From the NCBI RefSeq assembly GCF_013391635.1, contig NZ_JACAWU010000002.1, positions 1,178,001-1,242,000 of the forward strand: a stretch of 64,000 bases of DNA. Reading direction: 5' to 3'. Origin of the DNA: Natronomonas gomsonensis (lineage in GTDB: Archaea; Halobacteriota; Halobacteria; Halobacteriales; Haloarculaceae). Under the pieces are notes generated by a model. That model searched no databases, was not told the DNA's origin, and worked only from the letters and a program-made list of their open reading frames with translations. Of this stretch, positions 1 through 64,000 are shown one piece after another (the stretch's first letter is position 1; each line of letters opens with the position of its first letter). The position numbers and the translations under genes are program-made.

Positions 1-533
1 CGGAGACGCCCGTGTATCGCCGCTTTGGACAACGGGTACTTGATTATCTGACGCTCGGCTCCTCTGGGGAGAACTTGACGGACACCCAAAGTGGGTTTCG
101 GGCGTTCTCACCCGACGCCGTTGCGGAGTTGAATATCCGCACCGACGGAATGGGCGTCGAAAGCGAGATGATCGGGCAGGCCTCCGAGAACGGACTGGAC
201 ATCGAAGAAGTGCCGATCGATGTCCGGTATGAAGAGGTGGACGGCCAGACCCACAATCCGTTGCGTCACGGGTTGGGCGTTGCGGTGTTCCTGACGCAGT
301 TGATCCGTGACCGACATCCGTTACTGTTCTTTGCGGTGCCCGGATTGGCCTTATTGACGATGGGTGGGTTGGTGATGACTCATGCTGCATGGCTGTATCA
401 GACGACGGGTGCGTTTCACCAATGGCGTGTCACGATCAGCGGATTCACCATCCTACTGGGTACGATTGGCCTGTTCTGTGGGCTGGTGTTGAGTCAGGTG
501 CAGAATATGATCGCTGGCCTTGACGGTGAGTAA
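1..533 (+). CDS. Family 2 glycosyltransferase, C-terminal part (5' end outside window)
   Basis: The reading frame is open from the first complete codon at position 3, so the GTG at 12 is unlikely to be the true start and the gene begins upstream. The visible part has the late GT2 region of archaeal dolichyl-phosphate sugar synthases (a DTQSGFRAF motif near the start), then a VPIDVRYE strand. It ends with two hydrophobic segments separated by a short loop (about residues 103-125 and 139-163 of the visible part), the usual C-terminal membrane pair of this family. Such enzymes move a sugar from a nucleotide sugar to a polyprenyl phosphate on the cytoplasmic face. wecB follows 2 bp after the stop, so it probably heads a glycan operon. 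The exact sugar cannot be inferred. Confidence 0.85.
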   Translation, partial: ETPVYRRFGQRVLDYLTLGSSGENLTDTQSGFRAFSPDAVAELNIRTDGMGVESEMIGQASENGLDIEEVPIDVRYEEVDGQTHNPLRHGLGVAVFLTQLIRDRHPLLFFAVPGLALLTMGGLVMTHAAWLYQTTGAFHQWRVTISGFTILLGTIGLFCGLVLSQVQNMIAGLDGE

Positions 534-535
534 AT

Positions 536-1645
536 TTGAATCAGAACGACACACAACTCGCGTTCGTGTTGGGGACTCGGCCGGAAATTATCAAGATGGC
601 GCCGCTCATTCGGGAATGCGAGCAGAGAGACCAGCCATTCGTCCTCATCCACACCGGCCAGCATTATTCCGACTCGCTGGATTCGGTGTTCTTCGACCAA
701 CTGGAGCTTCCGACGCCCGACTATCATCTCGGGGTTGGATCTGCCTCTCATGGTGAACAGACCGGAACGATGGTCATTCAAATCGAGGAGGTGTTGCTTG
801 AAGTTGAGCCGAGTGTGGTGTTCGTCCAAGGCGATACGAACTCCGTGCTTGCGAGCGCGATCGCAGGTAGCAAACTTGACTGTGAACTAGCCCACGTCGA
901 GGCAGGGCTCCGAAGCTTCGATCGAGACATGCCAGAGGAGACGAATCGCGTCGTTGCCGACCACGTCTCGGATTATCTCTTCGCACCGACAGAGCAGAGT
1001 CGAGAGTACTTGCTTGATGAGGGCCGTCCTGAGGAAGATATCTACGTGACCGGCAATACCGTCGTTGACGCGCTTTATCAAAACCGCGAACTTGCACGCG
1101 AGAAGAGTGACGTGTTTGCGGAATTGGATATGGTTAATGAAGAGTACTTCCTCATGACGGCCCACCGTGCAGAGAACGTTGATGATGAAGGTCGGTTCCG
1201 TGAGTTACTATCTGGTGTTGCAAAGGCTGCAGAGACTCACGGTGCCACCGTTATTTATCCGATACACCCACGGGCGCGAAATCAGCTTGATGAATTCGCT
1301 ATCGACGTGTCTGAACGGATTCGCCTTACGGAACCACAGGAGTATCTTGATTTCCTCCGATTAGAGGCAGATGCAAATCTTATACTTACCGACTCCGGAG
1401 GGGTGCAGGAAGAAGCGTGTGTACTCCGTGTTCCCTGCGTGACACTTCGTGATAATACGGAGCGGCCAGAGACGTTGGATGTAGGGGCGAACCGACTGAG
1501 TGGGACTGCCCCGGAATCAATTCAAGAAGAGGCCAGAAGGATGCTCTCAAAACCCACTGAGTGGGCAAATCCGTTCGGTGATGGAAAAGCAGCAGCGGAG
1601 ATGCTCGATATTGTGGCGAAGCAACCGCAGCAGGTGAAACAATGA
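536..1645 (+). CDS. wecB: UDP-N-acetylglucosamine 2-epimerase (non-hydrolysing)
   Basis: Interconverts UDP-GlcNAc and UDP-ManNAc in the cytoplasm. At 369 residues it has the normal family length and all the hallmarks: GTRPEIIKMAP at residues 13-23, QGDTNS, the HVEAGLRSFD segment, MPEETNR, TAHRAEN, and DSGGVQEEA near the C-terminus. The start is a TTG just after the stop of the preceding glycosyltransferase gene. No in-frame ATG precedes the GTRPE motif closely enough to serve, so TTG is the likely start. The stop overlaps the wecC start as ATGA, so the two are translationally coupled. This predicts that UDP-ManNAc is made to be oxidised by the next enzyme. Confidence 0.95.
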   Translation: MNQNDTQLAFVLGTRPEIIKMAPLIRECEQRDQPFVLIHTGQHYSDSLDSVFFDQLELPTPDYHLGVGSASHGEQTGTMVIQIEEVLLEVEPSVVFVQGDTNSVLASAIAGSKLDCELAHVEAGLRSFDRDMPEETNRVVADHVSDYLFAPTEQSREYLLDEGRPEEDIYVTGNTVVDALYQNRELAREKSDVFAELDMVNEEYFLMTAHRAENVDDEGRFRELLSGVAKAAETHGATVIYPIHPRARNQLDEFAIDVSERIRLTEPQEYLDFLRLEADANLILTDSGGVQEEACVLRVPCVTLRDNTERPETLDVGANRLSGTAPESIQEEARRMLSKPTEWANPFGDGKAAAEMLDIVAKQPQQVKQ

Positions 1646-2943
1646 GTTCAGTTTGTGTACATGGATTAGGCTATATTGGCCTTCCGACGGCGGCGATGCT
1701 CGCTAACTACGACCACGATGTCTACGGGTATGATGCCAGCAAGGAGGTGACAGAACAGCTACGTGGTGGTGAAGTACATCTTGATGAGCCCGGCCTTCGA
1801 GCGTTTGTGACGCAAGCTTTGGAGTCTGGGCAGTTAAATATCGTCGAAGAAGTCGTTGAGGCAAAGTACCACGTCATCTGCGTTCCGACGCCGTTCGACG
1901 AGGAATCAAAGGAGGCTGATTTGAATTACGTTCGGCAAGCAGGGAAGGCGGTTGGCCCACATCTCCGATCGGGCGATACGGTCATTCTGGAGTCGACAGT
2001 ACCGCCTGGCACAACGTTCAACGAACTCAAACCCGTGCTTGAAGAATCCGGACTAGCTGCTGGCAAAGACTTCGCGCTGGTCCATTGCCCTGAGACGGTT
2101 CTACCCGGTAACATCATTACTGAACTCCGCCAGAACAACCGGATTATCGGTGGTGTAAACGGCGTTTCGACTGAAGCCGCTGTTCGGTTGTACAGGTCGT
2201 TTGTTGAAGGCGATATTCGGACAACTGAAGACGCGACGACCGCCGAGTTCGTGAAGTTGATTCAGAACACATTTCGGGACACAAATATTGCCCTCGCCAA
2301 CGAGATTGCGAAGTTAGCAGCTGACTACGATATCGACTCTCGCGAGGCCATCGAGATGGCGAACACGCACCCACGGGTCGAAATTCACCAGCCGGGACCG
2401 GGTGTCGGTGGTCACTGTCTTCCGATCGACCCCTGGTTCCTCGGGTACGGATCCGACCAACTCGACCTAATCGAGACCGCACGGGAGATCAACGACGGGA
2501 TGGCCTGCCACATCGTCGACATCCTCCGTGAGGAACTGGGGACGCTGGACGGCCGACAGATCGCTTTGCTCGGCGTTGCTTACAAGGGGAACGTCGGCGA
2601 CGTGAGACAGAGTCCGGCGCTCGACCTCGCTGCCGAACTCCAGCAAGCAGCCGCCGACCAGTCGCAACTGACGGCTGACGGCGGAAACCAGTTAGGCGGC
2701 GATGGCGTCGACATCAGGATGCACGATCCCCACGTCGATGATCAGGTACTCGATCTCGTGGGGTTCGACGAAGCCGTCACCGGAGCCGACGCCGTCGTAA
2801 TCACGACCGATCACGACGAATTCGCCGAGTTGGAGCCGGCACCGGTGCTCAACTCGATGACCGGCGACCTGCTCGTCGATACGAAGGCTATCCTTCCCGA
2901 GCGCGAGTGGATATCAGAAGGGTTCTCACTGCGGCGCATCTGA
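1642..2943 (+). CDS. wecC: UDP-N-acetyl-D-mannosamine dehydrogenase (UDP-ManNAcA synthesis)
   Basis: A nucleotide-sugar 6-dehydrogenase of the UDP-Glc/GDP-Man family. It has an N-terminal Rossmann motif GLGYIGLPTAA (about residues 9-19), STVPPGTT, the NTFRDTNIALANE helix, and the catalytic segment GVGGHCLPIDP with Cys at about residue 259. The C-terminal UDP-binding domain shows GVAYKGNVGDVRQSP. Pairing with wecB makes UDP-ManNAc the likely substrate and UDP-ManNAcA the product, a uronic acid often found in archaeal N-glycans. The start ATG overlaps the wecB stop. An insertion rich in Q, A and D around residues 333-355 is unusual but keeps the frame. Substrate choice is inferred from the neighbour. 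Confidence 0.93.
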   Translation: MSSVCVHGLGYIGLPTAAMLANYDHDVYGYDASKEVTEQLRGGEVHLDEPGLRAFVTQALESGQLNIVEEVVEAKYHVICVPTPFDEESKEADLNYVRQAGKAVGPHLRSGDTVILESTVPPGTTFNELKPVLEESGLAAGKDFALVHCPETVLPGNIITELRQNNRIIGGVNGVSTEAAVRLYRSFVEGDIRTTEDATTAEFVKLIQNTFRDTNIALANEIAKLAADYDIDSREAIEMANTHPRVEIHQPGPGVGGHCLPIDPWFLGYGSDQLDLIETAREINDGMACHIVDILREELGTLDGRQIALLGVAYKGNVGDVRQSPALDLAAELQQAAADQSQLTADGGNQLGGDGVDIRMHDPHVDDQVLDLVGFDEAVTGADAVVITTDHDEFAELEPAPVLNSMTGDLLVDTKAILPEREWISEGFSLRRI

Positions 2944-2951
2944 GCACGACC

Positions 2952-3995
2952 ATGGCACTGTCGACGACCGGATGGATCGATCTCGCGAGTCCGTCACATC
3001 CGTTCTTCTTTCACGCCCTCGCCGACGAGATCCCCGACGTAACATTTCGGACGACCGTTCGCAACAAGACGGAGACAGTCGATCTGGCCGAAGAGGTCGG
3101 ATTCGACTACACCGTTATCGGCAGGGACTTCGACAACCCCCTGCTGAGGAAAGTCGGGATTCCGCTTCGGACGGGCCAGCTCGCGTTGTCCGCACCCACG
3201 GCCGACGTCTCGCTGTCGTCCCGAAACGCGATGTGTATCTTGGCATCGAAGACCCGCGGAATCCCCTCGATACACTTCACGGACAATGACATCACTGCCC
3301 ACGTGGACGGACTCAGGTACGAGAAACTGTACAACCGGCTGGAAGCGATGGCGACCCACAACGTCGTTCCGTCCTCCTTCGAGATCGACGAGCTGGTGAA
3401 ACGCGGGGCCGATCCCGGGAGTATCCACACCTACGACGGGTACAAGGAGGACATCTATATTGCCGACTTCGACCCCGATCCGTCGTTCACCGACCAATTT
3501 CCCTTTGAGGAGTACATCGTGATTCGGCCCGAGGCGCTCGACGCCGCCTACGTAGACGCCGAGCACTCACTGGTCCCGGACCTTCTCAGGGGAGCCACCG
3601 AGCGAGACATACCGGTCGTGTATCTCCCCCGTGGCCGCGGTGACGAGGCTCACGCTCATCCGTACGACGAGACGCAGGTGTACGTCCCCGAAGGCGCACT
3701 GAACGGGCTCCAGTTGGCGTGGCACTGTCGCTGTATGCTCACCGGATCGGGGACGATGGCACGTGAGGCGGCCTGCATGGAGAAGCCAGCCGTCTCCTTC
3801 TTCCCGAACACGCTGCTGTCGGTCGACCAAGAAATGGAGGCCCAGGGCCGGATATTCCACTCCCGAGAGCCTGCCACAATTCTCAATTACGTCGACGGTC
3901 TCGGTGACGCGGACGTGTCACCGGATCGAACCCGGTCCCGAGCTGTTCGAGATCAAGTCGTCGAGCTAGTCGGAGAACTCATTGATGGCGAGTGA
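2952..3995 (+). CDS. DUF354 family protein (GT-B-like, polysaccharide locus)
   Basis: Begins WIDLASPSHPFFFHAL, which matches the conserved WIDLxxxxH start of the archaeal DUF354 family, related in fold to nucleotide-sugar epimerases and GT-B transferases. I chose the ATG at 2952. The open frame starts 45 bp earlier inside wecC, but those residues do not belong to the family. Other family-like segments are FTDNDI, GYKEDIYIADF and, near the C-terminus, LTGSGTMAREAACMEKPAV, which resembles the sugar-nucleotide site of epimerases and GT-B enzymes. The product is soluble, with about 347 residues. The next gene overlaps its end. Its reaction is unknown; a role in using or modifying the ManNAcA-type sugar is inference from position. 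Confidence 0.82.
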   Translation: MALSTTGWIDLASPSHPFFFHALADEIPDVTFRTTVRNKTETVDLAEEVGFDYTVIGRDFDNPLLRKVGIPLRTGQLALSAPTADVSLSSRNAMCILASKTRGIPSIHFTDNDITAHVDGLRYEKLYNRLEAMATHNVVPSSFEIDELVKRGADPGSIHTYDGYKEDIYIADFDPDPSFTDQFPFEEYIVIRPEALDAAYVDAEHSLVPDLLRGATERDIPVVYLPRGRGDEAHAHPYDETQVYVPEGALNGLQLAWHCRCMLTGSGTMAREAACMEKPAVSFFPNTLLSVDQEMEAQGRIFHSREPATILNYVDGLGDADVSPDRTRSRAVRDQVVELVGELIDGE

Positions 3996-5178
3996 CTGGA
4001 CTGACGACGCGGGGGCGAGCCCGGGGGTGGTCTGTGACGACTGTCTGGCGTGGGCCCGTGAGCGTGACTACGCCGGGTACGATCCCTACGACGGGTTGAA
4101 CAGTACGATCGTAGACTCACTGACGAACAACTGGCTGACGCGGTTAGTCGGGCTTCACGCGGTGCACAAGTCACCGGTAAACCTTCGGCCTCTACTCGGG
4201 GTGCCAGCCGAGCGGAATCCAAAAGGAATCGCCCTGTTCGCGATGGCGTACCTGAACCGGTATCGGGAGACGGGTGATGCTGTCGAGAAAGAGCGAGCGG
4301 AGTCCCTCCTCCGCTGGCTCAACGAAAATCGGTCGTCGGAGTACGACTTGGCTGCGTGGGGATACAACTTCGACTGGCAGAACGGACGTAAGTTCTTCCT
4401 GCCGGAGTATCATCCGTCCATCGTTGTGACCGTCTTCGGCGGTCGGGCGTTCCTTGACTATTACGAGACGACCGGCGAATCCTGGGCTCTGAAGACGGCA
4501 CAGTCGGCCGCCTCGTTCATCAGGGAACACATCAACCGCGAGCGAGTCGACGGATTCGATGTGTTCACCTACACACCTCACGATTCGTTTGTCCTGATAA
4601 ATACGAACGCGCTCGCAGCCGGGTTCTTCTATCGGCTCGCACCCCACAGGGACTCGGGCGAACTCTTCGAACGGGCCACTGAGTTGTTCGAGTTCGTCGT
4701 CGACGCGCAGGCAGATAGCGGCGGCTGGTACTACGCGATGCCGGCGACCGAGTCGCATCTGACCCACGACAACTTCCACACCGGATTCGTCCTCGAAAGC
4801 CTCCATGACTACGCGATGGACCACCCGACCGACCATCCTTCTCGGGACGCCTACGAGACAGGCCTCCGGTTCTACCGTGACAATCTGTTCGACGAGAACG
4901 GTGCGCCGCGGTTCGAAGCCGACAGGCGCTACCCTTACGACGTACACGCCGCCGCACAGGCGATACTCACGTTCGCTCAACGCGATCTCGGTCGGGACCG
5001 TGAGATGGCACGGACAGTGTACGAGTGGACGACAGCGAACCTACTCGACGACGACGGGTACTTCCACCGACGGGTCGGCCGAGTCCTCACGGACAGAACC
5101 CCTTACATGCGCTGGAGCCAGGCGTGGATGTGTCGGGCGCTCTCGGCGCTCAGCCTACGTGAGTCCGAAGGTGCCTGA
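3985..5178 (+). CDS. Alpha/alpha-barrel protein of glycan loci, function unknown
   Basis: A soluble protein of about 397 residues rich in repeated paired helices with many aromatic residues (WGYNFDWQNGRKFF, GGWYYAMPATESHLTHDNFHTGF, MRWSQAWM). This looks like a six-hairpin alpha/alpha toroid, the fold of several polysaccharide-active enzymes. I chose the ATG at 3985 over the TTG one codon earlier. It overlaps the end of the DUF354 gene, so the two are probably coupled. Haloarchaeal relatives are often labelled antibiotic ABC transporter permease, but there are no membrane segments here, so that name is not supported. Catalytic residues cannot be assigned. The end overlaps the convergent propeller gene by 29 bp. 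Confidence 0.7.
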   Translation: MASDWTDDAGASPGVVCDDCLAWARERDYAGYDPYDGLNSTIVDSLTNNWLTRLVGLHAVHKSPVNLRPLLGVPAERNPKGIALFAMAYLNRYRETGDAVEKERAESLLRWLNENRSSEYDLAAWGYNFDWQNGRKFFLPEYHPSIVVTVFGGRAFLDYYETTGESWALKTAQSAASFIREHINRERVDGFDVFTYTPHDSFVLINTNALAAGFFYRLAPHRDSGELFERATELFEFVVDAQADSGGWYYAMPATESHLTHDNFHTGFVLESLHDYAMDHPTDHPSRDAYETGLRFYRDNLFDENGAPRFEADRRYPYDVHAAAQAILTFAQRDLGRDREMARTVYEWTTANLLDDDGYFHRRVGRVLTDRTPYMRWSQAWMCRALSALSLRESEGA

Positions 5179-6223
5179 CCGGGACGTTCCGGATTGTTCC
5201 GCTGTCCGTGTCCGTGTTGTACGGATTGACGAACAGCCCACGGTCGGCATCGGCCGCGAGGAACACGTAGGCGTTAGTGTCGAATACGCTTGCCAAGGGT
5301 GAAGACGCTCTGTCGTATGTTGCAAGCGTCTGCCAAGTGTCGAAGTCATCAGCGGTTGACCCGTGAAGGACGCAGGCGGAGTGTCGGGGGGCTGTTGCCG
5401 GCTCGATTGCAGTCGAGAAGAACACGTGGTACTGACCGTCCAGTTCCACGGTCTCAGCGAAATACACCGGGCTTGTCACCGTATGTAGCGTCTCGACGGA
5501 CGGCTTGTTCGCGCCGACCTGATCTCGCTCCAGTCGGAGCAGGCGGTTCTTCCTACTGTACGGACAGTCCATCCCCCAGAGTACGGCATCGGGCGTAAAC
5601 GCCACGTCGACGGCCCGCCACATCTGGCTCCCGATTCCGACGGTTTCGAGACCGTCCTCCGTCAACCGACCGATCATCGACTCGTTGTCGCCATCGCCGG
5701 TCGTCACCCAGCGGTCACCGGTAAACGGGTCGATGGTGACGGCGTGGACGTGCCGCGCGGCAGGCGTCGCAGCCGTTTTCCACGTCTCTCCCCCGTCCAC
5801 GCTCTGCAGGACGCGGGGTCGCATGTCGTCGTTGAGGGGATATTCGCCGAGGTACAAATTATCGTCGTCCACACACAACCCGGTTGGCAGTATTCCCATC
5901 GGCCCGGATGACCGCGGAAACCGGCGGATACGTACCCACGTGTCGCCGCCGTCGGTGCTACGGAAGAGACAGTCCCCACGTGTCGCGTAGAGTTCGTCGT
6001 CACCTACCGGCCACACGTTCGTCGTCGGGAAGGTACCGAACAGTCGTTGGAGGACGGCTTTACTCGCGCAGTTGGTCTGAAGGACACGAGACATGGACCG
6101 GCCACGCACACCGACATCGGGGAGTCGGCCGATCCGTCGAATGTCCCGAGGGTCTGCTCCGGCGAACACCGACGCACATCCCGAGGCGTAGAGTGTCCCC
6201 TGCGATATTCCGCCGAGTTTCAC
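5150..6223 (-). CDS. Asp-box (BNR) beta-propeller protein
   Basis: A 357-residue protein with at least two clear Asp-box repeats, FRSTDGGDTW and LQSVDGGETW, spaced by one propeller blade, plus further degenerate blades (HAVTIDPFTGDRW, AVDVAFTPDAVLWGMD). Asp-box propellers occur in sialidases and in many non-enzymatic surface or carbohydrate-binding proteins. I see no signal peptide, so whether it works inside or outside the cell is open. It is the only gene of this part on the minus strand and converges on the barrel gene with a 29-bp overlap. A sialidase catalytic arginine triad is not evident, so I call no enzyme activity. Confidence 0.7.
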   Translation of the reverse strand: MKLGGISQGTLYASGCASVFAGADPRDIRRIGRLPDVGVRGRSMSRVLQTNCASKAVLQRLFGTFPTTNVWPVGDDELYATRGDCLFRSTDGGDTWVRIRRFPRSSGPMGILPTGLCVDDDNLYLGEYPLNDDMRPRVLQSVDGGETWKTAATPAARHVHAVTIDPFTGDRWVTTGDGDNESMIGRLTEDGLETVGIGSQMWRAVDVAFTPDAVLWGMDCPYSRKNRLLRLERDQVGANKPSVETLHTVTSPVYFAETVELDGQYHVFFSTAIEPATAPRHSACVLHGSTADDFDTWQTLATYDRASSPLASVFDTNAYVFLAADADRGLFVNPYNTDTDSGTIRNVPVRHLRTHVG

Positions 6224-6299
6224 AGTCGGTACACCTCTAGGAGACTGTTAAATCGTTTGCAACCGGCTGTCCAGTACCCACGGAAGAATCGAAGTGACA

Positions 6300-6310
6300 A
6301 CATATATTGG
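6300..6310 (+). promoter_or_regulatory. TATA-like promoter element of the sulfatase-fold gene
   Basis: The sequence acatatattgg is centred about 29 nt before the ATG at 6334. That spacing would put the transcription start at or next to the start codon, the usual haloarchaeal leaderless arrangement. Confidence 0.5.
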
Positions 6311-6333
6311 ACCGTCAGTCCAAACCGCTGACA

Positions 6334-7707
6334 ATGCCCGACCTCCCGAATATTCTCTTTCTCGTTCTGGATTCGCTACGGACGGACCGGGTGTCCTGTT
6401 ACGGCCACGACCGGGATACGACGCCCACTCTGGACGCGTTCGGGACGGATGCAACGAGGTACACAAACGCGTACACTCCGGCCCCGTGGACGCTCCCAAC
6501 GCATACGTCGCTTTTCACCGGCCTCTTTCCGTCCGAACACGGTATCACCAACGCCTTTCCCGACAGCAACCTTCGGCTCTCATCGGAGATTCCGACGCTC
6601 GCGGAGAAGCTTCGAGATGATGGCTACCGGACCGCGGGATTCTCGAACAACCCATGGGTCGGAAAGACCTCAGGTCTCGACAGGGGGTTTGAGGACTACG
6701 TCGAGTGGAATCTCGAGATTGGGGCGGAGACCACCCCGGAGATACACGACCGAACCGACCGCCTCGTCTCGCGGTTCCACTCATGGGTTGGGCACGCAGC
6801 CCGCCAGCCGGTTTACATTCTCAAGCGCCCCTTCTTCACCGACTCGCTGACACGACGCGCGACCTCGTGGATTGAAGCGACTGCTGACTCCCAGCCGTGG
6901 TTCTGTTTTATGAATCTAATGGAGGCGCATAGTCCCTACTTTCCCCGCAAGTGGGCGTTCAGAGAGTTAGGGCTAGAGACGCCCGGACCAGTCGAGCCGC
7001 GGATTCTGAACACGAAACTTCTAGCCTACGTCATGGGGAAGGCCGACCTTGACCCCGAGACCCGAGAGCGGGTGATGGAATTCTACGATGCGAGCCTCCG
7101 TTACCAAGATCGGAAGGTAGCGGAAATCCTCGACAGCCTCCGGGCGAACGACGCATACGATGACACGTTGATCGTCATCTGCTCGGACCACGGAAAGACG
7201 CTCGGGGGCTTCGACCGGTCGGAGAGCCCACCCCACTACCTCCGTGACATCAACACTCGGGTTCCGTTGCTCGTCAAAGCGCCCGGTCAGGAGGATGGCG
7301 ACGTGGTGGATAAACCGACCGAACTCGTCTCAACCCACGAGTACGCGCTTGACGGTGCGGCCAAGCCACTCCACGAGTACCAGCCCGCCCCCGACCACGC
7401 GCTGTTCGAGGACCACATCCCACACACTGGTCGGCAATCACCCGACGACGGCGTCACCTACTGGCGCGGGCTGGGGACCGCGGACGGGAAGTTCGTCCGG
7501 AGCGATACCGGCGAGCGGTTCCTGTTTGAGGGCCTGGGATTCGAGGAGCGAACCGTAGACGGTGTCGCTGAGTCCGAACTCGCCGAGGCGCTATCGGCTC
7601 GTGTTGGACGACTGGAGCGAATCGAAATCAGCGAGGACGGCAACCGAATGAACGACCTCGAAGACGACGTGCAGGCGCAACTGGAGGACTTGGGGTACAT
7701 GAAGTGA
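6334..7707 (+). CDS. Sulfatase/alkaline-phosphatase-fold protein without a formylglycine Cys
   Basis: Has the N-terminal metal motif of the superfamily (NILFLVLDSLRTD), a central APWTLPTHTSLFTG segment where sulfatases carry C/S-x-P-x-R, and the later SDHGKTLGG metal motif. At the nucleophile position I read Thr in a T-L-P-T-H context, so there is no Cys or Ser to convert to formylglycine. Thr is the nucleophile in the phosphoethanolamine and phosphoglycerol transferases of this fold, so a phospho-transferase or phosphatase role on glycan or lipid is plausible. The ATG at 6334 fits the TATA-like box; the upstream TTG at 6307 is ignored. It ends in the DLGYMK-type tail common in haloarchaeal members. 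457 residues, no membrane helix seen. Confidence 0.82.
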   Translation: MPDLPNILFLVLDSLRTDRVSCYGHDRDTTPTLDAFGTDATRYTNAYTPAPWTLPTHTSLFTGLFPSEHGITNAFPDSNLRLSSEIPTLAEKLRDDGYRTAGFSNNPWVGKTSGLDRGFEDYVEWNLEIGAETTPEIHDRTDRLVSRFHSWVGHAARQPVYILKRPFFTDSLTRRATSWIEATADSQPWFCFMNLMEAHSPYFPRKWAFRELGLETPGPVEPRILNTKLLAYVMGKADLDPETRERVMEFYDASLRYQDRKVAEILDSLRANDAYDDTLIVICSDHGKTLGGFDRSESPPHYLRDINTRVPLLVKAPGQEDGDVVDKPTELVSTHEYALDGAAKPLHEYQPAPDHALFEDHIPHTGRQSPDDGVTYWRGLGTADGKFVRSDTGERFLFEGLGFEERTVDGVAESELAEALSARVGRLERIEISEDGNRMNDLEDDVQAQLEDLGYMK

Positions 7708-7708
7708 G

Positions 7709-8785
7709 CTACCGCGTGGTATACTCGACGATCTCTCGCCAGTCTTCCCGCGCATTCTCGTAGGAGAATGACTGTCCGACGGGAATCGCGTTCGCACCGA
7801 GTCGCTCGTGAAGCGACGCGTCGATGAGCACACGCTCCATAGCGTCAGCGAAGGCCTCCGGAGTACGCTCCTCAACGAGCAACGCGTTCTCGCCGTCGTC
7901 AGCGATGTCCGGAATGTTTCCGATGCGTGGGGCGATACATGACAACCCCATCGCCATCGACTCGATCAGTGCGAGTCCGAGCGCCTCACGCTCCGAAGTC
8001 AGGACAAAGGTATCCGACCGGGTATAGTAGTCGGCTGGTTCGTCAACCCAGCCTGGTGTGTCGACAATGTCGGAGAGTTCTGCCGAGTGAATTTTCGCTT
8101 CTATCGATTCCGTTAGGTCTCCCGAGCCGAGGATTGCCGCTCGAATATTGTACCCCCGCCGATTGAGTTCATCCACCGCATCGACGAATAGCCCTGGCGC
8201 TTTTTCCGGTGAAAATCGACCCGACCAGACAAAATCGTACTCGGACTCTGCCGCTCCACGTTTCGGGTCGTATACGTCTGTTTCGATGGCGTTCGTCAGA
8301 ATAAACACTGACTCGGCGGGGACTCCGTAGTCCACGAGCTGTTGCCGGTGACGGCTCCCCAGTACTGAAATCGAGTCGAAGCGAGGGAACGCGAACCGCG
8401 GTCCCCACCCGTACCACGCGTGTGCGTGGACATCCAAGTCCGCGCCCAAAACCCCGAGATGCGTCGGTGTGTTAGAGACGCCACCGGCCACGAGTGCCAT
8501 GAGGCCGTAGGGTACCAGCGAGAACGAGACCACGAGGTCGTAGTCGTTCGTGAGCACCTCGCGGAGCGCATATAGAAACATCAACCCGATTCCGAGCAGT
8601 CGGATTCCCACCGACGGAACGATCTTGTAGTCGATATCGACGGATTCGTTCGGTGTGAGACAGACCATTGTGGTCTGCCCGGCCACGTCAGCGAGTGGTC
8701 CGATGTGTCTCTCGACTTTCTTTTGGTTCGAGTGCTCGGATACGACGAGCACCTCTTTCTCCGCGCACAGCCTGGCTTCTTCCAC
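7709..8785 (-). CDS. Family 4 glycosyltransferase
   Basis: A GT-B enzyme of 358 residues. The C-terminal half carries the GT4 signature: VWSGRFSPEKAPGLFVDAV, then ILGSGDL, and the donor-site E-x7-E block TSEREALGLALIESMAMGLSCIA followed by GNIPDI. The N-terminal half is a typical acceptor domain with one amphipathic or hydrophobic segment (about residues 62-80). It would transfer a sugar from a nucleotide donor to the growing lipid-linked glycan on the cytoplasmic side. It lies back to back with the following sulfatase-like gene and converges on the preceding one with a 1-bp gap. The sugar is not predictable. Confidence 0.9.
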   Translation of the reverse strand: MEEARLCAEKEVLVVSEHSNQKKVERHIGPLADVAGQTTMVCLTPNESVDIDYKIVPSVGIRLLGIGLMFLYALREVLTNDYDLVVSFSLVPYGLMALVAGGVSNTPTHLGVLGADLDVHAHAWYGWGPRFAFPRFDSISVLGSRHRQQLVDYGVPAESVFILTNAIETDVYDPKRGAAESEYDFVWSGRFSPEKAPGLFVDAVDELNRRGYNIRAAILGSGDLTESIEAKIHSAELSDIVDTPGWVDEPADYYTRSDTFVLTSEREALGLALIESMAMGLSCIAPRIGNIPDIADDGENALLVEERTPEAFADAMERVLIDASLHERLGANAIPVGQSFSYENAREDWREIVEYTTR

Positions 8786-8959
8786 GGTAATTAGGATATC
8801 GGTGCCGCCCTGAATGTTGAGTACTCCGGTTTCGGTCGGCGTAACTCGACCCAGCTACCTGAGAGGCCTCGATATCAGTCCAGACCCGTGCTAGTGTTCC
8901 CTACAAATTGAAGACCCCAATCGAATGATTGAATATCAGCCCTCGCAGGCCAGTTAACA

Positions 8960-9961
8960 ATGGGCTTGTCAGCTAGGAACTGGGCTTCTCACATGAGTAC
9001 TGCCATCAGGCAGCGAGACACCGAAAAATTGCTTGAGGGTATCTACTCGGTCTACGCCGCCGGCTGGCAGGCAGTAACGTCCCGACACCCGCTAGGAACC
9101 AACGTCTACGATGCCGAGTGGGACGTGTTGATCGTGCTGGACGCGTGTCGAGTCGACGCTCTCCGGGAAGTCGCTGACGAGTACGATTTTCTCGGCGATA
9201 TTGACAGTATCTGGAGCGTCGGAAGTAATTCACAGGAGTGGTACCTGAACACGTTCACCGGGCAGTACGCGGAGGCAATTGCAAAGACCGCACTCATCAC
9301 CAGCAACCCGAACGCGGAGGCCGTACTCAAACACGGTGACACCGATCCTCGAATACCGATCCCGTTTTCCTGGACGGACTGGTCGCACGTTTCAGAGGAG
9401 GCATTCGCGCATATCGAGTACACGAGACAACACGAACGACCCTTCGATGATCTGGGGGATGACGCCCCCACCTTCGACGCGATACAGGATCCGAATTACA
9501 TTACGGACCGGGCGATTGCTGCGGGTCGCAACGACTACGAGAAAATTATTGTCCACTACTTCCAGCCGCATCGACCCTTCGTTGACGGCTTGATCAGACA
9601 AAATCAGCCGCTGAGTGTCACTGAAGAGAGCCCATATCGAGCGGTGCAGGCTGGTGAAATAACCAAATCAGATCTTTGGGCAGCCTATCTGGACAATCTC
9701 CGTCTCGCTCTCGGTTCTATCGAAATTCTGTTGGAGAACATCGATGCAGAGGATGTAATCATCACATCCGATCACGGTGAGTTACTGGGTGAGTTCGGCC
9801 AATACGGTCACTTCTTCGGTCTTCCGCATCCAGACCTGAAACGTGTCCCATGGGTTCGTACGAGTGCGAACGACCAGCGAACACGTAATCCAAAGTCTAA
9901 TCCCTCGATTAGAGAGGATGTAGACGTTACAGAACAGTTAGAAAGTCTTGGATACCTCTGA
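8960..9961 (+). CDS. Haloarchaeal alkaline-phosphatase-fold protein
   Basis: A 333-residue protein with DVLIVLDACRVDALRE (first metal site), GSNSQEWYLNTF (nucleophile region, Ser/Thr rather than Cys), HYFQPHRPF and ITSDHGELLGEFGQYGHF (second metal site), ending in ESLGYL like the other phosphatase-fold protein of this locus. It belongs to the compact sulfatase-like proteins common in haloarchaeal glycan clusters; their substrates are unknown. An ATG 33 nt downstream (8993) is an alternative start. The 174-bp gap upstream is the divergent promoter region shared with the GT4 gene. I infer a role in modifying glycan or glycolipid phosphate or sulfate groups. Confidence 0.8.
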   Translation: MGLSARNWASHMSTAIRQRDTEKLLEGIYSVYAAGWQAVTSRHPLGTNVYDAEWDVLIVLDACRVDALREVADEYDFLGDIDSIWSVGSNSQEWYLNTFTGQYAEAIAKTALITSNPNAEAVLKHGDTDPRIPIPFSWTDWSHVSEEAFAHIEYTRQHERPFDDLGDDAPTFDAIQDPNYITDRAIAAGRNDYEKIIVHYFQPHRPFVDGLIRQNQPLSVTEESPYRAVQAGEITKSDLWAAYLDNLRLALGSIEILLENIDAEDVIITSDHGELLGEFGQYGHFFGLPHPDLKRVPWVRTSANDQRTRNPKSNPSIREDVDVTEQLESLGYL

Positions 9962-9975
9962 GTTTGGAGGTATGA

Positions 9976-11391
9976 TTAGCCTGATGAGTGTCGTAAAAAA
10001 GAAAATAAATCCTCACGAGTACGTTCGATCGACAACAGAAGGATAGTGTAGATCGTCGCTCCCAAAATAATCAATAAGATTGTTTCAGTATTCCCGGAAA
10101 AGATGACCCGCGTCTTTACGAACCATACGCAAACCCCCATAGTGCAGGCTGAAATGAACTGGATTAAAAACCGATATTTGGGGAAGGAAAAACTCACAAA
10201 CTGACGAAGGAGCAAAACGTGAACTACTGCTGCAATAACAAATGACGCACTCGTGGCGAAGGCAGCCCCAATGATTCCAAATCGAGGAATCAACATCAGG
10301 TTCAACCCCAAGTTCGAGATGATGGTGGTAGCCGTGCCATAAAATGACACTTTCGGTTTATTCATGGCTACAAGTGAACGGCTAAATAAAAAATATATCG
10401 ATTGAAAAATGAACCCAGACATCAGAACTGAAAGTAGATATTCGTTTGAAACGTATTCAGCCGTGAAAAGGAGAGCCAATACATCCGAACCAATAATTGC
10501 CGCCCCAATAACACCTGCAAATGGCAGAATAAGGACAAATCGGAGTGAAGTCTCGATATCGTCACGTATTTGTTTAGTATTGTTCAGGCTATCTGCTTTA
10601 CTTATATATGAGAAGATTGTGTTCGCAAGAATTCCATTCAGGATGATTGCCGCGAGCATTAGACGCCACGCTACTTCATAGAGTCCGACATCGGCCTTTG
10701 TCAGCAGGATTCCGATTAATACAATGTCCGCAAAATAGAGTATCTTTGATCCGATGACGGTTAGAAAGTAGTATTTTGCAAAACCTATCAACTTGTTTGC
10801 CATCTCAATAGATGGAATAGTGAACTTCCGGTTCGTAAAATATATACTAACTGGAATAACCAAGAGTCTCGCAAAGGTCGCGGATGCAATAATTCCAAGC
10901 GCCCCCATTCCAAGCCGGACCGCGGCAACCGCACCTATAACAAATGCTATAACTCTAAGCAAATTTACGAAACCACCAACTGCTGCACGGAGGTCTGCTC
11001 TGAATATATGTTTATAGAATGATATGAATTGCTGTCCTGTCAATGCAACGATGAAATATATAAGGTACTCTTGGGCTATTATACCATCAAATGCATACTG
11101 GACCCCGAGGAACAGTATAGAGCCTATTACAGCTAGTGCGGTCGTCATCACCAAACCCGTGGAGTACCACCCATCGGGATCTTCATTTTCACTCGCAAAC
11201 TTTTCTGTAGCACCTCCGACTCCAAATGAAACTAGGAGTCCAGCCATACCTCGTAGAGACTCGAAGTAGAAGTACTCGCCTAATGTTCCTGGTGGGAGTG
11301 AACGAGTAAAATAGATGACTGATAATAATGTCAAGAGTTGCCCAAAGACCCGTAGGAAAAAAAGCTGTTTGACGTTCTTTAATAAAGACAT
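9976..11391 (-). CDS. Polysaccharide flippase (Wzx/MATE-like, MVF superfamily)
   Basis: A 471-residue integral membrane protein with 12 to 14 predicted hydrophobic helices. It begins LKNVKQLFFLRVFGQLLTLLSVIYFTRSLPPGTLGEYFYFES, the usual start of Wzx-type oligosaccharide flippases, and ends with a hydrophobic pair. It would move the lipid-linked oligosaccharide across the membrane. Base composition is much AT-richer than in the genes before it, with many AAA, ATA and ATT codons, suggesting acquisition from a different donor together with the next gene. It converges on the phosphatase-fold gene with a 14-bp gap. Confidence 0.9.
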   Translation of the reverse strand: MSLLKNVKQLFFLRVFGQLLTLLSVIYFTRSLPPGTLGEYFYFESLRGMAGLLVSFGVGGATEKFASENEDPDGWYSTGLVMTTALAVIGSILFLGVQYAFDGIIAQEYLIYFIVALTGQQFISFYKHIFRADLRAAVGGFVNLLRVIAFVIGAVAAVRLGMGALGIIASATFARLLVIPVSIYFTNRKFTIPSIEMANKLIGFAKYYFLTVIGSKILYFADIVLIGILLTKADVGLYEVAWRLMLAAIILNGILANTIFSYISKADSLNNTKQIRDDIETSLRFVLILPFAGVIGAAIIGSDVLALLFTAEYVSNEYLLSVLMSGFIFQSIYFLFSRSLVAMNKPKVSFYGTATTIISNLGLNLMLIPRFGIIGAAFATSASFVIAAVVHVLLLRQFVSFSFPKYRFLIQFISACTMGVCVWFVKTRVIFSGNTETILLIILGATIYTILLLSIERTREDLFSFLRHSSG

Positions 11392-11786
11392 GCTGAAGTT
11401 CCTTCGAGATATTGCATTTATTTAATGGAGGTGAATGGTCGCCACAACAAACGGTTATATGAGGGTCACAACATGCTATTATAAAAAAGGTGTTTATTTA
11501 GCCCACTAAATCCCCAGACAACGACTTAATAGGTCGATAAATCAATGGAGTTGATGCGAATGAGTGTCAGTTTGAGGAACCACACTATACTATTTACCAA
11601 GGTGGTGGGTTCGCTGACAAAAAGGTATTGCGACGGTAGCCAATAAACCACCCCCTCCTGGGCGGCAGCTCCTTGAACAAAAACGATTTGTACGAGACCC
11701 TGGGGGTTGCTCCCATATGTTTACAACCTCAAACAGTACGTGACCCACTGATTTCGACGCGCTACGGCGATTCAATAGGAAAAATC
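11392..11786. other. AT-rich divergent intergenic region
   Basis: 395 bp between the divergent flippase and membrane-protein genes. It is AT-rich, with several TATA-like runs (for example around 11480-11500, ttataaaaaa) that could serve either gene. I see no convincing RNA gene or conserved repeat. A short GC-rich patch lies at 11650-11670. The open frame of the plus-strand gene continues up to a TTG at 11673, but I do not regard that as the start. Confidence 0.5.
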
Positions 11787-13391
11787 ATGGTGATATCGAT
11801 AACGTTATACAACCAGACAGAACTGGATAGACTAGTGTCCCGTCAAGCTAAAATTGGACTCATTGCCGTATTTTTGGCACTTGCATCCGCTTTTTTTATG
11901 TATACTATCTCTGTAGACGGGTTTGCTCCTAAACACGCATACCATGTGGCTGAAACGGTCCAGACGGGCCATATTCCTGAGTCCGGAATAAATGTCGAGG
12001 GCTTCTATGGATTTGGTGCGATATTTGTTATAGTCTCAAATATTGATCCGTCGGCTTTGATATATTTTCCACTAACTGTCTGGGCATATATCCCAATACT
12101 ATTCACTTTGACATATAAATTATCTAGTGATTACAGGATCGCTGGTGGGGTTGTTTTACTTCAATATCTAACCGGCTTGGAAGGCACAGAAAAACTCTAT
12201 TTTTGGCCACACGGATTTGGCAAAATGCTATTTTTTACAGTACTTATTTTGCTCATTGTATCCGTTAGAAATGGGCGCTGGTATAGGAGACTGAGTTTAT
12301 GCCTCGTAATTATCTTAACATCCCTTATGTTTGTGTCGTACAATTTATCTGTGATTGCACTGGCTTGTCTGGGTATCCTTGCTATCAGTACAAATTTACT
12401 GGAAAGTTGTGCTAATAAGACATCAAAATATTGGTTTTCTTACTCAACCAGTAAATCTTTGATTATAAGTATTTCCTTAGCTGCTATCGTGATATTCGGT
12501 ATGAGTAGTTTCATATATTCAACTGCTATTCCTCTTGTTCTTCGATTAGAAGAATTTTCCACCCTTTCAAAGTTCACAAGTGCTTGGTTTGGTACGAATG
12601 ACCTTCCAGAAGAACTTGCTGCGATATATTTCACGCGGCCCCCAACCCTAACTTATCTAGCAGTTTTTAAATATGTGATTGTTCTCTTCATCCTTAGCTT
12701 GCTGGGAATACTAATACTCCAGTTCCTTAGACACCGTGACTTATACGCTGATGACCTCATAATGGGTAGTTTGACTCTGAGCGTAGGTATCTTCATGTTT
12801 CTCCGGATTTTTGTTGGTGCGATACCCGTACAATGGCTTCATCTGCCGATGATTCTTACTATTGGTTATCTTTGGAAAAATAGGGACCGGGAATCAGCCG
12901 TTCTCGATATAAAAACCCGACGCAGTATAGTAGTCGTAGCACTCGTACTGCTACTCATTCAGGCACCTATATTTTATGCTGTAGGCCTCCAATCCAACAG
13001 CATCAATCGCGTCGATGGTTTTTCGGAATATGAAGAATCTAGTGAATTCATGTCAGATTATTCAAATAAACCTGTATTAACTACAAAGACGAGCCAATAT
13101 TTGGTGGAATCATATGCATTACAGTCATACAAGGAGTCTCAAAGTGGAATCCAAGTTGGGGTGTTAACTATATCTGACATTAACAAAATGCGGACTCAGC
13201 AGCAAGTAAAGGAGGGGATCTATGTCACATACACTGGATGGAATTATGTTGCTTTGCCTAACTGGGTCACCGTACAGTCGTGGGAAATGTCTGAGGGTAA
13301 GATACAAAGAAACACCAACATGATACACATCTATGATTCAGGCAAAATGAAATTGTATGGGAATAATAATATGTCTACAAAATCTGGATGA
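11787..13391 (+). CDS. Polytopic membrane protein of glycan locus, GT-C-like topology
   Basis: About 534 residues from the ATG at 11787, chosen because the first transmembrane helix follows shortly after it. I count roughly 10 to 12 hydrophobic helices up to about residue 415, then a soluble tail of about 115 residues that would lie outside the cell. This layout is like GT-C glycosyltransferases and O-antigen polymerase or ligase-like proteins, but no diagnostic acidic loop motif is clear. The DNA is AT-rich like the flippase gene and its codon use differs from the rest of the window. A role in extending, polymerising or ligating glycan is inferred only from topology and place. Confidence 0.6.
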   Translation: MVISITLYNQTELDRLVSRQAKIGLIAVFLALASAFFMYTISVDGFAPKHAYHVAETVQTGHIPESGINVEGFYGFGAIFVIVSNIDPSALIYFPLTVWAYIPILFTLTYKLSSDYRIAGGVVLLQYLTGLEGTEKLYFWPHGFGKMLFFTVLILLIVSVRNGRWYRRLSLCLVIILTSLMFVSYNLSVIALACLGILAISTNLLESCANKTSKYWFSYSTSKSLIISISLAAIVIFGMSSFIYSTAIPLVLRLEEFSTLSKFTSAWFGTNDLPEELAAIYFTRPPTLTYLAVFKYVIVLFILSLLGILILQFLRHRDLYADDLIMGSLTLSVGIFMFLRIFVGAIPVQWLHLPMILTIGYLWKNRDRESAVLDIKTRRSIVVVALVLLLIQAPIFYAVGLQSNSINRVDGFSEYEESSEFMSDYSNKPVLTTKTSQYLVESYALQSYKESQSGIQVGVLTISDINKMRTQQQVKEGIYVTYTGWNYVALPNWVTVQSWEMSEGKIQRNTNMIHIYDSGKMKLYGNNNMSTKSG

Positions 13392-13509
13392 TGTAGGGGC
13401 AAAATAGCGTGAGAAAACATAGCTGCCTATTTCCCCCGCACCACAACTTAAATTGATGAATTATTTGACTGCCGGCTTTCATCGTAACTGCGAGTCACCA
13501 GTTGGCTGA

Positions 13510-13659
13510 CCCGTAAAACTTGAGCGAGGACTGAAGATCTTGGAGAGTGATGAACTCAATCACGGCTATTGAATTGACTTCGGGGCCTCAACTGTCTCGG
13601 AAGAAACGTTCACAGCCCTCCGAACGTATCTGTCTGCGCAAGTTGAACAGCTGGCCTGA
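13510..13659 (+). pseudogene. Decayed C-terminal fragment of a DUF6036-type nucleotidyltransferase toxin
   Basis: Read in one frame it gives KLERGLKILESDELNHGY, one in-frame TGA, then IDFGASTVSEETFTALRTYL and so on to a stop. This is the same protein segment as the C-terminal part of the nucleotidyltransferase gene at 28359-28547, differing at about a dozen residues. No N-terminal part remains upstream. It is a second, older copy of the same toxin module reduced to about 50 codons. The surrounding 13392-13814 gap otherwise shows nothing I recognise. Confidence 0.75.
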
Positions 13660-13814
13660 CCAGCGAGATGCCATAGTGTTGGAACTACCTGCATTATGGA
13701 GAGTATCTCCCGTTCACGGTGGGCGAGAATCTGCTACTCCACACCACCCCAAGCGGATACAGTGTCCGAAAATCGGCAAAAAATGAATAGTGAGGAGAAT
13801 ACACCCACGCCACG

Positions 13815-14711
13815 ATGAAGCGGAATCGGCTCCTGAAAGCCGGCCTCGCCGTTCTCTGTATTTCGATGGTGATGGCTGCAGGCCTGTGGTTTCTGTTCGT
13901 GGCTACACCGCCAACAACTGAAAGCGACCTGAACGCAACCACGCCGGATCCAAACCTCTCGACAGCGCCACCCGAGTTCACGATGACTGCGATGGTAACG
14001 ACTCGGGAGCTCGAGGAGCCGTCCGATACGACGAACTGGTCGGCCGGAGTGGTGTACGATGCCGACGCGGAGGAGCGTCTCGGGTGGCTCAACTCTACGG
14101 GCGCGGACGGCGAGGTGTCTATGGGTCAGTATCAGCGGTACTCTCAAAACGCAACTCACGAGTACAATCGGTATCACCACCCGGAATCCGACGCATTCGA
14201 TACCAGAGTCGAATCCATCCGTGACGATTTGAACCCGGATGCGGAGTCGCTCTCCGTCAACAACACGTCGCAAACGTACGTCCACTACCGAAAGCGGCCA
14301 CAGAGCGCGTTTGAGGTCGTCCCCGATTTGATGCCGCCGCTTGGATTCATCGACCGAGTGCCGTTCGAGCACGATGGGTCGACGACGTTCAGAGGCGATC
14401 CTGTCGAGAAATACGTACCCACCTCCGGATGGGCTCAGACACCGGGAACTGTCGATGACGACCCTGACTGGTATATTTCGAATACGAGTGGCGAACTGTA
14501 CGTGAACCAGACGACCGGGCATATCGTTCACGTGAACGTGTCCCTCACATCGAAACGTACTGCGATTCGCGCAGGCAAGTGGTTCGGTGAGAGCGGGAAC
14601 CGTATCCGCATTAGGCTAACCGTCCGTGAGGATCTCCGGGACGGTGACCTCCGGCCAGGGTGGGCTACGGACGCGACATTCGACGAGCAGTCATCGGACC
14701 GGACACGATGA
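13815..14711 (+). CDS. Membrane-anchored exported protein, function unknown
   Basis: 298 residues. An N-terminal basic stretch (KRNR) and one hydrophobic helix (about residues 9-30) act as a signal anchor. The rest is hydrophilic, acidic and rich in N-x-T/S sequons (NATTPD, NSTG, NNTS, NQTTG, NVS), consistent with an N-glycosylated domain outside the cell. No catalytic motif is seen. The sequence has the look of haloarchaeal DUF-type proteins with a beta-rich outer domain, but I cannot name a family. Confidence 0.6.
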   Translation: MKRNRLLKAGLAVLCISMVMAAGLWFLFVATPPTTESDLNATTPDPNLSTAPPEFTMTAMVTTRELEEPSDTTNWSAGVVYDADAEERLGWLNSTGADGEVSMGQYQRYSQNATHEYNRYHHPESDAFDTRVESIRDDLNPDAESLSVNNTSQTYVHYRKRPQSAFEVVPDLMPPLGFIDRVPFEHDGSTTFRGDPVEKYVPTSGWAQTPGTVDDDPDWYISNTSGELYVNQTTGHIVHVNVSLTSKRTAIRAGKWFGESGNRIRIRLTVREDLRDGDLRPGWATDATFDEQSSDRTR

Positions 14712-14782
14712 TCGTTCCAATAGGCGGTGAGCCCCTTTCTCAAGGAAGCGAGTCTGGGGTCGTTCACGGGCCCTAGTCCCGG

Positions 14783-15745
14783 TTAACAGCGTTCCAGCCG
14801 CGTCTCCGCGGGCACCGACAACTGAATCAAGTTCACTGTACTGGTAAACGCCGATGCCTCATCCCGGCCGGGGAATACAACGGAGAATTCCCCACTCCAT
14901 TCACCCGACCGAATTGCCTCGGCGAGCTGGCGCGATATCCCGCCGTTCCACACTGTCTCTCCTCCCACATCGATGTACAACACTTGGCCAACTTGCCCCT
15001 GGAGGTCCACTACCTCCCTGAGTCTGTTGCGGTATTGCGTGCGCCCAGTTTCCGTGAGTTGGATATGAACTAATATTCGGTTATTATCCTCTGTTACTTC
15101 GGTCACTTGGAACAAGGACTTGTCAACCAGCGTTCGGCGCTCACCATCCGACTCAGCATAAAACGTCACGTCACTTGAGGGGGAGAGACCCTCCGCGCCC
15201 TGTATATTGATGACCGCGACAATTCGATCGGACTCGGACTCGCCCGTTCGAATACGATACACCGAATACGCCGACACGTCTTCGGACTGGTCGAGAGAGT
15301 CCCTGACAGATTGTGCAATGCGCCTAAGCGTGGGCGTCGTGAGGCCCACACGAACCGGGCCGAGATCAGATCGGTCATCGGTATAGCTCCGTAGTTCCTC
15401 AATCGATATGGCATCGCTACGCACCTCAACCGCATACTCGTCTCCCGTCTCGACGATTTCGAATTCCATCTCCGGTCCGAGCTCGGCGGTGAAGGATTCG
15501 GCTGCCTCTTTGGTTTCTGCGACGACGGACACCCCACGTGGTGTTACTATCAGCCGACTTTGTTCGTCGGGGTTCGAACACTCGGGGTCCTCAGAGAGTG
15601 TCTCGATCTCGTCGCTTGTGGCTTCGTTCTTGGGAGTCTGGCGCTGGTTCTCATCGTTGATGCCATCCACAGGGCCTTTCGAACACCCGGCGAGTAGGGG
15701 TGTCGTGGCCGCGATCGCCGTCAGTAGCTGGCGACGGGTTGCCAT
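14783..15745 (-). CDS. Tat-exported lipoprotein with a SecD-like region
   Basis: Starts MATRRQLLTAIAATTPLLAGC. The twin-arginine motif followed by a lipobox LLAGC marks export by Tat and lipid attachment at Cys about residue 21. I chose the second ATG (15745) because it sits directly before the RR motif. The mature part is acidic. Its later half (DVTFYAESDGERRTLVD, VTEVTEDNN, QLTETGRTQYRNRL) recalls the periplasmic-type P1 region of SecD, a weak resemblance from memory rather than a firm assignment. It is convergent with the membrane-anchored gene and has no obvious operon partner. Confidence 0.65.
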   Translation of the reverse strand: MATRRQLLTAIAATTPLLAGCSKGPVDGINDENQRQTPKNEATSDEIETLSEDPECSNPDEQSRLIVTPRGVSVVAETKEAAESFTAELGPEMEFEIVETGDEYAVEVRSDAISIEELRSYTDDRSDLGPVRVGLTTPTLRRIAQSVRDSLDQSEDVSAYSVYRIRTGESESDRIVAVINIQGAEGLSPSSDVTFYAESDGERRTLVDKSLFQVTEVTEDNNRILVHIQLTETGRTQYRNRLREVVDLQGQVGQVLYIDVGGETVWNGGISRQLAEAIRSGEWSGEFSVVFPGRDEASAFTSTVNLIQLSVPAETRLERC

Positions 15746-16026
15746 TGAGTTCAAATATGTCCAATCTTCGGAATAATTTTCGATTCGAGAGGTTTGGATC
15801 GCTTGTGAGCAGTGAGACCCACCTCGGGATATTGACAGAGTTTAGAGAATATATCAGACACCATATATCTCAATAGAGACAGAATTCGGGCTGAGTGGGT
15901 GGCCGCGGATACGCTAGCGGCAATGTAATCGCATGTCGAGTGGGTTCACCCACAAAGATAGTCGCAATAGCGACGAGTTCCCGTGTGGCTGACTGGTAGC
16001 AAGAACCTTCCTGTTGTTCAGTTACC

Positions 16027-16058
16027 ACAACAATTACCAATGTGCCGCCCGTTGTTGT
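16027..16058 (+). promoter_or_regulatory. Inverted repeat before the TumE gene
   Basis: Arms acaacaa (16027-16033) and ttgttgt (16052-16058) with an 18-bp spacer end 2 bp before the ATG of the TumE gene. This position suits autoregulation by the DNA-binding partner encoded downstream. The rest of the gap 15746-16026 shows nothing I recognise. Confidence 0.45.
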
Positions 16059-16060
16059 AG

Positions 16061-16330
16061 ATGGACAACACAGGTGGCCCAATGCCGGGGACGAAAATCT
16101 TCGAGGACGACGACGAATTCCCAGAAGGCGACAGATGGGAAGCCCTCGCCTGGGATGTCCCAAAGAGTGATGAGTTCCCGGAGGGACTGAAGTACAGCTT
16201 CCAGTACCTTGGGCCGGCCGACGAAGAGATCCTGCGATACGACAACGCGAACGACGCCCACGACGTTGGGCGACATCACCGCCACTACCACAGCGAGGTC
16301 GAAACCATCCATGAGCAAGAATTCGCCTGA
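16061..16330 (+). CDS. TumE-family (DUF6516) toxin-like protein
   Basis: 89 residues with the family pattern SFQYLGP, LRYDNAND and a His-rich block HDVGRHHRHYHSEVE. This family is found in haloarchaea next to a small DNA-binding partner and is classed as a toxin-antitoxin component. The next gene overlaps its end by 20 bp. The biochemical activity has not been settled to my knowledge. The His-rich block could bind metal, but that is inference. Confidence 0.75.
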   Translation: MDNTGGPMPGTKIFEDDDEFPEGDRWEALAWDVPKSDEFPEGLKYSFQYLGPADEEILRYDNANDAHDVGRHHRHYHSEVETIHEQEFA

Positions 16331-16763
16331 CCACGCCCACGAACCCCCGGAGGATGTCGAATATCCCTCGACGCTTCGCATCACGTCGAAGCCGTTCGAG
16401 GACCACAAGGAGAGCGTTCTGGACCGTGCCGAGCGCTGCGAGCAGGGTGAAGAAGTGCCGCATGTCGTCAACTTCCAAGACGCCAGCCGACTACAGCGCA
16501 TCCTCACGCCCCGCCGGTTGGAGTTGGTTCGAAGCCTGATGGACGAGCCAGCCGAGAGCATCCGCGCCCTCGCCGCTCGCCTCGATCGAGACGTCCGACA
16601 GGTTCACGACGATCTCCAGATTCTCAGCGAGTATCGTATCGTCCACTTCCGCGAAGAGGATGGCGCAAAGAAGCCACACATACCCTATGACACGGTAACA
16701 ATCGAGGTCGAACTCAGCAAGTCACTCGGTGACACCACCGACTCACACGCGTCGGCAAAATGA
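16311..16763 (+). CDS. HVO_A0114-type DNA-binding protein, partner of TumE
   Basis: About 150 residues from the ATG at 16311, where the sequence becomes family-like; the longer open frame to 16209 is out of context. The C-terminal half has a winged-helix core (TPRRLELVRSLMDEPAESIRALAARLDRDVRQVHDDLQIL) followed by a wing, the pattern of the putative haloarchaeal regulators that accompany TumE proteins. It overlaps the TumE gene by 20 bp, so the two are coupled. I infer that it is the antitoxin and repressor of the pair and would bind the inverted repeat upstream. Confidence 0.75.
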   Translation: MSKNSPDHAHEPPEDVEYPSTLRITSKPFEDHKESVLDRAERCEQGEEVPHVVNFQDASRLQRILTPRRLELVRSLMDEPAESIRALAARLDRDVRQVHDDLQILSEYRIVHFREEDGAKKPHIPYDTVTIEVELSKSLGDTTDSHASAK

Positions 16764-16803
16764 AGACGTCCAATGGTCAGGTATCCGGAGTTCTCAGACG
16801 AAC

Positions 16804-16810
16804 CCTTAAG
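16804..16810 (+). promoter_or_regulatory. TATA-like box of the DUF433 gene
   Basis: The sequence cttaagc lies 26-32 nt before the ATG at 16836, the spacing of a leaderless haloarchaeal promoter. It supports 16836 as the start rather than the longer frame from 16773. Confidence 0.5.
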
Positions 16811-16835
16811 CGGGAGAGCGAGTAACAAATACCCA

Positions 16836-17117
16836 ATGAAGGGTATCGTTCGCACCGAGGACATCTTGGGTGGTGAGCCCCGGTTAGCGGGTCGTCGTAT
16901 CGCGGTCCGCCAGATCGCTGAGTTGGCGATAGATGGAGGTGTCCAGCCTGCAGAAGTGGCTGACCAACTCGAAATCGAACTGGCAGACGTTCACCGGGCG
17001 CTGACGTATTACTATGATCACCCTGAGGAGATGGCTACAGTTCGCAAGCGGCATCGGGAAGCTATGGACCGAGTGCGTGAAGAGGCCCTCGATCCACCGA
17101 AAACGGCCACGAAATGA
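16836..17117 (+). CDS. DUF433 antitoxin
   Basis: 93 residues with the DUF433 core: DILGGEPRLAGRRIAVRQIAELAIDGG, then the helix-turn-helix PAEVADQLEIELADVHRALTYYYDHPEEM. DUF433 proteins are the usual partners of DUF5615 PIN-like toxins, and exactly such a gene follows with an ATGA overlap. I chose the start from the TATA-like box and the family N-terminus. A second DUF433 gene at 23286-23561 is a paralogue without a toxin. Confidence 0.88.
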   Translation: MKGIVRTEDILGGEPRLAGRRIAVRQIAELAIDGGVQPAEVADQLEIELADVHRALTYYYDHPEEMATVRKRHREAMDRVREEALDPPKTATK

Positions 17118-17347
17118 CCCTGTCGTTGCTCTGCGATGAGCACGTTAAGAGAGTCTTTATCAGGGAGCTCAGGGCCAATGGATACGGTGTTGAGTGGGTT
17201 TCGGATGACTATGAGTCTGGTCGATCCGATTCGGAACATCTCAAGTACGCTGTGGAGAATGATCTCGTGCTGCTGACCAACGACACGGACGTTCTCCGGT
17301 TGCACGATGACTATCGCCACTCGGGACTCATCGTATACGACGAATAG
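17114..17347 (+). CDS. DUF5615 PIN-like toxin, probably C-terminally truncated
   Basis: Begins LSLLCDEHVKR, the first acidic site (D-E) of the DUF5615 Mut7-C/PIN-like fold, and continues to VLLTNDTDVLRL and SGLIVYDE. It then stops at 77 residues, whereas the proteins I know are about 105 to 120 long, so the last helices seem lost. It overlaps the DUF433 stop as ATGA. It would be an RNase toxin if active; the missing C-terminus makes this doubtful. Confidence 0.75.
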   Translation: MTLSLLCDEHVKRVFIRELRANGYGVEWVSDDYESGRSDSEHLKYAVENDLVLLTNDTDVLRLHDDYRHSGLIVYDE

Positions 17348-17495
17348 ATCTTTCGCGTCCTTCTGCCGCAATATCAACACATCACCAGTGGCACCCACAA
17401 CCCGAGGGGCGAGACGCGAAGCACGAGCGATGTGGGGGCATCATTTCTTTCAACGATAAACGATTAGTATAATGGCCTGAAGGTTTCGCCCAACG

Positions 17496-18914
17496 ATGTC
17501 GTCCACCGACAGCGATGACACAGCGCCGGAACTCACACTCGGTCGAGATCCCGACGCACTCGGTGAAACGGTGCCCCTGCCGCCTGGCGCGCTCGATGAC
17601 GGCTGTTACGTCGCGGGCAATCGCGACCGGCGGACTGCCATCGTTCAGCGATGGTGTGTCGAATTGGCTGCAGCGGGGCACGGGTTTTGCTACATCCACC
17701 CGTCTGACCCAATGCCACGCGATCTCTTAGCGAGGCTTCCCCAGGAACGCCTCGAGGACGTCGTCTGGATCGACGCGGGTCGATGGCAAGTGGCCTCTAA
17801 GTTAGATGTGCCAGCGGTAGAGCGCGTCGCGGTCAACCCATTCGAGGCACCGCCAGATCGGGACGCGTTCACGACCGATCCGGTCGCCACCAGAGTGAAT
17901 GCGTACATGGATGCGGCAACAGTGTGGGACCGGTTCGACGCCGCTGTCGCCCCCATCCTCTCGGCTATCCTGCCCGCGCTGTTCGAGGGTGAGGAGCCGT
18001 ATTACGAGTATCCGGCTGCACTCAGGGAGGCGGATTTCAGGGATTCCTTCGAACCCCTCAAGGAACTCGACGCCTTGGATTCGCTGACACCGTTCGAACT
18101 GGCACAAACACGCGAAGGTCAACCCGTACGGCTTGCAGCGTCGCTCATCAGCGGGCCGCTCGACCCCGGGCCAAGCAATCCACTGCTCGGTGACTCGACC
18201 TACGATCCGGCTCGTGCTCTCACGGAAAACGAGATCATCTTGATCACAGGCGACATCGACCCGTTCAAAGAGACGGATCCAACGATGGATGGCACCATCG
18301 CCACCCATCTCTTGGTGGCAGCTGTGTGCTGTCGGCTCTGGGAGGGCGCCCAAACGACAGCGACGGAGAGGACCTTTCCGGTCGTCGTCGATGGTGTCGA
18401 CACACTGGTTCCCGGCGACGGTGATCTGTTCCGGAAGCTCCTCGCCGACCCCGTGTCGCTAGCTCCTGTCTACGCCGGCCCCCCGGCGAGGACGCTTGCA
18501 GAACCGGTCCACATCAGTGTCGAGGAACACATCGAGACCCGCGTAGGCGTCACGGACGGCGCCGGAAGCGGACCTGAATCACGGGACCGAGATCAGGATC
18601 TCAAAGCCGCCCTCTCTAACGGGTCGCTGGATGCCGCCGAACACTATTTCGACCAGGAGGAGGCCGGAACGGTTGGGGAAGGCCCGCTCTGTTGGCTCCG
18701 GACGAACGCCGCCGGGCGATTGGTTGGACCCGAGGGGGTACAGCAGTCGATGCGTCCAGCGCTGGCTCCCGACCCGCCAGACACCCGGCGTGGCCAGGAG
18801 GCTGTCGCCGCGGCGATCACACGGAGCATCGATCGCTACGGCGGGGAGTTACAGACGGTGTCCGAGGAATCGAAAACACGGGCTCGCGAGCGATACAACG
18901 ATTCCAGTCGCTAG
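17496..18914 (+). CDS. P-loop-degenerate relative of HerA/VirD4 coupling ATPases (copy 1)
   Basis: 472 residues, paralogous along its length to the protein at 56909-58366. The order of elements near the N-terminus copies coupling ATPases: a strand and loop (CYVAGNRDRRTAIVQRW) where the Walker A loop should be, then AGHGFCYIHP, DLLARLPQERLEDVVWID and VNPFE, which match the G-x-G-F-x-x-I-D-P and dll-x-x-i-P-x-x-R-x-x-D segments of TraD/HerA proteins. The G-x-x-G-x-G-K-S/T motif itself is absent. Later it has TENEIILITGDID and LWEGAQT. I infer a non-hydrolysing structural partner of a mobilisation ATPase. A TATA-like tagtataatgg lies 30 nt before the ATG. No ATPase gene adjoins this copy, unlike copy 2. 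Confidence 0.65.
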   Translation: MSSTDSDDTAPELTLGRDPDALGETVPLPPGALDDGCYVAGNRDRRTAIVQRWCVELAAAGHGFCYIHPSDPMPRDLLARLPQERLEDVVWIDAGRWQVASKLDVPAVERVAVNPFEAPPDRDAFTTDPVATRVNAYMDAATVWDRFDAAVAPILSAILPALFEGEEPYYEYPAALREADFRDSFEPLKELDALDSLTPFELAQTREGQPVRLAASLISGPLDPGPSNPLLGDSTYDPARALTENEIILITGDIDPFKETDPTMDGTIATHLLVAAVCCRLWEGAQTTATERTFPVVVDGVDTLVPGDGDLFRKLLADPVSLAPVYAGPPARTLAEPVHISVEEHIETRVGVTDGAGSGPESRDRDQDLKAALSNGSLDAAEHYFDQEEAGTVGEGPLCWLRTNAAGRLVGPEGVQQSMRPALAPDPPDTRRGQEAVAAAITRSIDRYGGELQTVSEESKTRARERYNDSSR

Positions 18915-18985
18915 CCACGCGCCGACACCACTATTCGTTTTGCTGTCCTGTTCTCTCTGAAAGCGGCAGGGATTAATCTCTCCGT

Positions 18986-19020
18986 ATTAACCAACAAATA
19001 CGGTCACTATGTTGGTTAAT
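18986..19020. repeat. TTAACCAACA/TGTTGGTTAA inverted repeat (site E)
   Basis: Perfect 11-bp arms attaaccaaca (18986-18996) and tgttggttaat (19010-19020) with a 13-bp spacer. Similar repeats stand at 39748-39778, 52711-52741 and 56485-56515, and a related form at 54697-54741. It lies between the end of the degenerate coupling-protein gene and the 3' end of the minus-strand SWIM gene, so it could be an operator or an element end rather than a simple terminator. Confidence 0.85.
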
Positions 19021-19049
19021 TTTGTTTGCCTCAGCTTCCGCTGCGGCTG

Positions 19050-19553
19050 TTACTGGTTTCTCGACATCTTTTTGCCAGTCTGAGACGATTCCGGACAACA
19101 GTCTTCGAGGTCCTTCTTGCGCATCGCCTCTCGTCCACAGGCCCGACACCGAAAGTACGACTCTCCGGTGGGATTCCCATGCTTGTCGAGTTCCTGTAGC
19201 GGGCCTTCGATTCGGCCACTGGTGGGTGCTTGGGAAGGACCTCTCACCGATTCCTTCACGCCGCCATCCGCACGCGGGCGTTCTGGAAGCCGACCGTCCG
19301 GCGTTGGAACTGTTCGGTTTTGAATTTCCATGTCGACCCGCCGGAGATGCTTACATCGATTGACCGAGGCTTTCTGTTGGTCCGGGCAGGTGCACCCCTT
19401 TCGGAGTACATCAACCCGATACACGTTTCCAGATTCCGACTGCACCGTGTATATGCCGCCCGAACGACGGAGTGTGACCGTCATATCCTCCGTTCGTGCT
19501 CGTTTAGTCCGCTGGTCGATGTCGTTGTGATTGTCTGGTTCGTCTCCTTGCAT
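19050..19553 (-). CDS. SWIM zinc-finger protein
   Basis: About 167 residues from the ATG at 19553 (the longer frame to 19661 runs through the leader hairpin). The SWIM motif CxCx(n)CxH is visible as CTCPDQQKASVNRCKHL. A second Cys pair, FRCRACG, near residue 145 suggests another small zinc site. SWIM domains bind nucleic acid or protein. Proteins of this kind are common on haloarchaeal plasmids, often near replication or transposition genes. The gene carries the GACGGG-loop leader hairpin shared with TFB, DUF932 and ArdC genes of this window. Confidence 0.75.
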   Translation of the reverse strand: MQGDEPDNHNDIDQRTKRARTEDMTVTLRRSGGIYTVQSESGNVYRVDVLRKGCTCPDQQKASVNRCKHLRRVDMEIQNRTVPTPDGRLPERPRADGGVKESVRGPSQAPTSGRIEGPLQELDKHGNPTGESYFRCRACGREAMRKKDLEDCCPESSQTGKKMSRNQ

Positions 19554-19582
19554 GGAATCACGGGTGCAGGGCTGGACTCGCC

Positions 19583-19612
19583 TGCGCCCGCCCGTCGGGC
19601 GCACGACAAAAC
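19583..19612 (-). promoter_or_regulatory. GACGGG-loop leader hairpin before the SWIM gene
   Basis: On the minus strand: gttttgtcg, then stem tgcgccc, loop gacgggc, stem gggcgca, ending 29 nt before the ATG. The same layout occurs at 22446, 29929, 36827, 45872 and 47680. Confidence 0.7.
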
Positions 19613-19642
19613 GGAACCGGTACGTCACGCGCTGAATATTAA

Positions 19643-19660
19643 TGATACTATAGAGTATCA
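19643..19660. promoter_or_regulatory. Perfect inverted repeat in the SWIM promoter
   Basis: tgatact-atag-agtatca, 7-bp arms, in an AT-rich stretch about 90 nt before the SWIM start. Beside it are two copies of agtacga (19669-19692). It is a likely operator or promoter element; TATA-like sequence (aatatta) is at 19636. Confidence 0.5.
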
Positions 19661-19695
19661 TACTTCAAAGTACGATTACCAAAAGTACGATATTT

Positions 19696-21139
19696 CTTCG
19701 AGGAGAAAATCTCGCCGTCTACGGCGGGAGTGAATCCGACAACGCGGACGCCAACCACCGTCGTTGGCAGGTCGGATACTCAACGCCCATCCTCACCATT
19801 AAGTAAGTTTGTCTACATAGGCTATGTATGGCGATTGAGGTCACGCGCACCTACATTGGTTCCATCCAGAACCACTGTCAGGTACGTGATGGCCTCGATT
19901 CGCTCGGAGACTCCGCCTCAAAAATCTGGAACGTCGCACGCTGGACAGCCGACCGAATCTGGGATGCAACCGGCGAAATCCCTGATGAAGGCCCGCTCAA
20001 AGCGTACATGAAGAACCAGCCGTGCTGGAAAGACTTGAATGCACAATCCAGTCAGAAAGTCATCGAAGAACTTTCCGACGCTTTCCAGTCGTGGTTCGAT
20101 CTGCGACAGAACGACCCAGAGGCGAATCCGCCCGGCTACCGCAAACACGGCGATACTCGACCCAAGAGTACGGTTACGTTCAAAGCAGACGGGTTCACAC
20201 ACGACCCAGAGAACAACCGGGTCCGACTCTCAAAGGGGAAGAACCTCAAAGAACACTTCTCAGACTTCTTGCTCTGCGAGTACCAGAACCGCCCCGACGT
20301 TGACCTCTCAGAAGTCAACAAGGTACAGAACGTTCGCGCGGTCTGGGGCGGCGACGAGTGGGAACTGCACTTCGTCTGCAAAGTCGAACTCGAAACCAAC
20401 GATTCGGCAGGCGACGGTATGGCGGGTATCGACCTTGGCATCAAGAACATCGCCACGGTCGCCTTCCCCGACGAATACGTCCTCTACCCCGGTAACTCCC
20501 TCAAACAAGACAAGCACTACTTCACTCAAGCCGAGTACGACACCGAAGGTGAGAACGGTCCCTCAGAAAAGTCGATATGGGTACGACAGAAACTCACAGA
20601 ACGCGAGACACACTTCTACCACACGCTTACAGATACCATCATCACGGAGTGTGTCGAACGTGGTGTTGGGACGCTCGCGGTGAGTTGGCCCGAAGACGTG
20701 CGCGAACATGACTGGGGTGCGACGGGGAACAAGAAGTTGCACTCGTGGGCGTTTGACCGCATCTACCAGTACCTCAAATACAAAGGCGAGATCTGCGGTG
20801 TTGAGGTGCTGAAGGAGAACGAGTGGAACACCAGTAAGACCTGCTCGCGGTGTGGTGACGACACGAAGTCGAACCGTGTCGAGCGTGGGTTGTACGTTTG
20901 CTCGTCGTGTGAGTTGGTCGGGAACGCGGATTGCAATGGGGCGGAGAATATGCGGCAGAAGATAACTCCGAGTCCTCACGGTGAGGATAGGAGTAACGGC
21001 TGTGTGGCACAGCCATCGGTACACCTGTTCGACCGCGAGAGCGGGACGTTCACCACGAGAGAACAGGTCGTATCGTAGACCGGCAAATATCCCACCTGCG
21101 GGACGGGAAGCCCCGCCGTTCACGGCGGGGAGGATGTCA
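19696..21139 (+). mobile_element. IS1341-type tnpB-only element (copy 1)
   Basis: Left end cgaggagaaaat followed by the hairpin cgccgt/acggcg (19713-19726) and gaatccgaca. The right end has the perfect hairpin ccccgccgttcacggcgggg (21111-21130) followed by aggatgtca. The other two related elements (41721-43190, 47763-49292) have the same ends: aaggagaa, a GC hairpin, gaatccgaca; and a GC hairpin, aggatgtca. No tnpA is present, so movement would need a transposase in trans. The right end overlapping the tnpB 3' end is where the guide (omega) RNA of TnpB systems is made. A truncated ATPase gene abuts the right end. Confidence 0.85.
19828..21078 (+). CDS. tnpB: TnpB RNA-guided nuclease family protein (IS1341-type)
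   Basis: 416 residues. It has the OrfB N-terminal helical domain, the RuvC start GIDLGIKNIAT (Asp) and the zinc site CSRCG...CSSCE followed by NADCNGAENM (last RuvC Asp). At the usual RuvC-II position (v-v-E-D-L) the sequence is TLAVSWPEDVREHD: the canonical Glu is Ser, though acidic residues lie a few positions later. The C-terminal tail continues past the RuvC domain to the element end. Divergent TnpB proteins without that Glu may use a shifted Glu or may be nuclease-dead, and I cannot decide which. It is the most diverged of the three related TnpBs of this window. Confidence 0.9.
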   Translation: MAIEVTRTYIGSIQNHCQVRDGLDSLGDSASKIWNVARWTADRIWDATGEIPDEGPLKAYMKNQPCWKDLNAQSSQKVIEELSDAFQSWFDLRQNDPEANPPGYRKHGDTRPKSTVTFKADGFTHDPENNRVRLSKGKNLKEHFSDFLLCEYQNRPDVDLSEVNKVQNVRAVWGGDEWELHFVCKVELETNDSAGDGMAGIDLGIKNIATVAFPDEYVLYPGNSLKQDKHYFTQAEYDTEGENGPSEKSIWVRQKLTERETHFYHTLTDTIITECVERGVGTLAVSWPEDVREHDWGATGNKKLHSWAFDRIYQYLKYKGEICGVEVLKENEWNTSKTCSRCGDDTKSNRVERGLYVCSSCELVGNADCNGAENMRQKITPSPHGEDRSNGCVAQPSVHLFDRESGTFTTREQVVS

Positions 21140-21464
21140 CCCCGAGTACACGATCACGAACACGGGACAATGGTGGTATGGCGAACACGAGATCGACGCC
21201 GTCGGCCTGACCACCGGCGAGACGCTTATTGTCGGTGAATGCAAATTCCAACAGTCACCACTCGGATACGATGCGCTATCGAATCTAGAGGATCACACCG
21301 ACGAACTTCAATGGTCTCCACAAAGCGGGGGTGACCGGGTCGTCGAGTACGCCCTCTTCTCCCGAAGTGGGTTCAAACAATCGGTCACGGAGGCAGCCAG
21401 TCAACGAGACGACCTCCGTTTGTTCAGCCTCACAGATGTCGTGACTGCACTCACAGAAACTTAG
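21140..21464 (+). pseudogene. C-terminal remnant of an archaeal AAA ATPase (DUF234 end)
   Basis: Directly after the element right end, one frame reads EYTITNTGQWWYGEHEIDAVGL, GETLIVGECKF, then EYALFSRSGF and LFSLTDVVTAL to a stop at 21464. This matches the C-terminal DUF234-type nuclease-like domain of the intact ATPase at 36923-38305 (RWWYGEDEIDIVGL, LLLAECKW, EFAVFSKSGF). The GEHEID and GECKF residues resemble the D-ExK arrangement of PD-(D/E)xK nucleases. The ATP-binding part is absent, and nothing like it lies left of the tnpB element, so a deletion or rearrangement accompanied the insertion. Confidence 0.8.
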
Positions 21465-21488
21465 GCCTAGGCAAGGCTTTGAGTCGAC

Positions 21489-22418
21489 TCAATTCACAGC
21501 ACGTTCGATATCCCGATATCGCTCTCGAACCGTCACTTTAGACACGTCCGCCGCGTCCGCGATTTCGGCTTGCGTCAGGTTCTCCCCAGTGTCCTGTCCA
21601 GCCACGTACAAGGCGCCTGCTGCAGCGCCCGCGGGATTACAGCCGTTCGTCACGGCCTCACCCGCTGCGGCTTCGAGGAGCGCTCGTGCGCGACGCTCCG
21701 TCTCATTGCTCACATCGGTTTCCGATGCAATCTGTGGGAGATACTGCGTCGGCCCTGCCGGTGGCACGGGCAACTCGAGTTCCCGATTTAACACGGTGTA
21801 CCCCAACCGGACCTTCCCATCATCGAGTTTCGACACTCCAGCGATCTCCTCGAACGTCCGTGGATACTCGTTCAGTCGGCAGACCGCATACACGCTCCCG
21901 GACGCTATCGTTTCGATCGACCGACCGCGAAGGACGTCTTCGCTCTGTGCTGTCCGGAACAACTGACACGCCTGGTTTCGTAGACTCTCCGAGAAACCGA
22001 GGGCAGACGTCATCCGCCGAATCTCGACCAGCCCCGACAGGAGATTTCGATTCGCTTTCGAGCCGATTTTCGCTCGTGTATGCTCGCGACGCAGTCGACC
22101 GAGTTGCCGCCGTTTCTTCCCGCCGATCGTTCGCCCCTCGGAATCTTTCTTCCACCCGATTTCGCTCCCGATACCGTGGTCGTGCCGGGCGACCGTGTTC
22201 GGCGCCCCTGTCCGCCGTCGCTCCGAGGCGTTTTCGTCGGCCTTGCAGTACTGCGGCCCGTGGTCCAGTCCTTCGTCGTCGAGGATGAGACCACAGTCCT
22301 CACACACCGTTTCGTGAGCGTTGGTCGTGACGCGACCATCGCATTCCGGACAACTGTTCTGTTCGTGTTCCTGTACGTCCTCGTCGAACGTCTGCTCGTA
22401 GATGTTTCTCGAAGCCAT
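21489..22418 (-). CDS. tfb: Transcription initiation factor IIB (TFB)
   Basis: 309 residues in normal archaeal TFB order: an N-terminal zinc ribbon CPECDGRVTTNAHETVCEDCG (residues about 19-39), the B-finger/reader segment, and two cyclin-like repeats ending with an HTH (LTQAEIADAADVSKVTVRERYRDI). It recruits RNA polymerase to TBP-bound promoters. Haloarchaea have many TFB genes, several on plasmids. A TFB remnant lies at 36748-36809 and a divergent TFB at 51184-52248. The leader carries the GACGGG-loop hairpin. Confidence 0.95.
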   Translation of the reverse strand: MASRNIYEQTFDEDVQEHEQNSCPECDGRVTTNAHETVCEDCGLILDDEGLDHGPQYCKADENASERRRTGAPNTVARHDHGIGSEIGWKKDSEGRTIGGKKRRQLGRLRREHTRAKIGSKANRNLLSGLVEIRRMTSALGFSESLRNQACQLFRTAQSEDVLRGRSIETIASGSVYAVCRLNEYPRTFEEIAGVSKLDDGKVRLGYTVLNRELELPVPPAGPTQYLPQIASETDVSNETERRARALLEAAAGEAVTNGCNPAGAAAGALYVAGQDTGENLTQAEIADAADVSKVTVRERYRDIERAVN

Positions 22419-22445
22419 CTCAATTCACGAGGCACGCCTTCCTGC

Positions 22446-22472
22446 GCCCCTCGCCCGTCAGGGGCCAACAAA
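22446..22472 (-). promoter_or_regulatory. GACGGG-loop leader hairpin before tfb
   Basis: Minus strand: gttttgttg, stem gcccct, loop gacgggcg, stem aggggc, then about 27 nt to the ATG. It is almost identical to the hairpin in front of the TFB remnant at 36827 and shares the loop with the SWIM and ArdC leaders. Confidence 0.7.
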
Positions 22473-22537
22473 ACACAACCGCGGTGCAGCTACGGGCGTC
22501 TCGGTGCGGAGAACTGTCGCTTGCCTCGCTCTACTGA

Positions 22538-22972
22538 TCAACTCGGGTCGTATGGATTCGTCGCTGTATCAAGCCGATAGATGTCGTCGACGGCATCGAA
22601 ATCATCGTCGAACGCATACAGATACCCGAGCCCCTCGGTTTGCATATACGCGACAATACAGGCGTCAACGAACGAGAGGGGTTTGTGCAGCCTGAACAGG
22701 GATTTCCCTGTCGCGAAGGCATCAGTACTGAGTGACTCGATATGGAACCGTGCGTTTTCCTCGATTCGGTCAAGGAGATCAACGGCTGCAGCGTGGCCTG
22801 CATGGGTCGTGAGGCCGTTCAGCGTCTCTGCGAGAACGTAGTCAAGCACGACCGCTCCCGGCAGTGTACCGTTGTCAATACCACGAATGACCGGAAGTGC
22901 AGTCTCATGGGAACTATCGCGTCGATACGCTGCCGCAAAGAGAACTGTTGTATCGATGAGTGCGCGCGGCAT
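22538..22972 (-). CDS. vapC: VapC-type PIN-domain toxin
   Basis: 144 residues with a full set of PIN acidic sites: LIDTTVLF (Asp), DYVLAETLN (Glu), FVDACIVAYM (Asp) and AFDDDFD (Asp). It is predicted to be a Mg-dependent endoribonuclease. The ATG follows the stop of the AbrB-like gene with no gap (TAG then ATG), so the pair is one operon. This is the only apparently complete PIN toxin in the window. Confidence 0.9.
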   Translation of the reverse strand: MPRALIDTTVLFAAAYRRDSSHETALPVIRGIDNGTLPGAVVLDYVLAETLNGLTTHAGHAAAVDLLDRIEENARFHIESLSTDAFATGKSLFRLHKPLSFVDACIVAYMQTEGLGYLYAFDDDFDAVDDIYRLDTATNPYDPS

Positions 22973-23224
22973 CTATTCGACGTTGACGCCCCAGGCGTCA
23001 TGCTCGTCCACTACATCGGTTGTCTCTTCTCCATCGTAGCCATCGAACTCGGCGAACGTCCCCGCCTGTTGTTGGACGACTTCTACACGGACACTGCCAT
23101 CTGCCTCAAGGTGCCAGCGAAGTTGGTCACCATCATCAATATCGAGTTCACGTCGAATCCGTGCAGGGATGTTCGCCTGGTTCCCCGAAACCTTACTTTC
23201 GGCGTCAATCCGGTCGCTGCTCAT
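22973..23224 (-). CDS. vapB: AbrB/MazE-type antitoxin (VapB)
   Basis: About 83 residues from the ATG at 23224, chosen because the swapped-hairpin AbrB fold starts there: ESKVSGNQANIPARIRRELDIDDGDQLRWHLEADGSVRVEVV. It would bind and neutralise the PIN toxin and repress the operon. A perfect inverted repeat lies 34 bp upstream. The acidic tail is the likely toxin-binding part. Confidence 0.85.
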   Translation of the reverse strand: MSSDRIDAESKVSGNQANIPARIRRELDIDDGDQLRWHLEADGSVRVEVVQQQAGTFAEFDGYDGEETTDVVDEHDAWGVNVE

Positions 23225-23257
23225 AGCCACCAGTACGGCCCCGGTCGTCAAAAGCCT

Positions 23258-23273
23258 AGTGTGACATCACACT
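23258..23273. promoter_or_regulatory. Operator-like inverted repeat of vapBC
   Basis: agtgtga-ca-tcacact, 7-bp perfect arms, 34 bp upstream of vapB. A further partial copy (agtgtcact) lies at 23280-23288. This spacing suits binding by the AbrB-type antitoxin. Confidence 0.6.
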
Positions 23274-23285
23274 ATTCCGAAAGTG

Positions 23286-23561
23286 TCACTTCACGGGGTC
23301 CTTAGGCTTGAGAGACGACTCTCGGACCCGCTCGAATGCCGCCTCGTTCTCCTGTTCCAGCTTTCGCAGTTCGTCGATGTGAGCGTAGTAGTAGGAGAGG
23401 GCTTTGTACACGCTTCCAAGAGATACGTCGAGTTGATCTGCGACAAGAGCGGGGGACTGTCCGCTATCGATCACCCGTGGAGCAATGTGGCGAACACCAA
23501 TGCGTGTGCCGGCGATTCGCGGCTCACCACCGAGTACGTCTTTGTCTTGGGTGATACTCAT
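23286..23561 (-). CDS. DUF433 antitoxin without a toxin partner
   Basis: About 91 residues from the ATG at 23561: ITQDKDVLGGEPRIAGTRIGVRHIAPRVIDSGQSPALVADQLDVSLGSVYKALSYYYAH. It is a clear paralogue of the DUF433 protein at 16836. The expected DUF5615 gene does not follow; instead the vapBC operator begins a few bases after the stop. The upstream gene end lies near the tnpA-tnpB element. It is probably an orphan antitoxin left after loss of its toxin. Confidence 0.85.
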   Translation of the reverse strand: MSITQDKDVLGGEPRIAGTRIGVRHIAPRVIDSGQSPALVADQLDVSLGSVYKALSYYYAHIDELRKLEQENEAAFERVRESSLKPKDPVK

Positions 23562-23664
23562 ACTGTACAGTAGCCTCTCGTATGAGTTATATTTTTCCGG
23601 CAGCACTCCTCTCGTACCTGTTCAGGAAGGCAACGGGGTGGTGTATTCCGTGAACTACCCTACC

Positions 23665-24906
23665 CTACTCGCTCACGGCGTCAGCCGTTCGCTTCTTGAG
23701 GGTAGGGCTTCCTGCTTCCACGACGCGCTTTGCAGATACAGGCGAATCCACAGGGAGCGCAGTCTCCACAGGCGTTGATTCGGAGTATCCCACTCCTACA
23801 TCTTCTAGACCGCGAGAAAGAATGTTCCACGCCGCGTTCGCGTCCCTGTCCGCCTCAAACCCGCAAGCTGGACAGGAGTGTTCACGGACCCACAACGGCT
23901 TGTCCGTCGAAACGCCGCACGACGCGCACTCTTTGGTTGTCCCTCTCGGGTTGACCGCGACGAAGTGCGTTCCCTCCCGCTCGCACTTGTATTCGAGCAA
24001 CGAGAGAAACGTTCGCCACGCGGCAGACGCCGTGTTGCGACTGTTCGACGGACTTTCCATCATCCCCTTCACGTTCAGGTCTTCGACCGCTACGAGGTCG
24101 TACTCCCGAGCGTAGTACGCCGAGAGCTTGTGCAAGAAGTCGCGGCGCTTCCGACGGAGGTCGGCGTGACACTCCGCAACGCGCCGTCGTTGCTTCTCGT
24201 AGTTGTTCGACCCGTGTTGCTTGCGCGAGAGTTCCCGTTGCTCGCGCTCCAAGCGGTCACGCTCGTCTGAGAGGTTGAGCGACCCGACCGCCGTGCCGTC
24301 GGTGTCGTGGGCGTACGTGAGAATCCCAACGTCGATACCGACGCACTTCTCGGGGTTCTCAGGCGTTTCAGGCGGTTCGCGGTCCATTTCGACGCCGAAG
24401 GTGGCGAACCACTCGCCCGTCGGTTCCTTCTTGATCGTGACCTGCTTGAGTGTGGCGTCGTCGGGGATGGCGCGGTGAAGCCGAATCGGTATGTCCGCGA
24501 GTTTCGAGAGTGATAGGACAGTCTGACCGCCCTTCTTGTCGAGCTTGAAGCCAGACTGACTGTACGTGAAACTGCGGAACTCCCGTGGCGGCTTCCACTT
24601 GAGTTGACCGACGCCGTAGCCGTTCTCCTTGAGTTTGGAGAGTCCGTTGAGGTTGTCGAACAGCCGTTCAACGACGGTTTGGAGAACTTTCGAGTACACG
24701 TCGGACAGGCCATCCCACCACTCCTTGAGGTCAGGTAGCTCCGACCGCAAGGCGGTCATGGACGGCAATTCACCGTGTTCGTCTTGGTAATCGTTGAGGC
24801 GGTAGAGCGTGTGGTTGTACAGTTGCCTACAAATGTTCCGGTGGCGGTCCAACTCCTTGCGGTGGGCGTCGGACGGCTTGAGTCGGTACTTGTAGGCGTA
24901 GTACAT
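23665..24906 (-). CDS. tnpB: TnpB RNA-guided nuclease of the IS605-type element
   Basis: 413 residues with all expected TnpB sites: helical N-terminus YAYKYRLKPSDAHRKEL, RuvC-I VGIDVGILTYA (Asp), RuvC-II VAVEDLNVKGM (canonical Glu present), zinc finger CASCG...CPACGFEADRDANAAWNIL with the last Asp. The tail ends SPTLKKRTADAVSE inside the element right end, where the guide RNA is expected. Unlike the other four TnpBs here it has a complete catalytic triad, so it is the best candidate for an active nuclease. Confidence 0.93.
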   Translation of the reverse strand: MYYAYKYRLKPSDAHRKELDRHRNICRQLYNHTLYRLNDYQDEHGELPSMTALRSELPDLKEWWDGLSDVYSKVLQTVVERLFDNLNGLSKLKENGYGVGQLKWKPPREFRSFTYSQSGFKLDKKGGQTVLSLSKLADIPIRLHRAIPDDATLKQVTIKKEPTGEWFATFGVEMDREPPETPENPEKCVGIDVGILTYAHDTDGTAVGSLNLSDERDRLEREQRELSRKQHGSNNYEKQRRRVAECHADLRRKRRDFLHKLSAYYAREYDLVAVEDLNVKGMMESPSNSRNTASAAWRTFLSLLEYKCEREGTHFVAVNPRGTTKECASCGVSTDKPLWVREHSCPACGFEADRDANAAWNILSRGLEDVGVGYSESTPVETALPVDSPVSAKRVVEAGSPTLKKRTADAVSE

Positions 24907-25313
24907 CAGCTCTCCCGCTGGTCTTCGACGTACTGTTTTAGCACATCCAGAGACACCTGCCCCGTCGAGATGAGGCAGTACGAATCGTTCCAGAACGAGT
25001 CACCCCACAGTTCGGTCTTCAGTTCATCCTCGTACTCGTTTCGGATACGGCGGGCGGTCGCGCCCTTGACCGTGTTGATGAACTTCACTAGGTCTGTGGT
25101 GGGTTTCGCTCGGAACAGAATGTGAGCGTGGTCGTCCTCTCCGTCGAGGTTCGTCAGTTCGACACCGTAGTTGTCCGTGAACCCGCTGATGACCTCGTGA
25201 ATGAATTGGGTTCGCTCCTCGGTTAGCACTCCGCGCCGATACTTCGTGGTGAGTATCAGGTGGTAGTGTAGGGAATACGTCGAGTGCGCTCCCGAGTCGA
25301 GGTCGTACTCCAT
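24906..25313 (-). CDS. tnpA: IS200/IS605 Y1 (HUH) transposase TnpA
   Basis: 135 residues. The metal-binding HUH motif is visible as DDHAHILF, and the catalytic tyrosine lies in SLDVLKQYVEDQ near the C-terminus. LHYHLILTTKYRRGVL at the start is typical of the family. It moves single-stranded element DNA through hairpin ends in the cytoplasm. Length and motifs are intact, so it is probably functional. Confidence 0.95.
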   Translation of the reverse strand: MEYDLDSGAHSTYSLHYHLILTTKYRRGVLTEERTQFIHEVISGFTDNYGVELTNLDGEDDHAHILFRAKPTTDLVKFINTVKGATARRIRNEYEDELKTELWGDSFWNDSYCLISTGQVSLDVLKQYVEDQRES

Positions 25314-25516
25314 TGGGTTCGGTCAATATTATACTACCCCACTGAAAAAACGTTGTGATTGCGTGGGTATGTGGGCCTGCCACCGAATCGTGTATGAGAA
25401 CTGTGCGGCGCTGTATCCCCTCCCTGCTCGCGTCTCCCGTTCGGTCGGTGCTCGCTGAGGAAGGGGGCTTAGCGCCTCAATTCAGCTAACTGACCCTCTA
25501 GTAAGTTTTTTAACTG

Positions 25517-25534
25517 TTACCGGATTATTGGTAA
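25517..25534. promoter_or_regulatory. Inverted repeat between TATA-like box and start of the HTH gene
   Basis: ttacc-N8-ggtaa lies between the TATA-like ttttttaac (25506-25514) and the ATG at 25542. This is an operator position on a leaderless promoter and suits autorepression by the HTH protein it precedes. Confidence 0.55.
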
Positions 25535-25541
25535 TCACCAG

Positions 25542-26216
25542 ATGTATGAGGTTCTCGACGACACGGCGGCACAGACTATCCTCGCCATTGAGAGTGGTGA
25601 CTCCATCCGCCGTGTCGCCCAACACCTCCACACACCCTACGAGACAGTGAGACAGGCCGTCAATCGGCTGGAAGACGAGGGCTACGTTTCCTATGACGGC
25701 GGCCTCACCGTCGTCGACGAGCGCGTACGCGACGCAGCGCTCGAGCTCGTCGCTGCCAGCGCCGGCGTCAGTCCACCCTCCATCGAGGAAACGTACGTCA
25801 TCCCACAGTTCGGTGACTGGCCGTTCGCGTTCACGCGGATCGACGCCGTCTACGTGTGGACGCAGGGCGGCTACCAGGTCGGTCGCGAGCCCGACGACTA
25901 TCCGTTGTTCCTTGCTGTTCGTGAGCAGGACGTCGACGCCTGGGAGTCGTTTTTCGAGTGGTTTGACCTCCCGACCGCATTCGAGCGACAGCCCCGAGAT
26001 GAGTTGGACGGACCGCTGCAGATCGTCCTCGAGCCACGCGCGTCACTCGATATCGAGCACGTCGAAGGGTACCCGGTGATCCCGAGAGCAGAGACAATCG
26101 AGTATATGCGCGAGAACTACGCCCAGTTCCAGTCGGCGCTGGCGATGCTCGACCGGATGTACGAGGACCTCGACCTCGGCGTCACGTATCGAGAGACTGA
26201 ACGGGCACAACCATGA
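25542..26216 (+). CDS. Winged-helix regulator/antitoxin of a nucleotidyltransferase toxin pair
   Basis: 224 residues. The N-terminal 60 form a winged helix (IESGDSIRRVAQHLHTPYETVRQAVNRLEDEGYVSYDGG). The rest is an acidic domain seen in haloarchaeal regulators that stand before DUF6036-type nucleotidyltransferases, an arrangement like AbiEi/AbiEii. The stop overlaps the toxin start (ATGA). I infer that it represses its own operon and counters the toxin. The toxin is now interrupted, so this protein may be an orphan. Confidence 0.75.
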   Translation: MYEVLDDTAAQTILAIESGDSIRRVAQHLHTPYETVRQAVNRLEDEGYVSYDGGLTVVDERVRDAALELVAASAGVSPPSIEETYVIPQFGDWPFAFTRIDAVYVWTQGGYQVGREPDDYPLFLAVREQDVDAWESFFEWFDLPTAFERQPRDELDGPLQIVLEPRASLDIEHVEGYPVIPRAETIEYMRENYAQFQSALAMLDRMYEDLDLGVTYRETERAQP

Positions 26217-26719
26217 GCTTCAACAACCGAAGTGACGCGCTCATCGAACTGCTCGAGGAGCTCATCCAAGAGGGCCATGAGTACGTCCTTGTCGGCGGCT
26301 ACGCTGTCTCAGCGTTCAATGCTCGCTTCTCTACGGACCTCGATATTGTCGTCGCGCCGGACTCCAAAGCTGACTTCGTCGAGTTCCTCGAACAGCGAGG
26401 TTTCGAGGAAACGGACAGCCACGCCAAAGAATGGTTCTATGACACCGAAGTAATCGAGTACGAGAAGCGGCTCACGCCGCAGCAGCCGATCGGCTTCGAT
26501 CTACTAGTGAATGGACTCGGGTGTCGCCAGACGGAGGCACAGTGGTCGTTCGACTACCTGTACGACCACAGCCTCCAACAGGAGGTGAGCGGAGGCACAA
26601 TGACGACGACAGCCAGAGTGATCGATGGGGCCGTCCTCGTCGCGGCAAAGCTCCACAGTGGCCGAGAAACGGACCTCCGAGACGTCCTGGCAGTGGCTGA
26701 AGAGATCGATCTCGACGCT

Positions 26720-28358
26720 TTGACTTCCTCCCACGGCTGAAGCCGTGGAATTCCTCCGCGTGGGTGATTCAGGCCGTGCCTGAACCAACACCGGAGGCAA
26801 GATTCCCACCACTACGGGTGGTACTCCGGTCTGCGGGTTCCTCTTTGGTCGTATGATCACGGTGTTGCCACCGGTGATCGTCCCACTCGAGGCACACAGG
26901 TGTGTCCCTTGGGCTGTTCTGCCCGCGGGCCGCGGGCCGAGCCATCGGCCCACCTCTATCGACCTCGTCCGCCTGCTCCACGAGGAAGTTCACCGCCCCC
27001 ACCACGTCGCTGTGCCCCTCGAACTCACACTCGAGACACTGCAAATCGTCGCCGGAACGGTGAACGTCCCCACCCCCACACGCCGGGCACCGGTTGGACG
27101 TGCCGGCCTCGCTCTCCTCGTGGACGGCGATTCCATACTCGTCCTCCAGCACGTCGTGGAGGCGATCGCGGAAGCGGCCGTGCGCCCAGAACAGATCGGT
27201 CTTCTCGTTCACCACCGCCGACCAATGCTCCTCGCGCACGTCGTCGAGTTTGCCGACGTACAACTCCACCACGTTACGCTCGAGGAGCCACCCGGCGAGA
27301 AACCTGATGAGCGCGTCTTGGGCGTGATCGCGGTGCTCGTCGCGGCGGCGATACAACTGCCCGATCCGTTCGGTGTAGTACCGGTCGTCGGGGAGTCGTG
27401 ACTGCAAGTCCGCGATCGCGGCGGTGAGGTCGTGGAACCGCTCGAAGCAGGGCCGGCCGTGGAAGACCACGCGGTCGCCCTCGCTCGTGACGACGGCGGC
27501 GAGGTTGTTGGCGCCGATGTCCACCGCTGCCACCACCCCTTCCTCGCCCGGGGTGGCGGCCAGTGCATGGGTATGCGTGAATCGTCGGACGGCAGGAGAA
27601 TCGTTGCGTCCGACGGATTGGTGTGCGGTGAACGACTCGGCAGTCCGGTCGTACGTGAGTTCGAGGGAACCGTTCGGGCCCGTCCAGTGCGGGCGGCCCC
27701 TAACTTCCAAGCGGAGCTTCTCGTTGTGACCGTAGCCGTACTTCTCCTTCAACGCCTTCCCCAGCGGGATTTCAAGACGGGAGCGTTCCCCGAGTGCCAG
27801 CGTGTAGGTGTCGTTTCGGATGACGGTGTGGAGTTGGCGGTTGCCGTCGTCATTCCAGTACCCCGGCGGGCTGGGTTCGTCGACCACGGAGTCGTCCTCG
27901 GGGTCGCGGTACTTGCGGAGAAGTCGGAAGAAACCTGTCCACGTCTGCCGGTTCTTCCGCTCGAGTTGCTGTGGGATGCTCGATGAGAGCTGTTGGATGT
28001 ACTTGTTACGGTACTCCTCTTGAGAGGCGGCGTCTCCGACGATGTCTTCGAGTTCCGAGGTGGTGTGGTTGTCGTCCGTGTCGTACCGTGCGGAGAAGTA
28101 GGCTTGACGGCGGTCGTAGTTGATCTCGTTGAAGCAGGCGGATGATGCGTCCAACAGTTCGATGAGGGCGAGCCTCCCGCGGTGGGAAAGTGCCCGGACG
28201 TCGAACGTGTTGGCGCGTCGCATCCACCTGTCGTGTGGCGGTCTTGGGTGTTAAAGGCTGCCGTCGGGAGAATCACGGCAGGCCATTGCACGCGGTTCGT
28301 CGAACGAGAGTGTCCGCTCTGACCCACGGCTGAAGCCGTGGGCTTCCGCTCGCAACGT
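26720..28358 (-). mobile_element. tnpB-only element inserted in the nucleotidyltransferase gene
   Basis: 1639 bp, defined by the exact rejoining of the interrupted gene. Both ends carry the same hairpin: cccacggctgaagccgtgg (26731-26749) and cccacggctgaagccgtggg (28323-28342). Read on the minus strand, the left end is flanked by gtgac and the right end finishes ggaagtcaa. Insertion next to a short fixed pentamer without target duplication is the known behaviour of the IS200/IS605 group. No tnpA. The hairpin family also occurs as a solo relic at 53986-54005. Confidence 0.88.
26769..28223 (-). CDS. tnpB: TnpB-family protein, longer haloarchaeal subgroup
   Basis: 484 residues. RuvC-I is AAVDIGANNLAAV (Asp), the zinc site CPACGGGDVHRSGDDLQCLEC, and the final Asp lies in EGHSDVVGAVNFL. 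The RuvC-II position reads LYVGKLDDVREEH: Gly instead of the usual Glu, with a Glu five residues on. The N-terminus differs from the three 416-439-residue TnpBs, so it is another subgroup. The C-terminal 80 residues are Arg, Asp and Thr-rich and run into the element end. It sits on the opposite strand to the gene it interrupts. Confidence 0.88.
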   Translation of the reverse strand: MRRANTFDVRALSHRGRLALIELLDASSACFNEINYDRRQAYFSARYDTDDNHTTSELEDIVGDAASQEEYRNKYIQQLSSSIPQQLERKNRQTWTGFFRLLRKYRDPEDDSVVDEPSPPGYWNDDGNRQLHTVIRNDTYTLALGERSRLEIPLGKALKEKYGYGHNEKLRLEVRGRPHWTGPNGSLELTYDRTAESFTAHQSVGRNDSPAVRRFTHTHALAATPGEEGVVAAVDIGANNLAAVVTSEGDRVVFHGRPCFERFHDLTAAIADLQSRLPDDRYYTERIGQLYRRRDEHRDHAQDALIRFLAGWLLERNVVELYVGKLDDVREEHWSAVVNEKTDLFWAHGRFRDRLHDVLEDEYGIAVHEESEAGTSNRCPACGGGDVHRSGDDLQCLECEFEGHSDVVGAVNFLVEQADEVDRGGPMARPAARGQNSPRDTPVCLEWDDHRWQHRDHTTKEEPADRSTTRSGGNLASGVGSGTA

Positions 28359-28548
28359 GTCACGCCCCACCTACAGCGAGGGGACGACGATGCGCTGCGG
28401 AAGCAACTTGAGCGTGGTCTGGAGATCTTGGAGAGCGACGAACTCAAGCACGGATTTCGGAGCGACTTCGGGGCCTCAGCTGTCTCAGAAGAAACGGTCA
28501 CCGCTCTCCAAGCGTATCTGTCTGCACAGATTGACCACCTGAGCTGAA

Positions 28549-28562
28549 GGGGTCGGGACCCC
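28549..28562 (+). terminator. GC hairpin after the nucleotidyltransferase gene
   Basis: ggggtc-gg-gacccc begins 2 bp after the TGA. No T-run follows directly, so termination is only a guess. The remaining gap to 28741 shows nothing I recognise. Confidence 0.35.
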
Positions 28563-28741
28563 CTGATCGGAGTGGAGATAGTGCCCTTCAGCAGTGCTTG
28601 CAGTCAGGCAAAAAATTGGAGGGGTGATGTCAGTCGACCGTCGCTTACACACGGACGTCCGTCTCTGAATGTTGTTTCCGTTCAGTTCGAGCACCGTGCT
28701 CGCGGAGGAACTCATATCTTTGCGGGGCGGACGGTGAGCCC

Positions 28742-29902
28742 CTAATCAGCCGCCTCAGCGAAGCGCTCTCGCAGTTCTGCTTCCCGTTCTTCGAACGTTT
28801 CGGCTTTCTCCCGGACGCTGTCGCTCACCTGCTCGATCTGGGCGAGTGCAACCTGACTTTCCAGCCCCGTCTGTCCGTCCCCGTCTGTTTCCGCTTCGGC
28901 CTGCTGTTCGTACTCGCGTTCGACCCGTTCGAGCGTGCCATCCGGGTTGAACAGGATATCGTTGGCCGTCCGGACGTAGCCATCGAGTGCGTCGCCCTCT
29001 TTGCCGCGGAAGAAGTGCGTCAGCGCGTACGTTGCGCCTGAGTGCAGTGTCCACATATCGATCTCGAAGGGATCGGCAGCGTTCGCTCGAGCGTCACTCG
29101 CCGCCTGTTGGGCGAGATACTCCGGGAAGCCGAGCAGTTCGTAGAATCCCTCGAGGTCGAATGGCACGTCGGGGAGGGAGAGGGTGATGTCTTGGGCGTC
29201 AGTGATGAAGCCCAACAGGTCGTCCGCGACGAGTTCGAGTTGTTCGAGGACGGATTCCCACCACGGGCCGAAGCCATCCACGTCGCCGACGTGTTTGACC
29301 ACTTCTCTGTCGGTCAGTGAACGAATCGAGTTCGCACAGTAGCTATCTCGGGCAAATCCTTCGACGTAGACCGCGTTGTTGCCGAAGAAATCGTAGCCGG
29401 AGGTGACGCCCATCGTAATCGGGTCGTTCCGTCCAGGGAGGATGACCGAGAGGCCATCGAACATGATGTCCATGTGGATTTCACCGCCGCCGCGATACTG
29501 CCTGATTTCGCCGAAGACGAGTTCCGAGAGTGGAGTATCCTCGTAGGTTTCGGCACGGAGGACGTCCTCCAGTTCTCCATAGACGTCAGTTGGGTTGATG
29601 ATGGCGTAACTGTCCGTCGGGATGTTGAACAACGGCGTTTCGGCATCAGCGTCGGCGTTCGCTTGGTCGATGAGTCGATTCGGTTCGACGACAGCGTTGA
29701 ATCGCTCCGTCTCGACCCATTCGCCCGTGTAGGGGTTTTCGTAGCCGACTTTGGTCTCTGTCGCTCGTGGAAGCTCTCGGATTGCTTCGGCGAAGGTCGT
29801 CACCTCGTCGGTGTCTTGTCGTGCCTCGTACCACTCAGGAAGGTCGGTATCTGTTCTCGCGTCGACGCCAGCGAACACGGTAGATGTTTCTGGAGATTTC
29901 AT
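28742..29902 (-). CDS. DUF932-type plasmid protein
   Basis: 386 residues, soluble and very acidic. It has the general DUF932 pattern: a VGYENPYTGEWVETERFNAVVEP start, then YAIINPTDVYGELEDVL, IRQYRGGGEIHMDIMFDG, VTSGYDFFGNNAVYVEGFARDSYCANS, ending in a Glu/Arg-rich coiled tail. DUF932 proteins occur on plasmids and phages and are near-relatives of proteins suspected to act in replication or recombination, with no proven function. Its leader carries a variant (loop cgataggcga) of the recurrent hairpin. It is adjacent to the giant surface protein gene on the same strand. Confidence 0.7.
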   Translation of the reverse strand: MKSPETSTVFAGVDARTDTDLPEWYEARQDTDEVTTFAEAIRELPRATETKVGYENPYTGEWVETERFNAVVEPNRLIDQANADADAETPLFNIPTDSYAIINPTDVYGELEDVLRAETYEDTPLSELVFGEIRQYRGGGEIHMDIMFDGLSVILPGRNDPITMGVTSGYDFFGNNAVYVEGFARDSYCANSIRSLTDREVVKHVGDVDGFGPWWESVLEQLELVADDLLGFITDAQDITLSLPDVPFDLEGFYELLGFPEYLAQQAASDARANAADPFEIDMWTLHSGATYALTHFFRGKEGDALDGYVRTANDILFNPDGTLERVEREYEQQAEAETDGDGQTGLESQVALAQIEQVSDSVREKAETFEEREAELRERFAEAAD

Positions 29903-29928
29903 TCGATCTCACGAGGGACTGCTTCGAG

Positions 29929-29957
29929 CGCCCCTCGCCTATCGGGGGCTAAAAAAC
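29929..29957 (-). promoter_or_regulatory. Leader hairpin before the DUF932 gene (variant loop)
   Basis: Minus strand: ctgttttttag, stem gcccc, loop cgataggcga, stem ggggc, then about 28 nt to the ATG. The T-run and spacing match the other copies; the loop is GATAGG instead of GACGGG. Confidence 0.6.
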
Positions 29958-29989
29958 AGCAGTCGTTAGCGGCCGGGGACCTCAATCGG

Positions 29990-32900
29990 TCACGCGCGAC
30001 GGCGAATGACCAACCAGCTTCCGAGGAGAAGCCCGATAAAGATAGCTCCGAAGGCGAATCCGAATTGGGGATCGGACTCTGGACTCGCTGTCGGGCTAGA
30101 TTCGGTCGGTGACTGGCTGACAGTCGTGGTCGCAGTCGATTGTGTGGACTGTTGATCATCAGCCACTATAGCGAATGGTGAGAACCCGTCTGTGCGAGCA
30201 ATCACCGCGAGTCCATCCTCGGTATCTTCGACCGTACTGTTGAGTGTTCGCCACTCATCGTTCTCGTAGTGCAGAACCGTGATATCATCGGCGTTTGTGG
30301 ATTCTGTTTCGTTCCGCGATAGCTCAAATCTGATTTCACCGGCCGAATCGGTGGCCGCATCCGGAACCTCGATGTCGTAAGTGGCCAGCTCCTCACCAGG
30401 AGCAGGCGTGTCCGTCTCGGTAGCTGGCTGAACAGCAACCTCACCAGTTGTGGATTCGTTGAACTCGATGCTAACCACGCTGATCGAATCGTTGTCGAAG
30501 GTTACCGCTGCAGTACCGTTCGAGGCCGAAATCTCTTCAGTAACATGCGTTTGATTCGCCGTGTCGGGCTCGGTATACGGAGTGGGTGTCGAATCATCAG
30601 TCTCGGGTTCCGGATCGCCTGAAGATGGATTGGCGTCGCCTCTGCCACCGTTGTTAGCCGGTGCCGTCGTCTCCATTGTCGTCGGCGTTGCCGTTTTCGT
30701 CGGCGTCGCTGTTTGAGTCGCGGTGGGCGTTTCCGTCTCAGTGGGTGTGGGCGTCTCTGTTTTCGTTAGCGTCGCAGTGGGCGTTTCCGTTGCTGTTGGT
30801 GTCGCAGTAGGCGTTGCTGTTGCCGTCGGCGTCGCTGTTTGAGTCGTGGTGGGCGTTTCCGTCGCAGTGGGTGTGGTCGTCTCCGTTTCCGTTGGCGTCG
30901 CTGTAGGCGTTTTCGTTGGCGTCGCGGTGGACGTTTCCGTCTCAGTGGGTGTCGCAGTAGGCGTAGGCGTTGCCGTTGGTGTCGCAGTAGGCGTTGCCGT
31001 TGTCGTCGGCGTCGCAGTAGGCGTAGGCGTTGCCGTTGGTGTCGCAGTAGGCGTAGGCGTTGCCGTTGGTGTCGCAGTAGGCGTAGGCGTTGCCGTTGGT
31101 GTCGCAGTAGGCGTAGGCGTTGCCGTTGGTGTCGCAGTAGGCGTTGCCGTTGCCGTTGGTGTCGCAGTAGGCGTAGGCGTTGCCGTTGGTGTCGCAGTAG
31201 GCGTAGGCGTTGCCGTTGGTGTCGCAGTAGGCGTAGGCGTTGCCGTTGGTGTCGCAGTAGGCGTTGGCGTCGCCGTGGGCGTCGGTGTCGATGTACTCCC
31301 TTCCGAATCTACTGAGACTGTCCGTATGGCGGTGTTCTTGTGGCCGTCCGGATCGGTAATCGTCACTTCGACCCTGAACGTATCGCTGCGGTCGAACGTG
31401 TAATTCGGCGTTGCATCAGTACTTCCCTCATCCGGGAACGACCACTCGTAGGACTCAATCGACGGCGAGTTCGAGTGCTCGAGACTGAACTCGACAGGTT
31501 CGTTCGCCTTAGGATTTCGCGAATGCTTGATTGTTAGGTTCTCGGCGACAGCGCCTTCGGAAACTGCGGCGAGCCGTTGCTCATACCCATCACCAACACG
31601 GAGATACAATCGACCATCAGCCGGAACGAAATCCCGAATGGACTCTTCGCTGTGGTACGTCCATGTTTGTTCCCCGGTTGCCGCGTCGAACATCGTCAAA
31701 TTCCGCTCCGGGAAGAACTGCGAATCCGTCCCGGTTCGAGCGTATATCTCCCCGTCGGCAACGACGAGCCGGCCGAGCGAATCGGTCTCGGTCCGCCAGT
31801 CACGCGTGCCGTTCTCGATGTCGACTGCGTGGATGGTATCACCGGTTGTAATGTAGGCCGTCCCATCCGCGACCGCCTGCACGCGCGCATCTCGTGACGT
31901 GTTGAACCACCATTTGTTGGTCCCGGAATCAGCGTCTATACCGGTGACATTTCGGTTACTAATCTCTCGCTGCTGCTCCCTATCCCAAGCAATGAACTCC
32001 TCGTGCTCCGCGATGACCATTCCATCGAGGCTCGTATGTGTAGCCTGTCTGGATTTGGCCGTCCACTCGATCGTACCGTTGTCCCGATTTAGTGCGTGGA
32101 GATGTGACGTGTTCTCGAAGATTAACGAATCGCCGGCCAATGTGAGATCCTCAAGGCCATATTCCCCAGGTATCGTCGTCTGCCATTCGAGGCCTCCCCT
32201 CGTATTGTACTTGTAAGTCGTATTGTGGTCCGTGATGTAGACGCCTGTCTCAGTCGCCAGCTTTTGGTTCGGCCGGTCAATTTCTGTCGTCCAATCAATC
32301 ACCCCGGTTGAGCGATTGTGAGATCGGAGTAGGAAGCCACTGTGTTCTGCCTCATCGAAGCTATACAGCGTGTCGTCCGTGATCATCGGTTCCGACATCG
32401 ACTGCCCGTGCTCGTTCGACTGATTCCAGCGACGATCTCCGGTGGCCGCGTCGACGGCGACGAGTTCGTCCTGGGATTTGACGTACACCGTTCCGTTGGC
32501 GACGAGTGGTTGACCGAATATCGACCCCTCGTTGCTGAATGGGGAGTGCATCCAGATCTGTCTGGCACTGCCGTGCGGCGCAGCCGCGTCGGGATTCGAT
32601 GCTGTTCCTGCCGCGTTGCCATCCTCGTGAGTCCAATCTGGGCCACCGAGGGGTTGCACGGACTCGTAGCTGGGCCGAACTACAATCGATCGGCTAACGC
32701 TGTCGGTATAGTTGTCACCAACCGTCTCCACAGTCACCGGATATACACCCGGTTCGGAATAGGTGTACTCCAGTTGAGCCTGCGTAGTGTTCCGTTCGAC
32801 ATCTCCATCGTCGTCGAGGTCCCATCGGTAGGTATCGATGTCGCCACTCGTGCCCCCTGCATCGAAGACAACCGGCGTGTCGACCCGGGTGTCATTCGGG

Positions 32901-35900
32901 CCTGAAAGACGAGCGGTTATTCCGTCCTTGAGCCCAATGACCTTTCCTTCGTTGCTAAGTTCGGCTCGGAAGACCGTATTGCCGCTACGTGTTTCTGATA
33001 CCGCATACCCACCGTCGTAGTATCCACCACTGTAGATCTCCTCCCAGAGGGTTTCACCATAGCGGGTTGTTTTAACTGCAAATGCATCTGGCTTGTCACT
33101 ATCGCTGAACGACTCGGTACGCCCCACGAACACGTACGTCCCATCCTCTCTCGCTACGACCGATTCAGCAGCATCATCCCCGCTAGTACCGTAGCTTCGG
33201 TTCCACTGGACATCACCGTCCATATCGGTTTTCATGAACCACGCTTTCGCGTAGAAGCTATCCTGCAGTGGATATTCACCAGCCGCAACGAATCCACCAG
33301 CGGGCGTTCTGTCGATGGAGGTCACATGCGACCCCGTATAGCCTCGTTCCCACGTTTCGTCCCCCTCAGGCCCGATTTCTCGAAGGACGGCCATCGATGC
33401 GTTACTGCCTCCAAGCACGACGCGACCATTCTCCGAGGTCTCGATGGTGGCGTGGGTTCCGTGCCCATATGTCCGGTTCCACTGCTCGACGCCCTCCTCG
33501 TCCGTCTTTATCGCCCAGGCATCCCAACTCGTATTGCCGTACGTATTCGTTGTTCCAGAGAGGATGAACCCGCCGTTCGCCGTCTCGACGAGGTCAGAGG
33601 CACTATCGTCATCGTGTGCCCCATAGGTTCGGTCCCAGCGTTTACTCCCGTTCGCTGCTACGTTTAGCAACACTGCACCTGAACGATCCGTGGTATCGTC
33701 CGAATCGATATTATTCGTATGGCCTGCCACAGCGTATCCACCGTCTGACAACTCGATGACGGATTCAAAGCCGCCCGATTCGATGATGTCGTAGTTCCGT
33801 GACCACTCCGTGGTTCCATTCCTCGCGACCTTCGTGAGACCACTGCCGGTCGTGAGTATGTACCCACCATCGTCTGTCGACGTGATCGCGTCAGGGGAGG
33901 ACCCACCTTGGGTCCTCGTAAAGCGGGTTCTCGGTTTATCAGCTTGTGTTACCGTGAGCGGCCGCGTCACGGTGGATTCGTTGCCCGCACTGCCGATTGC
34001 CGTGACGTTGAAGATGTACTCGCCGGGAGAATCGATCGTATCGTCGAGCGAAGTCGACGACGTTTCGGTGGTGGTGCCATTAATTTCTACCTCATACGAC
34101 TGGATCGTTCGATTCGGGTGCGGGTGGACAGACTCCTCGAAATCGAACGGCACCGCCGCACCGGCTTCCACATGCTCCGGGGCAGCAACTGACACCTGCG
34201 GCGATGCGATCCGCTCCTCGCGTGCAGCGACGGTGTATACCGACTCCCGGTCAATCGGCGTGCCATCGACCTCACCCGAGAACGAGACGCGATAGACACC
34301 TGAGTCGGCCAACTCCGGCCGGAACGAGCCTGAAGATCCGGATTCGATCTCAGAGCCGTTCTTCTCGACCGTCCACGCGATGTCGGAGACAGAAGACGGC
34401 GCGTCGAACTGAATACTGCCACCGGGTTCCGGATACGTCCGATTCGCCATGATATCTATCGTTCGGGTGCGTTCACGGGGTGATTTGCTGAGGACGTCTA
34501 CGTCGATAGTCCGGGATACCGTCCTTTCGTTTGTATCGGTCAGTTCGAGTTGGATCCGTTTCGTACCTCCGGACTCGAAAGTCACGTTTTCGGTCCGTCC
34601 CGACGTCGACTCCTCGTAGGTGCCGTCGTTATCCGTATCAATCTGCCAGTCGTACGTGTCGATCTCATCCTCTGCCGTCGAGGCCGAGGCATCGAGTGTG
34701 GTCTCGCCGCCGACTATCGGCTGGGACGGTGGCTCCGCATCGGTGGCTGATGGGTGGGACGGCGTTATATCGATTGCCGGCTGCGGACGAGCCGGCTCCT
34801 CAGTAATGTTGTAAACGCTCCATCCCTGCTGGTCCTGACTACCGGTGTTCGGATACCGTTCGAAGACGCCCTGTGATTCGTCTTCAGAGACGTCATTTGG
34901 TGCGAACACTGGTTCGAACGCCGCACGATAGGCGAGCCAGGGTGTTTGGTCGCCCTCGCGTTCGAGTGTGACTGTAATGTTGCGAGTCTGTCCAGGCTCA
35001 TACTGCCCCCAGACGTCCAGTAGCGGGGTCGAAATTGGTTCGGTAGAGCCATCTCTGGTGGTGACTTCATCGTTTGTCAGATTGTCCCGATACTCCTGTG
35101 AAAGCGTTCCATTACCGTGTACCCCGGTGACGTTCAGCGAGTCAGCGTGGGTGACGGAAAGATAGCCGAGTTCGCTCGTCAGCCCGGCATACTCGCCGTT
35201 CGAAACAACGAACGTCACGTTCGTTCGGGTATCGTTCATTAGGTCGGATCTGATCGCCTCACTCGACCGCTGCGTCCGGACGGTCGGCGCTGGATCCTTG
35301 ACGAACTGGAGTCGGTTCTGGGCTGCCGTCTCTTCCTCGATTGCAAAGGAGTTGAGTGATTTGAAGTACGTCGCCAGATCCTCGTTCGGGTCGCCGAAGC
35401 CTGTCGAACGTTGAGCCGCGTCCCGTTGCGCTTGGGACTCCTGATAGAGTTGAGCGTCTGTAGAATCTGACTGGAGCCCGAGAACGGATCGCTGTGTCTG
35501 GATTGCGTCGGAGGCATTCTGTCGATCGCCCGCTCGCCAGGCTCTGGCCTCGTCCCTGTACGCCGCCTCCAGGGACGCCAGTGCCTCGTCAGAAGTCCCT
35601 GCTCGCCGAACCCGATCCTGGTCCATCCTGCTGTGGAGATTGTTCACCAACTTGGTGTTCAGTTTCGCGATTTCCCCGGCCGTTCCACCGCTGTACTGCC
35701 CGGTAGAGAGGCCATAGATCGAGGAGACGTCGTCGGCGGACATCGAAACGCCGCCAACACCGAAGGACACTTGGCTCAGTACCAACCCTTTGGTCTGTTC
35801 GACGGCGACTGTTGCGAAGGCGTCCTGCATCGACTGGTCGACGGTTTCGTTCCAGGGGTCGTTCGTAAGCAGATGTTCGTAACTGGTCCGGTACGAGGAG

Positions 35901-36448
35901 ATCAATTGGGCACGTGCGTCGGCACGTTCGGCCAACGAGGAATTGAGTGACGTCGAACCCACCGAATAATTCTGCTCGATGGATTGCGTCTCCGCGCCAT
36001 TGCCGCTGGCAGTCGTGGTCAGCGAGACCGTCTCAGCATCCGTGTTCGGCGATACCAACACGACCGCCTGGTGTTCGGTTCCGGACCGGAACTTCTGACC
36101 AGTGAATGTGCCTGACCTGTTGTCGTCCCCTATTGATGCGTTCGTGTAGTCCGTAGGTTGAATGCTGTGGATCGTTCCCCCCTCGACCGCTACCTCCAGT
36201 GTGGGATCCTTGAGTTCAGTTCCGGACAGAAACGACCCCTCGCCCACCGAGAGGGAGACAGTCACCGGATAGAGGCCCTCCGGTGGTAACGTGGAATTTT
36301 CCGGAGAGACGTCCAGCTCCTGGTTCAGATCTCCCGGATTTGCGTCCACTGGTCCCGAGCCTAGTAACGCGCCAATAGGAATCAGCGTCAGCAGAAGTGC
36401 CAATACAATACAATTAATAATGAACTCGTTCGCGTTTCTCGAAAGCAT
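29990..36448 (-). CDS. Giant cell-surface protein: PKD domains, propellers, Thr/Pro repeat, pre-PGF and C-terminal anchor
   Basis: 2152 residues. Order seen: signal peptide (hydrophobic 10-31); a helical Asp/Ala/Arg-rich region (to about 400); a PKD-type domain near 560-650 ([19 protein letters not shown]); bulb-type or Kelch-like repeats ending in GG-x-hydrophobic-AG (about 843-1167, for example [19 protein letters not shown]); a second PKD (about 1183-1250, [19 protein letters not shown]); a PQQ-like propeller (about 1270-1640, repeated [19 protein letters not shown] blades); a third PKD (about 1646-1713); a Thr-Pro-Ala repeat of more than 200 residues; a pre-PGF-type domain (about 1960-2096); and a final Gly-rich helix followed by RRRA. 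The C-terminus resembles PGF-CTERM signals but reads PQFGF, not PGF. A secreted, anchored, heavily glycosylated stalk-like protein is likely. Confidence 0.88.
30957..31262. repeat. 30-bp tandem repeat coding the Thr-Pro-Ala stalk
   Basis: The plus-strand unit gcgtaggcgttgccgttggtgtcgcagta repeats about nine times, mostly exactly, with single variants (gcgttgccgttgtcgtcgg, gcgttgccgttgccgttgg). It encodes [10 protein letters not shown] on the minus strand. Looser 6-bp-based repeats extend to about 30690. It is expected to change copy number by slippage in frame. Confidence 0.9.
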
Positions 36449-36747
36449 CGTATTCAGTTTCCACCCATCGATATGTCGAACGGACCTACATCACGCAGAC
36501 ATCACGTTCGTATTGTAGCGGGCTCCCGGATATAGTATAATTCATACGGAATCGAGACACTCCTCGCCGGTAGCAACCGAAACGTATCGAATCGACCTGT
36601 TTCTGTAATTACAGGGCATGGTAGTACATAACGAACTTCAGCCATTTCGATCAGCCGACCGATCGTACGTTCCGTGATATCGAAACGCGTTCATCAGTCG
36701 GGGAAGTAACCCCTGCCGACCCTGACCCAGCCTACAGACAGGTCGGT

Positions 36748-36809
36748 TTACTGTACTTTTCCGTCGAAGGTCTTCGCGTAGAGGTTTCTCGGGGGCTTTT
36801 TCGAGTCAT
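36748..36809 (-). pseudogene. N-terminal remnant of a second TFB gene
   Basis: On the minus strand, after the GACGGG-loop hairpin, the sequence reads an ATG region followed by codons for RNLYAKTFDGKVQ and a stop. The intact TFB at 22418 starts with RNIYEQTFDEDVQ at the same distance from its hairpin. The zinc ribbon and cyclin repeats are gone. It is a relic of a tfb gene that shared the leader. The rest of the gap 36449-36922 holds an AT-rich stretch at 36525-36545 (tatagtataattcat), possibly the promoter of the giant protein gene. Confidence 0.7.
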
Positions 36810-36826
36810 GAGACACGCTTTTTCAG

Positions 36827-36856
36827 CGCCCCCTTGCCCGTCAGGGGCCAATAAAC
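36827..36856 (-). promoter_or_regulatory. GACGGG-loop hairpin of the TFB remnant
   Basis: Minus strand: gtttattg, stem gcccct, loop gacgggca, stem aggggg. It differs from the intact tfb leader by only a few bases, although the gene behind it is dead. Confidence 0.65.
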
Positions 36857-36922
36857 AATAACGTATGCAGTCCGAATAGGCACAACGTATAAGTCATTAT
36901 CACAATAATCATTATCCAGAGT

Positions 36923-38305
36923 ATGACCTTCTACGATCGGGAAGCGGAACTTAACGCTCTCGAGACGACATTCGAGTCACCGGGCCACGGCTTCCAGGTC
37001 GTCTATGGTCGGCGTCGAGTCGGGAAGACGGAACTCCTCAAGAAGTTCTGTCGTGATCGGCCGCACGTCTACTTTCTCGCCGCCCAGGAGGCAGAACACC
37101 GACAGCGTGAGAAATTCGTCGATCAAATTGCCGCCCACTTCGATGACCGCGTCCCCCGTATCGATGACTGGGACGAAGCCTTCGATTATCTCGGGGAGAA
37201 ACTCTCCGCAGAACAGTGTATCGTCGTCATCGACGAGTTTCCGTATTTGATCGCGGAAAACGATTCGCTTCCGTCCTACATTCAGTCGTTCATAGATGAA
37301 CAACTCCAGCACACTGACTCGATGCTCGTGGTATGTGGCTCCAGCGTCAGCACGATGGAGTCGGATGTCCTCGGGCACGAAAGCCCACTCTACGGGCGTC
37401 GAACTGGACAAATTGACCTCCAGCCGTTCTCGTTTCAGCAGGCCCGCGAGGCAATCGGATACGATCTCACGGACGCCATCCGGTCGTATGCCATCACCGG
37501 CGGCACTCCAATGTATCTCACGCTGTTCGACTACACCACATCCCTCGGTGAGAACATTCAGACCCATATCCTCACCCGGACGGCGATGCTCTATAACGAA
37601 CCCGAGTTCCTGCTCCGAACCGAGCTGCGCAACCCCGCACGGTATCTAAGCATCCTCGAAGCGATTGCGACAGGACATACGACACCGAAGGAGATCGCTG
37701 GCGCAACCGGCATCGATTCCGGTCCGCTGTCGAAGTACCTGCAGACGCTTCGACGGCTCCGGCTCATCGACCGGGAAGTCCCCGTCACTGCTTCAGCAAA
37801 GCAGTCTAAGCGGTCGCGGTATCATGTCGCTGATGAATTCCTTCGGTTTTGGTTTCGCTTCGTCGAACCGAACCGCTCCAGCATCGAAGAGGCTCCGGGG
37901 ATCGTATATGATGGAACGATCAAGCCGAACCTCCCCGACCACGTCGCGACGACGTTCGAAGATGTCTGTCAGGAAGCCATCTGGGAAGCAATTCGCCGTA
38001 CTGAACTCGATTCGTATTCCGAAGTTGGGCGATGGTGGTACGGCGAAGACGAAATCGATATCGTCGGTCTCGCGCCCGATGATGACCGCTTGCTGCTCGC
38101 TGAATGTAAGTGGACCTCCGAACCGGTTGGCCATGCGCTCGTCTCACAGCTTCGCGAGAAAGCCGAACACGTACGCTGGGGGCCAGACAACCGAACCGAG
38201 GAGTTTGCAGTGTTCTCAAAAAGCGGATTCGTTGATGGGCTCGGCGACGAACTAGACAACAACTGGTCGCTGTTCGGCCTTGGCGAGCTCGAAACGTTGG
38301 TTTGA
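36923..38305 (+). CDS. Archaeal AAA ATPase with C-terminal DUF234 domain
   Basis: 460 residues. Starts with the family motif TFYDREAELNALE, then Walker A GRRRVGKTELL (about residues 29-39), Walker B QCIVVIDEFPYL, and a sensor-type GSSVSTME. A winged helix (GHTTPKEIAGATGIDSGPLSKYLQTLRRL) follows at about 255-290. The C-terminal DUF234 part has GEDEIDIVGL and LLLAECKW, like a PD-(D/E)xK nuclease core. These archaeal STAND-like ATPases are widespread and of unknown role, possibly in defence or DNA processing. A TATA-like gtataag lies 30-37 nt upstream, followed by tcattatc repeats. A truncated paralogue is at 21140-21464. Confidence 0.88.
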   Translation: MTFYDREAELNALETTFESPGHGFQVVYGRRRVGKTELLKKFCRDRPHVYFLAAQEAEHRQREKFVDQIAAHFDDRVPRIDDWDEAFDYLGEKLSAEQCIVVIDEFPYLIAENDSLPSYIQSFIDEQLQHTDSMLVVCGSSVSTMESDVLGHESPLYGRRTGQIDLQPFSFQQAREAIGYDLTDAIRSYAITGGTPMYLTLFDYTTSLGENIQTHILTRTAMLYNEPEFLLRTELRNPARYLSILEAIATGHTTPKEIAGATGIDSGPLSKYLQTLRRLRLIDREVPVTASAKQSKRSRYHVADEFLRFWFRFVEPNRSSIEEAPGIVYDGTIKPNLPDHVATTFEDVCQEAIWEAIRRTELDSYSEVGRWWYGEDEIDIVGLAPDDDRLLLAECKWTSEPVGHALVSQLREKAEHVRWGPDNRTEEFAVFSKSGFVDGLGDELDNNWSLFGLGELETLV

Positions 38306-38311
38306 ATCCAC

Positions 38312-38433
38312 AGGTCGTGGCTGCGCGCGCAGCGACTGCGAGACGCGACCTCAGGGAGCGTCTCGTACTGTGCGAACGGTGAGTGCAGCGAGCCGTGAGC
38401 ACTAGCGAGCACGGAGCGGTGGGTGGGGAGGTG
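38312..38433 (+). repeat. Left conserved segment of cassette A
   Basis: Starts aggtcgtggctgcgcgcgca and contains the hairpin gagacgcgacctcagggagcgtctc. Nearly the same 120 bp is found at 51021-51142, and related hairpins at 54485-54511 and 56259-56283. It lies between the ATPase stop and the 3' end of the RPA-like gene. Confidence 0.85.
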
Positions 38434-38480
38434 GTTGGTGGGTGGCGGTCACAATAAAAAGAAAAGAGCTGCCTACGAGC

Positions 38481-39296
38481 TCACCACCAAGCCGCTCGTT
38501 CGGGGAAAGTGACCGTCGACCGCCCGGTGAGTGCGAGTGACGCCCGCCCTCGGTACCAGCTCACCGCCGCATCCCTGATGCGAACCGTCTGGCCTTCGGC
38601 GATGATGGGTTGATTTGAGCGCTTCCACACCGTCAGCTTGGTTTTCCCTGTCTCGTCTTCCAGCAAGCCAACTTGTTGCATCGAGGGACTGCTGGGCTCC
38701 CACAGCGTCTCGACTGTCGCTTCGATATCCACCCACTTGCGACCGACTTGCTCCAACTTCCCGAGTGCCACGATCGCCCCCGGCGCCGCCTGCACGTCAT
38801 CGACCATGTCCAACACCGCATCCTGCATCGACCGACCGCTCTCGACACGGGCAGCCAACTCCCGTTCGATGGCTTCGACACCGAGACCACCGCGACACTT
38901 CCCGTCCAACCGGATGGCCTGTTTCTCGACCTCCCGCCGCGTCTCGATGTCTAACTGCTCACGTGGATCTGCCTCACTGGACAACCCACAGTGTTTCGCC
39001 TGCGTCATCTCCCGGCACAGTTCCTCGCGCCGACTCGTCTGGGCGCGGTCCTCGCGCTCACGAGTCCGCTGTTTTTCGGCTTCTCGCGCTTCCCACTTCT
39101 CTTGGGCTTCCAGTGTCATCCCGTGGGGGTGGTCCTGTTCGTCAGCCGCCGCAATCGCATCACGCACGTCCGAGTCAATCTTCGCCTGGGTCTGCAGTTC
39201 AACCGTGGGGCGCAGCTCCGGGGTTTCCTCGACTGCTTCTTGTTCTGATTCCTGTTCGACCGAGACCTTTTCACGAATCGGGTTGTTACGTTGCAT
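38481..39296 (-). CDS. RPA-like single-strand DNA-binding (OB-fold) protein
   Basis: 271 residues. The first half is charged, Glu/Arg-rich and probably coiled (EKWEAREAEKQRTREREDRAQTSRREEL). The C-terminal 90 form an OB fold of the RPA type: KWVDIEATVETLWEPSSPSMQQVGLLEDETGKTKLTVWKRSN, then GQTVRIRDAAVSWYRGRASLAL. It would bind single-stranded DNA during element replication or repair. A CREM-like Cys pair (KCRGG, HCG) is incomplete, so no zinc site is claimed. The gene sits inside a conserved envelope shared with the divergent TFB gene at 51184. Confidence 0.75.
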   Translation of the reverse strand: MQRNNPIREKVSVEQESEQEAVEETPELRPTVELQTQAKIDSDVRDAIAAADEQDHPHGMTLEAQEKWEAREAEKQRTREREDRAQTSRREELCREMTQAKHCGLSSEADPREQLDIETRREVEKQAIRLDGKCRGGLGVEAIERELAARVESGRSMQDAVLDMVDDVQAAPGAIVALGKLEQVGRKWVDIEATVETLWEPSSPSMQQVGLLEDETGKTKLTVWKRSNQPIIAEGQTVRIRDAAVSWYRGRASLALTGRSTVTFPERAAWW

Positions 39297-39300
39297 TGGT

Positions 39301-39697
39301 CTTCACTGACCGAAGGCGCTCACCGAGCGTCCGACGCCCGCGACCTCACTCGCGGGTTTTCCACGGAACCGAACCGACCAGTCACGACTGCGCGCTCTCG
39401 CTCGCGCCTTCGCGAGCGCCCTCTGGGCGCGAGCGAGAGCGCGCTACAGACGGTGCACACAACCAGCCGCGCGCGGTGAGACCGCCCGGAACGCGCGTCC
39501 AGCGGAGTAAGCGTGGGGGGTGAGCACCCACTGGAGCGCAACCCCTCGCGCTTACCCGCTGGCGCCGAGACCATATTCACTTCAGCCCGGAACGGACGCG
39601 GGCGGTGCGGAGAGCGCCCGCATGCCCGGAATGGTCGGTCGCGAGCGCGTGGAGGGCGGCAGCGCCGAGCGCGGCGAGCCGGCTACCACTCACGGGG
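39301..39697 (-). repeat. Conserved GC-rich region of cassette A (5' of the RPA-like gene)
   Basis: About 400 bp with no gene. It matches 52262-52650 over almost its whole length: ccgaaggcgctcaccgagcg, the perfect hairpin gcgctctcgctcgcgcc...gggcgcgagcgagagcgc, ccagcggagtaagcg, gggtgagcacccactgg, and gcccggaatggtcggtcgcgag. Both copies stand directly upstream of a minus-strand gene. The hairpins suggest a structured leader or a recombination site. The small frames inside it are not conserved as protein. Confidence 0.8.
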
Positions 39698-39747
39698 TAA
39701 CCGTCGATTCCAGCCGGCCAGCTAACGAATGAAAACACGTCTGCTAA

Positions 39748-39778
39748 TTAACCAACATACTCGGGAGTTGTTGGTTAA
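39748..39778. repeat. Terminal inverted repeat of cassette A
   Basis: ttaaccaaca (39748-39757), 11-bp spacer, tgttggttaa (39769-39778). It stands 50 bp beyond the conserved GC-rich region, as in cassette B. The downstream stretch to 39874 shows nothing else I recognise. Confidence 0.85.
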
Positions 39779-39874
39779 GACGAAGGGTACCGATTCCGTG
39801 CTTCTGCGGTCGAGGTTCGATGCCACCATAACGGTCGTAGAAACGATTACAGAGTTTCAGGGACTACTACTGCT

Positions 39875-40150
39875 ATGGCACCGCCGGTCAACATCGACGA
39901 GGAGGCGAAATCCCGTCTCGAGGAGTTGCAAGCTGAGATTCGACTCCAGACTGGCGAGAAGGTCACCGAACAGGAGCTTCTGACCAGCCTCATCAACGAT
40001 GCCTACGAATCCCGAGAAGCGATTATGGACTCGTTTCGTGAGTCGACGGTCCCGCTATCGGAGGCCGAAAAAGAGACGATACAAGCGGGTCGGATCAGCT
40101 CCGGCGTCGAGACGGACGAAGACTACGTCGACGACATCCTCTACGGATGA
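39875..40150 (+). CDS. VapB-type antitoxin
   Basis: 91 residues, acidic and helical: VNIDEEAKSRLEELQAEIRLQTGEKVTEQELLTSLINDAYESREAIMDSF. This is the ribbon-helix-helix-like pattern of haloarchaeal VapB antitoxins. The acidic tail VETDEDYVDDILYG would bind the PIN toxin. The stop overlaps the ATG of the following PIN fragment (ATGA). The toxin is broken, so this is probably an orphan. Confidence 0.78.
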   Translation: MAPPVNIDEEAKSRLEELQAEIRLQTGEKVTEQELLTSLINDAYESREAIMDSFRESTVPLSEAEKETIQAGRISSGVETDEDYVDDILYG

Positions 40151-40248
40151 CAGTACTCATCGATACGGGCGTGGTATACGCCGACCACGATACTGACGCG
40201 GCATGGCACAACGCTGCCAGCGGCGTTGTTCGACGCGGCAGAGCATGA
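40147..40248 (+). pseudogene. Truncated PIN-domain toxin
   Basis: Reads TVLIDTGVVYADHDTDAAWH, the first beta strand and first Asp of a PIN domain, then stops after 33 residues. The three other acidic PIN sites are absent downstream in any frame. It is coupled to the VapB gene by ATGA. The following 40249-40538 gap contains no recognisable continuation. Confidence 0.78.
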
Positions 40249-40538
40249 TATCCCAGCTACAAATCGGACTCCCAGTCATATCGATGTCTGATTCCCCGGC
40301 GGCTTCACCCAGTACCGGCCCCATCAATACGGAGATTCTCGACCGGATTGCCGCACACCTTACCCGAAGCGCTTGCTACAGAGATATCAAAACCCGATTC
40401 TCTTTTTGAGTATTCCTTTGTATGAGTGACACGTACGGGATAGAAACTGATTGACACGGCTGGCGACACCCCATACTCGCCCACCAATCAGCCCACTATC
40501 TCGTATAGCCGTTCGCCGGAGAAAAGCTACATATTAAA

Positions 40539-40564
40539 CGGTGTATTAGTGATTCTATACACCG
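40539..40564. promoter_or_regulatory. Operator-like inverted repeat abutting the Fic-like start codon
   Basis: cggtgtat (40539-40546), 10-bp spacer, atacaccg (40557-40564). The right arm ends at the base before the ATG. A TATA-like acatattaaa lies at 40529-40538. Binding here would block a leaderless promoter at its start site. Confidence 0.65.
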
Positions 40565-41428
40565 ATGAGTACGACGGTTTATTATCATCATCCCGAGGAT
40601 TCACGGCTTTCTATCGATTACGTCACTCATGATTTCGAGGCTGCCGAAGACCGCACCGGGGGTAGCGAACGTGATATCTATCAAATTGAAGAATATGACC
40701 TCAATGGCACCGTCTATGTCGTCTATCACGGGACTATCGTCCCTAAAGTTGCTGATGATGTTGACTTAGATATCTATGAGAGCGTCGCTGATATGGAATG
40801 GGCGAATCAGATTATCACCACTCGTATTCTCCGACTTCTTGAATCCGTTATCGAAGAAAAGTATGAAGAAGAAAACGAGAAACTGGCAGCATACAAGGAT
40901 ATAGAGGTCAAAAAGATTCCCGAAGCCCTCGATAGGGTACATTGGGGCGACTCGGTAACGGAGACAGCTGGCGAACTCGTCTCGTGTCTCATCCTCCGGC
41001 ACTCACTCCCGAATGCAAACCACCGCACCTCCCTCGCAATGCTGAGTTTGTACTACCAAGCAATCTCTCCGCAATTCGACATGCCTGCTACCGCAACTGA
41101 AGAGTATGACTGGGAAGGATGGGTGAACGACTACATCGAAGAGTCAAAAGAGATCATCACGGTGCGTCGGAACACAATTCGGTTTCATTATCTCAACGAG
41201 TACGGCTGTAACGTGGTCGAGCGGAAGGACGGGCTCCGAATCCATCTCAATGAGTATGATCTAGATATGCACCCGCGGAAGGCTCTCGAACACTATGCCG
41301 AGTATCATACGAAGCGAAGTGTTGCGTTCGCTGAAACAGTACTCAAACAAGCGGGAACGAAAGAACTCCGAAACGGTGCACCACTCGACAAAGTGGAGTT
41401 CGCTGAACGACTTCAAGAAATGGACTAA
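40565..41428 (+). CDS. Fic/Doc-like protein
   Basis: 287 residues. A central segment reads HSLPNANHRTSLAML, which fits the Fic/Doc catalytic pattern H-x-(F/L)-x-x-(G/A)-N-x-R-T. Helices before it (EALDRVHWGDSVTETAGELVSCLIL) take the place of the usual Fic core helices. Fic enzymes move AMP, phosphate or other groups from nucleotides onto protein. The Asp/Glu of D/E-G-N is Asn here and no inhibitory (S/T)xxxE(G/N) helix is obvious, so activity is uncertain. It stands alone, without an antitoxin, behind its own operator-like repeat. Confidence 0.6.
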   Translation: MSTTVYYHHPEDSRLSIDYVTHDFEAAEDRTGGSERDIYQIEEYDLNGTVYVVYHGTIVPKVADDVDLDIYESVADMEWANQIITTRILRLLESVIEEKYEEENEKLAAYKDIEVKKIPEALDRVHWGDSVTETAGELVSCLILRHSLPNANHRTSLAMLSLYYQAISPQFDMPATATEEYDWEGWVNDYIEESKEIITVRRNTIRFHYLNEYGCNVVERKDGLRIHLNEYDLDMHPRKALEHYAEYHTKRSVAFAETVLKQAGTKELRNGAPLDKVEFAERLQEMD

Positions 41429-41720
41429 TCACTGAGTCGGAAGGGTTTCAGGCTACTATGAAAGAAAACGACAGGTTAGTCGCGGAGATGGGCGAGGGAT
41501 CGGCCGGTATTTTCGACCCGACTGCTTTGCGTCATGTCGAGATCGCGTTCAAGCACGCGAACAGTTTCTTCGAGTGTCATGGTTGGTCGGGATACAGTTC
41601 GTGGCCACACGGTTGGTACGTGGGGTTAAACCCTTTTCGCACTATTTCTCGTGCCGATGCTACGATTCGTTCTACCGATAAGTTGCATCTCAACGCTCAT
41701 AAGTACTGCTCCAATCTCTT
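41429..41720. other. Gap between the Fic-like gene and a tnpB element
   Basis: An open frame starts at 41458 (KENDRLVAEMGEGSAGIFDP) and runs into the element right end, where it stops at 41799. It could be the front of a gene cut by the element, but I find no family features and nothing on the other side of the element continues it. I leave it unassigned. Confidence 0.35.
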
Positions 41721-43190
<1,470 letters not shown>

Positions 43191-43245
43191 TTTTCCGTAA
43201 TCCATCGTGGACAGCCTCGTGACTCGAGCCCCGTGGTGCCTGGCG

Positions 43246-43337
43246 GACTGAAAGGGCGAGATACGGCGGCGTTCATGTAGTCGCTACGCGGGCGCTATCC
43301 GAGGCAACGAGGATATCTCGCGTAGCGACCGCCGCCG
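43246..43337 (+). ncRNA. Candidate structured RNA or DNA element with three nested stems
   Basis: After ggactgaaagggcgag (43245-43260) comes an outer stem cggcggcg/cgccgccg (43264-43271 with 43330-43337), a middle stem tcgctacgcg/cgcgtagcga (43281-43290 with 43319-43328) and an inner stem tatcc/ggata (43296-43300 with 43311-43315) with the loop gaggcaacga. The arms are perfect at all three levels. The strand is given as plus only by analogy with the leading actgaaaggg tract. I recall similar tracts in haloarchaeal intergenic DNA but cannot name the element. The rest of the gap 43191-43499 shows nothing else. Confidence 0.5.
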
Positions 43338-43499
43338 CGTCGAGGGCTTTCGATTGGTGGACGCCGTTAGCAACTACAACACACTGGACGAATCGACTGC
43401 ACCCTCCCAGTTCACCGCTGACCCAATTGTTAACTAATTACACGCGAAACGTCTCGCTCTCGTAGCTACGCTTGCACGCGTGAGTACGGGAGACAACCA

Positions 43500-44864
43500 A
43501 TGACAGGAGCAACTTTTCTGAGCGAGGAGTGGTGGGACGAATATCGAGACGTCGTTGACGAAGACCCCGAAATGACGCTGCAGGGCCGCGATGCGTTCGA
43601 TGAGAACTTCGTGATCGCGGTCGGCGAGGAGAACCACCTCCTTGATTTCCACAACGGGGCGGTACAGGACGTTCGAACACCGGGGCTGGACGATTCGTGG
43701 GCGTTCACCATCGTCGGGGCACGCGACGCGTGGGAGCACTTCGTCGAGGAGGTTCCACCGGCCCACCACAACGAACTGTTCGCCTCGTTCTACCGGACGG
43801 CTGTCAAGGGCGAAGAGGGGTATTTCGACATCGTCGGTGACCACAAGGCGGTCTTCCAGAACTTCCGGTCGGTCCAGCGAGCGCTCGATCTGATGCGGAC
43901 CACCGAGAACGGAGCCACGCCACGAACGGAAGGGACGAACCGGCCATCGGAACCAACCGATGAAATCACTGGCAAGTACGTCAATGTTGAGTTGGACGGG
44001 ATCACACACCGGATCTACTACGAGACGAATGGTCCCGAAGATGGGATTCCACTGTTGTGTCAGCACACGGCTGGCTGTAACAACTCTCAGTGGCGGCACG
44101 TGCTCAACGACGACGAGATCACGGAGCACTTCCGCGTCATCGCATACGACCTCCCACAGCATGGGAAGTCGGTGCCTCCGTCGAGTGAGTCGTGGTGGGC
44201 CGACCAGTACGACCTCACCGGAGAGCGGTTCACCGAGACGATCGTCTCGATTGCCGACGCCCTCGAACTCGATGAGCCGGTCTTCATCGGATCGAGTATG
44301 GGTGGGACGATCACGATGGAGCTTGCCGACTGGTACCCCGATCGATTCCGGGCGCTCATCGGCTTGGAGGCAGGCCTGTTCACCCCTGGCTTCTACATCG
44401 GGTGGCTTGCCCATCCCCACGTCAACGCGAACGACGTCAATTCGTATGCGACGTGGGGATTGATGGCGCCACACTCCCCGGAGTGGGCTCGCCGAGAGAC
44501 GCTGTACAACTACGAACAGGGCGCAAATGGTGTTCTCAAGGGCGATCTCTACTACTATTCCGTCGAACACGATTATCGGGACTCAGCCGACGATATCGAC
44601 GCGACCCAGACTCGGATGTATCTGCTGAACGGCGAGTACGATTACCTGACCAATCCGGACGATGCACGAGTGGCAGCAGAGGCAATTGGCGAGGGGGCGT
44701 CGGCACACGAAATGAAGGCTATCGGGCACTTCCCGATGGCTGAAGGCCCGGAACTGTTCCGGTCGTACATCAAACCAGTGTTGGACGATATCCGTGGGGT
44801 TCGAGACGAACCATTACCTGATGTGTTCGCCCCTGAAGACTTCGGTGTCGAGGCGAATCGGTAA
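43500..44864 (+). CDS. SCP2-like domain fused to an alpha/beta hydrolase
   Basis: 454 residues. Residues 1 to about 130 look like an SCP2/sterol-carrier-type domain (FVIAVGEENHLLDFHNGAVQDV, then FASFYRTAVKGEEGYFDIVGDHKAVFQNFR). From about 150 an alpha/beta hydrolase follows: GIPLLCQHTAGCNNSQWRHV (oxyanion region), nucleophile elbow GSSMGG with Ser about residue 266, acid in NGEYDYL, and His in IGHFPM. It would hydrolyse an ester, amide or C-C bond of a hydrophobic substrate presented by the SCP2 part. It has no operon partner and looks like chromosomal metabolic cargo within accessory DNA. Confidence 0.82.
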   Translation: MTGATFLSEEWWDEYRDVVDEDPEMTLQGRDAFDENFVIAVGEENHLLDFHNGAVQDVRTPGLDDSWAFTIVGARDAWEHFVEEVPPAHHNELFASFYRTAVKGEEGYFDIVGDHKAVFQNFRSVQRALDLMRTTENGATPRTEGTNRPSEPTDEITGKYVNVELDGITHRIYYETNGPEDGIPLLCQHTAGCNNSQWRHVLNDDEITEHFRVIAYDLPQHGKSVPPSSESWWADQYDLTGERFTETIVSIADALELDEPVFIGSSMGGTITMELADWYPDRFRALIGLEAGLFTPGFYIGWLAHPHVNANDVNSYATWGLMAPHSPEWARRETLYNYEQGANGVLKGDLYYYSVEHDYRDSADDIDATQTRMYLLNGEYDYLTNPDDARVAAEAIGEGASAHEMKAIGHFPMAEGPELFRSYIKPVLDDIRGVRDEPLPDVFAPEDFGVEANR

Positions 44865-44879
44865 CTGCGCGATGTTCTA

Positions 44880-44991
44880 TTAGGATCCCTCAAGCAGCGA
44901 ACGAGCGCGTTGCAGGTAGCTGTTCGCGTCCCAGTTGTGAGCGTCACTAATCCCCTCAAGGAGTGTCCGAGCAGTGGTAGCTGACAACTGC
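44880..44991 (-). pseudogene. Frameshifted C-terminal tail of the MazF-like toxin
   Basis: Right after the toxin stop, another minus-strand frame reads PEQLSATTARTLLEGISDAHNWDANSYLQRARSLLEGS and stops. Removing one T at the junction (CTCGATTCCTGAG) joins it to the toxin as TAYLD-PEQLS. The tail is helical and in style fits the toxin, so a one-base insertion has probably cut off the last 37 or so residues. It could also be an independent very small gene, which I find less likely because no start codon precedes it. Confidence 0.5.
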
Positions 44992-45330
44992 TCAGGAATC
45001 GAGGTACGCCGTACACTCATCGATCATCCGGTCTGCGAACGCCGTCGTCACTTCACCCTGTGGGTTAGCAACGGCTTGGTGTTTGATCGTCGCCACGACC
45101 CAGGGAGAACAGTACGAGGTCTTCGACGGGTCGCGACCACGGATCCAGTCCGCCCCGATCTCGTGGTTCTCGGGGAGATCACTCGTCGTCAGGGCGGCAC
45201 AGATGTACTCCTCGCCAGCATACGGAAGCGAGTCAGCGGCGAGGACGAGCCATAGCCGAAGGGTTGCATGCTGCCTGAACGGATCCGGGGCCCAGAAGAC
45301 ATCGCCTCGCTGGAATGCGCTACTGCTCAC
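44992..45330 (-). CDS. MazF/PemK-like toxin
   Basis: 112 residues from a GTG at 45330 that overlaps the end of the antitoxin gene. The start FQRGDVFWAPDPF is the classic MazF/PemK opening; later HATLRLWLVLAADSLPYAGEEYICAALT, GADWIRG and SSPW-type residues follow. It would be a ribosome-independent RNA endonuclease. The first in-frame ATG lies in irrelevant sequence, so GTG is the start. Its natural C-terminus may be lost to a frameshift. Confidence 0.72.
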   Translation of the reverse strand: MSSSAFQRGDVFWAPDPFRQHATLRLWLVLAADSLPYAGEEYICAALTTSDLPENHEIGADWIRGRDPSKTSYCSPWVVATIKHQAVANPQGEVTTAFADRMIDECTAYLDS

Positions 45331-45688
45331 GGTCCTCGCGCGGATCGACGGCGTGCTCCATCCACGCATCGTAGTCGAAGGTTTCCGACTCGTGGCGCCC
45401 AGCAGCGGCCGCAGCATGCTCGAGTGCAGCATCGAGACTTCGCTCGTGGTCGCTGATACGCCAGTACTGCCCGCGATGGTCGACGCGCCCCGATTCTCGG
45501 AGCCGAACAAGCGTCGGCCCGACGGAGCCACGTTTGACGTCCGTGCCATCGGCAATCTCGCTCTGGGTGAATGCCTGGTCGGCGTTCGACCGCAGAAACG
45601 AGAGGATTGCCTCGGCGTTCGTCCCTGGAGCGGGTGTATCATCGTCCTCGGCAATCTCCTCGAAGCGATCTGTACTGATCGGCATCAT
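45320..45688 (-). CDS. Winged-helix antitoxin of the MazF-like toxin
   Basis: 122 residues from the ATG at 45688 (MMPISTDRFEEIAEDDD). The middle is a MarR-like winged helix: NAEAILSFLRSNADQAFTQSEIADGTDVKRGSVGPTLVRLRESGRVDHRGQYWRI. The tail LEHAAAAAGRHESETFDYDAWMEHAVDPREDREQ is the likely toxin-binding part. It overlaps the toxin start. A decayed second copy of this tail stands at 46585-46680. Confidence 0.78.
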   Translation of the reverse strand: MMPISTDRFEEIAEDDDTPAPGTNAEAILSFLRSNADQAFTQSEIADGTDVKRGSVGPTLVRLRESGRVDHRGQYWRISDHERSLDAALEHAAAAAGRHESETFDYDAWMEHAVDPREDREQ

Positions 45689-45744
45689 GTATCGATATGT
45701 ACTGATTGTACTAAGCCCTTCTCCACGACTGGCCAGTGGTTCGG

Positions 45745-45903
45745 CTGGCGCTACTCTTCCAGCACGTCGATAAGCCGTTCTGCCGTCCGACTGATTCGTC
45801 CGAGCCGTTCCCGGAGGACCGATGGATCGTCCGACTCCCACACGGCCAGATAGAACGCGGACCCACTCGAATCGCCCCGCACCCGTCGGGGGCGATACAA
45901 ACT
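45745..45903 (-). pseudogene. ArdC relic: leader hairpin fused directly to the gene's 3' end
   Basis: Minus strand: the GACGGG-loop hairpin (45872-45895), then SGSAFYLAVWESDDPSVLRERLGRISRTAERLIDVLEE and a stop, which matches the last 38 residues of the ArdC-like protein encoded at 46715-47641. Everything between leader and C-terminus is missing. The junction sequence ggtccgcgt occurs both in the leader (47663-47671) and late in the intact gene (46819-46827), so the deletion arose by recombination at this 9-bp repeat. Confidence 0.85.
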
Positions 45904-45955
45904 TCGCTAAGAAAGGCGAGGGCCTCGAGGCTTGACCCCCAGGTCGTTCACAATA

Positions 45956-46120
45956 TCACTCGCCGCCATCGGCGACAGGGCGGCGGGTGGCGTCATAGTC
46001 TTCGGGGTCCCCGCCCAAATCGGCGGCTAAGTCTTCTCGAATCTCTTCACGGAGCTCCTCGAGCTTCTGAGTGGCCTCCTCAAGTTCTTCTTCAGTCATC
46101 GGCTGTTGATCCCGTGCCAT
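45956..46120 (-). CDS. Small acidic helical protein
   Basis: 54 residues: ARDQQPMTEEELEEATQKLEELREEIREDLAADLGGDPEDYDATRRPVADGGE. It is a single amphipathic helix followed by an acidic tail, the look of a small antitoxin or partner protein. Its ATG overlaps the 3' end of the next upstream gene by 25 bp, which supports it being real and coupled. Confidence 0.6.
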   Translation of the reverse strand: MARDQQPMTEEELEEATQKLEELREEIREDLAADLGGDPEDYDATRRPVADGGE

Positions 46121-46473
46121 GATTCAAACCGCTTGACGAATCCTTCGAGGTTCTTGGATAAATGGTCTTCGGCGCGATCAAGGGCAAGGTCGGCCGGCAT
46201 TGGCGGCGCAACGTACTCGGATCGGGCTTTTTCGCCGTTGCGATAGATGTCGATGTGGAGGCCTTCCTCAGTGACATCATGTCCGAAGTCGCTGACTGGG
46301 TCGTGGTCGTAGCGGACGACCTCACGCCAGCTGCTCTCGAGTCTGTACTCCAACTGAACGACGAATCGGATGACCTTCCCGCGGCTGTGGCTGAAGCCGA
46401 TTCGAATCCGGAGCGAATCCGAGAGTGGCTTCGTGTATTCTCGGTCGTAGTCCCGCGGCGACTCAGCGCCCAT
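46096..46473 (-). CDS. Uncharacterised 125-residue protein paired with a small acidic protein
   Basis: A compact alpha/beta protein: RIRIGFSHSRGKVIRFVVQLEYRLESSWREVVRYDHD, then GLHIDIYRNGEKARSEYVAPPMPADLALDRAEDHLSKNLEGFVKRFESWH. The strand pattern with V-V-R-Y-D and H-I-D resembles small toxin-like proteins that precede a coupled acidic partner, but no family motif is certain. It is transcribed with the 54-residue gene. I call it only a candidate two-gene module. Confidence 0.55.
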   Translation of the reverse strand: MGAESPRDYDREYTKPLSDSLRIRIGFSHSRGKVIRFVVQLEYRLESSWREVVRYDHDPVSDFGHDVTEEGLHIDIYRNGEKARSEYVAPPMPADLALDRAEDHLSKNLEGFVKRFESWHGINSR

Positions 46474-46584
46474 ATCGAACCCATTGAGGGCATTCGTTAA
46501 AAGCGGTCCAACACACTACTGCCACCTCTGGATTTGGTGTTTCAATCCGTCTCAGGGTCTCATACACAGCCCATTTCACGCATT

Positions 46585-46680
46585 ATTGCTCGCGGTCCTT
46601 GCGCGGATCGACTACGTGTTCTATCATGCATCGTAGTCGAAGGATCCCGAATCGTGACGCCCAGCAGCGGCCGTACTATG
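46585..46680 (-). pseudogene. Decayed C-terminal copy of the winged-helix antitoxin
   Basis: Minus strand reads HSTAAAGRHDSGSFDYDA followed by several stops; it aligns with EHAAAAAGRHESETFDYDAWMEHAVDP of the antitoxin at 45320. It is joined to the same ttctccacgactg(a/g)ccagtgg spacer found after the intact antitoxin. The toxin is absent here. It is the reciprocal relic of the ArdC relic at 45745. Confidence 0.75.
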
Positions 46681-46714
46681 TTTTCTCCACGACTGACCAG
46701 TGGTTCGAGTGGCG

Positions 46715-47641
46715 CTAGTCCTCCAGCACGTCAATAAGCCGTTCTGCCGTTCGGCTGATTCGTCCGAGCCGTTCCCGGACGACCGATGGATCGTCCGACT
46801 CCCACGCGGCCAGATAGAACGCGGACCCGCTCGTGTCCAGCCCGAGGTAGCGACCGACGACGTAGGCGACGCTCTCGGCTTCGACTTCTCGCTTCGCCCG
46901 TTCCGTCTCGTCGTCGACATCGCTGTGCAACAGGGCATGGGCATATTCGTGGATGAGCGTCCGAGCGAGGTCGGCCTCGTTCGGCCGATCACGCACCTTC
47001 ACCTGTGCGGTCTCGTCAGGATGCTCTGGATACGTACAGACGCCGTTAGCATCTGGGTGCGGCCACGCCGAGGCAGCAACCACGTTAACCGTTACGTCCA
47101 GCGCCGCAGCGGCGTCGGTGAGTTGCCCGACGAGCGTTCCGGCCTCGCCCGTCGCAGCTGTCTCCAGCTCGGGCAGGGGCTCACCCGCTGTCTGTGAGAC
47201 ATCGAAGACGGGCGCTGGATTGAAGCCGACGAGCCCGCGCGACCACTCCTCCGGGTCGGTCTCGTCGTACTCACAGTCGATCTGTTCGTGGTAGGATGGC
47301 GAATTCTCGCATTCGGGACACCGCTGAGCAATGATCGGCGCCCAGATCCAGATGGCTGACTCGCCTTCTGTGACGTGCCGATCGAACTCCTCCTGCCACG
47401 TCCGATAGCCCGCGACGCGTGTCGCCTCCGGACATTGCTGTTTGATGAGTAGCGTGTTTCGATACGAATAGTCGTGGAATTGGCTCTGGGCATCCAGCCA
47501 CGCTTGGAACGCTTCGCTCGCCTGTGCGTCGTCGACTGCCGCGACGAGGTCCTCGACCCACTGTTCGATCGTACTGTGCATCTCCTCGGATCGTGTATCG
47601 GACTCGGTGAACGAGACCGACGGATCACTGGACGTAGCCAT
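46715..47641 (-). CDS. ardC: ArdC-like antirestriction protein with zincin domain
   Basis: About 308 residues from the ATG at 47641 (the longer frame runs through the leader hairpin). The N-terminal ArdC domain is visible as FQAWLDAQSQFHDYSYRNTLLIKQQCPEATRVAGYRTWQEEFDRHVTEGESAIWIWAPI. It has an inserted Cys pair (RCPEC). The C-terminal metalloprotease-like domain has HEYAH at about 231-235 and the third ligand in VEAESVAYVVGRYLG. ArdC proteins bind DNA and protect incoming plasmids from restriction. It fits a mobilisable element. A GACGGG-loop hairpin precedes it. Confidence 0.85.
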   Translation of the reverse strand: MATSSDPSVSFTESDTRSEEMHSTIEQWVEDLVAAVDDAQASEAFQAWLDAQSQFHDYSYRNTLLIKQQCPEATRVAGYRTWQEEFDRHVTEGESAIWIWAPIIAQRCPECENSPSYHEQIDCEYDETDPEEWSRGLVGFNPAPVFDVSQTAGEPLPELETAATGEAGTLVGQLTDAAAALDVTVNVVAASAWPHPDANGVCTYPEHPDETAQVKVRDRPNEADLARTLIHEYAHALLHSDVDDETERAKREVEAESVAYVVGRYLGLDTSGSAFYLAAWESDDPSVVRERLGRISRTAERLIDVLED

Positions 47642-47679
47642 CAGAATCACCGAAACAACGGCACGCGGACCGACTCGAA

Positions 47680-47710
47680 TCGCCCCGCACCCGTCGGGGC
47701 GAAACAAACT
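47680..47710 (-). promoter_or_regulatory. GACGGG-loop leader hairpin before ardC
   Basis: Minus strand: agtttgttt, stem cgccccg, loop acgggtg, stem cggggcg, 39 nt before the ATG. The copy at 45872-45901 differs by one or two bases. Confidence 0.7.
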
Positions 47711-47762
47711 TCACCGTTTCAAGCGGTCCCAACGTGACAGCCAACGACTTCTGATATAAAAC

Positions 47763-49292
47763 GCAAGGAGAATACCCGCGCCTTCAGGCGCGGGATGAAT
47801 CCGACACCCCCTCCACAATCCACCGCCGATGGCAGGCTCGGATATTCCACCATTCCCATTCCGAATCTTTACAAGAGATACGATTATAATCGATTATACA
47901 GGCGTTCAGAATGCTGGAAGTCCATCGCACCCACCGAGCAAAAATCCTCAACCACAGCCAGGTGGCTGAGATGCTTGACCTGCATGGATGGGATGCCAGC
48001 AAACTCTGGAACGTCGCCAACTACCACTCCCGCAAAGTCTGGGAGAACACGGGCGAGATTCCTGACCACGGCGACCTCAAAGACGAGTTGAAGACTCATC
48101 CAAAGTACAAGGGGCTGCATAGTCAGTCCAGTCAGCGCGTTCTGGAGGAACTCGCTGAAGCCTTCAACTCGTGGTACGGCAAGAGGAAGTCTGACGACCG
48201 AGCGAATCCGCCCGGCTACCGCAAGAAAAACTACTACGACCAACAGGGCCGCCGTGTCCACGAAGAACACCCTCGGTCAACGGTGACGTGGAAGCAAAAC
48301 GGCATCAAACACGACTCGAAAAACAATCGTGTTCGTCTGTCCAAAGGCGCGAATCACAAGGAACACCCCAAGGCGTGGGAATACATCCTTGTTGAATACG
48401 AGACACGACCCGGTGTCACCGTCGAAAACCTACAACAAGTCCGTGCAGTCTACGACAAGGCGAAAGGACGCTGGGAACTCCATCTCGTCTGCAAAGACGA
48501 AATCGAGACGCCCAACGCACCCGGCAACGAAACAGCGGGTGTTGACCTCGGCATCTGTAACTTTGCGGCGGTCGCGTACAGCACCGAGGAGGCTGAGTTG
48601 TACCCCGGCAATCGCCTGAAACAGGACGGGTACTACTTCCCGAAGGAAGTCGCCAAGTGCGACGATTCGGGGGGCGAACGAGCCACTCGTCTCCACGCGA
48701 AATGGTCGGAGCGCCGCACCCACTTCTTCCACAGCCTCGCCAAACACATCGTTGAACGGTGTGTCGAGCAAGAGGTTGGACAAATCAACGTTGGGAAGCT
48801 CGCTAGCGTTCGAGAGGACGACAACGGCGAGTCGAAGAACTGGGGGAAGCATGGGAACCTTGACTTGCACGGGTGGGCGTTCGACAGGTTCTCGAACATC
48901 CTCGAATACAAAGCGAAAGTCGAGGGCATCGAAGTCGTAGAGGTGTCCGAGCGTGACACGAGCAAGACGTGTTGCGTCTGCGGTAGAGAAGACGAGACTC
49001 AGCGTGTCGAACGCGGATTGTACGTGTGTGAGCCGTGTGATGCGGCCTATAATGCGGACGTGAATGGGGCGGAGAACATCCGTCTCGACATCAATCAAAG
49101 TAACTCCGAGTCTCCACCCAGCTTGGGTGGCGATAGGAGTACCGGCTGGTTGGCACAGCCCGGAGTCTACCTTCATGACCTCTCCCGAGGATTCCAACCT
49201 CGGACAGAGGTGGTAGACTGCAAACCCTAATATCCCAATCCAGCGGCGCGGTACCGTGGGATTCCCGCGTCTTCAGGCGCGGGAGGATGTCA
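47763..49292 (+). mobile_element. IS1341-type tnpB-only element (copy 3)
   Basis: Left end gcaaggagaata, perfect hairpin cccgcgccttcaggcgcggg (47775-47794), gaatccgaca. Right end hairpin cccgcgtcttcaggcgcggg (49264-49283), then aggatgtcaa. The hairpin arms of left and right are the same sequence within this element but differ from the other copies, showing that ends co-evolve within an element. No tnpA. Confidence 0.88.
47911..49230 (+). CDS. tnpB: TnpB-family protein (IS1341-type, copy 3)
   Basis: 439 residues. RuvC-I AGVDLGICNFAAV (Asp), zinc site CCVCG...CEPCD, last Asp in NADVNGAENI. At RuvC-II it reads QINVGKLASVRED: Gly at the canonical Glu position and a conserved RED a few residues later, as in copy 2. 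It has a small insert (KNYYDQQGRRVHEEH) before the STVTWK motif relative to copy 2. Confidence 0.92.
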   Translation: MLEVHRTHRAKILNHSQVAEMLDLHGWDASKLWNVANYHSRKVWENTGEIPDHGDLKDELKTHPKYKGLHSQSSQRVLEELAEAFNSWYGKRKSDDRANPPGYRKKNYYDQQGRRVHEEHPRSTVTWKQNGIKHDSKNNRVRLSKGANHKEHPKAWEYILVEYETRPGVTVENLQQVRAVYDKAKGRWELHLVCKDEIETPNAPGNETAGVDLGICNFAAVAYSTEEAELYPGNRLKQDGYYFPKEVAKCDDSGGERATRLHAKWSERRTHFFHSLAKHIVERCVEQEVGQINVGKLASVREDDNGESKNWGKHGNLDLHGWAFDRFSNILEYKAKVEGIEVVEVSERDTSKTCCVCGREDETQRVERGLYVCEPCDAAYNADVNGAENIRLDINQSNSESPPSLGGDRSTGWLAQPGVYLHDLSRGFQPRTEVVDCKP

Positions 49293-49408
49293 ACGGCGAA
49301 CACGAAGCTTGTTCGCCCCAATAGCCGAATACATCTCTGACCACAACACTCATCATAGTTCGGTGGAAAAACCGAACCAACGCCGAGTTCGGTAATGGAG
49401 GCGAACAA

Positions 49409-50071
49409 ATGCCCAAGAAGCAAGCCGACGCCATGTTCGTAGCCGTCATCGGGGACATCCGTGGGTCTCGGGAGCTCGCAGATCGGAGCGAAGCACAGCA
49501 GGAGTTCAAGCAGGTGGTCAACTCGCTGAACGACGAGTTCCCGGACAGATCCATCGCCTCCCAGTTCACCGTCACGACGGGCGACGAGTTCCAGGCGCTC
49601 CTGAGAGAGGCGACCGATGCCGTCGAAGCGGTGGTCTCGGTAAGCGACCAGTTCCACCCGGCTCGACTCCGGTTCGGCATCGGGGTCGGGGCGCTGGACA
49701 CGCAGCTGAACCCGACCCAGGCGATCGGGATGGATGGCCCGTGTTTCCACCGGGCACGAGAGGCGATCGAAGCGGCCGAAGACGCGGGGGCGTGGGTCCG
49801 AGTCGATGGCTGGTCGAGCGAGCTAGTGGCCCACGTCAACGCGATGTTCGACCTGGTACAGTGTGTCCGTGAAGATTGGACGGATCGGCAGGCGCAGTTC
49901 GCGCGAGCCCTCAAAGCGGAGGGCACCCAGAAACGCGTCGTTGAGCGCTTCGATGTCTCGAAATCCACGGTGAGTGAATCACTGAGTTCAGGGCACGTCC
50001 AGGAGGTTCGCGAGGCCGAGGCGTCCCTCGGAAACCAGTTACAAGCGGCGCTCGAGGAGGAACGAGCATGA
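49409..50071 (+). CDS. SatD-family protein
   Basis: 220 residues. The start MFVAVIGDIRGSRELADRSEAQQEFKQVV matches the SatD opening (A-x-I-G-D-I-x-x-S-R), followed by FTVTTGDEFQALL and LRFGIGVG. The C-terminal 60 residues hold a helix-turn-helix (TQKRVVERFDVSKSTVSESLSSG). A clear RBS (ggagg) lies 6 nt before the ATG, an exception to the leaderless pattern. The stop overlaps the DUF3307 gene (ATGA). SatD proteins are found with DUF3307 membrane proteins in bacteria too; the role is unknown. Confidence 0.82.
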   Translation: MPKKQADAMFVAVIGDIRGSRELADRSEAQQEFKQVVNSLNDEFPDRSIASQFTVTTGDEFQALLREATDAVEAVVSVSDQFHPARLRFGIGVGALDTQLNPTQAIGMDGPCFHRAREAIEAAEDAGAWVRVDGWSSELVAHVNAMFDLVQCVREDWTDRQAQFARALKAEGTQKRVVERFDVSKSTVSESLSSGHVQEVREAEASLGNQLQAALEEERA

Positions 50072-50826
50072 GCGGGTGGCTGACCGGGCTTGGCCCGGCG
50101 GGGACCGCGCTTGCACTGCTCGTGCTGGGCCACGTCCTCGGTGACTTCGTGTTCCAGACCGACGCCCTGGCGATGGCCAAACACCGCCTCCGGCCGTTAC
50201 TCACCCACTGGGGCATCGTCTGGCTCGTCCACGTGGCCGTATTCGCACCGCTGTTGACCGTCCAGTCAGTGGTGGTCGTCGCGGTGATCGGGTTGCTCCA
50301 TCTCCCCATCGACGCCATCTCGGCGCAGCTCCGCGAGCGCAAAGGCGGGTCGGCACTGCTGTTTCTCGGTGACCAACTGGCCCATCTTCTGGTCATCCTC
50401 GCTGGGTGGGCGTTGCTTGCCCCCGGTGTCTGGCGCCTCACACCGCTGCTGACCGGGGTTCGCGGCGTGACCCAGCTACCCTGGGCGGCGGTGACCACGG
50501 GAGCGGTCTACCTCGCGGTGTTCGTATTCGCCCACGAGGGCGGGAACGCCATCGTCCGTGGCGTGCTCCCGGACGAGGATCCGATCCCCGACTCGGAGGA
50601 CGAACTGGAGGCGGGGTCGCTCATTGGGAGCCTCGAACGGTGGATCATCCTCTTCCTCGGCGTGGCCGGGCTGTGGGGCGCGGTCGGGCTCGTCGTGGCC
50701 GCGAAGTCGATCGCCCGCTTCGAAGAGCTGAAGAAACAGCCCTTTGCCGAGTACTTCCTCGTCGGCACGCTCACCAGTGTGCTCGTCGCCATCGCGCTCG
50801 TCGGGCTGGTGTCGGTCCTCGTTTGA
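50068..50826 (+). CDS. DUF3307 membrane protein
   Basis: 252 residues with five or six hydrophobic helices. The family motif LLVLGHVLGDFVFQTDALAMAKH is in helix 1, followed by LTHWGIVWLVHV and a D-Q-x-x-H-L segment (GDQLAHLLVILAGW). The two conserved acid/His pairs face the membrane in known members. It is coupled to the SatD gene by ATGA. It is probably a sensor or small-molecule module; no transport activity can be claimed. Confidence 0.85.
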   Translation: MSGWLTGLGPAGTALALLVLGHVLGDFVFQTDALAMAKHRLRPLLTHWGIVWLVHVAVFAPLLTVQSVVVVAVIGLLHLPIDAISAQLRERKGGSALLFLGDQLAHLLVILAGWALLAPGVWRLTPLLTGVRGVTQLPWAAVTTGAVYLAVFVFAHEGGNAIVRGVLPDEDPIPDSEDELEAGSLIGSLERWIILFLGVAGLWGAVGLVVAAKSIARFEELKKQPFAEYFLVGTLTSVLVAIALVGLVSVLV

Positions 50827-51020
50827 CGGGACGATTAATTGCAGGGTCGGGGGCGAAGCCGCTCGCGTTCAGCGGATCGACGTGGGCGAGCGAACAAAGC
50901 GATATTGCCCCTCACAGCGAGTTTGACTTGCTATTCAGCCGTTCGATGGCCCACAGCAGATAGCAACCTCACGGTGCTACGCCCGCTGTTGCGACCGTCG
51001 CTTGGACGTCGTCGCTACCG

Positions 51021-51142
51021 AGGTTGTGGCTGCGCGCGCAGCGACTGCGAGACGCGACCTCAGGGAGCGTCTCGTACTGTGCGATCGGTGAGCGAAGCGA
51101 GCCGTGAGCACGAGCGAGCACGGAGCGGTGGGTGGGGCGGTG
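51021..51142 (+). repeat. Left conserved segment of cassette B
   Basis: Nearly identical to 38312-38433, including the hairpin gagacgcgacctcagggagcgtctc and cacggagcggtgggtgggg. As in cassette A it stands just beyond the 3' end of a minus-strand gene. The preceding 50827-51020 stretch shows nothing I recognise. Confidence 0.85.
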
Positions 51143-51183
51143 GGCGTGGCGTGGTGGCCACAAAAAACGAAGGAGAGGACCCC

Positions 51184-52248
51184 TCAGTCGGCCTGCACCA
51201 GCCCCGGTAGCGCGTCGTTCGACAGCGACTGCAACCGTGCCTGCCCGATGTCGTGGACTTCTCGCGAGTAGCTTCGAATCTGGCTCTTCGACGTGGGGAC
51301 GACCGTCGACGCCGCCGCGACCACCTCGGCTTGCGTCAGATGTTTCTCGCTCGTCAGCCGATCGGCTGCGTACACCGCCGCCCCGGCCATCGCCATCCGA
51401 TGCGTGCCCGACCCAATGGCCTCCCTATCGGCCACTTCCAGCAGCCGCTCGCCGACGCGTACCAACTCGATCGCCGCCTCGACGTCGAGGACATCATCCA
51501 GCGCTGCGACGACCCGATCGACCGCCCGATCACGCACTGGTGGCGCTTCGACCTCGGTTTCGAGCCGGATCTTCCGCGCGCCGGCACACACTCGATCCAG
51601 CGACGCTTTCGCGTACTGGGCGACGTCCACCGGGTCGCGCTCAATGCCTGCGTTTCGGGTCGCTAACAGCATCGCCCCGGCCGCCAGCCCCTCCCAGGGC
51701 ATCCGACCACCGGGAAGCCGCTCACGCTTGGCCGCTTTCAGGTATCGGCTCGCATCCGTCTGGACGTGTTCGGGAATACTGAGGTTCGCCCCGAGCATCC
51801 CGATATCACGCATCCCTTCGTTGAGTCGCTGGTTCCGCCGATTGTGCATCGTGAACCGCTTGTGCCGCCGCCGCAGTCGCTCCATCCGGTCTTTCCGCTC
51901 GGAACTCAGCTGATTGCCCTTCCCATCGGTGTTAAGGAAGAACGTCGTCACGAGACCCTTATCCACTCGGAGTTGGTTCGTCGGTTCACACGACCACTCA
52001 CCGCTTCGATCGTCCGTCGTCGGTGCATGGTCCTTCAGCGTCGGCGTCCGATCCAGCGTCTCGACGGCGATGACGAGTCCACACTCGTCACACACCGACT
52101 CGTGGCCCCGCTGATGTACCCGGCCTTCACACTCCGGACACCGCGACTGCCACGACGCACCTCGCACGTCGACGACGCGCTCCGCGTCCGCTTCGTTCGT
52201 TTCCGATTCGACCGAATCTTCAAGTTTGATTACCTTCTTAGAATTCAT
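51184..52248 (-). CDS. Divergent transcription factor B (TFB-like)
   Basis: About 354 residues from the ATG at 52248. It has a zinc ribbon CPECEGRVHQRGHESVCDECG (about residues 36-56) and two cyclin-like repeats (MPWEGLAAGAMLLATRNAGIERDPVDVAQYAKASL; HRMAMAGAAVYAADRLTSEKHLTQAEVVAAASTVV). It is longer and more diverged than the TFB at 21489 and has a charged N-terminal extension. It may direct polymerase to element-specific promoters or act as an anti-TFB. It lies in the same conserved envelope as the RPA-like gene. Confidence 0.82.
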   Translation of the reverse strand: MNSKKVIKLEDSVESETNEADAERVVDVRGASWQSRCPECEGRVHQRGHESVCDECGLVIAVETLDRTPTLKDHAPTTDDRSGEWSCEPTNQLRVDKGLVTTFFLNTDGKGNQLSSERKDRMERLRRRHKRFTMHNRRNQRLNEGMRDIGMLGANLSIPEHVQTDASRYLKAAKRERLPGGRMPWEGLAAGAMLLATRNAGIERDPVDVAQYAKASLDRVCAGARKIRLETEVEAPPVRDRAVDRVVAALDDVLDVEAAIELVRVGERLLEVADREAIGSGTHRMAMAGAAVYAADRLTSEKHLTQAEVVAAASTVVPTSKSQIRSYSREVHDIGQARLQSLSNDALPGLVQAD

Positions 52249-52261
52249 TGGGTATTCTACC

Positions 52262-52650
52262 CCGAAGGCGCTCACCGAGCGCCCGACACCCCGTGTCCTA
52301 TCACGGGTTTTTCCACAGCGACCGACCAGTCACGACTGCCTTGTGCGCTCTCGCTCGCGCCTTCGCGAGCGCCCCCTGGGCGCGAGCGAGAGCGCGCCAC
52401 AGACGGGGAAGAAACAAGCCGCGCGCGAGCGACCTGAGCGGTGCGCTCGTCCAGCGGAGTAAGCGTCGTGGGGTGAGCACCCACTGGCGCGCAACCCCCG
52501 GCGCTTACCCGCTGGCGTCGAGACCAGATTCACTTTAGCCCGGAACGGGCGCTCGTGGTGCGGAGAGCGCCCGCACGCCCGGAATGGTCGGTCGCGAGAG
52601 CGCACCGCCAGCAGCGCCGAGCGCGGCGAACCGACCGCTTCGCACCAAAA
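52262..52650 (-). repeat. Conserved GC-rich region of cassette B (5' of the TFB-like gene)
   Basis: About 390 bp matching 39301-39697. It includes the perfect long hairpin gcgctctcgctcgcgcc...gggcgcgagcgagagcgc and the blocks ccagcggagtaagcgt, gggtgagcacccactgg, cgcttacccgctggcg and gcccggaatggtcggtcgcgag. The differences are scattered and do not preserve any reading frame. Confidence 0.8.
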
Positions 52651-52710
52651 ACCGTCTATCCCGGACCAATTGGCTGACAACCGAGAGTGAGTGGCCAATC
52701 TATCGACGGA

Positions 52711-52741
52711 TTAACCAACGTCTGAAGGACGTGTTGGTTAA
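52711..52741. repeat. Terminal inverted repeat of cassette B
   Basis: ttaaccaac (52711-52719), 13-bp spacer, gttggttaa (52733-52741). Its right arm provides the stop codon of the truncated antitoxin frame that follows on the minus strand. Confidence 0.85.
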
Positions 52742-52875
52742 GCCGATTGCTCGGCACGCATGAGTTGCTCGATCCCTTCATCGGCAAAGCCAGCCAGCGC
52801 TTCGACGTCGGCTTCAGTGCGGTCGACAGCAAGCCGGGCGAGGAGCTCGTCAAACGCCTCTCCGGGCCGCTTTAC
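52738..52875 (-). pseudogene. Antitoxin fragment ending in the cassette B repeat
   Basis: Minus strand frame VKRPGEAFDELLARLAVDRTEADVEALAGFADEGIEQLMRAEQSA then TAA. The KRPGE-(S/A)-F-D-x-L-L block is typical of small haloarchaeal VapB-type antitoxins. There is no start codon: the frame is closed by a TAG at 52876-52878. The C-terminal stop is made of bases of the inverted repeat. Confidence 0.6.
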
Positions 52876-52938
52876 CTAAGTGAAATTCAGGTTTGAGCGG
52901 AACGGAGGCGAACGAACTCTCTCCGACCCGAAGCTTAT

Positions 52939-52957
52939 TGTCTCGTAAGACGAGACA
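52939..52957. promoter_or_regulatory. Operator-like inverted repeat before the HTH-nucleotidyltransferase gene
   Basis: tgtctcgt-aag-acgagaca, perfect 8-bp arms, between a TATA-like gcttatt (52933-52939) and the ATG at 52966. It is a likely autoregulatory site for the winged helix of the encoded protein. Confidence 0.65.
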
Positions 52958-52965
52958 CGTAACGT

Positions 52966-53646
52966 ATGACGGGACAAAACGATGCAGTCGGCCAGACGGA
53001 ACAGGCGACCGTCGGTCTCCCCATACCGACGCCGGAGCCGGATTTATTCCGCCATGCGGCGACCGACGACCTCCTCCGACTGTTACTCGAGAATCCCTAT
53101 GAGCAATTCACCATCCGAGAGTTGGCTCGCCTCACCGACAACGCAGCCCAGTCGGTAAAACGCGCCGTCGATGTCCTCGAGCCTAACGATCTCGTCGTGA
53201 CCGAAACAGAGGGTAACCGCCGTCTCGTTGGCATCAATCGGGCCCGCGTTTCGAAGCCGGATGATCCAGTTCTGCGGATTCCACAGGCGGGATTTCACCC
53301 GCCCGTCCGGGCTGCTCTCGACCGGCTCCAAGCAGAACTCGACGATGTCAAGGGCGTTCTCGTCTTCGGCAGCGTCGCTCGGGGGCAGGCCGACCGACAG
53401 AGCGATATCGATCTGTGGGTGCTGGCTGGCGACCGCGGCCAGCAGCACCGGGCCAACGAACTCGCGACGGAACTCGGGCAGGAACGATTCGACGGTGACC
53501 GCTACGAGTTCCAGATTCTCGTCGAGACACCGGACTCGGCCAGCGGGCACGGCAACCGCCTCGAAGACGTGTTCACCGACGCAATCACACTCGTTGATAG
53601 TGAGACGCTCCGGGAACTCAAGCGCGAGGTGCTGAGCGATGCCTAA
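52966..53646 (+). CDS. Winged-helix/MNT-type nucleotidyltransferase fusion
   Basis: 226 residues. The N-terminal part is a winged helix (LLLENPYEQFTIRELARLTDNAAQSVKRAVDVLEPNDLVVTETEGNRR). From about 120 a minimal nucleotidyltransferase domain follows, GVLVFGSVARGQADRQSDIDLWVL (G-S-x10-D-x-D). Such proteins pair with HEPN-domain partners, and the next frame (overlap ATG in GATGCC) is a broken HEPN gene. MNT proteins can act as antitoxins that AMPylate HEPN toxins. Here the regulator and MNT functions are joined in one chain. Confidence 0.85.
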   Translation: MTGQNDAVGQTEQATVGLPIPTPEPDLFRHAATDDLLRLLLENPYEQFTIRELARLTDNAAQSVKRAVDVLEPNDLVVTETEGNRRLVGINRARVSKPDDPVLRIPQAGFHPPVRAALDRLQAELDDVKGVLVFGSVARGQADRQSDIDLWVLAGDRGQQHRANELATELGQERFDGDRYEFQILVETPDSASGHGNRLEDVFTDAITLVDSETLRELKREVLSDA

Positions 53647-53895
53647 CGAACCGGACGCCCTTCTGGAGGCACTAACTCATACTGAAGACGCGTTCAGCGG
53701 CCAACTGGGACGGCCATAGTACGAAGCGGGCCTCGACTCGAACGACAACGACGCCGAAGTGATTCAGCTTCGCAGGGGCGTACCGGATACCGTGGCGAGG
53801 GTGGCGAGCCGATGGTGGAAGACCTGCGTGCACTCGGGATTTCCCCCGAGGAAACCGAGTCCGGCTCGCTCGCAGATTCTGAGACCTTCGAGTGA
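53639..53895 (+). pseudogene. Broken HEPN-domain gene
   Basis: Starts PNEPDALLEALTHTEDAFSGQLGRP and then hits a TAG at 53718. A later frame ends VEDLRALGISPEETESGSLADSETFE and a stop, typical of the acidic C-terminus of HEPN partners. The central part with the R-x4-6-H site cannot be read in one frame. At least one stop and one frameshift are needed to explain it. Confidence 0.65.
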
Positions 53896-53985
53896 CCACC
53901 GGACAGGATTCGATAGATGACCCGCGGCACGTTTTCCGGTCGGGATGTCGTGAAGGTCATGGCAGAAGGGGAGTCCACTGACAAG

Positions 53986-54005
53986 CCCACGACTTCAGTC
54001 GTGGG
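53986..54005. repeat. Solo hairpin end of a tnpB-type element
   Basis: cccacgacttcagtcgtggg, perfect 9-bp arms, matches in style the cccacggctgaagccgtggg ends of the element at 26720-28358. No tnpB is adjacent, so this is a relic or a minimal non-coding element in the HEPN to UPF0175 gap. Confidence 0.6.
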
Positions 54006-54012
54006 TCGCTAA

Positions 54013-54435
54013 CTACTGGGCATATTCGAAGTCTTCAGCAAGTTCAGCTTCGGTGTAGTGTCGAGGGATTTCTCGTTCACCGAGGAGCGTATGGAACTCG
54101 CGTTTAGACAGCTCGGCTAACGCACGGGCTTTGCTAAACGAAAGAACATCGCGTGCATAGAGTGACACTGCTAACTCCTGCTTCATCGCCTTCGATCGCT
54201 CCCCTTCTGGAATTCGCAATGCTTCATACACCTCATCGTCAATTTCGAAGGTGGCGATAGATACATATTGGATTACACGATTCTTGAGTGTTTGGCCCTC
54301 AGTGCTGGCGCGACCGCGCACTTGAGATCGAGAAAGTGGGATCGCAAACAGTACCCGATCCGACGACCCAGTCACATCTGACTGCTGCCCAACAGGCCGA
54401 CCGGCTGACGAGCGAGAACGTTCCTTCATTTCCAT
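54013..54435 (-). CDS. UPF0175 antitoxin, start uncertain
   Basis: The family core is clear: FEIDDEVYEALRIPEGERSKAMKQELAVSLYARDVLSFSKARALAELSKREFHTLLGEREIPRHYTEAELAEDFEYAQ. UPF0175 proteins are antitoxins of PIN-like (DUF3368) toxins. No such toxin lies downstream. The frame is open far upstream into cassette C, and the nearest ATG before the core gives an unlikely 50-residue Arg/Ser-rich prefix, so the native start may be lost. Probably an orphan. Confidence 0.65.
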   Translation of the reverse strand: MEMKERSRSSAGRPVGQQSDVTGSSDRVLFAIPLSRSQVRGRASTEGQTLKNRVIQYVSIATFEIDDEVYEALRIPEGERSKAMKQELAVSLYARDVLSFSKARALAELSKREFHTLLGEREIPRHYTEAELAEDFEYAQ

Positions 54436-54458
54436 CCTCCAGTTCTCTCCGTAGCTCG

Positions 54459-54638
54459 ACCGTGGCTGTGCGGGCAACGACAGTGAGACGCGACCGAAGG
54501 GAGCGTCTCGAAAGCGAACGGCGAGCGGTTCGTGGTCGACCGGAGGAAGACCACGATAGCGAGCGGGGAGCACCGCGACCCGCGAGCAGTGAGCTGTGAG
54601 CGCATGGAGGGCGGAATGCGTCGAGCGCGGCGAGCCGG
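54459..54638 (+). repeat. Gene-less cassette remnant C
   Basis: 180 bp starting gtggctgtgcgggcaacgac and containing gagacgcgaccgaagggagcgtctc, the left hairpin type of cassettes A and B, and ending gagcgcggcgagccgg like their right region. It is nearly repeated at 56239-56412. The two copies flank the AbiE-like pair as direct repeats. Confidence 0.8.
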
Positions 54639-54693
54639 TATGTAGACGTTCTACAGGTTTCAGTATTGAGTGGTTCGGCATTTAAGTAAGCGA

Positions 54694-54741
54694 ATCAACC
54701 AATGCATTGGTTAGATATATAAGTACATGCGTTAACCAATG
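54694..54741 (+). promoter_or_regulatory. Operator-promoter of the AbiE-like pair with TTAACCAAT sites
   Basis: A perfect 16-bp palindrome aaccaatgcattggtt (54697-54712), a TATA-like gatatataag (54714-54723), then gttaaccaatg (54731-54741), whose last three bases are the start codon. The half-site matches the arms of the dispersed TTAACCAAC repeats. Repression by the encoded winged-helix protein is likely. Confidence 0.7.
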
Positions 54742-55359
54742 TACATGGCGCTATTGGCGAAGCCGGATAGAGAACGCGGATTCAACAAGGGACGAATCAT
54801 CCGCGTCCTGTTGAATCATATGGGGGACGGTTTGACGAAGTACCGATTAGCCCAACTATCAGAGGCATCCGAGCCATGGACGCGGCAGTACACTGATCAG
54901 CTCGAAGAACAGGGCTTGCTCGAAGGGACTGAAGTCGTTGCACCTGAACGGCTGTACCGGATATGGTTGGAGCAACGGATTGAGCCCAACCACTTGGAAG
55001 TGTCACTCCAACAGCCGATGGATCTGCTAGCAGAGACTGACTTGCGGTACGCGTTGACGACATACCAGGCAGAGAATCTTCATCAGGGACTTCTCTTCAC
55101 CTCGACGACTGACTTCTATATCGCTCCAGAAGAGATCACCGAGTGGCTTGCCATCATCGAGGACAATGGATTGCTAGGCGGTGGAAATACCCGAATCCGG
55201 GTGCTTGACGACCACGTCTTCTACAATCACCAGGAAGTCGATGGCTTCCCGACGGTGTCCATCCCCCAACTAATTCTAGATTTGCTAGCCGAAGGCGGGC
55301 CATGTGAAGAAGCCGCCGAGAAACTCATTGATTCGAATCATGGTGAGAACCAGTGGTGA
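54739..55359 (+). CDS. AbiEi-like winged-helix antitoxin/regulator
   Basis: 206 residues. The N-terminus is a winged helix: GFNKGRIIRVLLNHMGDGLTKYRLAQLSEASEPWTRQYTDQLEEQGLLEGTEVVAPERLYRIW. The rest is a mixed domain seen in type IV antitoxin-like proteins. It lies before, and overlaps, a nucleotidyltransferase gene, the AbiEi/AbiEii order. AbiEi proteins bind inverted repeats in their own promoter, and such repeats surround the start here. This is the only complete pair of this type in the window. Confidence 0.75.
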   Translation: MYMALLAKPDRERGFNKGRIIRVLLNHMGDGLTKYRLAQLSEASEPWTRQYTDQLEEQGLLEGTEVVAPERLYRIWLEQRIEPNHLEVSLQQPMDLLAETDLRYALTTYQAENLHQGLLFTSTTDFYIAPEEITEWLAIIEDNGLLGGGNTRIRVLDDHVFYNHQEVDGFPTVSIPQLILDLLAEGGPCEEAAEKLIDSNHGENQW

Positions 55360-56168
55360 GACAGTACTACGTCCCACAGGTGACGGAGCTCTCCGAACAA
55401 GAACTCCAGGCGGTATTCGAAACAGCTGAACCGCCGGTCTGTCTGCTCGGCGGTTGGGCAGTCCATCTTCACGTCTCCTCCGGGTTTCGCTCAGAACACG
55501 GCCGCGAATACATCGGATCACGAGACATCGACATCGGAATCCCCGTTGACGAGCAATTGGCTGGTGAGTGCCTTGCAGAAACACCGGTTGGTGAGTCTAT
55601 CTCGGCAATCGAAGCGTTGGGGTACACGAAGAGCCGGTTTGGATTCGTCCAGAACTTCCTCCGCGACAGTCAGGAACGAGTTAGCGAAAAGGAAGCCAGC
55701 GAGCACGGTATGCACGAGGTGTTCCAGGTCTACGTCGATGTTATCCCTGACACGACCGCGTTAGACGGATTCCGAGACGTCTTCGGGTTCAAACCACCAG
55801 CGGAGCCACTCTTACGACCGGTATTCGAAGCGGACGGGGGTGAGCCGTTGGCGGAGTACGTATCGTGGTCACCGTCTGCCGGAAAGCTGATCGTCTCACC
55901 GGAATTGCTGGCTGCAATGAAAATCCGCTCGCTACCCGATCGAGACAAGAGTCATAAACGAGTGAAGGATGTCGCTGACCTCCATGCCCTCCTCTGGTAC
56001 GTCACAGATTACACTGAGATGAAAGCCGGTGCACTGGAATACGTTTCCGACGCTGACGTGGATCACCTTACGGAAGCGTTAGACGACCAAGTATTCGAAA
56101 ACGCTGCGACACTTCTCCAGATCGAACCGCAACTCATCAGTGACTCGATTGACCGATTACTCCTCTGA
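55353..56168 (+). CDS. AbiEii-like nucleotidyltransferase toxin
   Basis: 271 residues from a GTG overlapping the antitoxin end. The core reads CLLGGWAVHLHVSSGF then GSRDIDIGIPV, the G-G-x-A and later S-x-D-x-D pattern of AbiEii/DUF1814-like nucleotidyltransferases, followed by ELLAAMKIRSLPDRDKSHKRVKDVADLHALLWY, the conserved K-x-x-x-x-R-x-K-D-x-x-D-L segment. Toxins of this group nucleotidylate targets such as tRNA. The protein looks complete. Confidence 0.8.
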   Translation: MVRQYYVPQVTELSEQELQAVFETAEPPVCLLGGWAVHLHVSSGFRSEHGREYIGSRDIDIGIPVDEQLAGECLAETPVGESISAIEALGYTKSRFGFVQNFLRDSQERVSEKEASEHGMHEVFQVYVDVIPDTTALDGFRDVFGFKPPAEPLLRPVFEADGGEPLAEYVSWSPSAGKLIVSPELLAAMKIRSLPDRDKSHKRVKDVADLHALLWYVTDYTEMKAGALEYVSDADVDHLTEALDDQVFENAATLLQIEPQLISDSIDRLLL

Positions 56169-56238
56169 CACCCTTCCACGACAGTAGTTATCCCTGAAAG
56201 GTCGGGTTTCCGCCCGCTACCTGTTACGCGTAGGGTTA

Positions 56239-56412
56239 CGGATGCGGGCAACGACAGCGAGACGCGACCGAAGGGAGCGTCTCGAAAGCGAACGGCGAGC
56301 GGTTCGTGGTCGACCGGAGGGAGACCACGATAGCGAGCGGGGAGCACCGCGACCAGCGAGCAGTGAGCCGTGAGCGCGTGAAGGGCGGAATGCACCGAGC
56401 GCGGCGAGCCGA
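56239..56412 (+). repeat. Gene-less cassette remnant D
   Basis: Direct repeat of 54459-54638, more than 90 percent identical by eye: gcgggcaacgacagcgagacgcgaccgaag..., through gaccacgatagcgagcggggagcaccgcgacc, to gagcgcggcgagccg. The shared hairpin is at 56259-56283. Beyond it comes a TTAACCAACA repeat at 56485. Confidence 0.8.
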
Positions 56413-56484
56413 CCGCTCCTCACCGAACGCCCGTCAATTCCCGCCCTGTTCACGAACGAGAGGGGACGACGAGGTGGATACGGT

Positions 56485-56515
56485 TTAACCAACAGACGGG
56501 ATGAGTTGTTGGTTA
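56485..56515. repeat. TTAACCAACA/TGTTGGTTA inverted repeat (site D)
   Basis: ttaaccaaca (56485-56494), 12-bp spacer, tgttggtta (56507-56515). It follows remnant D at about the distance seen in cassettes A and B and lies 125 bp before the winged-helix gene of the mobilisation module. The stretch 56516-56639 is AT-rich (aaaaatattacc at 56621) and probably holds that promoter. Confidence 0.82.
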
Positions 56516-56639
56516 CACTGAAGAGGACGACTCAGTACAGTTAAGCCATCAGGAACCCGGAACCCAAGCAGCGAACACGGCTTAGGTACGCTTAAGCCCC
56601 AAATATGTCCAGCATAGCAAAAATATTACCACAGCGAAT

Positions 56640-56900
56640 ATGCAGGAGGATGCACCTGACGACGCACCGAACGCTGCTAGGGAATCGATGACGCGTCGCG
56701 AACGGATTCTGACTGCAGCCCAAACACTTCGGAAACCCCGGACTGCCTCGTGGATAGCCGAGGAACTTGACGTATCAGTAAAGACTCTCCAAGAGTACCT
56801 CGAGCAGCTCGTTGAGGATAACGTGCTCGGATGGATCGAACAAAATAGCCAGATCATGCCTTTATGGAGAATTTCGAAATTGAAACAGTACCATAACTGA
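56640..56900 (+). CDS. Small winged-helix regulator
   Basis: 86 residues: RRERILTAAQTLRKPRTASWIAEELDVSVKTLQEYLEQLVEDNVLGWIEQ, a simple winged helix with a short acidic N-terminus. It stands 8 bp before the degenerate coupling-protein gene and is probably cotranscribed, so it may control the mobilisation module. No enzymatic part. Confidence 0.75.
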   Translation: MQEDAPDDAPNAARESMTRRERILTAAQTLRKPRTASWIAEELDVSVKTLQEYLEQLVEDNVLGWIEQNSQIMPLWRISKLKQYHN

Positions 56901-56908
56901 TAATATAC

Positions 56909-58366
56909 ATGTCTTCAGAAACCAGCGATAAATCGGGTAGAAACGAGCCGCGGACGGTTGTTGGCCGACATCGGGACGACCCTTCGCGAACGGTTAGCCT
57001 TCCAGATGGCGCCCTGGGAGCGGGCTGTTACGTCGAGGGTTCGGATAGCAATGTACAGACCGGGCTCTTGCAATCGTGGTGCGTCCAGTGGGCTGAAGCA
57101 GGCCACGGCTTCTGCTATATCCATCCGCGTGGCCCGGAGCCGTTCGACTTGCTCCGCCGGCTCCCAGCGGACCGGCTCGAGGACGTCATCTGGATCGATA
57201 TTGACCGCAGAGAAACAGCGAGCCGATACAATTTACCGCCGTTTACGCGTGTCATCGTCAATCCGTTCGAATCCCGAAGCCAGGATACGGACCACTATTG
57301 CGTCGATCCCGTGACACTGCGAACCAGCGCGTATCTCGACGTTTTCACGGCGGAGGACCAGTTCAATTGGCTCTCGGGAGCGATCCTGCAGACGATACTG
57401 CCGAAACTCCTCAGCAGTACCGAGCGATACCTGGATGCCACGATGGCTCTGCGGAGAGCTGACCGGGAGAACAGCCCTCGCCCACTCGAGCGCTGGCTCG
57501 CAGAGAATGACGACGTCGCTACGCAATCGCGATATCAGTCACCGTTCAACCTCGCTTGCAATCGCGACCCGACGGTGTTCCCAGAGGCGTCGCTGCTGTT
57601 GGGGCTGCCGATGGATCCGTACCCGGAGAACCCGCTCAACGAGGAGACAACGTACGATCCGGCGAGGGCGGTCGAGAACGACAATATCGTGCTCGTAACG
57701 GGGTCGATCTCGGCTACTGAAGACCGACTCGATGACGACTCGCGTCGACTCGGTTCACGGCTACTGATTGCGGCCATCTGTGCGCGCCTGTGGGAAGGTG
57801 CACAGACCGCGAGTGCAGGGAGAGCCGCGTTCCCGCTCGTCGTCGAGGGTATCGACGAGATCGTAACGGGTGATGGCGATCTCTATCGGAAACTGGTCAC
57901 GAAAACGGACACTTGCCCGCTCGCCCCCGTTTTCAGCGGCCCGGCGTGTCGTGAACTCCCGGAGCATCTCCGCATCGGGATTGACGAGTCCGTCGATACT
58001 CGGCTTGTCGTGGTTAGTAGCCGAGACTATGCGACGGTATCCGACGATGAGTCAGGATCAATCAGCGACGCGTTGCTGACGACGTCTCTCGATGCATTCG
58101 CCGACTACCTGAAGCGGGCAGAAGAGGCGTCGGTTGCGGAGGGAGCACTCTGTTGGCTGCGAACGGACGACGCGGGGGTCTTGGTCGGGATGGATGATCT
58201 GGATACCTCGATGACGCCGGTGGTTCCGGTTTCGATGCCGGAGACGCGTCAAAGCCACACGGGTGCGGCGGAGACGATAACGGCCAGCGTGAACCGCCAC
58301 GGCGAAGAGAAGACGTTCTCGCTCCCGGAGTCGGAAAAACAGGCTCGCGACCAGTATCTGAATTGA
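56909..58366 (+). CDS. P-loop-degenerate relative of HerA/VirD4 coupling ATPases (copy 2)
   Basis: 485 residues, paralogous to 17496-18914 from end to end (LPDGALGAGCYVEGSDSNVQ, AGHGFCYIHP, LLRRLPADRLEDVIWID, VNPFES, NEETTYDPARAVENDNIVLVTGSI, CARLWEGAQT, EGALCWLRTDDAG). Where the Walker A should be it has EGSDSNVQTGLLQSW: no Gly-Lys-Ser/Thr. It directly precedes the large ATPase that does have a perfect Walker A, so it is probably a structural or regulatory subunit of that machine rather than an ATPase. Confidence 0.68.
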   Translation: MSSETSDKSGRNEPRTVVGRHRDDPSRTVSLPDGALGAGCYVEGSDSNVQTGLLQSWCVQWAEAGHGFCYIHPRGPEPFDLLRRLPADRLEDVIWIDIDRRETASRYNLPPFTRVIVNPFESRSQDTDHYCVDPVTLRTSAYLDVFTAEDQFNWLSGAILQTILPKLLSSTERYLDATMALRRADRENSPRPLERWLAENDDVATQSRYQSPFNLACNRDPTVFPEASLLLGLPMDPYPENPLNEETTYDPARAVENDNIVLVTGSISATEDRLDDDSRRLGSRLLIAAICARLWEGAQTASAGRAAFPLVVEGIDEIVTGDGDLYRKLVTKTDTCPLAPVFSGPACRELPEHLRIGIDESVDTRLVVVSSRDYATVSDDESGSISDALLTTSLDAFADYLKRAEEASVAEGALCWLRTDDAGVLVGMDDLDTSMTPVVPVSMPETRQSHTGAAETITASVNRHGEEKTFSLPESEKQARDQYLN

Positions 58367-58519
58367 TCGAAGCAACTCGTAACCCGGATATCAATCCACC
58401 GCTGAGGATATGGCAGAATCGGTCACACGACACCGGCAAAGTGGTGATATCGGACGGTACAGAATGGCGCCGATGGAGTGGGTCCATTCGCGAGCTACCC
58501 CACCAGACGTAGATACATA

Positions 58520-61500
58520 ATGCTTCCAAATTTCTTCAATTCGGAATCAGACACTGACAACGAGGATCGCATATATTTCGAGATCGAGCCGGCCGCAGAG
58601 CCGGGCGATCCGGCCATCATCGAACGCGCGGTAACGCGGTTGCATAGCGTGACCGAACTCACGCTGGAATGTCTCCTGATCGCCGACGGGAACGGCGTCG
58701 ACTATTACATCGGAACTGACGCCGGGAACGAACGCCAGATAAACCACCTGCTACACTCGGTGTTCCCGGAGGAGACATCGATCAGGACCACGGAGCGACC
58801 GCCAATCGAAATCCTCGAGGATTTCGCACTATCCCAACCGGAAGACGAAGGGGTAGCGGACGAAGACGAAGACGAAGACAGAGCGACGGAGCCCGCTGTA
58901 GCGATTCAGTATCTCGGGTCAGCCGCCCGGAGCGGCGATTGGCAGATGCAACTACAGGCAGCGATAGACACCGAGCGGGACGCGATTCAATCGCCGCTGA
59001 CGGGCATCGTCGATCGACTTGCGGCGACGCCACCCGGTACCGTCGCGGTCTTCCAGGCAGTGTTGAAGCCGTTCAAGGACTGGAGGGTCGACGAGGAGTT
59101 GCGTCGCGAGGACCTCCGCTGGCATGAGGACACTCCCGGCCAGCGGCTCGGGAGTTTTCTCTTCGGTTTAGAGGAGAGCACGGATCGCGACGACATCGCA
59201 CGAAGCAACGCGCTACGCCTGGAGGAACTCGACGAGGCGGCCCCACGGAAAACATGGGCGATCACGGCGCGCCTCTACATCGCGGGCGATGACGCCGATG
59301 GGGTCGCGACGGATCTGGAGGGACCGTTCGGCGGCCTCGACGGCGACTATTACAGAGTGAGGCCGCTCCGCGTCGACGGCGAGGACGCCCACGACGTCCT
59401 CGAAGCCATTCGTGAGCGTAGACACCGCCTGGAACACGGCTTCACGCGCCGGCTCCTCCAGCGGATTCCCTCCACGTCGAACACTCGGCCGGTTGTCCAC
59501 GCGGATCCGGAGTCAATGCCGGCGTTCTGGTTTCTCGACGGTGACGCCCTCACGCCGGAGGGCCGGCAGGCGCTAGATACGACGCACGGCGAACAGTCGG
59601 GTGTCACGCCGCCGAGCGACGACCAACTGGACCGCTACGACCAGGGGCTGACACTCGGCCGCCTGCTCGATGCCGACGACGAACCGACCGACCGGACAGT
59701 AGCGCTGCCGCCCGCCCTCCAGACGCTGCACGCCGCGTGGTTCGGGAAGACCGGCGCTGGCAAATCAGTCGGCATCACCCGCGGTATCTTCGACAACACC
59801 ATTCGTACGGGCGGGCCCGATATCGTCATCGACTCCAAGGGCGACGGCATGGCCGAGGACCTCCTGAAAGCGCACTATCGCCGTCACGGCCACCTGGATA
59901 ACGTCTACTACTTTGAATGTGACCGATTCGTCCCCGCCATCTCGTATTTCGACGTCAGCGACGACATCGAAGCCGGCGTCCCGCGAGCGACCGCCGTCGA
60001 GGACAAGGTCGACCACTACATCGAGATCCTGGCGGGCATCATGGGCGAGGAGGCCTTCCAGTCAAAGCGAGCGCCGGACATCATCCGGTATCTCCTGAAG
60101 GCGATGTACGACCCGGTTCACGGCAGCGATGCGTTCACCCAAAGCGAGTTCGACGCCGCCGTCAAGCGGATGACTCAGCGCCAATCGCCGCCCGCCGTCT
60201 CCGATCCACATCTCGAACGCATGCTCTCAGGTGTGGCCGCCGACCGCTCGGACGTCTTCCAGAGCGTCATGCAGGGCGTGAACGGCCGCATCGAGAAGGT
60301 CAGCCGTGACAGCCGCACCGCACGGCTCTTCGAACACACGCCACCCGAATCTGACGCCCAAACTGCTGCCGACGAATCCATCGAGGGTGGGCCGTCGTTC
60401 GATCTCGCGGACCACCTCGACGAGGACGCGGTCGTCATCCTCGATACAGGCGGGCTCCGAACCGAAGCCCAGCGCGCGCTCATCCTGGTCGTGCTCTCGA
60501 ACCTCTGGGCGGCGCTCCGGAAACGCGAACGCCGACGCGACAAGCAGGCTGCGGCCGATGACCCGTCGCTCGTCAACCTCTACATCGAGGAGGCCGCCGA
60601 CATCGCCGACACGTCGCTGATGAGCGACCTGCTCGCGAAATCCCGCGGCTTCGGGCTGTCGGTCACGCTCGCGATGCAGTTCCCCGCTCAGCTTCGGAAT
60701 TCATCGCCCCGCGTCTACGACGAGGTACTGAACAACGTCTCCACGCTCGTCACGGGCAACGTTGGGCGTGACACGCCACTCGCCGAGCGGCTTGCGACCG
60801 ACGCTATGCCACCCAGCGACGTTGCGAACCGCCTGCGTGGGCTCCGGCGCGGCCAGTGGCTCGCGAAACTCCCCGCGGGCTTCGACGACCCCGAACCGCG
60901 ACCCTTCCTGTTGGCGTCCGCGGAGCCACCCGCGGGTCACCCGGCGAGCGACGAGCCGCTCTCGCCCGCTCGCCTGACCGCCTTCGACGCCGCACTCCAC
61001 CTCTGTAAGGAACGCACCCGCGAGGACGCCGGTCTGACGATAGCTCAGCCAAGTACCGTCGCCGACGCCTCCCAAGCCGATGCGGACGCACCTGATAGCG
61101 ACAACACGGACGAACGCGATGGACTGCGGCCGCGCGTCGACACGACGCTGCCCTACACGAAGCGATTGCCCGACCACGTCACGTACATAGCCGACCGTCA
61201 CGCCCTGAAGTGCCTGGGCTGTGATACGAGATACGACCCTAATTCGGACGGCATGGCGCGCGTCCTGCGATGCTGTCCGAATGGCGAGATCGACTCTGAC
61301 GATATCCCGATCTGTGACGTGACGCTGAAACTCACTCGCGAAGAGCGTCGCGAGCTAGATTACACGGACGGCCAACTCATGTTCCTCAAAGCCGTCTACA
61401 ACGCCGCCCAGCTCCGCTATACGGAACCGACCTACGACCTCCTCACCGACAGCATGCTCCGGTTACGCGAATACGTCGGTATCGACGCCGAAGCCGTCGA

Positions 61501-62116
61501 CGAACTGCTCGACGACGGCCTCCTCCGCCACGACACCGACCATCCCCACCGACTCTACACCGTCAGTTCCGAGGGCCGAAACCTGCTCGGCGAGGAATAC
61601 CGCCTCGGCGTCGACCACGGCCACGCCACCGGCGACCTCGGCGAATCCACACAGCATATCATGGGCGTCGAGATCGCGCGGCGCTGGCTCCACCAGGAGT
61701 ACGTCCGCGACCCGGAGTCGCCCGTCGAAACCATCGTTCCCTACTTCGAACTCGACGAGACAGTTATCGCCGACCACATCGACCGCGACGAAAGCGGTAA
61801 CGCCAGCCGACTCGACATTGCCGGACTCGATGCAGATGGCGAGGTCGCCGTCTGCCTCGAAGTCGAACGCATCAACAACGACGTCGCCGAAGCCGTCCCC
61901 GCCGACTTCGATAAGATGGCCGCCTGCGACCCCGATGACGCCATCTGGGTCGTCATGTCCCAGTCGGCCGGCCACGACGTCCTCCAGGCGCTCAACAAGA
62001 GCGGCCGCGTCGAGAAAACCTACGCCGGCACCACACCTCCACAGCAGTTCCGGATCGACGAACCCGGCCTCACCGGTATGTACCCGATCACGTGGGTTCG
62101 CGATCGGCTAGCGTAG
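58520..62116 (+). CDS. HerA/VirB4-like DNA-translocating ATPase
   Basis: About 1198 residues from the ATG at 58520. The N-terminal 390 residues are acidic, alpha/beta and without clear motif. Walker A is GKTGAGKS at about 409-416, followed by DIVIDSKGDGMAEDLL (the I-D-x-K-G-D segment of coupling proteins). Walker B is LVNLYIEEAADI with the two Glu at about 690-691, then a Gln-rich sensor (VTLAMQFPAQL). A Cys cluster CLGCDTRYD...RCCPNGE (about 898-926) and a winged helix follow, and the end (EIARRWLHQEYV, VCLEVERINND) has a nuclease-like core. It probably pumps DNA in conjugation-like transfer or packaging. Confidence 0.85.
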   Translation: MLPNFFNSESDTDNEDRIYFEIEPAAEPGDPAIIERAVTRLHSVTELTLECLLIADGNGVDYYIGTDAGNERQINHLLHSVFPEETSIRTTERPPIEILEDFALSQPEDEGVADEDEDEDRATEPAVAIQYLGSAARSGDWQMQLQAAIDTERDAIQSPLTGIVDRLAATPPGTVAVFQAVLKPFKDWRVDEELRREDLRWHEDTPGQRLGSFLFGLEESTDRDDIARSNALRLEELDEAAPRKTWAITARLYIAGDDADGVATDLEGPFGGLDGDYYRVRPLRVDGEDAHDVLEAIRERRHRLEHGFTRRLLQRIPSTSNTRPVVHADPESMPAFWFLDGDALTPEGRQALDTTHGEQSGVTPPSDDQLDRYDQGLTLGRLLDADDEPTDRTVALPPALQTLHAAWFGKTGAGKSVGITRGIFDNTIRTGGPDIVIDSKGDGMAEDLLKAHYRRHGHLDNVYYFECDRFVPAISYFDVSDDIEAGVPRATAVEDKVDHYIEILAGIMGEEAFQSKRAPDIIRYLLKAMYDPVHGSDAFTQSEFDAAVKRMTQRQSPPAVSDPHLERMLSGVAADRSDVFQSVMQGVNGRIEKVSRDSRTARLFEHTPPESDAQTAADESIEGGPSFDLADHLDEDAVVILDTGGLRTEAQRALILVVLSNLWAALRKRERRRDKQAAADDPSLVNLYIEEAADIADTSLMSDLLAKSRGFGLSVTLAMQFPAQLRNSSPRVYDEVLNNVSTLVTGNVGRDTPLAERLATDAMPPSDVANRLRGLRRGQWLAKLPAGFDDPEPRPFLLASAEPPAGHPASDEPLSPARLTAFDAALHLCKERTREDAGLTIAQPSTVADASQADADAPDSDNTDERDGLRPRVDTTLPYTKRLPDHVTYIADRHALKCLGCDTRYDPNSDGMARVLRCCPNGEIDSDDIPICDVTLKLTREERRELDYTDGQLMFLKAVYNAAQLRYTEPTYDLLTDSMLRLREYVGIDAEAVDELLDDGLLRHDTDHPHRLYTVSSEGRNLLGEEYRLGVDHGHATGDLGESTQHIMGVEIARRWLHQEYVRDPESPVETIVPYFELDETVIADHIDRDESGNASRLDIAGLDADGEVAVCLEVERINNDVAEAVPADFDKMAACDPDDAIWVVMSQSAGHDVLQALNKSGRVEKTYAGTTPPQQFRIDEPGLTGMYPITWVRDRLA

Positions 62117-63276
62117 CATGAAGGGCCTGAAGTGTCGCCAGCAACCGACGAAAAACTCGCGGCCACCGAGAGCCGATTCGCGAGCAAAAAGATTCGTCGA
62201 TTCGGCTCAACCAGATTCGAGTCGCCCCCAGCAATGACCGAATCGATGCCGTCGTCGGAAGCCTCGATACGGAGCGTATGAATACCATAGAGGATGCGTT
62301 CAAACTAAGTTTCGGCTTGAACTGAACCCGTTCAACCCCTGGCACTCAAAACGCCCCCGAAAATAACGGCGAGATTCTGGTATCGTACCCAACGGTAGTC
62401 TCTTCTCACAGAAAAAACGGATTCCAACAGCGCCAGATCATCATAATCGGCCTCATCGTCCGAAAGCCTGGGGTATCCCGGGTGTGACCCCGAGTTAGGA
62501 AAATGCATCTCGGTATCACTACTGGAATCCAAATCGCCTGCCTAGAACCCGCTAAACAGGAACTACAACGGAATAGTTGGAGTATGAATCCCGCGATGAA
62601 GCCTTATGAGAGCGCCTCCAATCAAAACCGCATGACTGCAGCCGATTATGAAGCACTATATCGCTCGCACCAACAGATATCGGACCCAAAGCCAGGAACT
62701 CCAGACAGACGAATACGGAGCCAAAACACCATGAGAGACGCTCTACTACGGTCTTGAGCGTCTCTGGTTGGGCCGACTAGTTCCCCTTTCGAACTGAACA
62801 CGGACAGTATCTTGCGGACAGGCCACCGGATATGAACACTTGTTCTAGAAGCCAGATGCCTGGTTTCGACCGAGAGACCTCCTGAGACCGATTATGAACC
62901 ATCTTGAAACTCGCGTAGTCCCAGCTCACCAGTTGAGCGAAAGCCAGGGGATCGGCTAGGAAGATTCGTGATTCGGGGTGCTATCGAAACGGTGCTTAGA
63001 CCCCCTGAAAGCGGCGTTTCTTCTCCGAGAATCGAATGCAGCGTGGGTCGGCATGAGCCGACGATTGGCCTGAATTCCCCCGACCGTTGTTCGCACATTT
63101 CAGTTGCTCTCAGTGAGTAGAAGTGACGATATTGACGTCATGGACGGCTAATGAACCGATTTGGAAATATCACGAATCGAGCGAATGATTGGAATATTCG
63201 GAGCCATGGGCCGGGCCCCGTTACTGTATCGATGTAGGTTCTCCATCTCAGACACAGACGACCCGACTATGACGTG
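62117..63276. other. 1.16-kb stretch without a recognisable gene
   Basis: Between the ATPase stop and the convergent primase-polymerase gene. Base composition drops and stops occur in all frames. A frame at 62503-62757 is open for 84 codons but shows no codon bias or family features. No hairpin-ended element, RNA gene or terminal repeat was noticed. It may be decayed DNA or hold small regulators I cannot see. Confidence 0.5.
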
Positions 63277-64000
63277 TCACCGCCAACTGAAGAACGACCC
63301 ACTCGAATCGCGTTCCGCTTCCAACTCCGCCTCCAGGGCGTTACGCCGAGCTCGTTCCTCGTCCAATTTGGCTTCCAACCCGGCTTTCTCATCGAGGACT
63401 TCGCTGAGTCGCTCTTCGAGTTCCTCGATGCGGTCGAGACTTTCGCGATGGCGGAAGTCACAAGTGGGCGACTCCGATACCGATTTCTTACTCCCTGCTG
63501 ACGATTTTGTGGTATCAGGTGTGGGTTCGTAGAACTCGCTCGTTCCAGCAATCGCCCGCTCGATGGTCTTCTCGCCATAGGTACTCCCGTCCGCGAAGTG
63601 CCGTTCGTCCCACTTCTCGCGCATCAGTCCAGAATCTCGAAACAGCCGATTCATCTGTCGAGCGTCGCCGCCCGTCCAGAACGCCAGCAGCGAACACAGC
63701 GCCATATCCGCCTCCGAGTGGCTCTCGTAGCCGCTGGTGTCGCCGCGATACAGCGCCTCGAACTTCTCGCCGTTCACGGCGTTTTTGGCCTTCTGTAGCA
63801 ACTCTGAATCTTCCAGCGACCTGGTTGTCCGCTCGTCGTCGATGTTAGAATCGGATGCCGACCTTTCAGGCTCGTCCGGGGCGAGATACTCGTTGTAAAT
63901 CGCTGCGAGTTCCTCCTCACGGGCCTTAATCGCCTCGGGCGTCCCGTGGACGTGATCGGCGGTCACGGTGAAGAAGCGCGCGGTCTCGTACAGTTCCAGG
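63277..64000 (-). CDS. NrS-1-type primase-polymerase, C-terminal part (5' end outside window)
   Basis: The frame is open to the right edge: LELYETARFFTVTADHVHGTPEAI, the segment that closes the primpol domain of NrS-1-like proteins (I-E-x-Y-x-x-x-R-F-F-T-V-T-G). Then comes FEALYRGDTSGYESHSEADMALCSLLAFWTGGDARQMNRLFRDSGLMREKWDERH, the helix-bundle region typical of the family, and a coiled, Glu-rich tail. These enzymes prime and copy plasmid or virus DNA. It converges on the mobilisation operon. The catalytic part lies outside the window. Confidence 0.85.
   Translation of the reverse strand, partial: LELYETARFFTVTADHVHGTPEAIKAREEELAAIYNEYLAPDEPERSASDSNIDDERTTRSLEDSELLQKAKNAVNGEKFEALYRGDTSGYESHSEADMALCSLLAFWTGGDARQMNRLFRDSGLMREKWDERHFADGSTYGEKTIERAIAGTSEFYEPTPDTTKSSAGSKKSVSESPTCDFRHRESLDRIEELEERLSEVLDEKAGLEAKLDEERARRNALEAELEAERDSSGSFFSWR

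Follow-up and report, generated by a model that had tools for sequence, protein, structure and literature searches.

An AbiE-type gene pair of Natronomonas gomsonensis probably lies in the shell of a core-deleted TFB/SSB-type cassette

Short direct repeats mediate deletions in haloarchaea, and the terminal-only PATEs of Haloquadratum walsbyi are known as products of such repeat-mediated deletion (PMC3119063). The SMR-A units of Haloquadratum insert within palindromes (PMC3119063), and autoregulation by AbiEi works through inverted repeats in the promoter (PMC7319586). Here we describe a locus of the genus Natronomonas that shares traits with all three. It lies in a stretch of 64,000 nt (G000:C2:1178001-1242000, hereafter the window) of the 3.38-Mb genome of Natronomonas gomsonensis (G000), where two direct repeats, R1 and R2 (jointly R), flank an AbiE-type gene pair. 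The closest known system to R is that of the terminal-only PATEs, and R behaves like them, which we regard as a likeness only. Both are free of inverted terminal repeats and target duplications, carry hairpins near their ends and have ends that appear to have been joined when a short direct repeat mediated a deletion. R differs in its parent, which is a TFB/SSB cassette with a structured leader rather than an IS605-type transposon, in occurring as two copies only, and in flanking a toxin-antitoxin-type pair.

According to our alignment, R1 (54469-54637, plus strand) and R2 (56243-56411, plus strand) are identical at 161 of 169 bases, with 8 mismatches and no gap. This bears out the near-identical direct repeats that a first-pass annotation had drawn at 54459-54638 and 56239-56412, and the AbiE-type pair is, as had also been claimed, the sole gene pair between them. 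A repeat search of the window returned R as a two-copy family of 169 nt with 95% identity and a spacing of 1774. In the whole genome the full fusion of cassette ends that makes up R likewise has two copies, both at the AbiE-type locus only. The 5% divergence between R1 and R2 indicates that the duplication is not recent or that the copies came from different sources.

The ends of R recur in two cassettes on the minus strand of the window, cassette A (38317-39778) and cassette B (51026-52741). Common to both are a left end GTGGCTGCGCGCGCAGCGAC with a hairpin array, a minus-strand gene, a leader of about 340 nt and a right end, GAGCGCGGCGAGCCG or near it, which is followed by an inverted-repeat site TTAACCAAC-N-GTTGGTTAA. 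The product of cassette A is an OB-fold protein of the SSB/RPA type (gene 38481-39296, leader 39310-39647, inverted-repeat site 39748-39778) and that of cassette B a TFB (gene 51184-52275, leader 52262-52600, inverted-repeat site 52711-52741). In 25 genomes, 27 of the 29 exact left-end sites (some of them near-duplicates) lie where expected, just downstream of an OB-fold or TFB gene; the exceptions are a remnant in genome G007 and one site beside a SWIM-type gene. The left end is therefore a gene-boundary element, not an ordinary repeat unrelated to genes, and shells with other cargo are rare. The inverted-repeat pattern is found in the window at 39748, 52711 and 56485, as well as at 18987, where no cassette adjoins. 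A site of the form TTAACCAAC-N-GTTGGTTA is also present at G000:C2:1151533, and within this genome the sites are confined to one 83-kb region. Across the family, the site was detected in 18 of 146 genomes with 0 control matches, and its neighbours include TFB, Orc1/Cdc6, HerA-like and regulator genes. Cassette A is followed by a VapBC-like pair (39876-40221), in which the similarity to Natronomonas sp. CBA1123 (G016) ends at 40221 inside the PIN-domain gene; this gene is complete in CBA1123 and looks truncated in the window.

When a block of 59 nt is set aside, R1 matches the left part of cassette A (A_left) over 85 alignment columns, through GTGAGC, and then its right part (A_right) over 41 nt from GAGCGC onwards, with GAGC common to both. 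The A_left and A_right scores of both R copies range from 60 to 85, compared with shuffled maxima of 27-33. The ordered match with its GAGC overlap implies that R is a cassette minus its gene and nearly all of its leader, lost in one deletion. Judged by its sequence, R is the 3' end of a TFB/SSB-type cassette fused to the 5' end of the leader of that cassette, i.e., a core-deleted cassette. In R1, the part from the cassette 3' flank includes hairpin L (54485-54509, plus strand), in which stem arms GAGACGC and GCGTCTC enclose a GA mismatch, the pairs CC and GG and a GAA loop of the GNA type. The deletion junction with the leader 5' end is at the GAGC overlap (54598-54601, plus strand), and from there runs the copy of the cassette right end, the leader 5' terminus (54598-54638, plus strand), which aligns at 90% with the OB cassette of CBA1123. 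Both features that the first-pass annotation had assigned to each repeat, left hairpin (GAGACGCGACC..GGAGCGTCTC) and right end, are thus present and shared with cassettes A and B. Its description of R as gene-less versions of A and B holds for the kind of cassette, with the core deleted; yet A and B lack the 59-nt block, and we rejected a direct derivation of R from either of them to that extent. The ancestor of R was possibly an unblocked cassette of the same type. In a separate gene-less TFB cassette of G007 (L013), what remains is the 3' flank with the end of the TFB gene, fused to the 5' end of the leader.

R1 and R2 have unequal ends. A pattern scan placed the left-end 20-mer on the plus strand of the window at 38317, 51026 and 54462 only. 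The third of these, GTGGCTGTGCGGGCAACGAC (54462-54481), was also recovered by the A_left alignment and belongs to R1, while in R2 the left end is 8 bases short at its start. The reverse holds on the other side, where right flank and inverted-repeat site follow R2 only and are missing from R1. The flank (56412-56484, plus strand) attains A_right and B_right scores that 0 of 500 shuffles reach, and it leads into the site TTAACCAAC-N14-GTTGGTTAC (56485-56516). The right flank of R1 and the left flank of R2 score at chance level in the shuffle test. The left flank of R1, which is shared with CBA1123, bears a weak likeness to the cassettes, with 4 of 500 shuffles scoring as high. With one left end (54462) and one right end with its site (56485), R1 and R2 make better sense as the two edges of a single shell than as a pair of separate elements. 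We posit, with a probability of roughly 60%, that 54462-56516 is a third cassette shell, which encloses the AbiE-type pair and has the 169-bp core at both edges. To our knowledge, no enzyme accounts for the limits of this core, which counts against the shell explanation.

Within the shell, the gene in the toxin position (55353-56168, plus strand) encodes an AbiEii-family nucleotidyltransferase of 271 aa, which matches PF08843 with 26.4 bits at a cut-off of 22.5. The gene before it (54739-55359, plus strand) encodes a conserved protein of 206 aa in the antitoxin (AbiEi-like) position. It has no Pfam or NCBIfam match above cut-off, and comparison with Pfam, NCBIfam and PDB gave weak HTH similarity and no AbiEi match. 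PADLOC returned no match for the pair, and no useful solved structure was found for either protein. A candidate operator/promoter (54694-54741, plus strand) comprises the palindrome CCAATGCATTGG beside a TATA-like box ATATATAAGTA, and TAACCAATGTA, with a second half-site near the start. This architecture is kept in nine relatives, among which the sequence of the palindrome varies and its symmetry is largely retained. The predicted promoter architecture fits autoregulation of the AbiEi type. The two-gene operon, the PF08843 nucleotidyltransferase and the inverted repeats in the promoter agree with AbiE type IV toxin-antitoxin systems, from which the pair differs in the weak resemblance of its partner protein to known families and in its archaeal operator sequence. 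The predicted operator also accounts for the TTAACCAA words after R1. These had been annotated as sites following both repeats, which applies to the cassette-type site after R2; after R1, we rejected the words as a mark of a cassette end, since they form part of the AbiE-type operator. Pair and promoter together (about 54667-56169) show 75-81% conservation in genome G092 and on a Halobaculum plasmid, both without R. Because relatives carry it free of R and the upstream TTAACCAA words are part of its own operator, the pair looks like a later arrival.

In CBA1123, the left end of R with its 37-nt outer flank and block is located after a PIN-domain gene. Next come Fic-family and PemK/MazF-family genes, and beyond them a right end and site in degenerate form (score 109, shuffled maximum 57). 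Judging from its sequence, the shell of CBA1123 appears to be the same one, with Fic and PemK/MazF toxin genes as its cargo. The pair-free locus expected in a relative was thus found in part, with one copy of each end and no AbiE-type pair; it holds Fic/PemK cargo and is not an empty shell. A HerA/TraG-like gene lies 3' of the shell in the window (with two genes between), in CBA1123 and in genome G003, where the cassette before the HerA-like gene holds a TFB gene. Related strains thus have TFB or Fic/PemK genes at positions comparable to that of the shell. The left neighbours of the shell differ between the window and CBA1123, so that the loci are not fully syntenic. A locus with a single repeat and no AbiE was not found among 146 family genomes when the right flank of R2 was the query, nor with R1 in 20 genus genomes or 392 order genomes. 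Positions 54425-54432 mark a rearrangement breakpoint: here a UPF0175 gene is followed by R1, and in CBA1123 and G002 by sequence matching 17258-19643 of the window.

We propose that the locus may have arisen in two steps, and that a third could reverse the second. A single deletion at GAGC would have removed the gene of a cassette along with most of the leader, as the anatomy shows, whereby the 3' hairpins would have been fused to the leader 5' end; a hairpin unit of 59 nt would have entered the loop of the second hairpin. The AbiE-type pair would then have arrived in the emptied shell, which is suggested by the asymmetry of the flanks and by the relatives with a repeat-free pair. A circle with one core and the pair could have integrated by a single crossover, or the core could have been duplicated upon insertion. 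Either would leave the full left end outside R1, the full right end with its site outside R2 and the core on both sides. We infer the order of deletion and insertion, since the empty shell alone did not turn up in any genome. Finally, recombination between the R1 and R2 cores might delete the pair and restore the empty shell, while toxin-antitoxin function would select against this loss. By analogy with the haloarchaeal deletions via short direct repeats (PMC3119063), such a direct-repeat route for losing the pair is plausible, and the excised circle of the first-pass annotation is not required for it. The shell may represent a neutral landing place in an island beside the HerA/TraG-like gene. 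The locus would offer a sequence-level case of a toxin-antitoxin pair settling in a mobile island, where the leftover shell of a deleted cassette acts as the holding site and keeps the pair in a form that can again be lost by direct-repeat recombination.

Several other explanations were weighed against the shell. R1 and R2 had been interpreted as MITE-like, that is, as non-autonomous elements mobilised by a transposase that move the pair or excise it as a circle, and near-identical direct copies that bracket a single gene pair, together with their gene-less anatomy, would suit such elements. Under the MITE criteria as given in PMC10969869, however, terminal inverted repeats did not exceed chance in R1 and R2, whose scores equal the shuffle mean (reached by 698 and 576 of 1000 shuffles), or at the cassette ends (reached by 167-172 of 1000). 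No target-site duplication was detected, the flanks matching at neither R copy, and the ends are shared by TFB and OB-fold cassettes only and not by a transposase-bearing parent. Since the genome holds just two full copies, whose incomplete ends are moreover complementary, we consider a MITE-like origin very improbable. The absence of inverted terminal repeats, the near-terminal palindromes and the core deletion at a short repeat are all compatible with terminal-only PATEs in the strict sense, the cassettes being mobilised through their hairpins by transposases of the IS200/IS605 type, and a TnpB-like ORF (47911-49230) lies nearby. This is unlikely, given that the parent cassettes encode TFB and OB-fold proteins instead of TnpA or TnpB, that their left ends are tied to these genes as described above, and that R has not spread in its own genome.

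Hairpin L and related GA-mismatch hairpins are spread across genomes of the genus, and one might take R1 and R2 for ordinary intergenic hairpin repeats of haloarchaea, duplicated by chance beside the pair and with no cassette history. The ordered fusion of left and right ends with its GAGC overlap lies far above the shuffles, A and B show the same continuation into right flank and site, and the left end marks gene boundaries, all of which leaves this explanation little credit. A role in transcripts, where R would shield the toxin-antitoxin operon as a terminator or a leader-like RNA and mobility would be incidental, would agree with the cassette ends having come from a 3' hairpin array and a leader of strong structure. 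It is hard to reconcile with a pair that has its own conserved promoter/operator and occurs without R in relatives, and we regard it as highly doubtful. The shell around the AbiE-type pair remains our preferred reading.

The 59-nt block consists of two hairpins and is placed in R1 at 54529-54587 (plus strand), in the GGA triloop of hairpin M (GG^A), and in R2 at 56303-56361 (plus strand). Four different hairpins contain this unit (59-61 nt): hairpin M, in R and CBA1123; an arm of the leaders of pNRC200, Haloarcula and L132; hairpin L of the G007 remnant; and a different leader arm in G278. In all four hosts the unit splits a GNA-type triloop between its N and its A, and the uninterrupted form is seen in cassettes A and B, L119, hairpin L and L120 of G003. 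In the plasmid collection, the block of R was detected in the leaders of pNRC200 and a Haloarcula plasmid. Loci with the hairpin unit besides R1 include L161 (4006-4066), L102 and L170. The four contexts suggest that the unit was inserted into the triloops, and such hairpin-in-hairpin insertions are directly testable. Like SMR-A, the block is a short transposase-free unit inside the palindromes of other elements and has no target duplication; it differs in being roughly half as long, in showing no obvious inverted terminal repeat and in its position in GNA triloops, and its mobility is deduced from occupied/empty pairs only.

The hairpins share one rule: stem, GA, two pairs, a GNA-type loop, two pairs, GA, stem. 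Six GA-mismatch hairpins were counted in the window, all of them in cassettes A and B, R1 and R2, and the only identical dinucleotide mismatches of such hairpins there are GA/GA and its complement TC/TC. In 20 random stretches of 20 kb, we counted 2 in 200 kb of G000 (a sparse sample), 5 in 80 kb of G003, 0 in 60 kb of G004 and 6 in 60 kb of G007. Their occurrence at low density in random stretches indicates widespread units that are not specific to the AbiE-type locus. It may be that the ends of TFB/SSB cassettes in haloarchaeal islands generally act as reusable shells with exchanged cargo (SSB, TFB, AbiE-type, Fic/PemK) and that hairpins grow by unit insertion precisely into GNA triloops, as by a hairpin-targeting mini-element, a generalization that we offer as speculative and rather doubtful.

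Behind the cassette right end and before the SSB-type and TFB genes lies the leader, whose conservation extends to 63 of 146 genomes of the family and to 17 of 22 genera. Its consensus, derived from 19 sequences, has compensatory changes at 22 of 75 pairs. Rfam gave 0 matches for the leader or for R, and no description of the leader was found in the open literature. It represents a conserved, structured and apparently undescribed leader common to two unrelated gene families of haloarchaea. The OB-fold gene of pNRC200 (299 codons) is of the kind of the Rfa5/Rfa6 SSB-type genes reported from minichromosomes of Halobacterium salinarum (PMC5924565), and it shares both ends and the structured leader with the cassettes and also bears the hairpin block; the part of that report available describes neither a cassette architecture nor a leader shared with TFB genes. 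Elsewhere in the window, Rfam matches to sot0042 are located at 41729-41902 (minus strand) and 49098-49284 (plus strand), the latter below the gathering score and overlapping the 3' end of the TnpB-like ORF. The repeat search also revealed dense direct repeats of short period at 30650-31357, with 24 overlapping copies.
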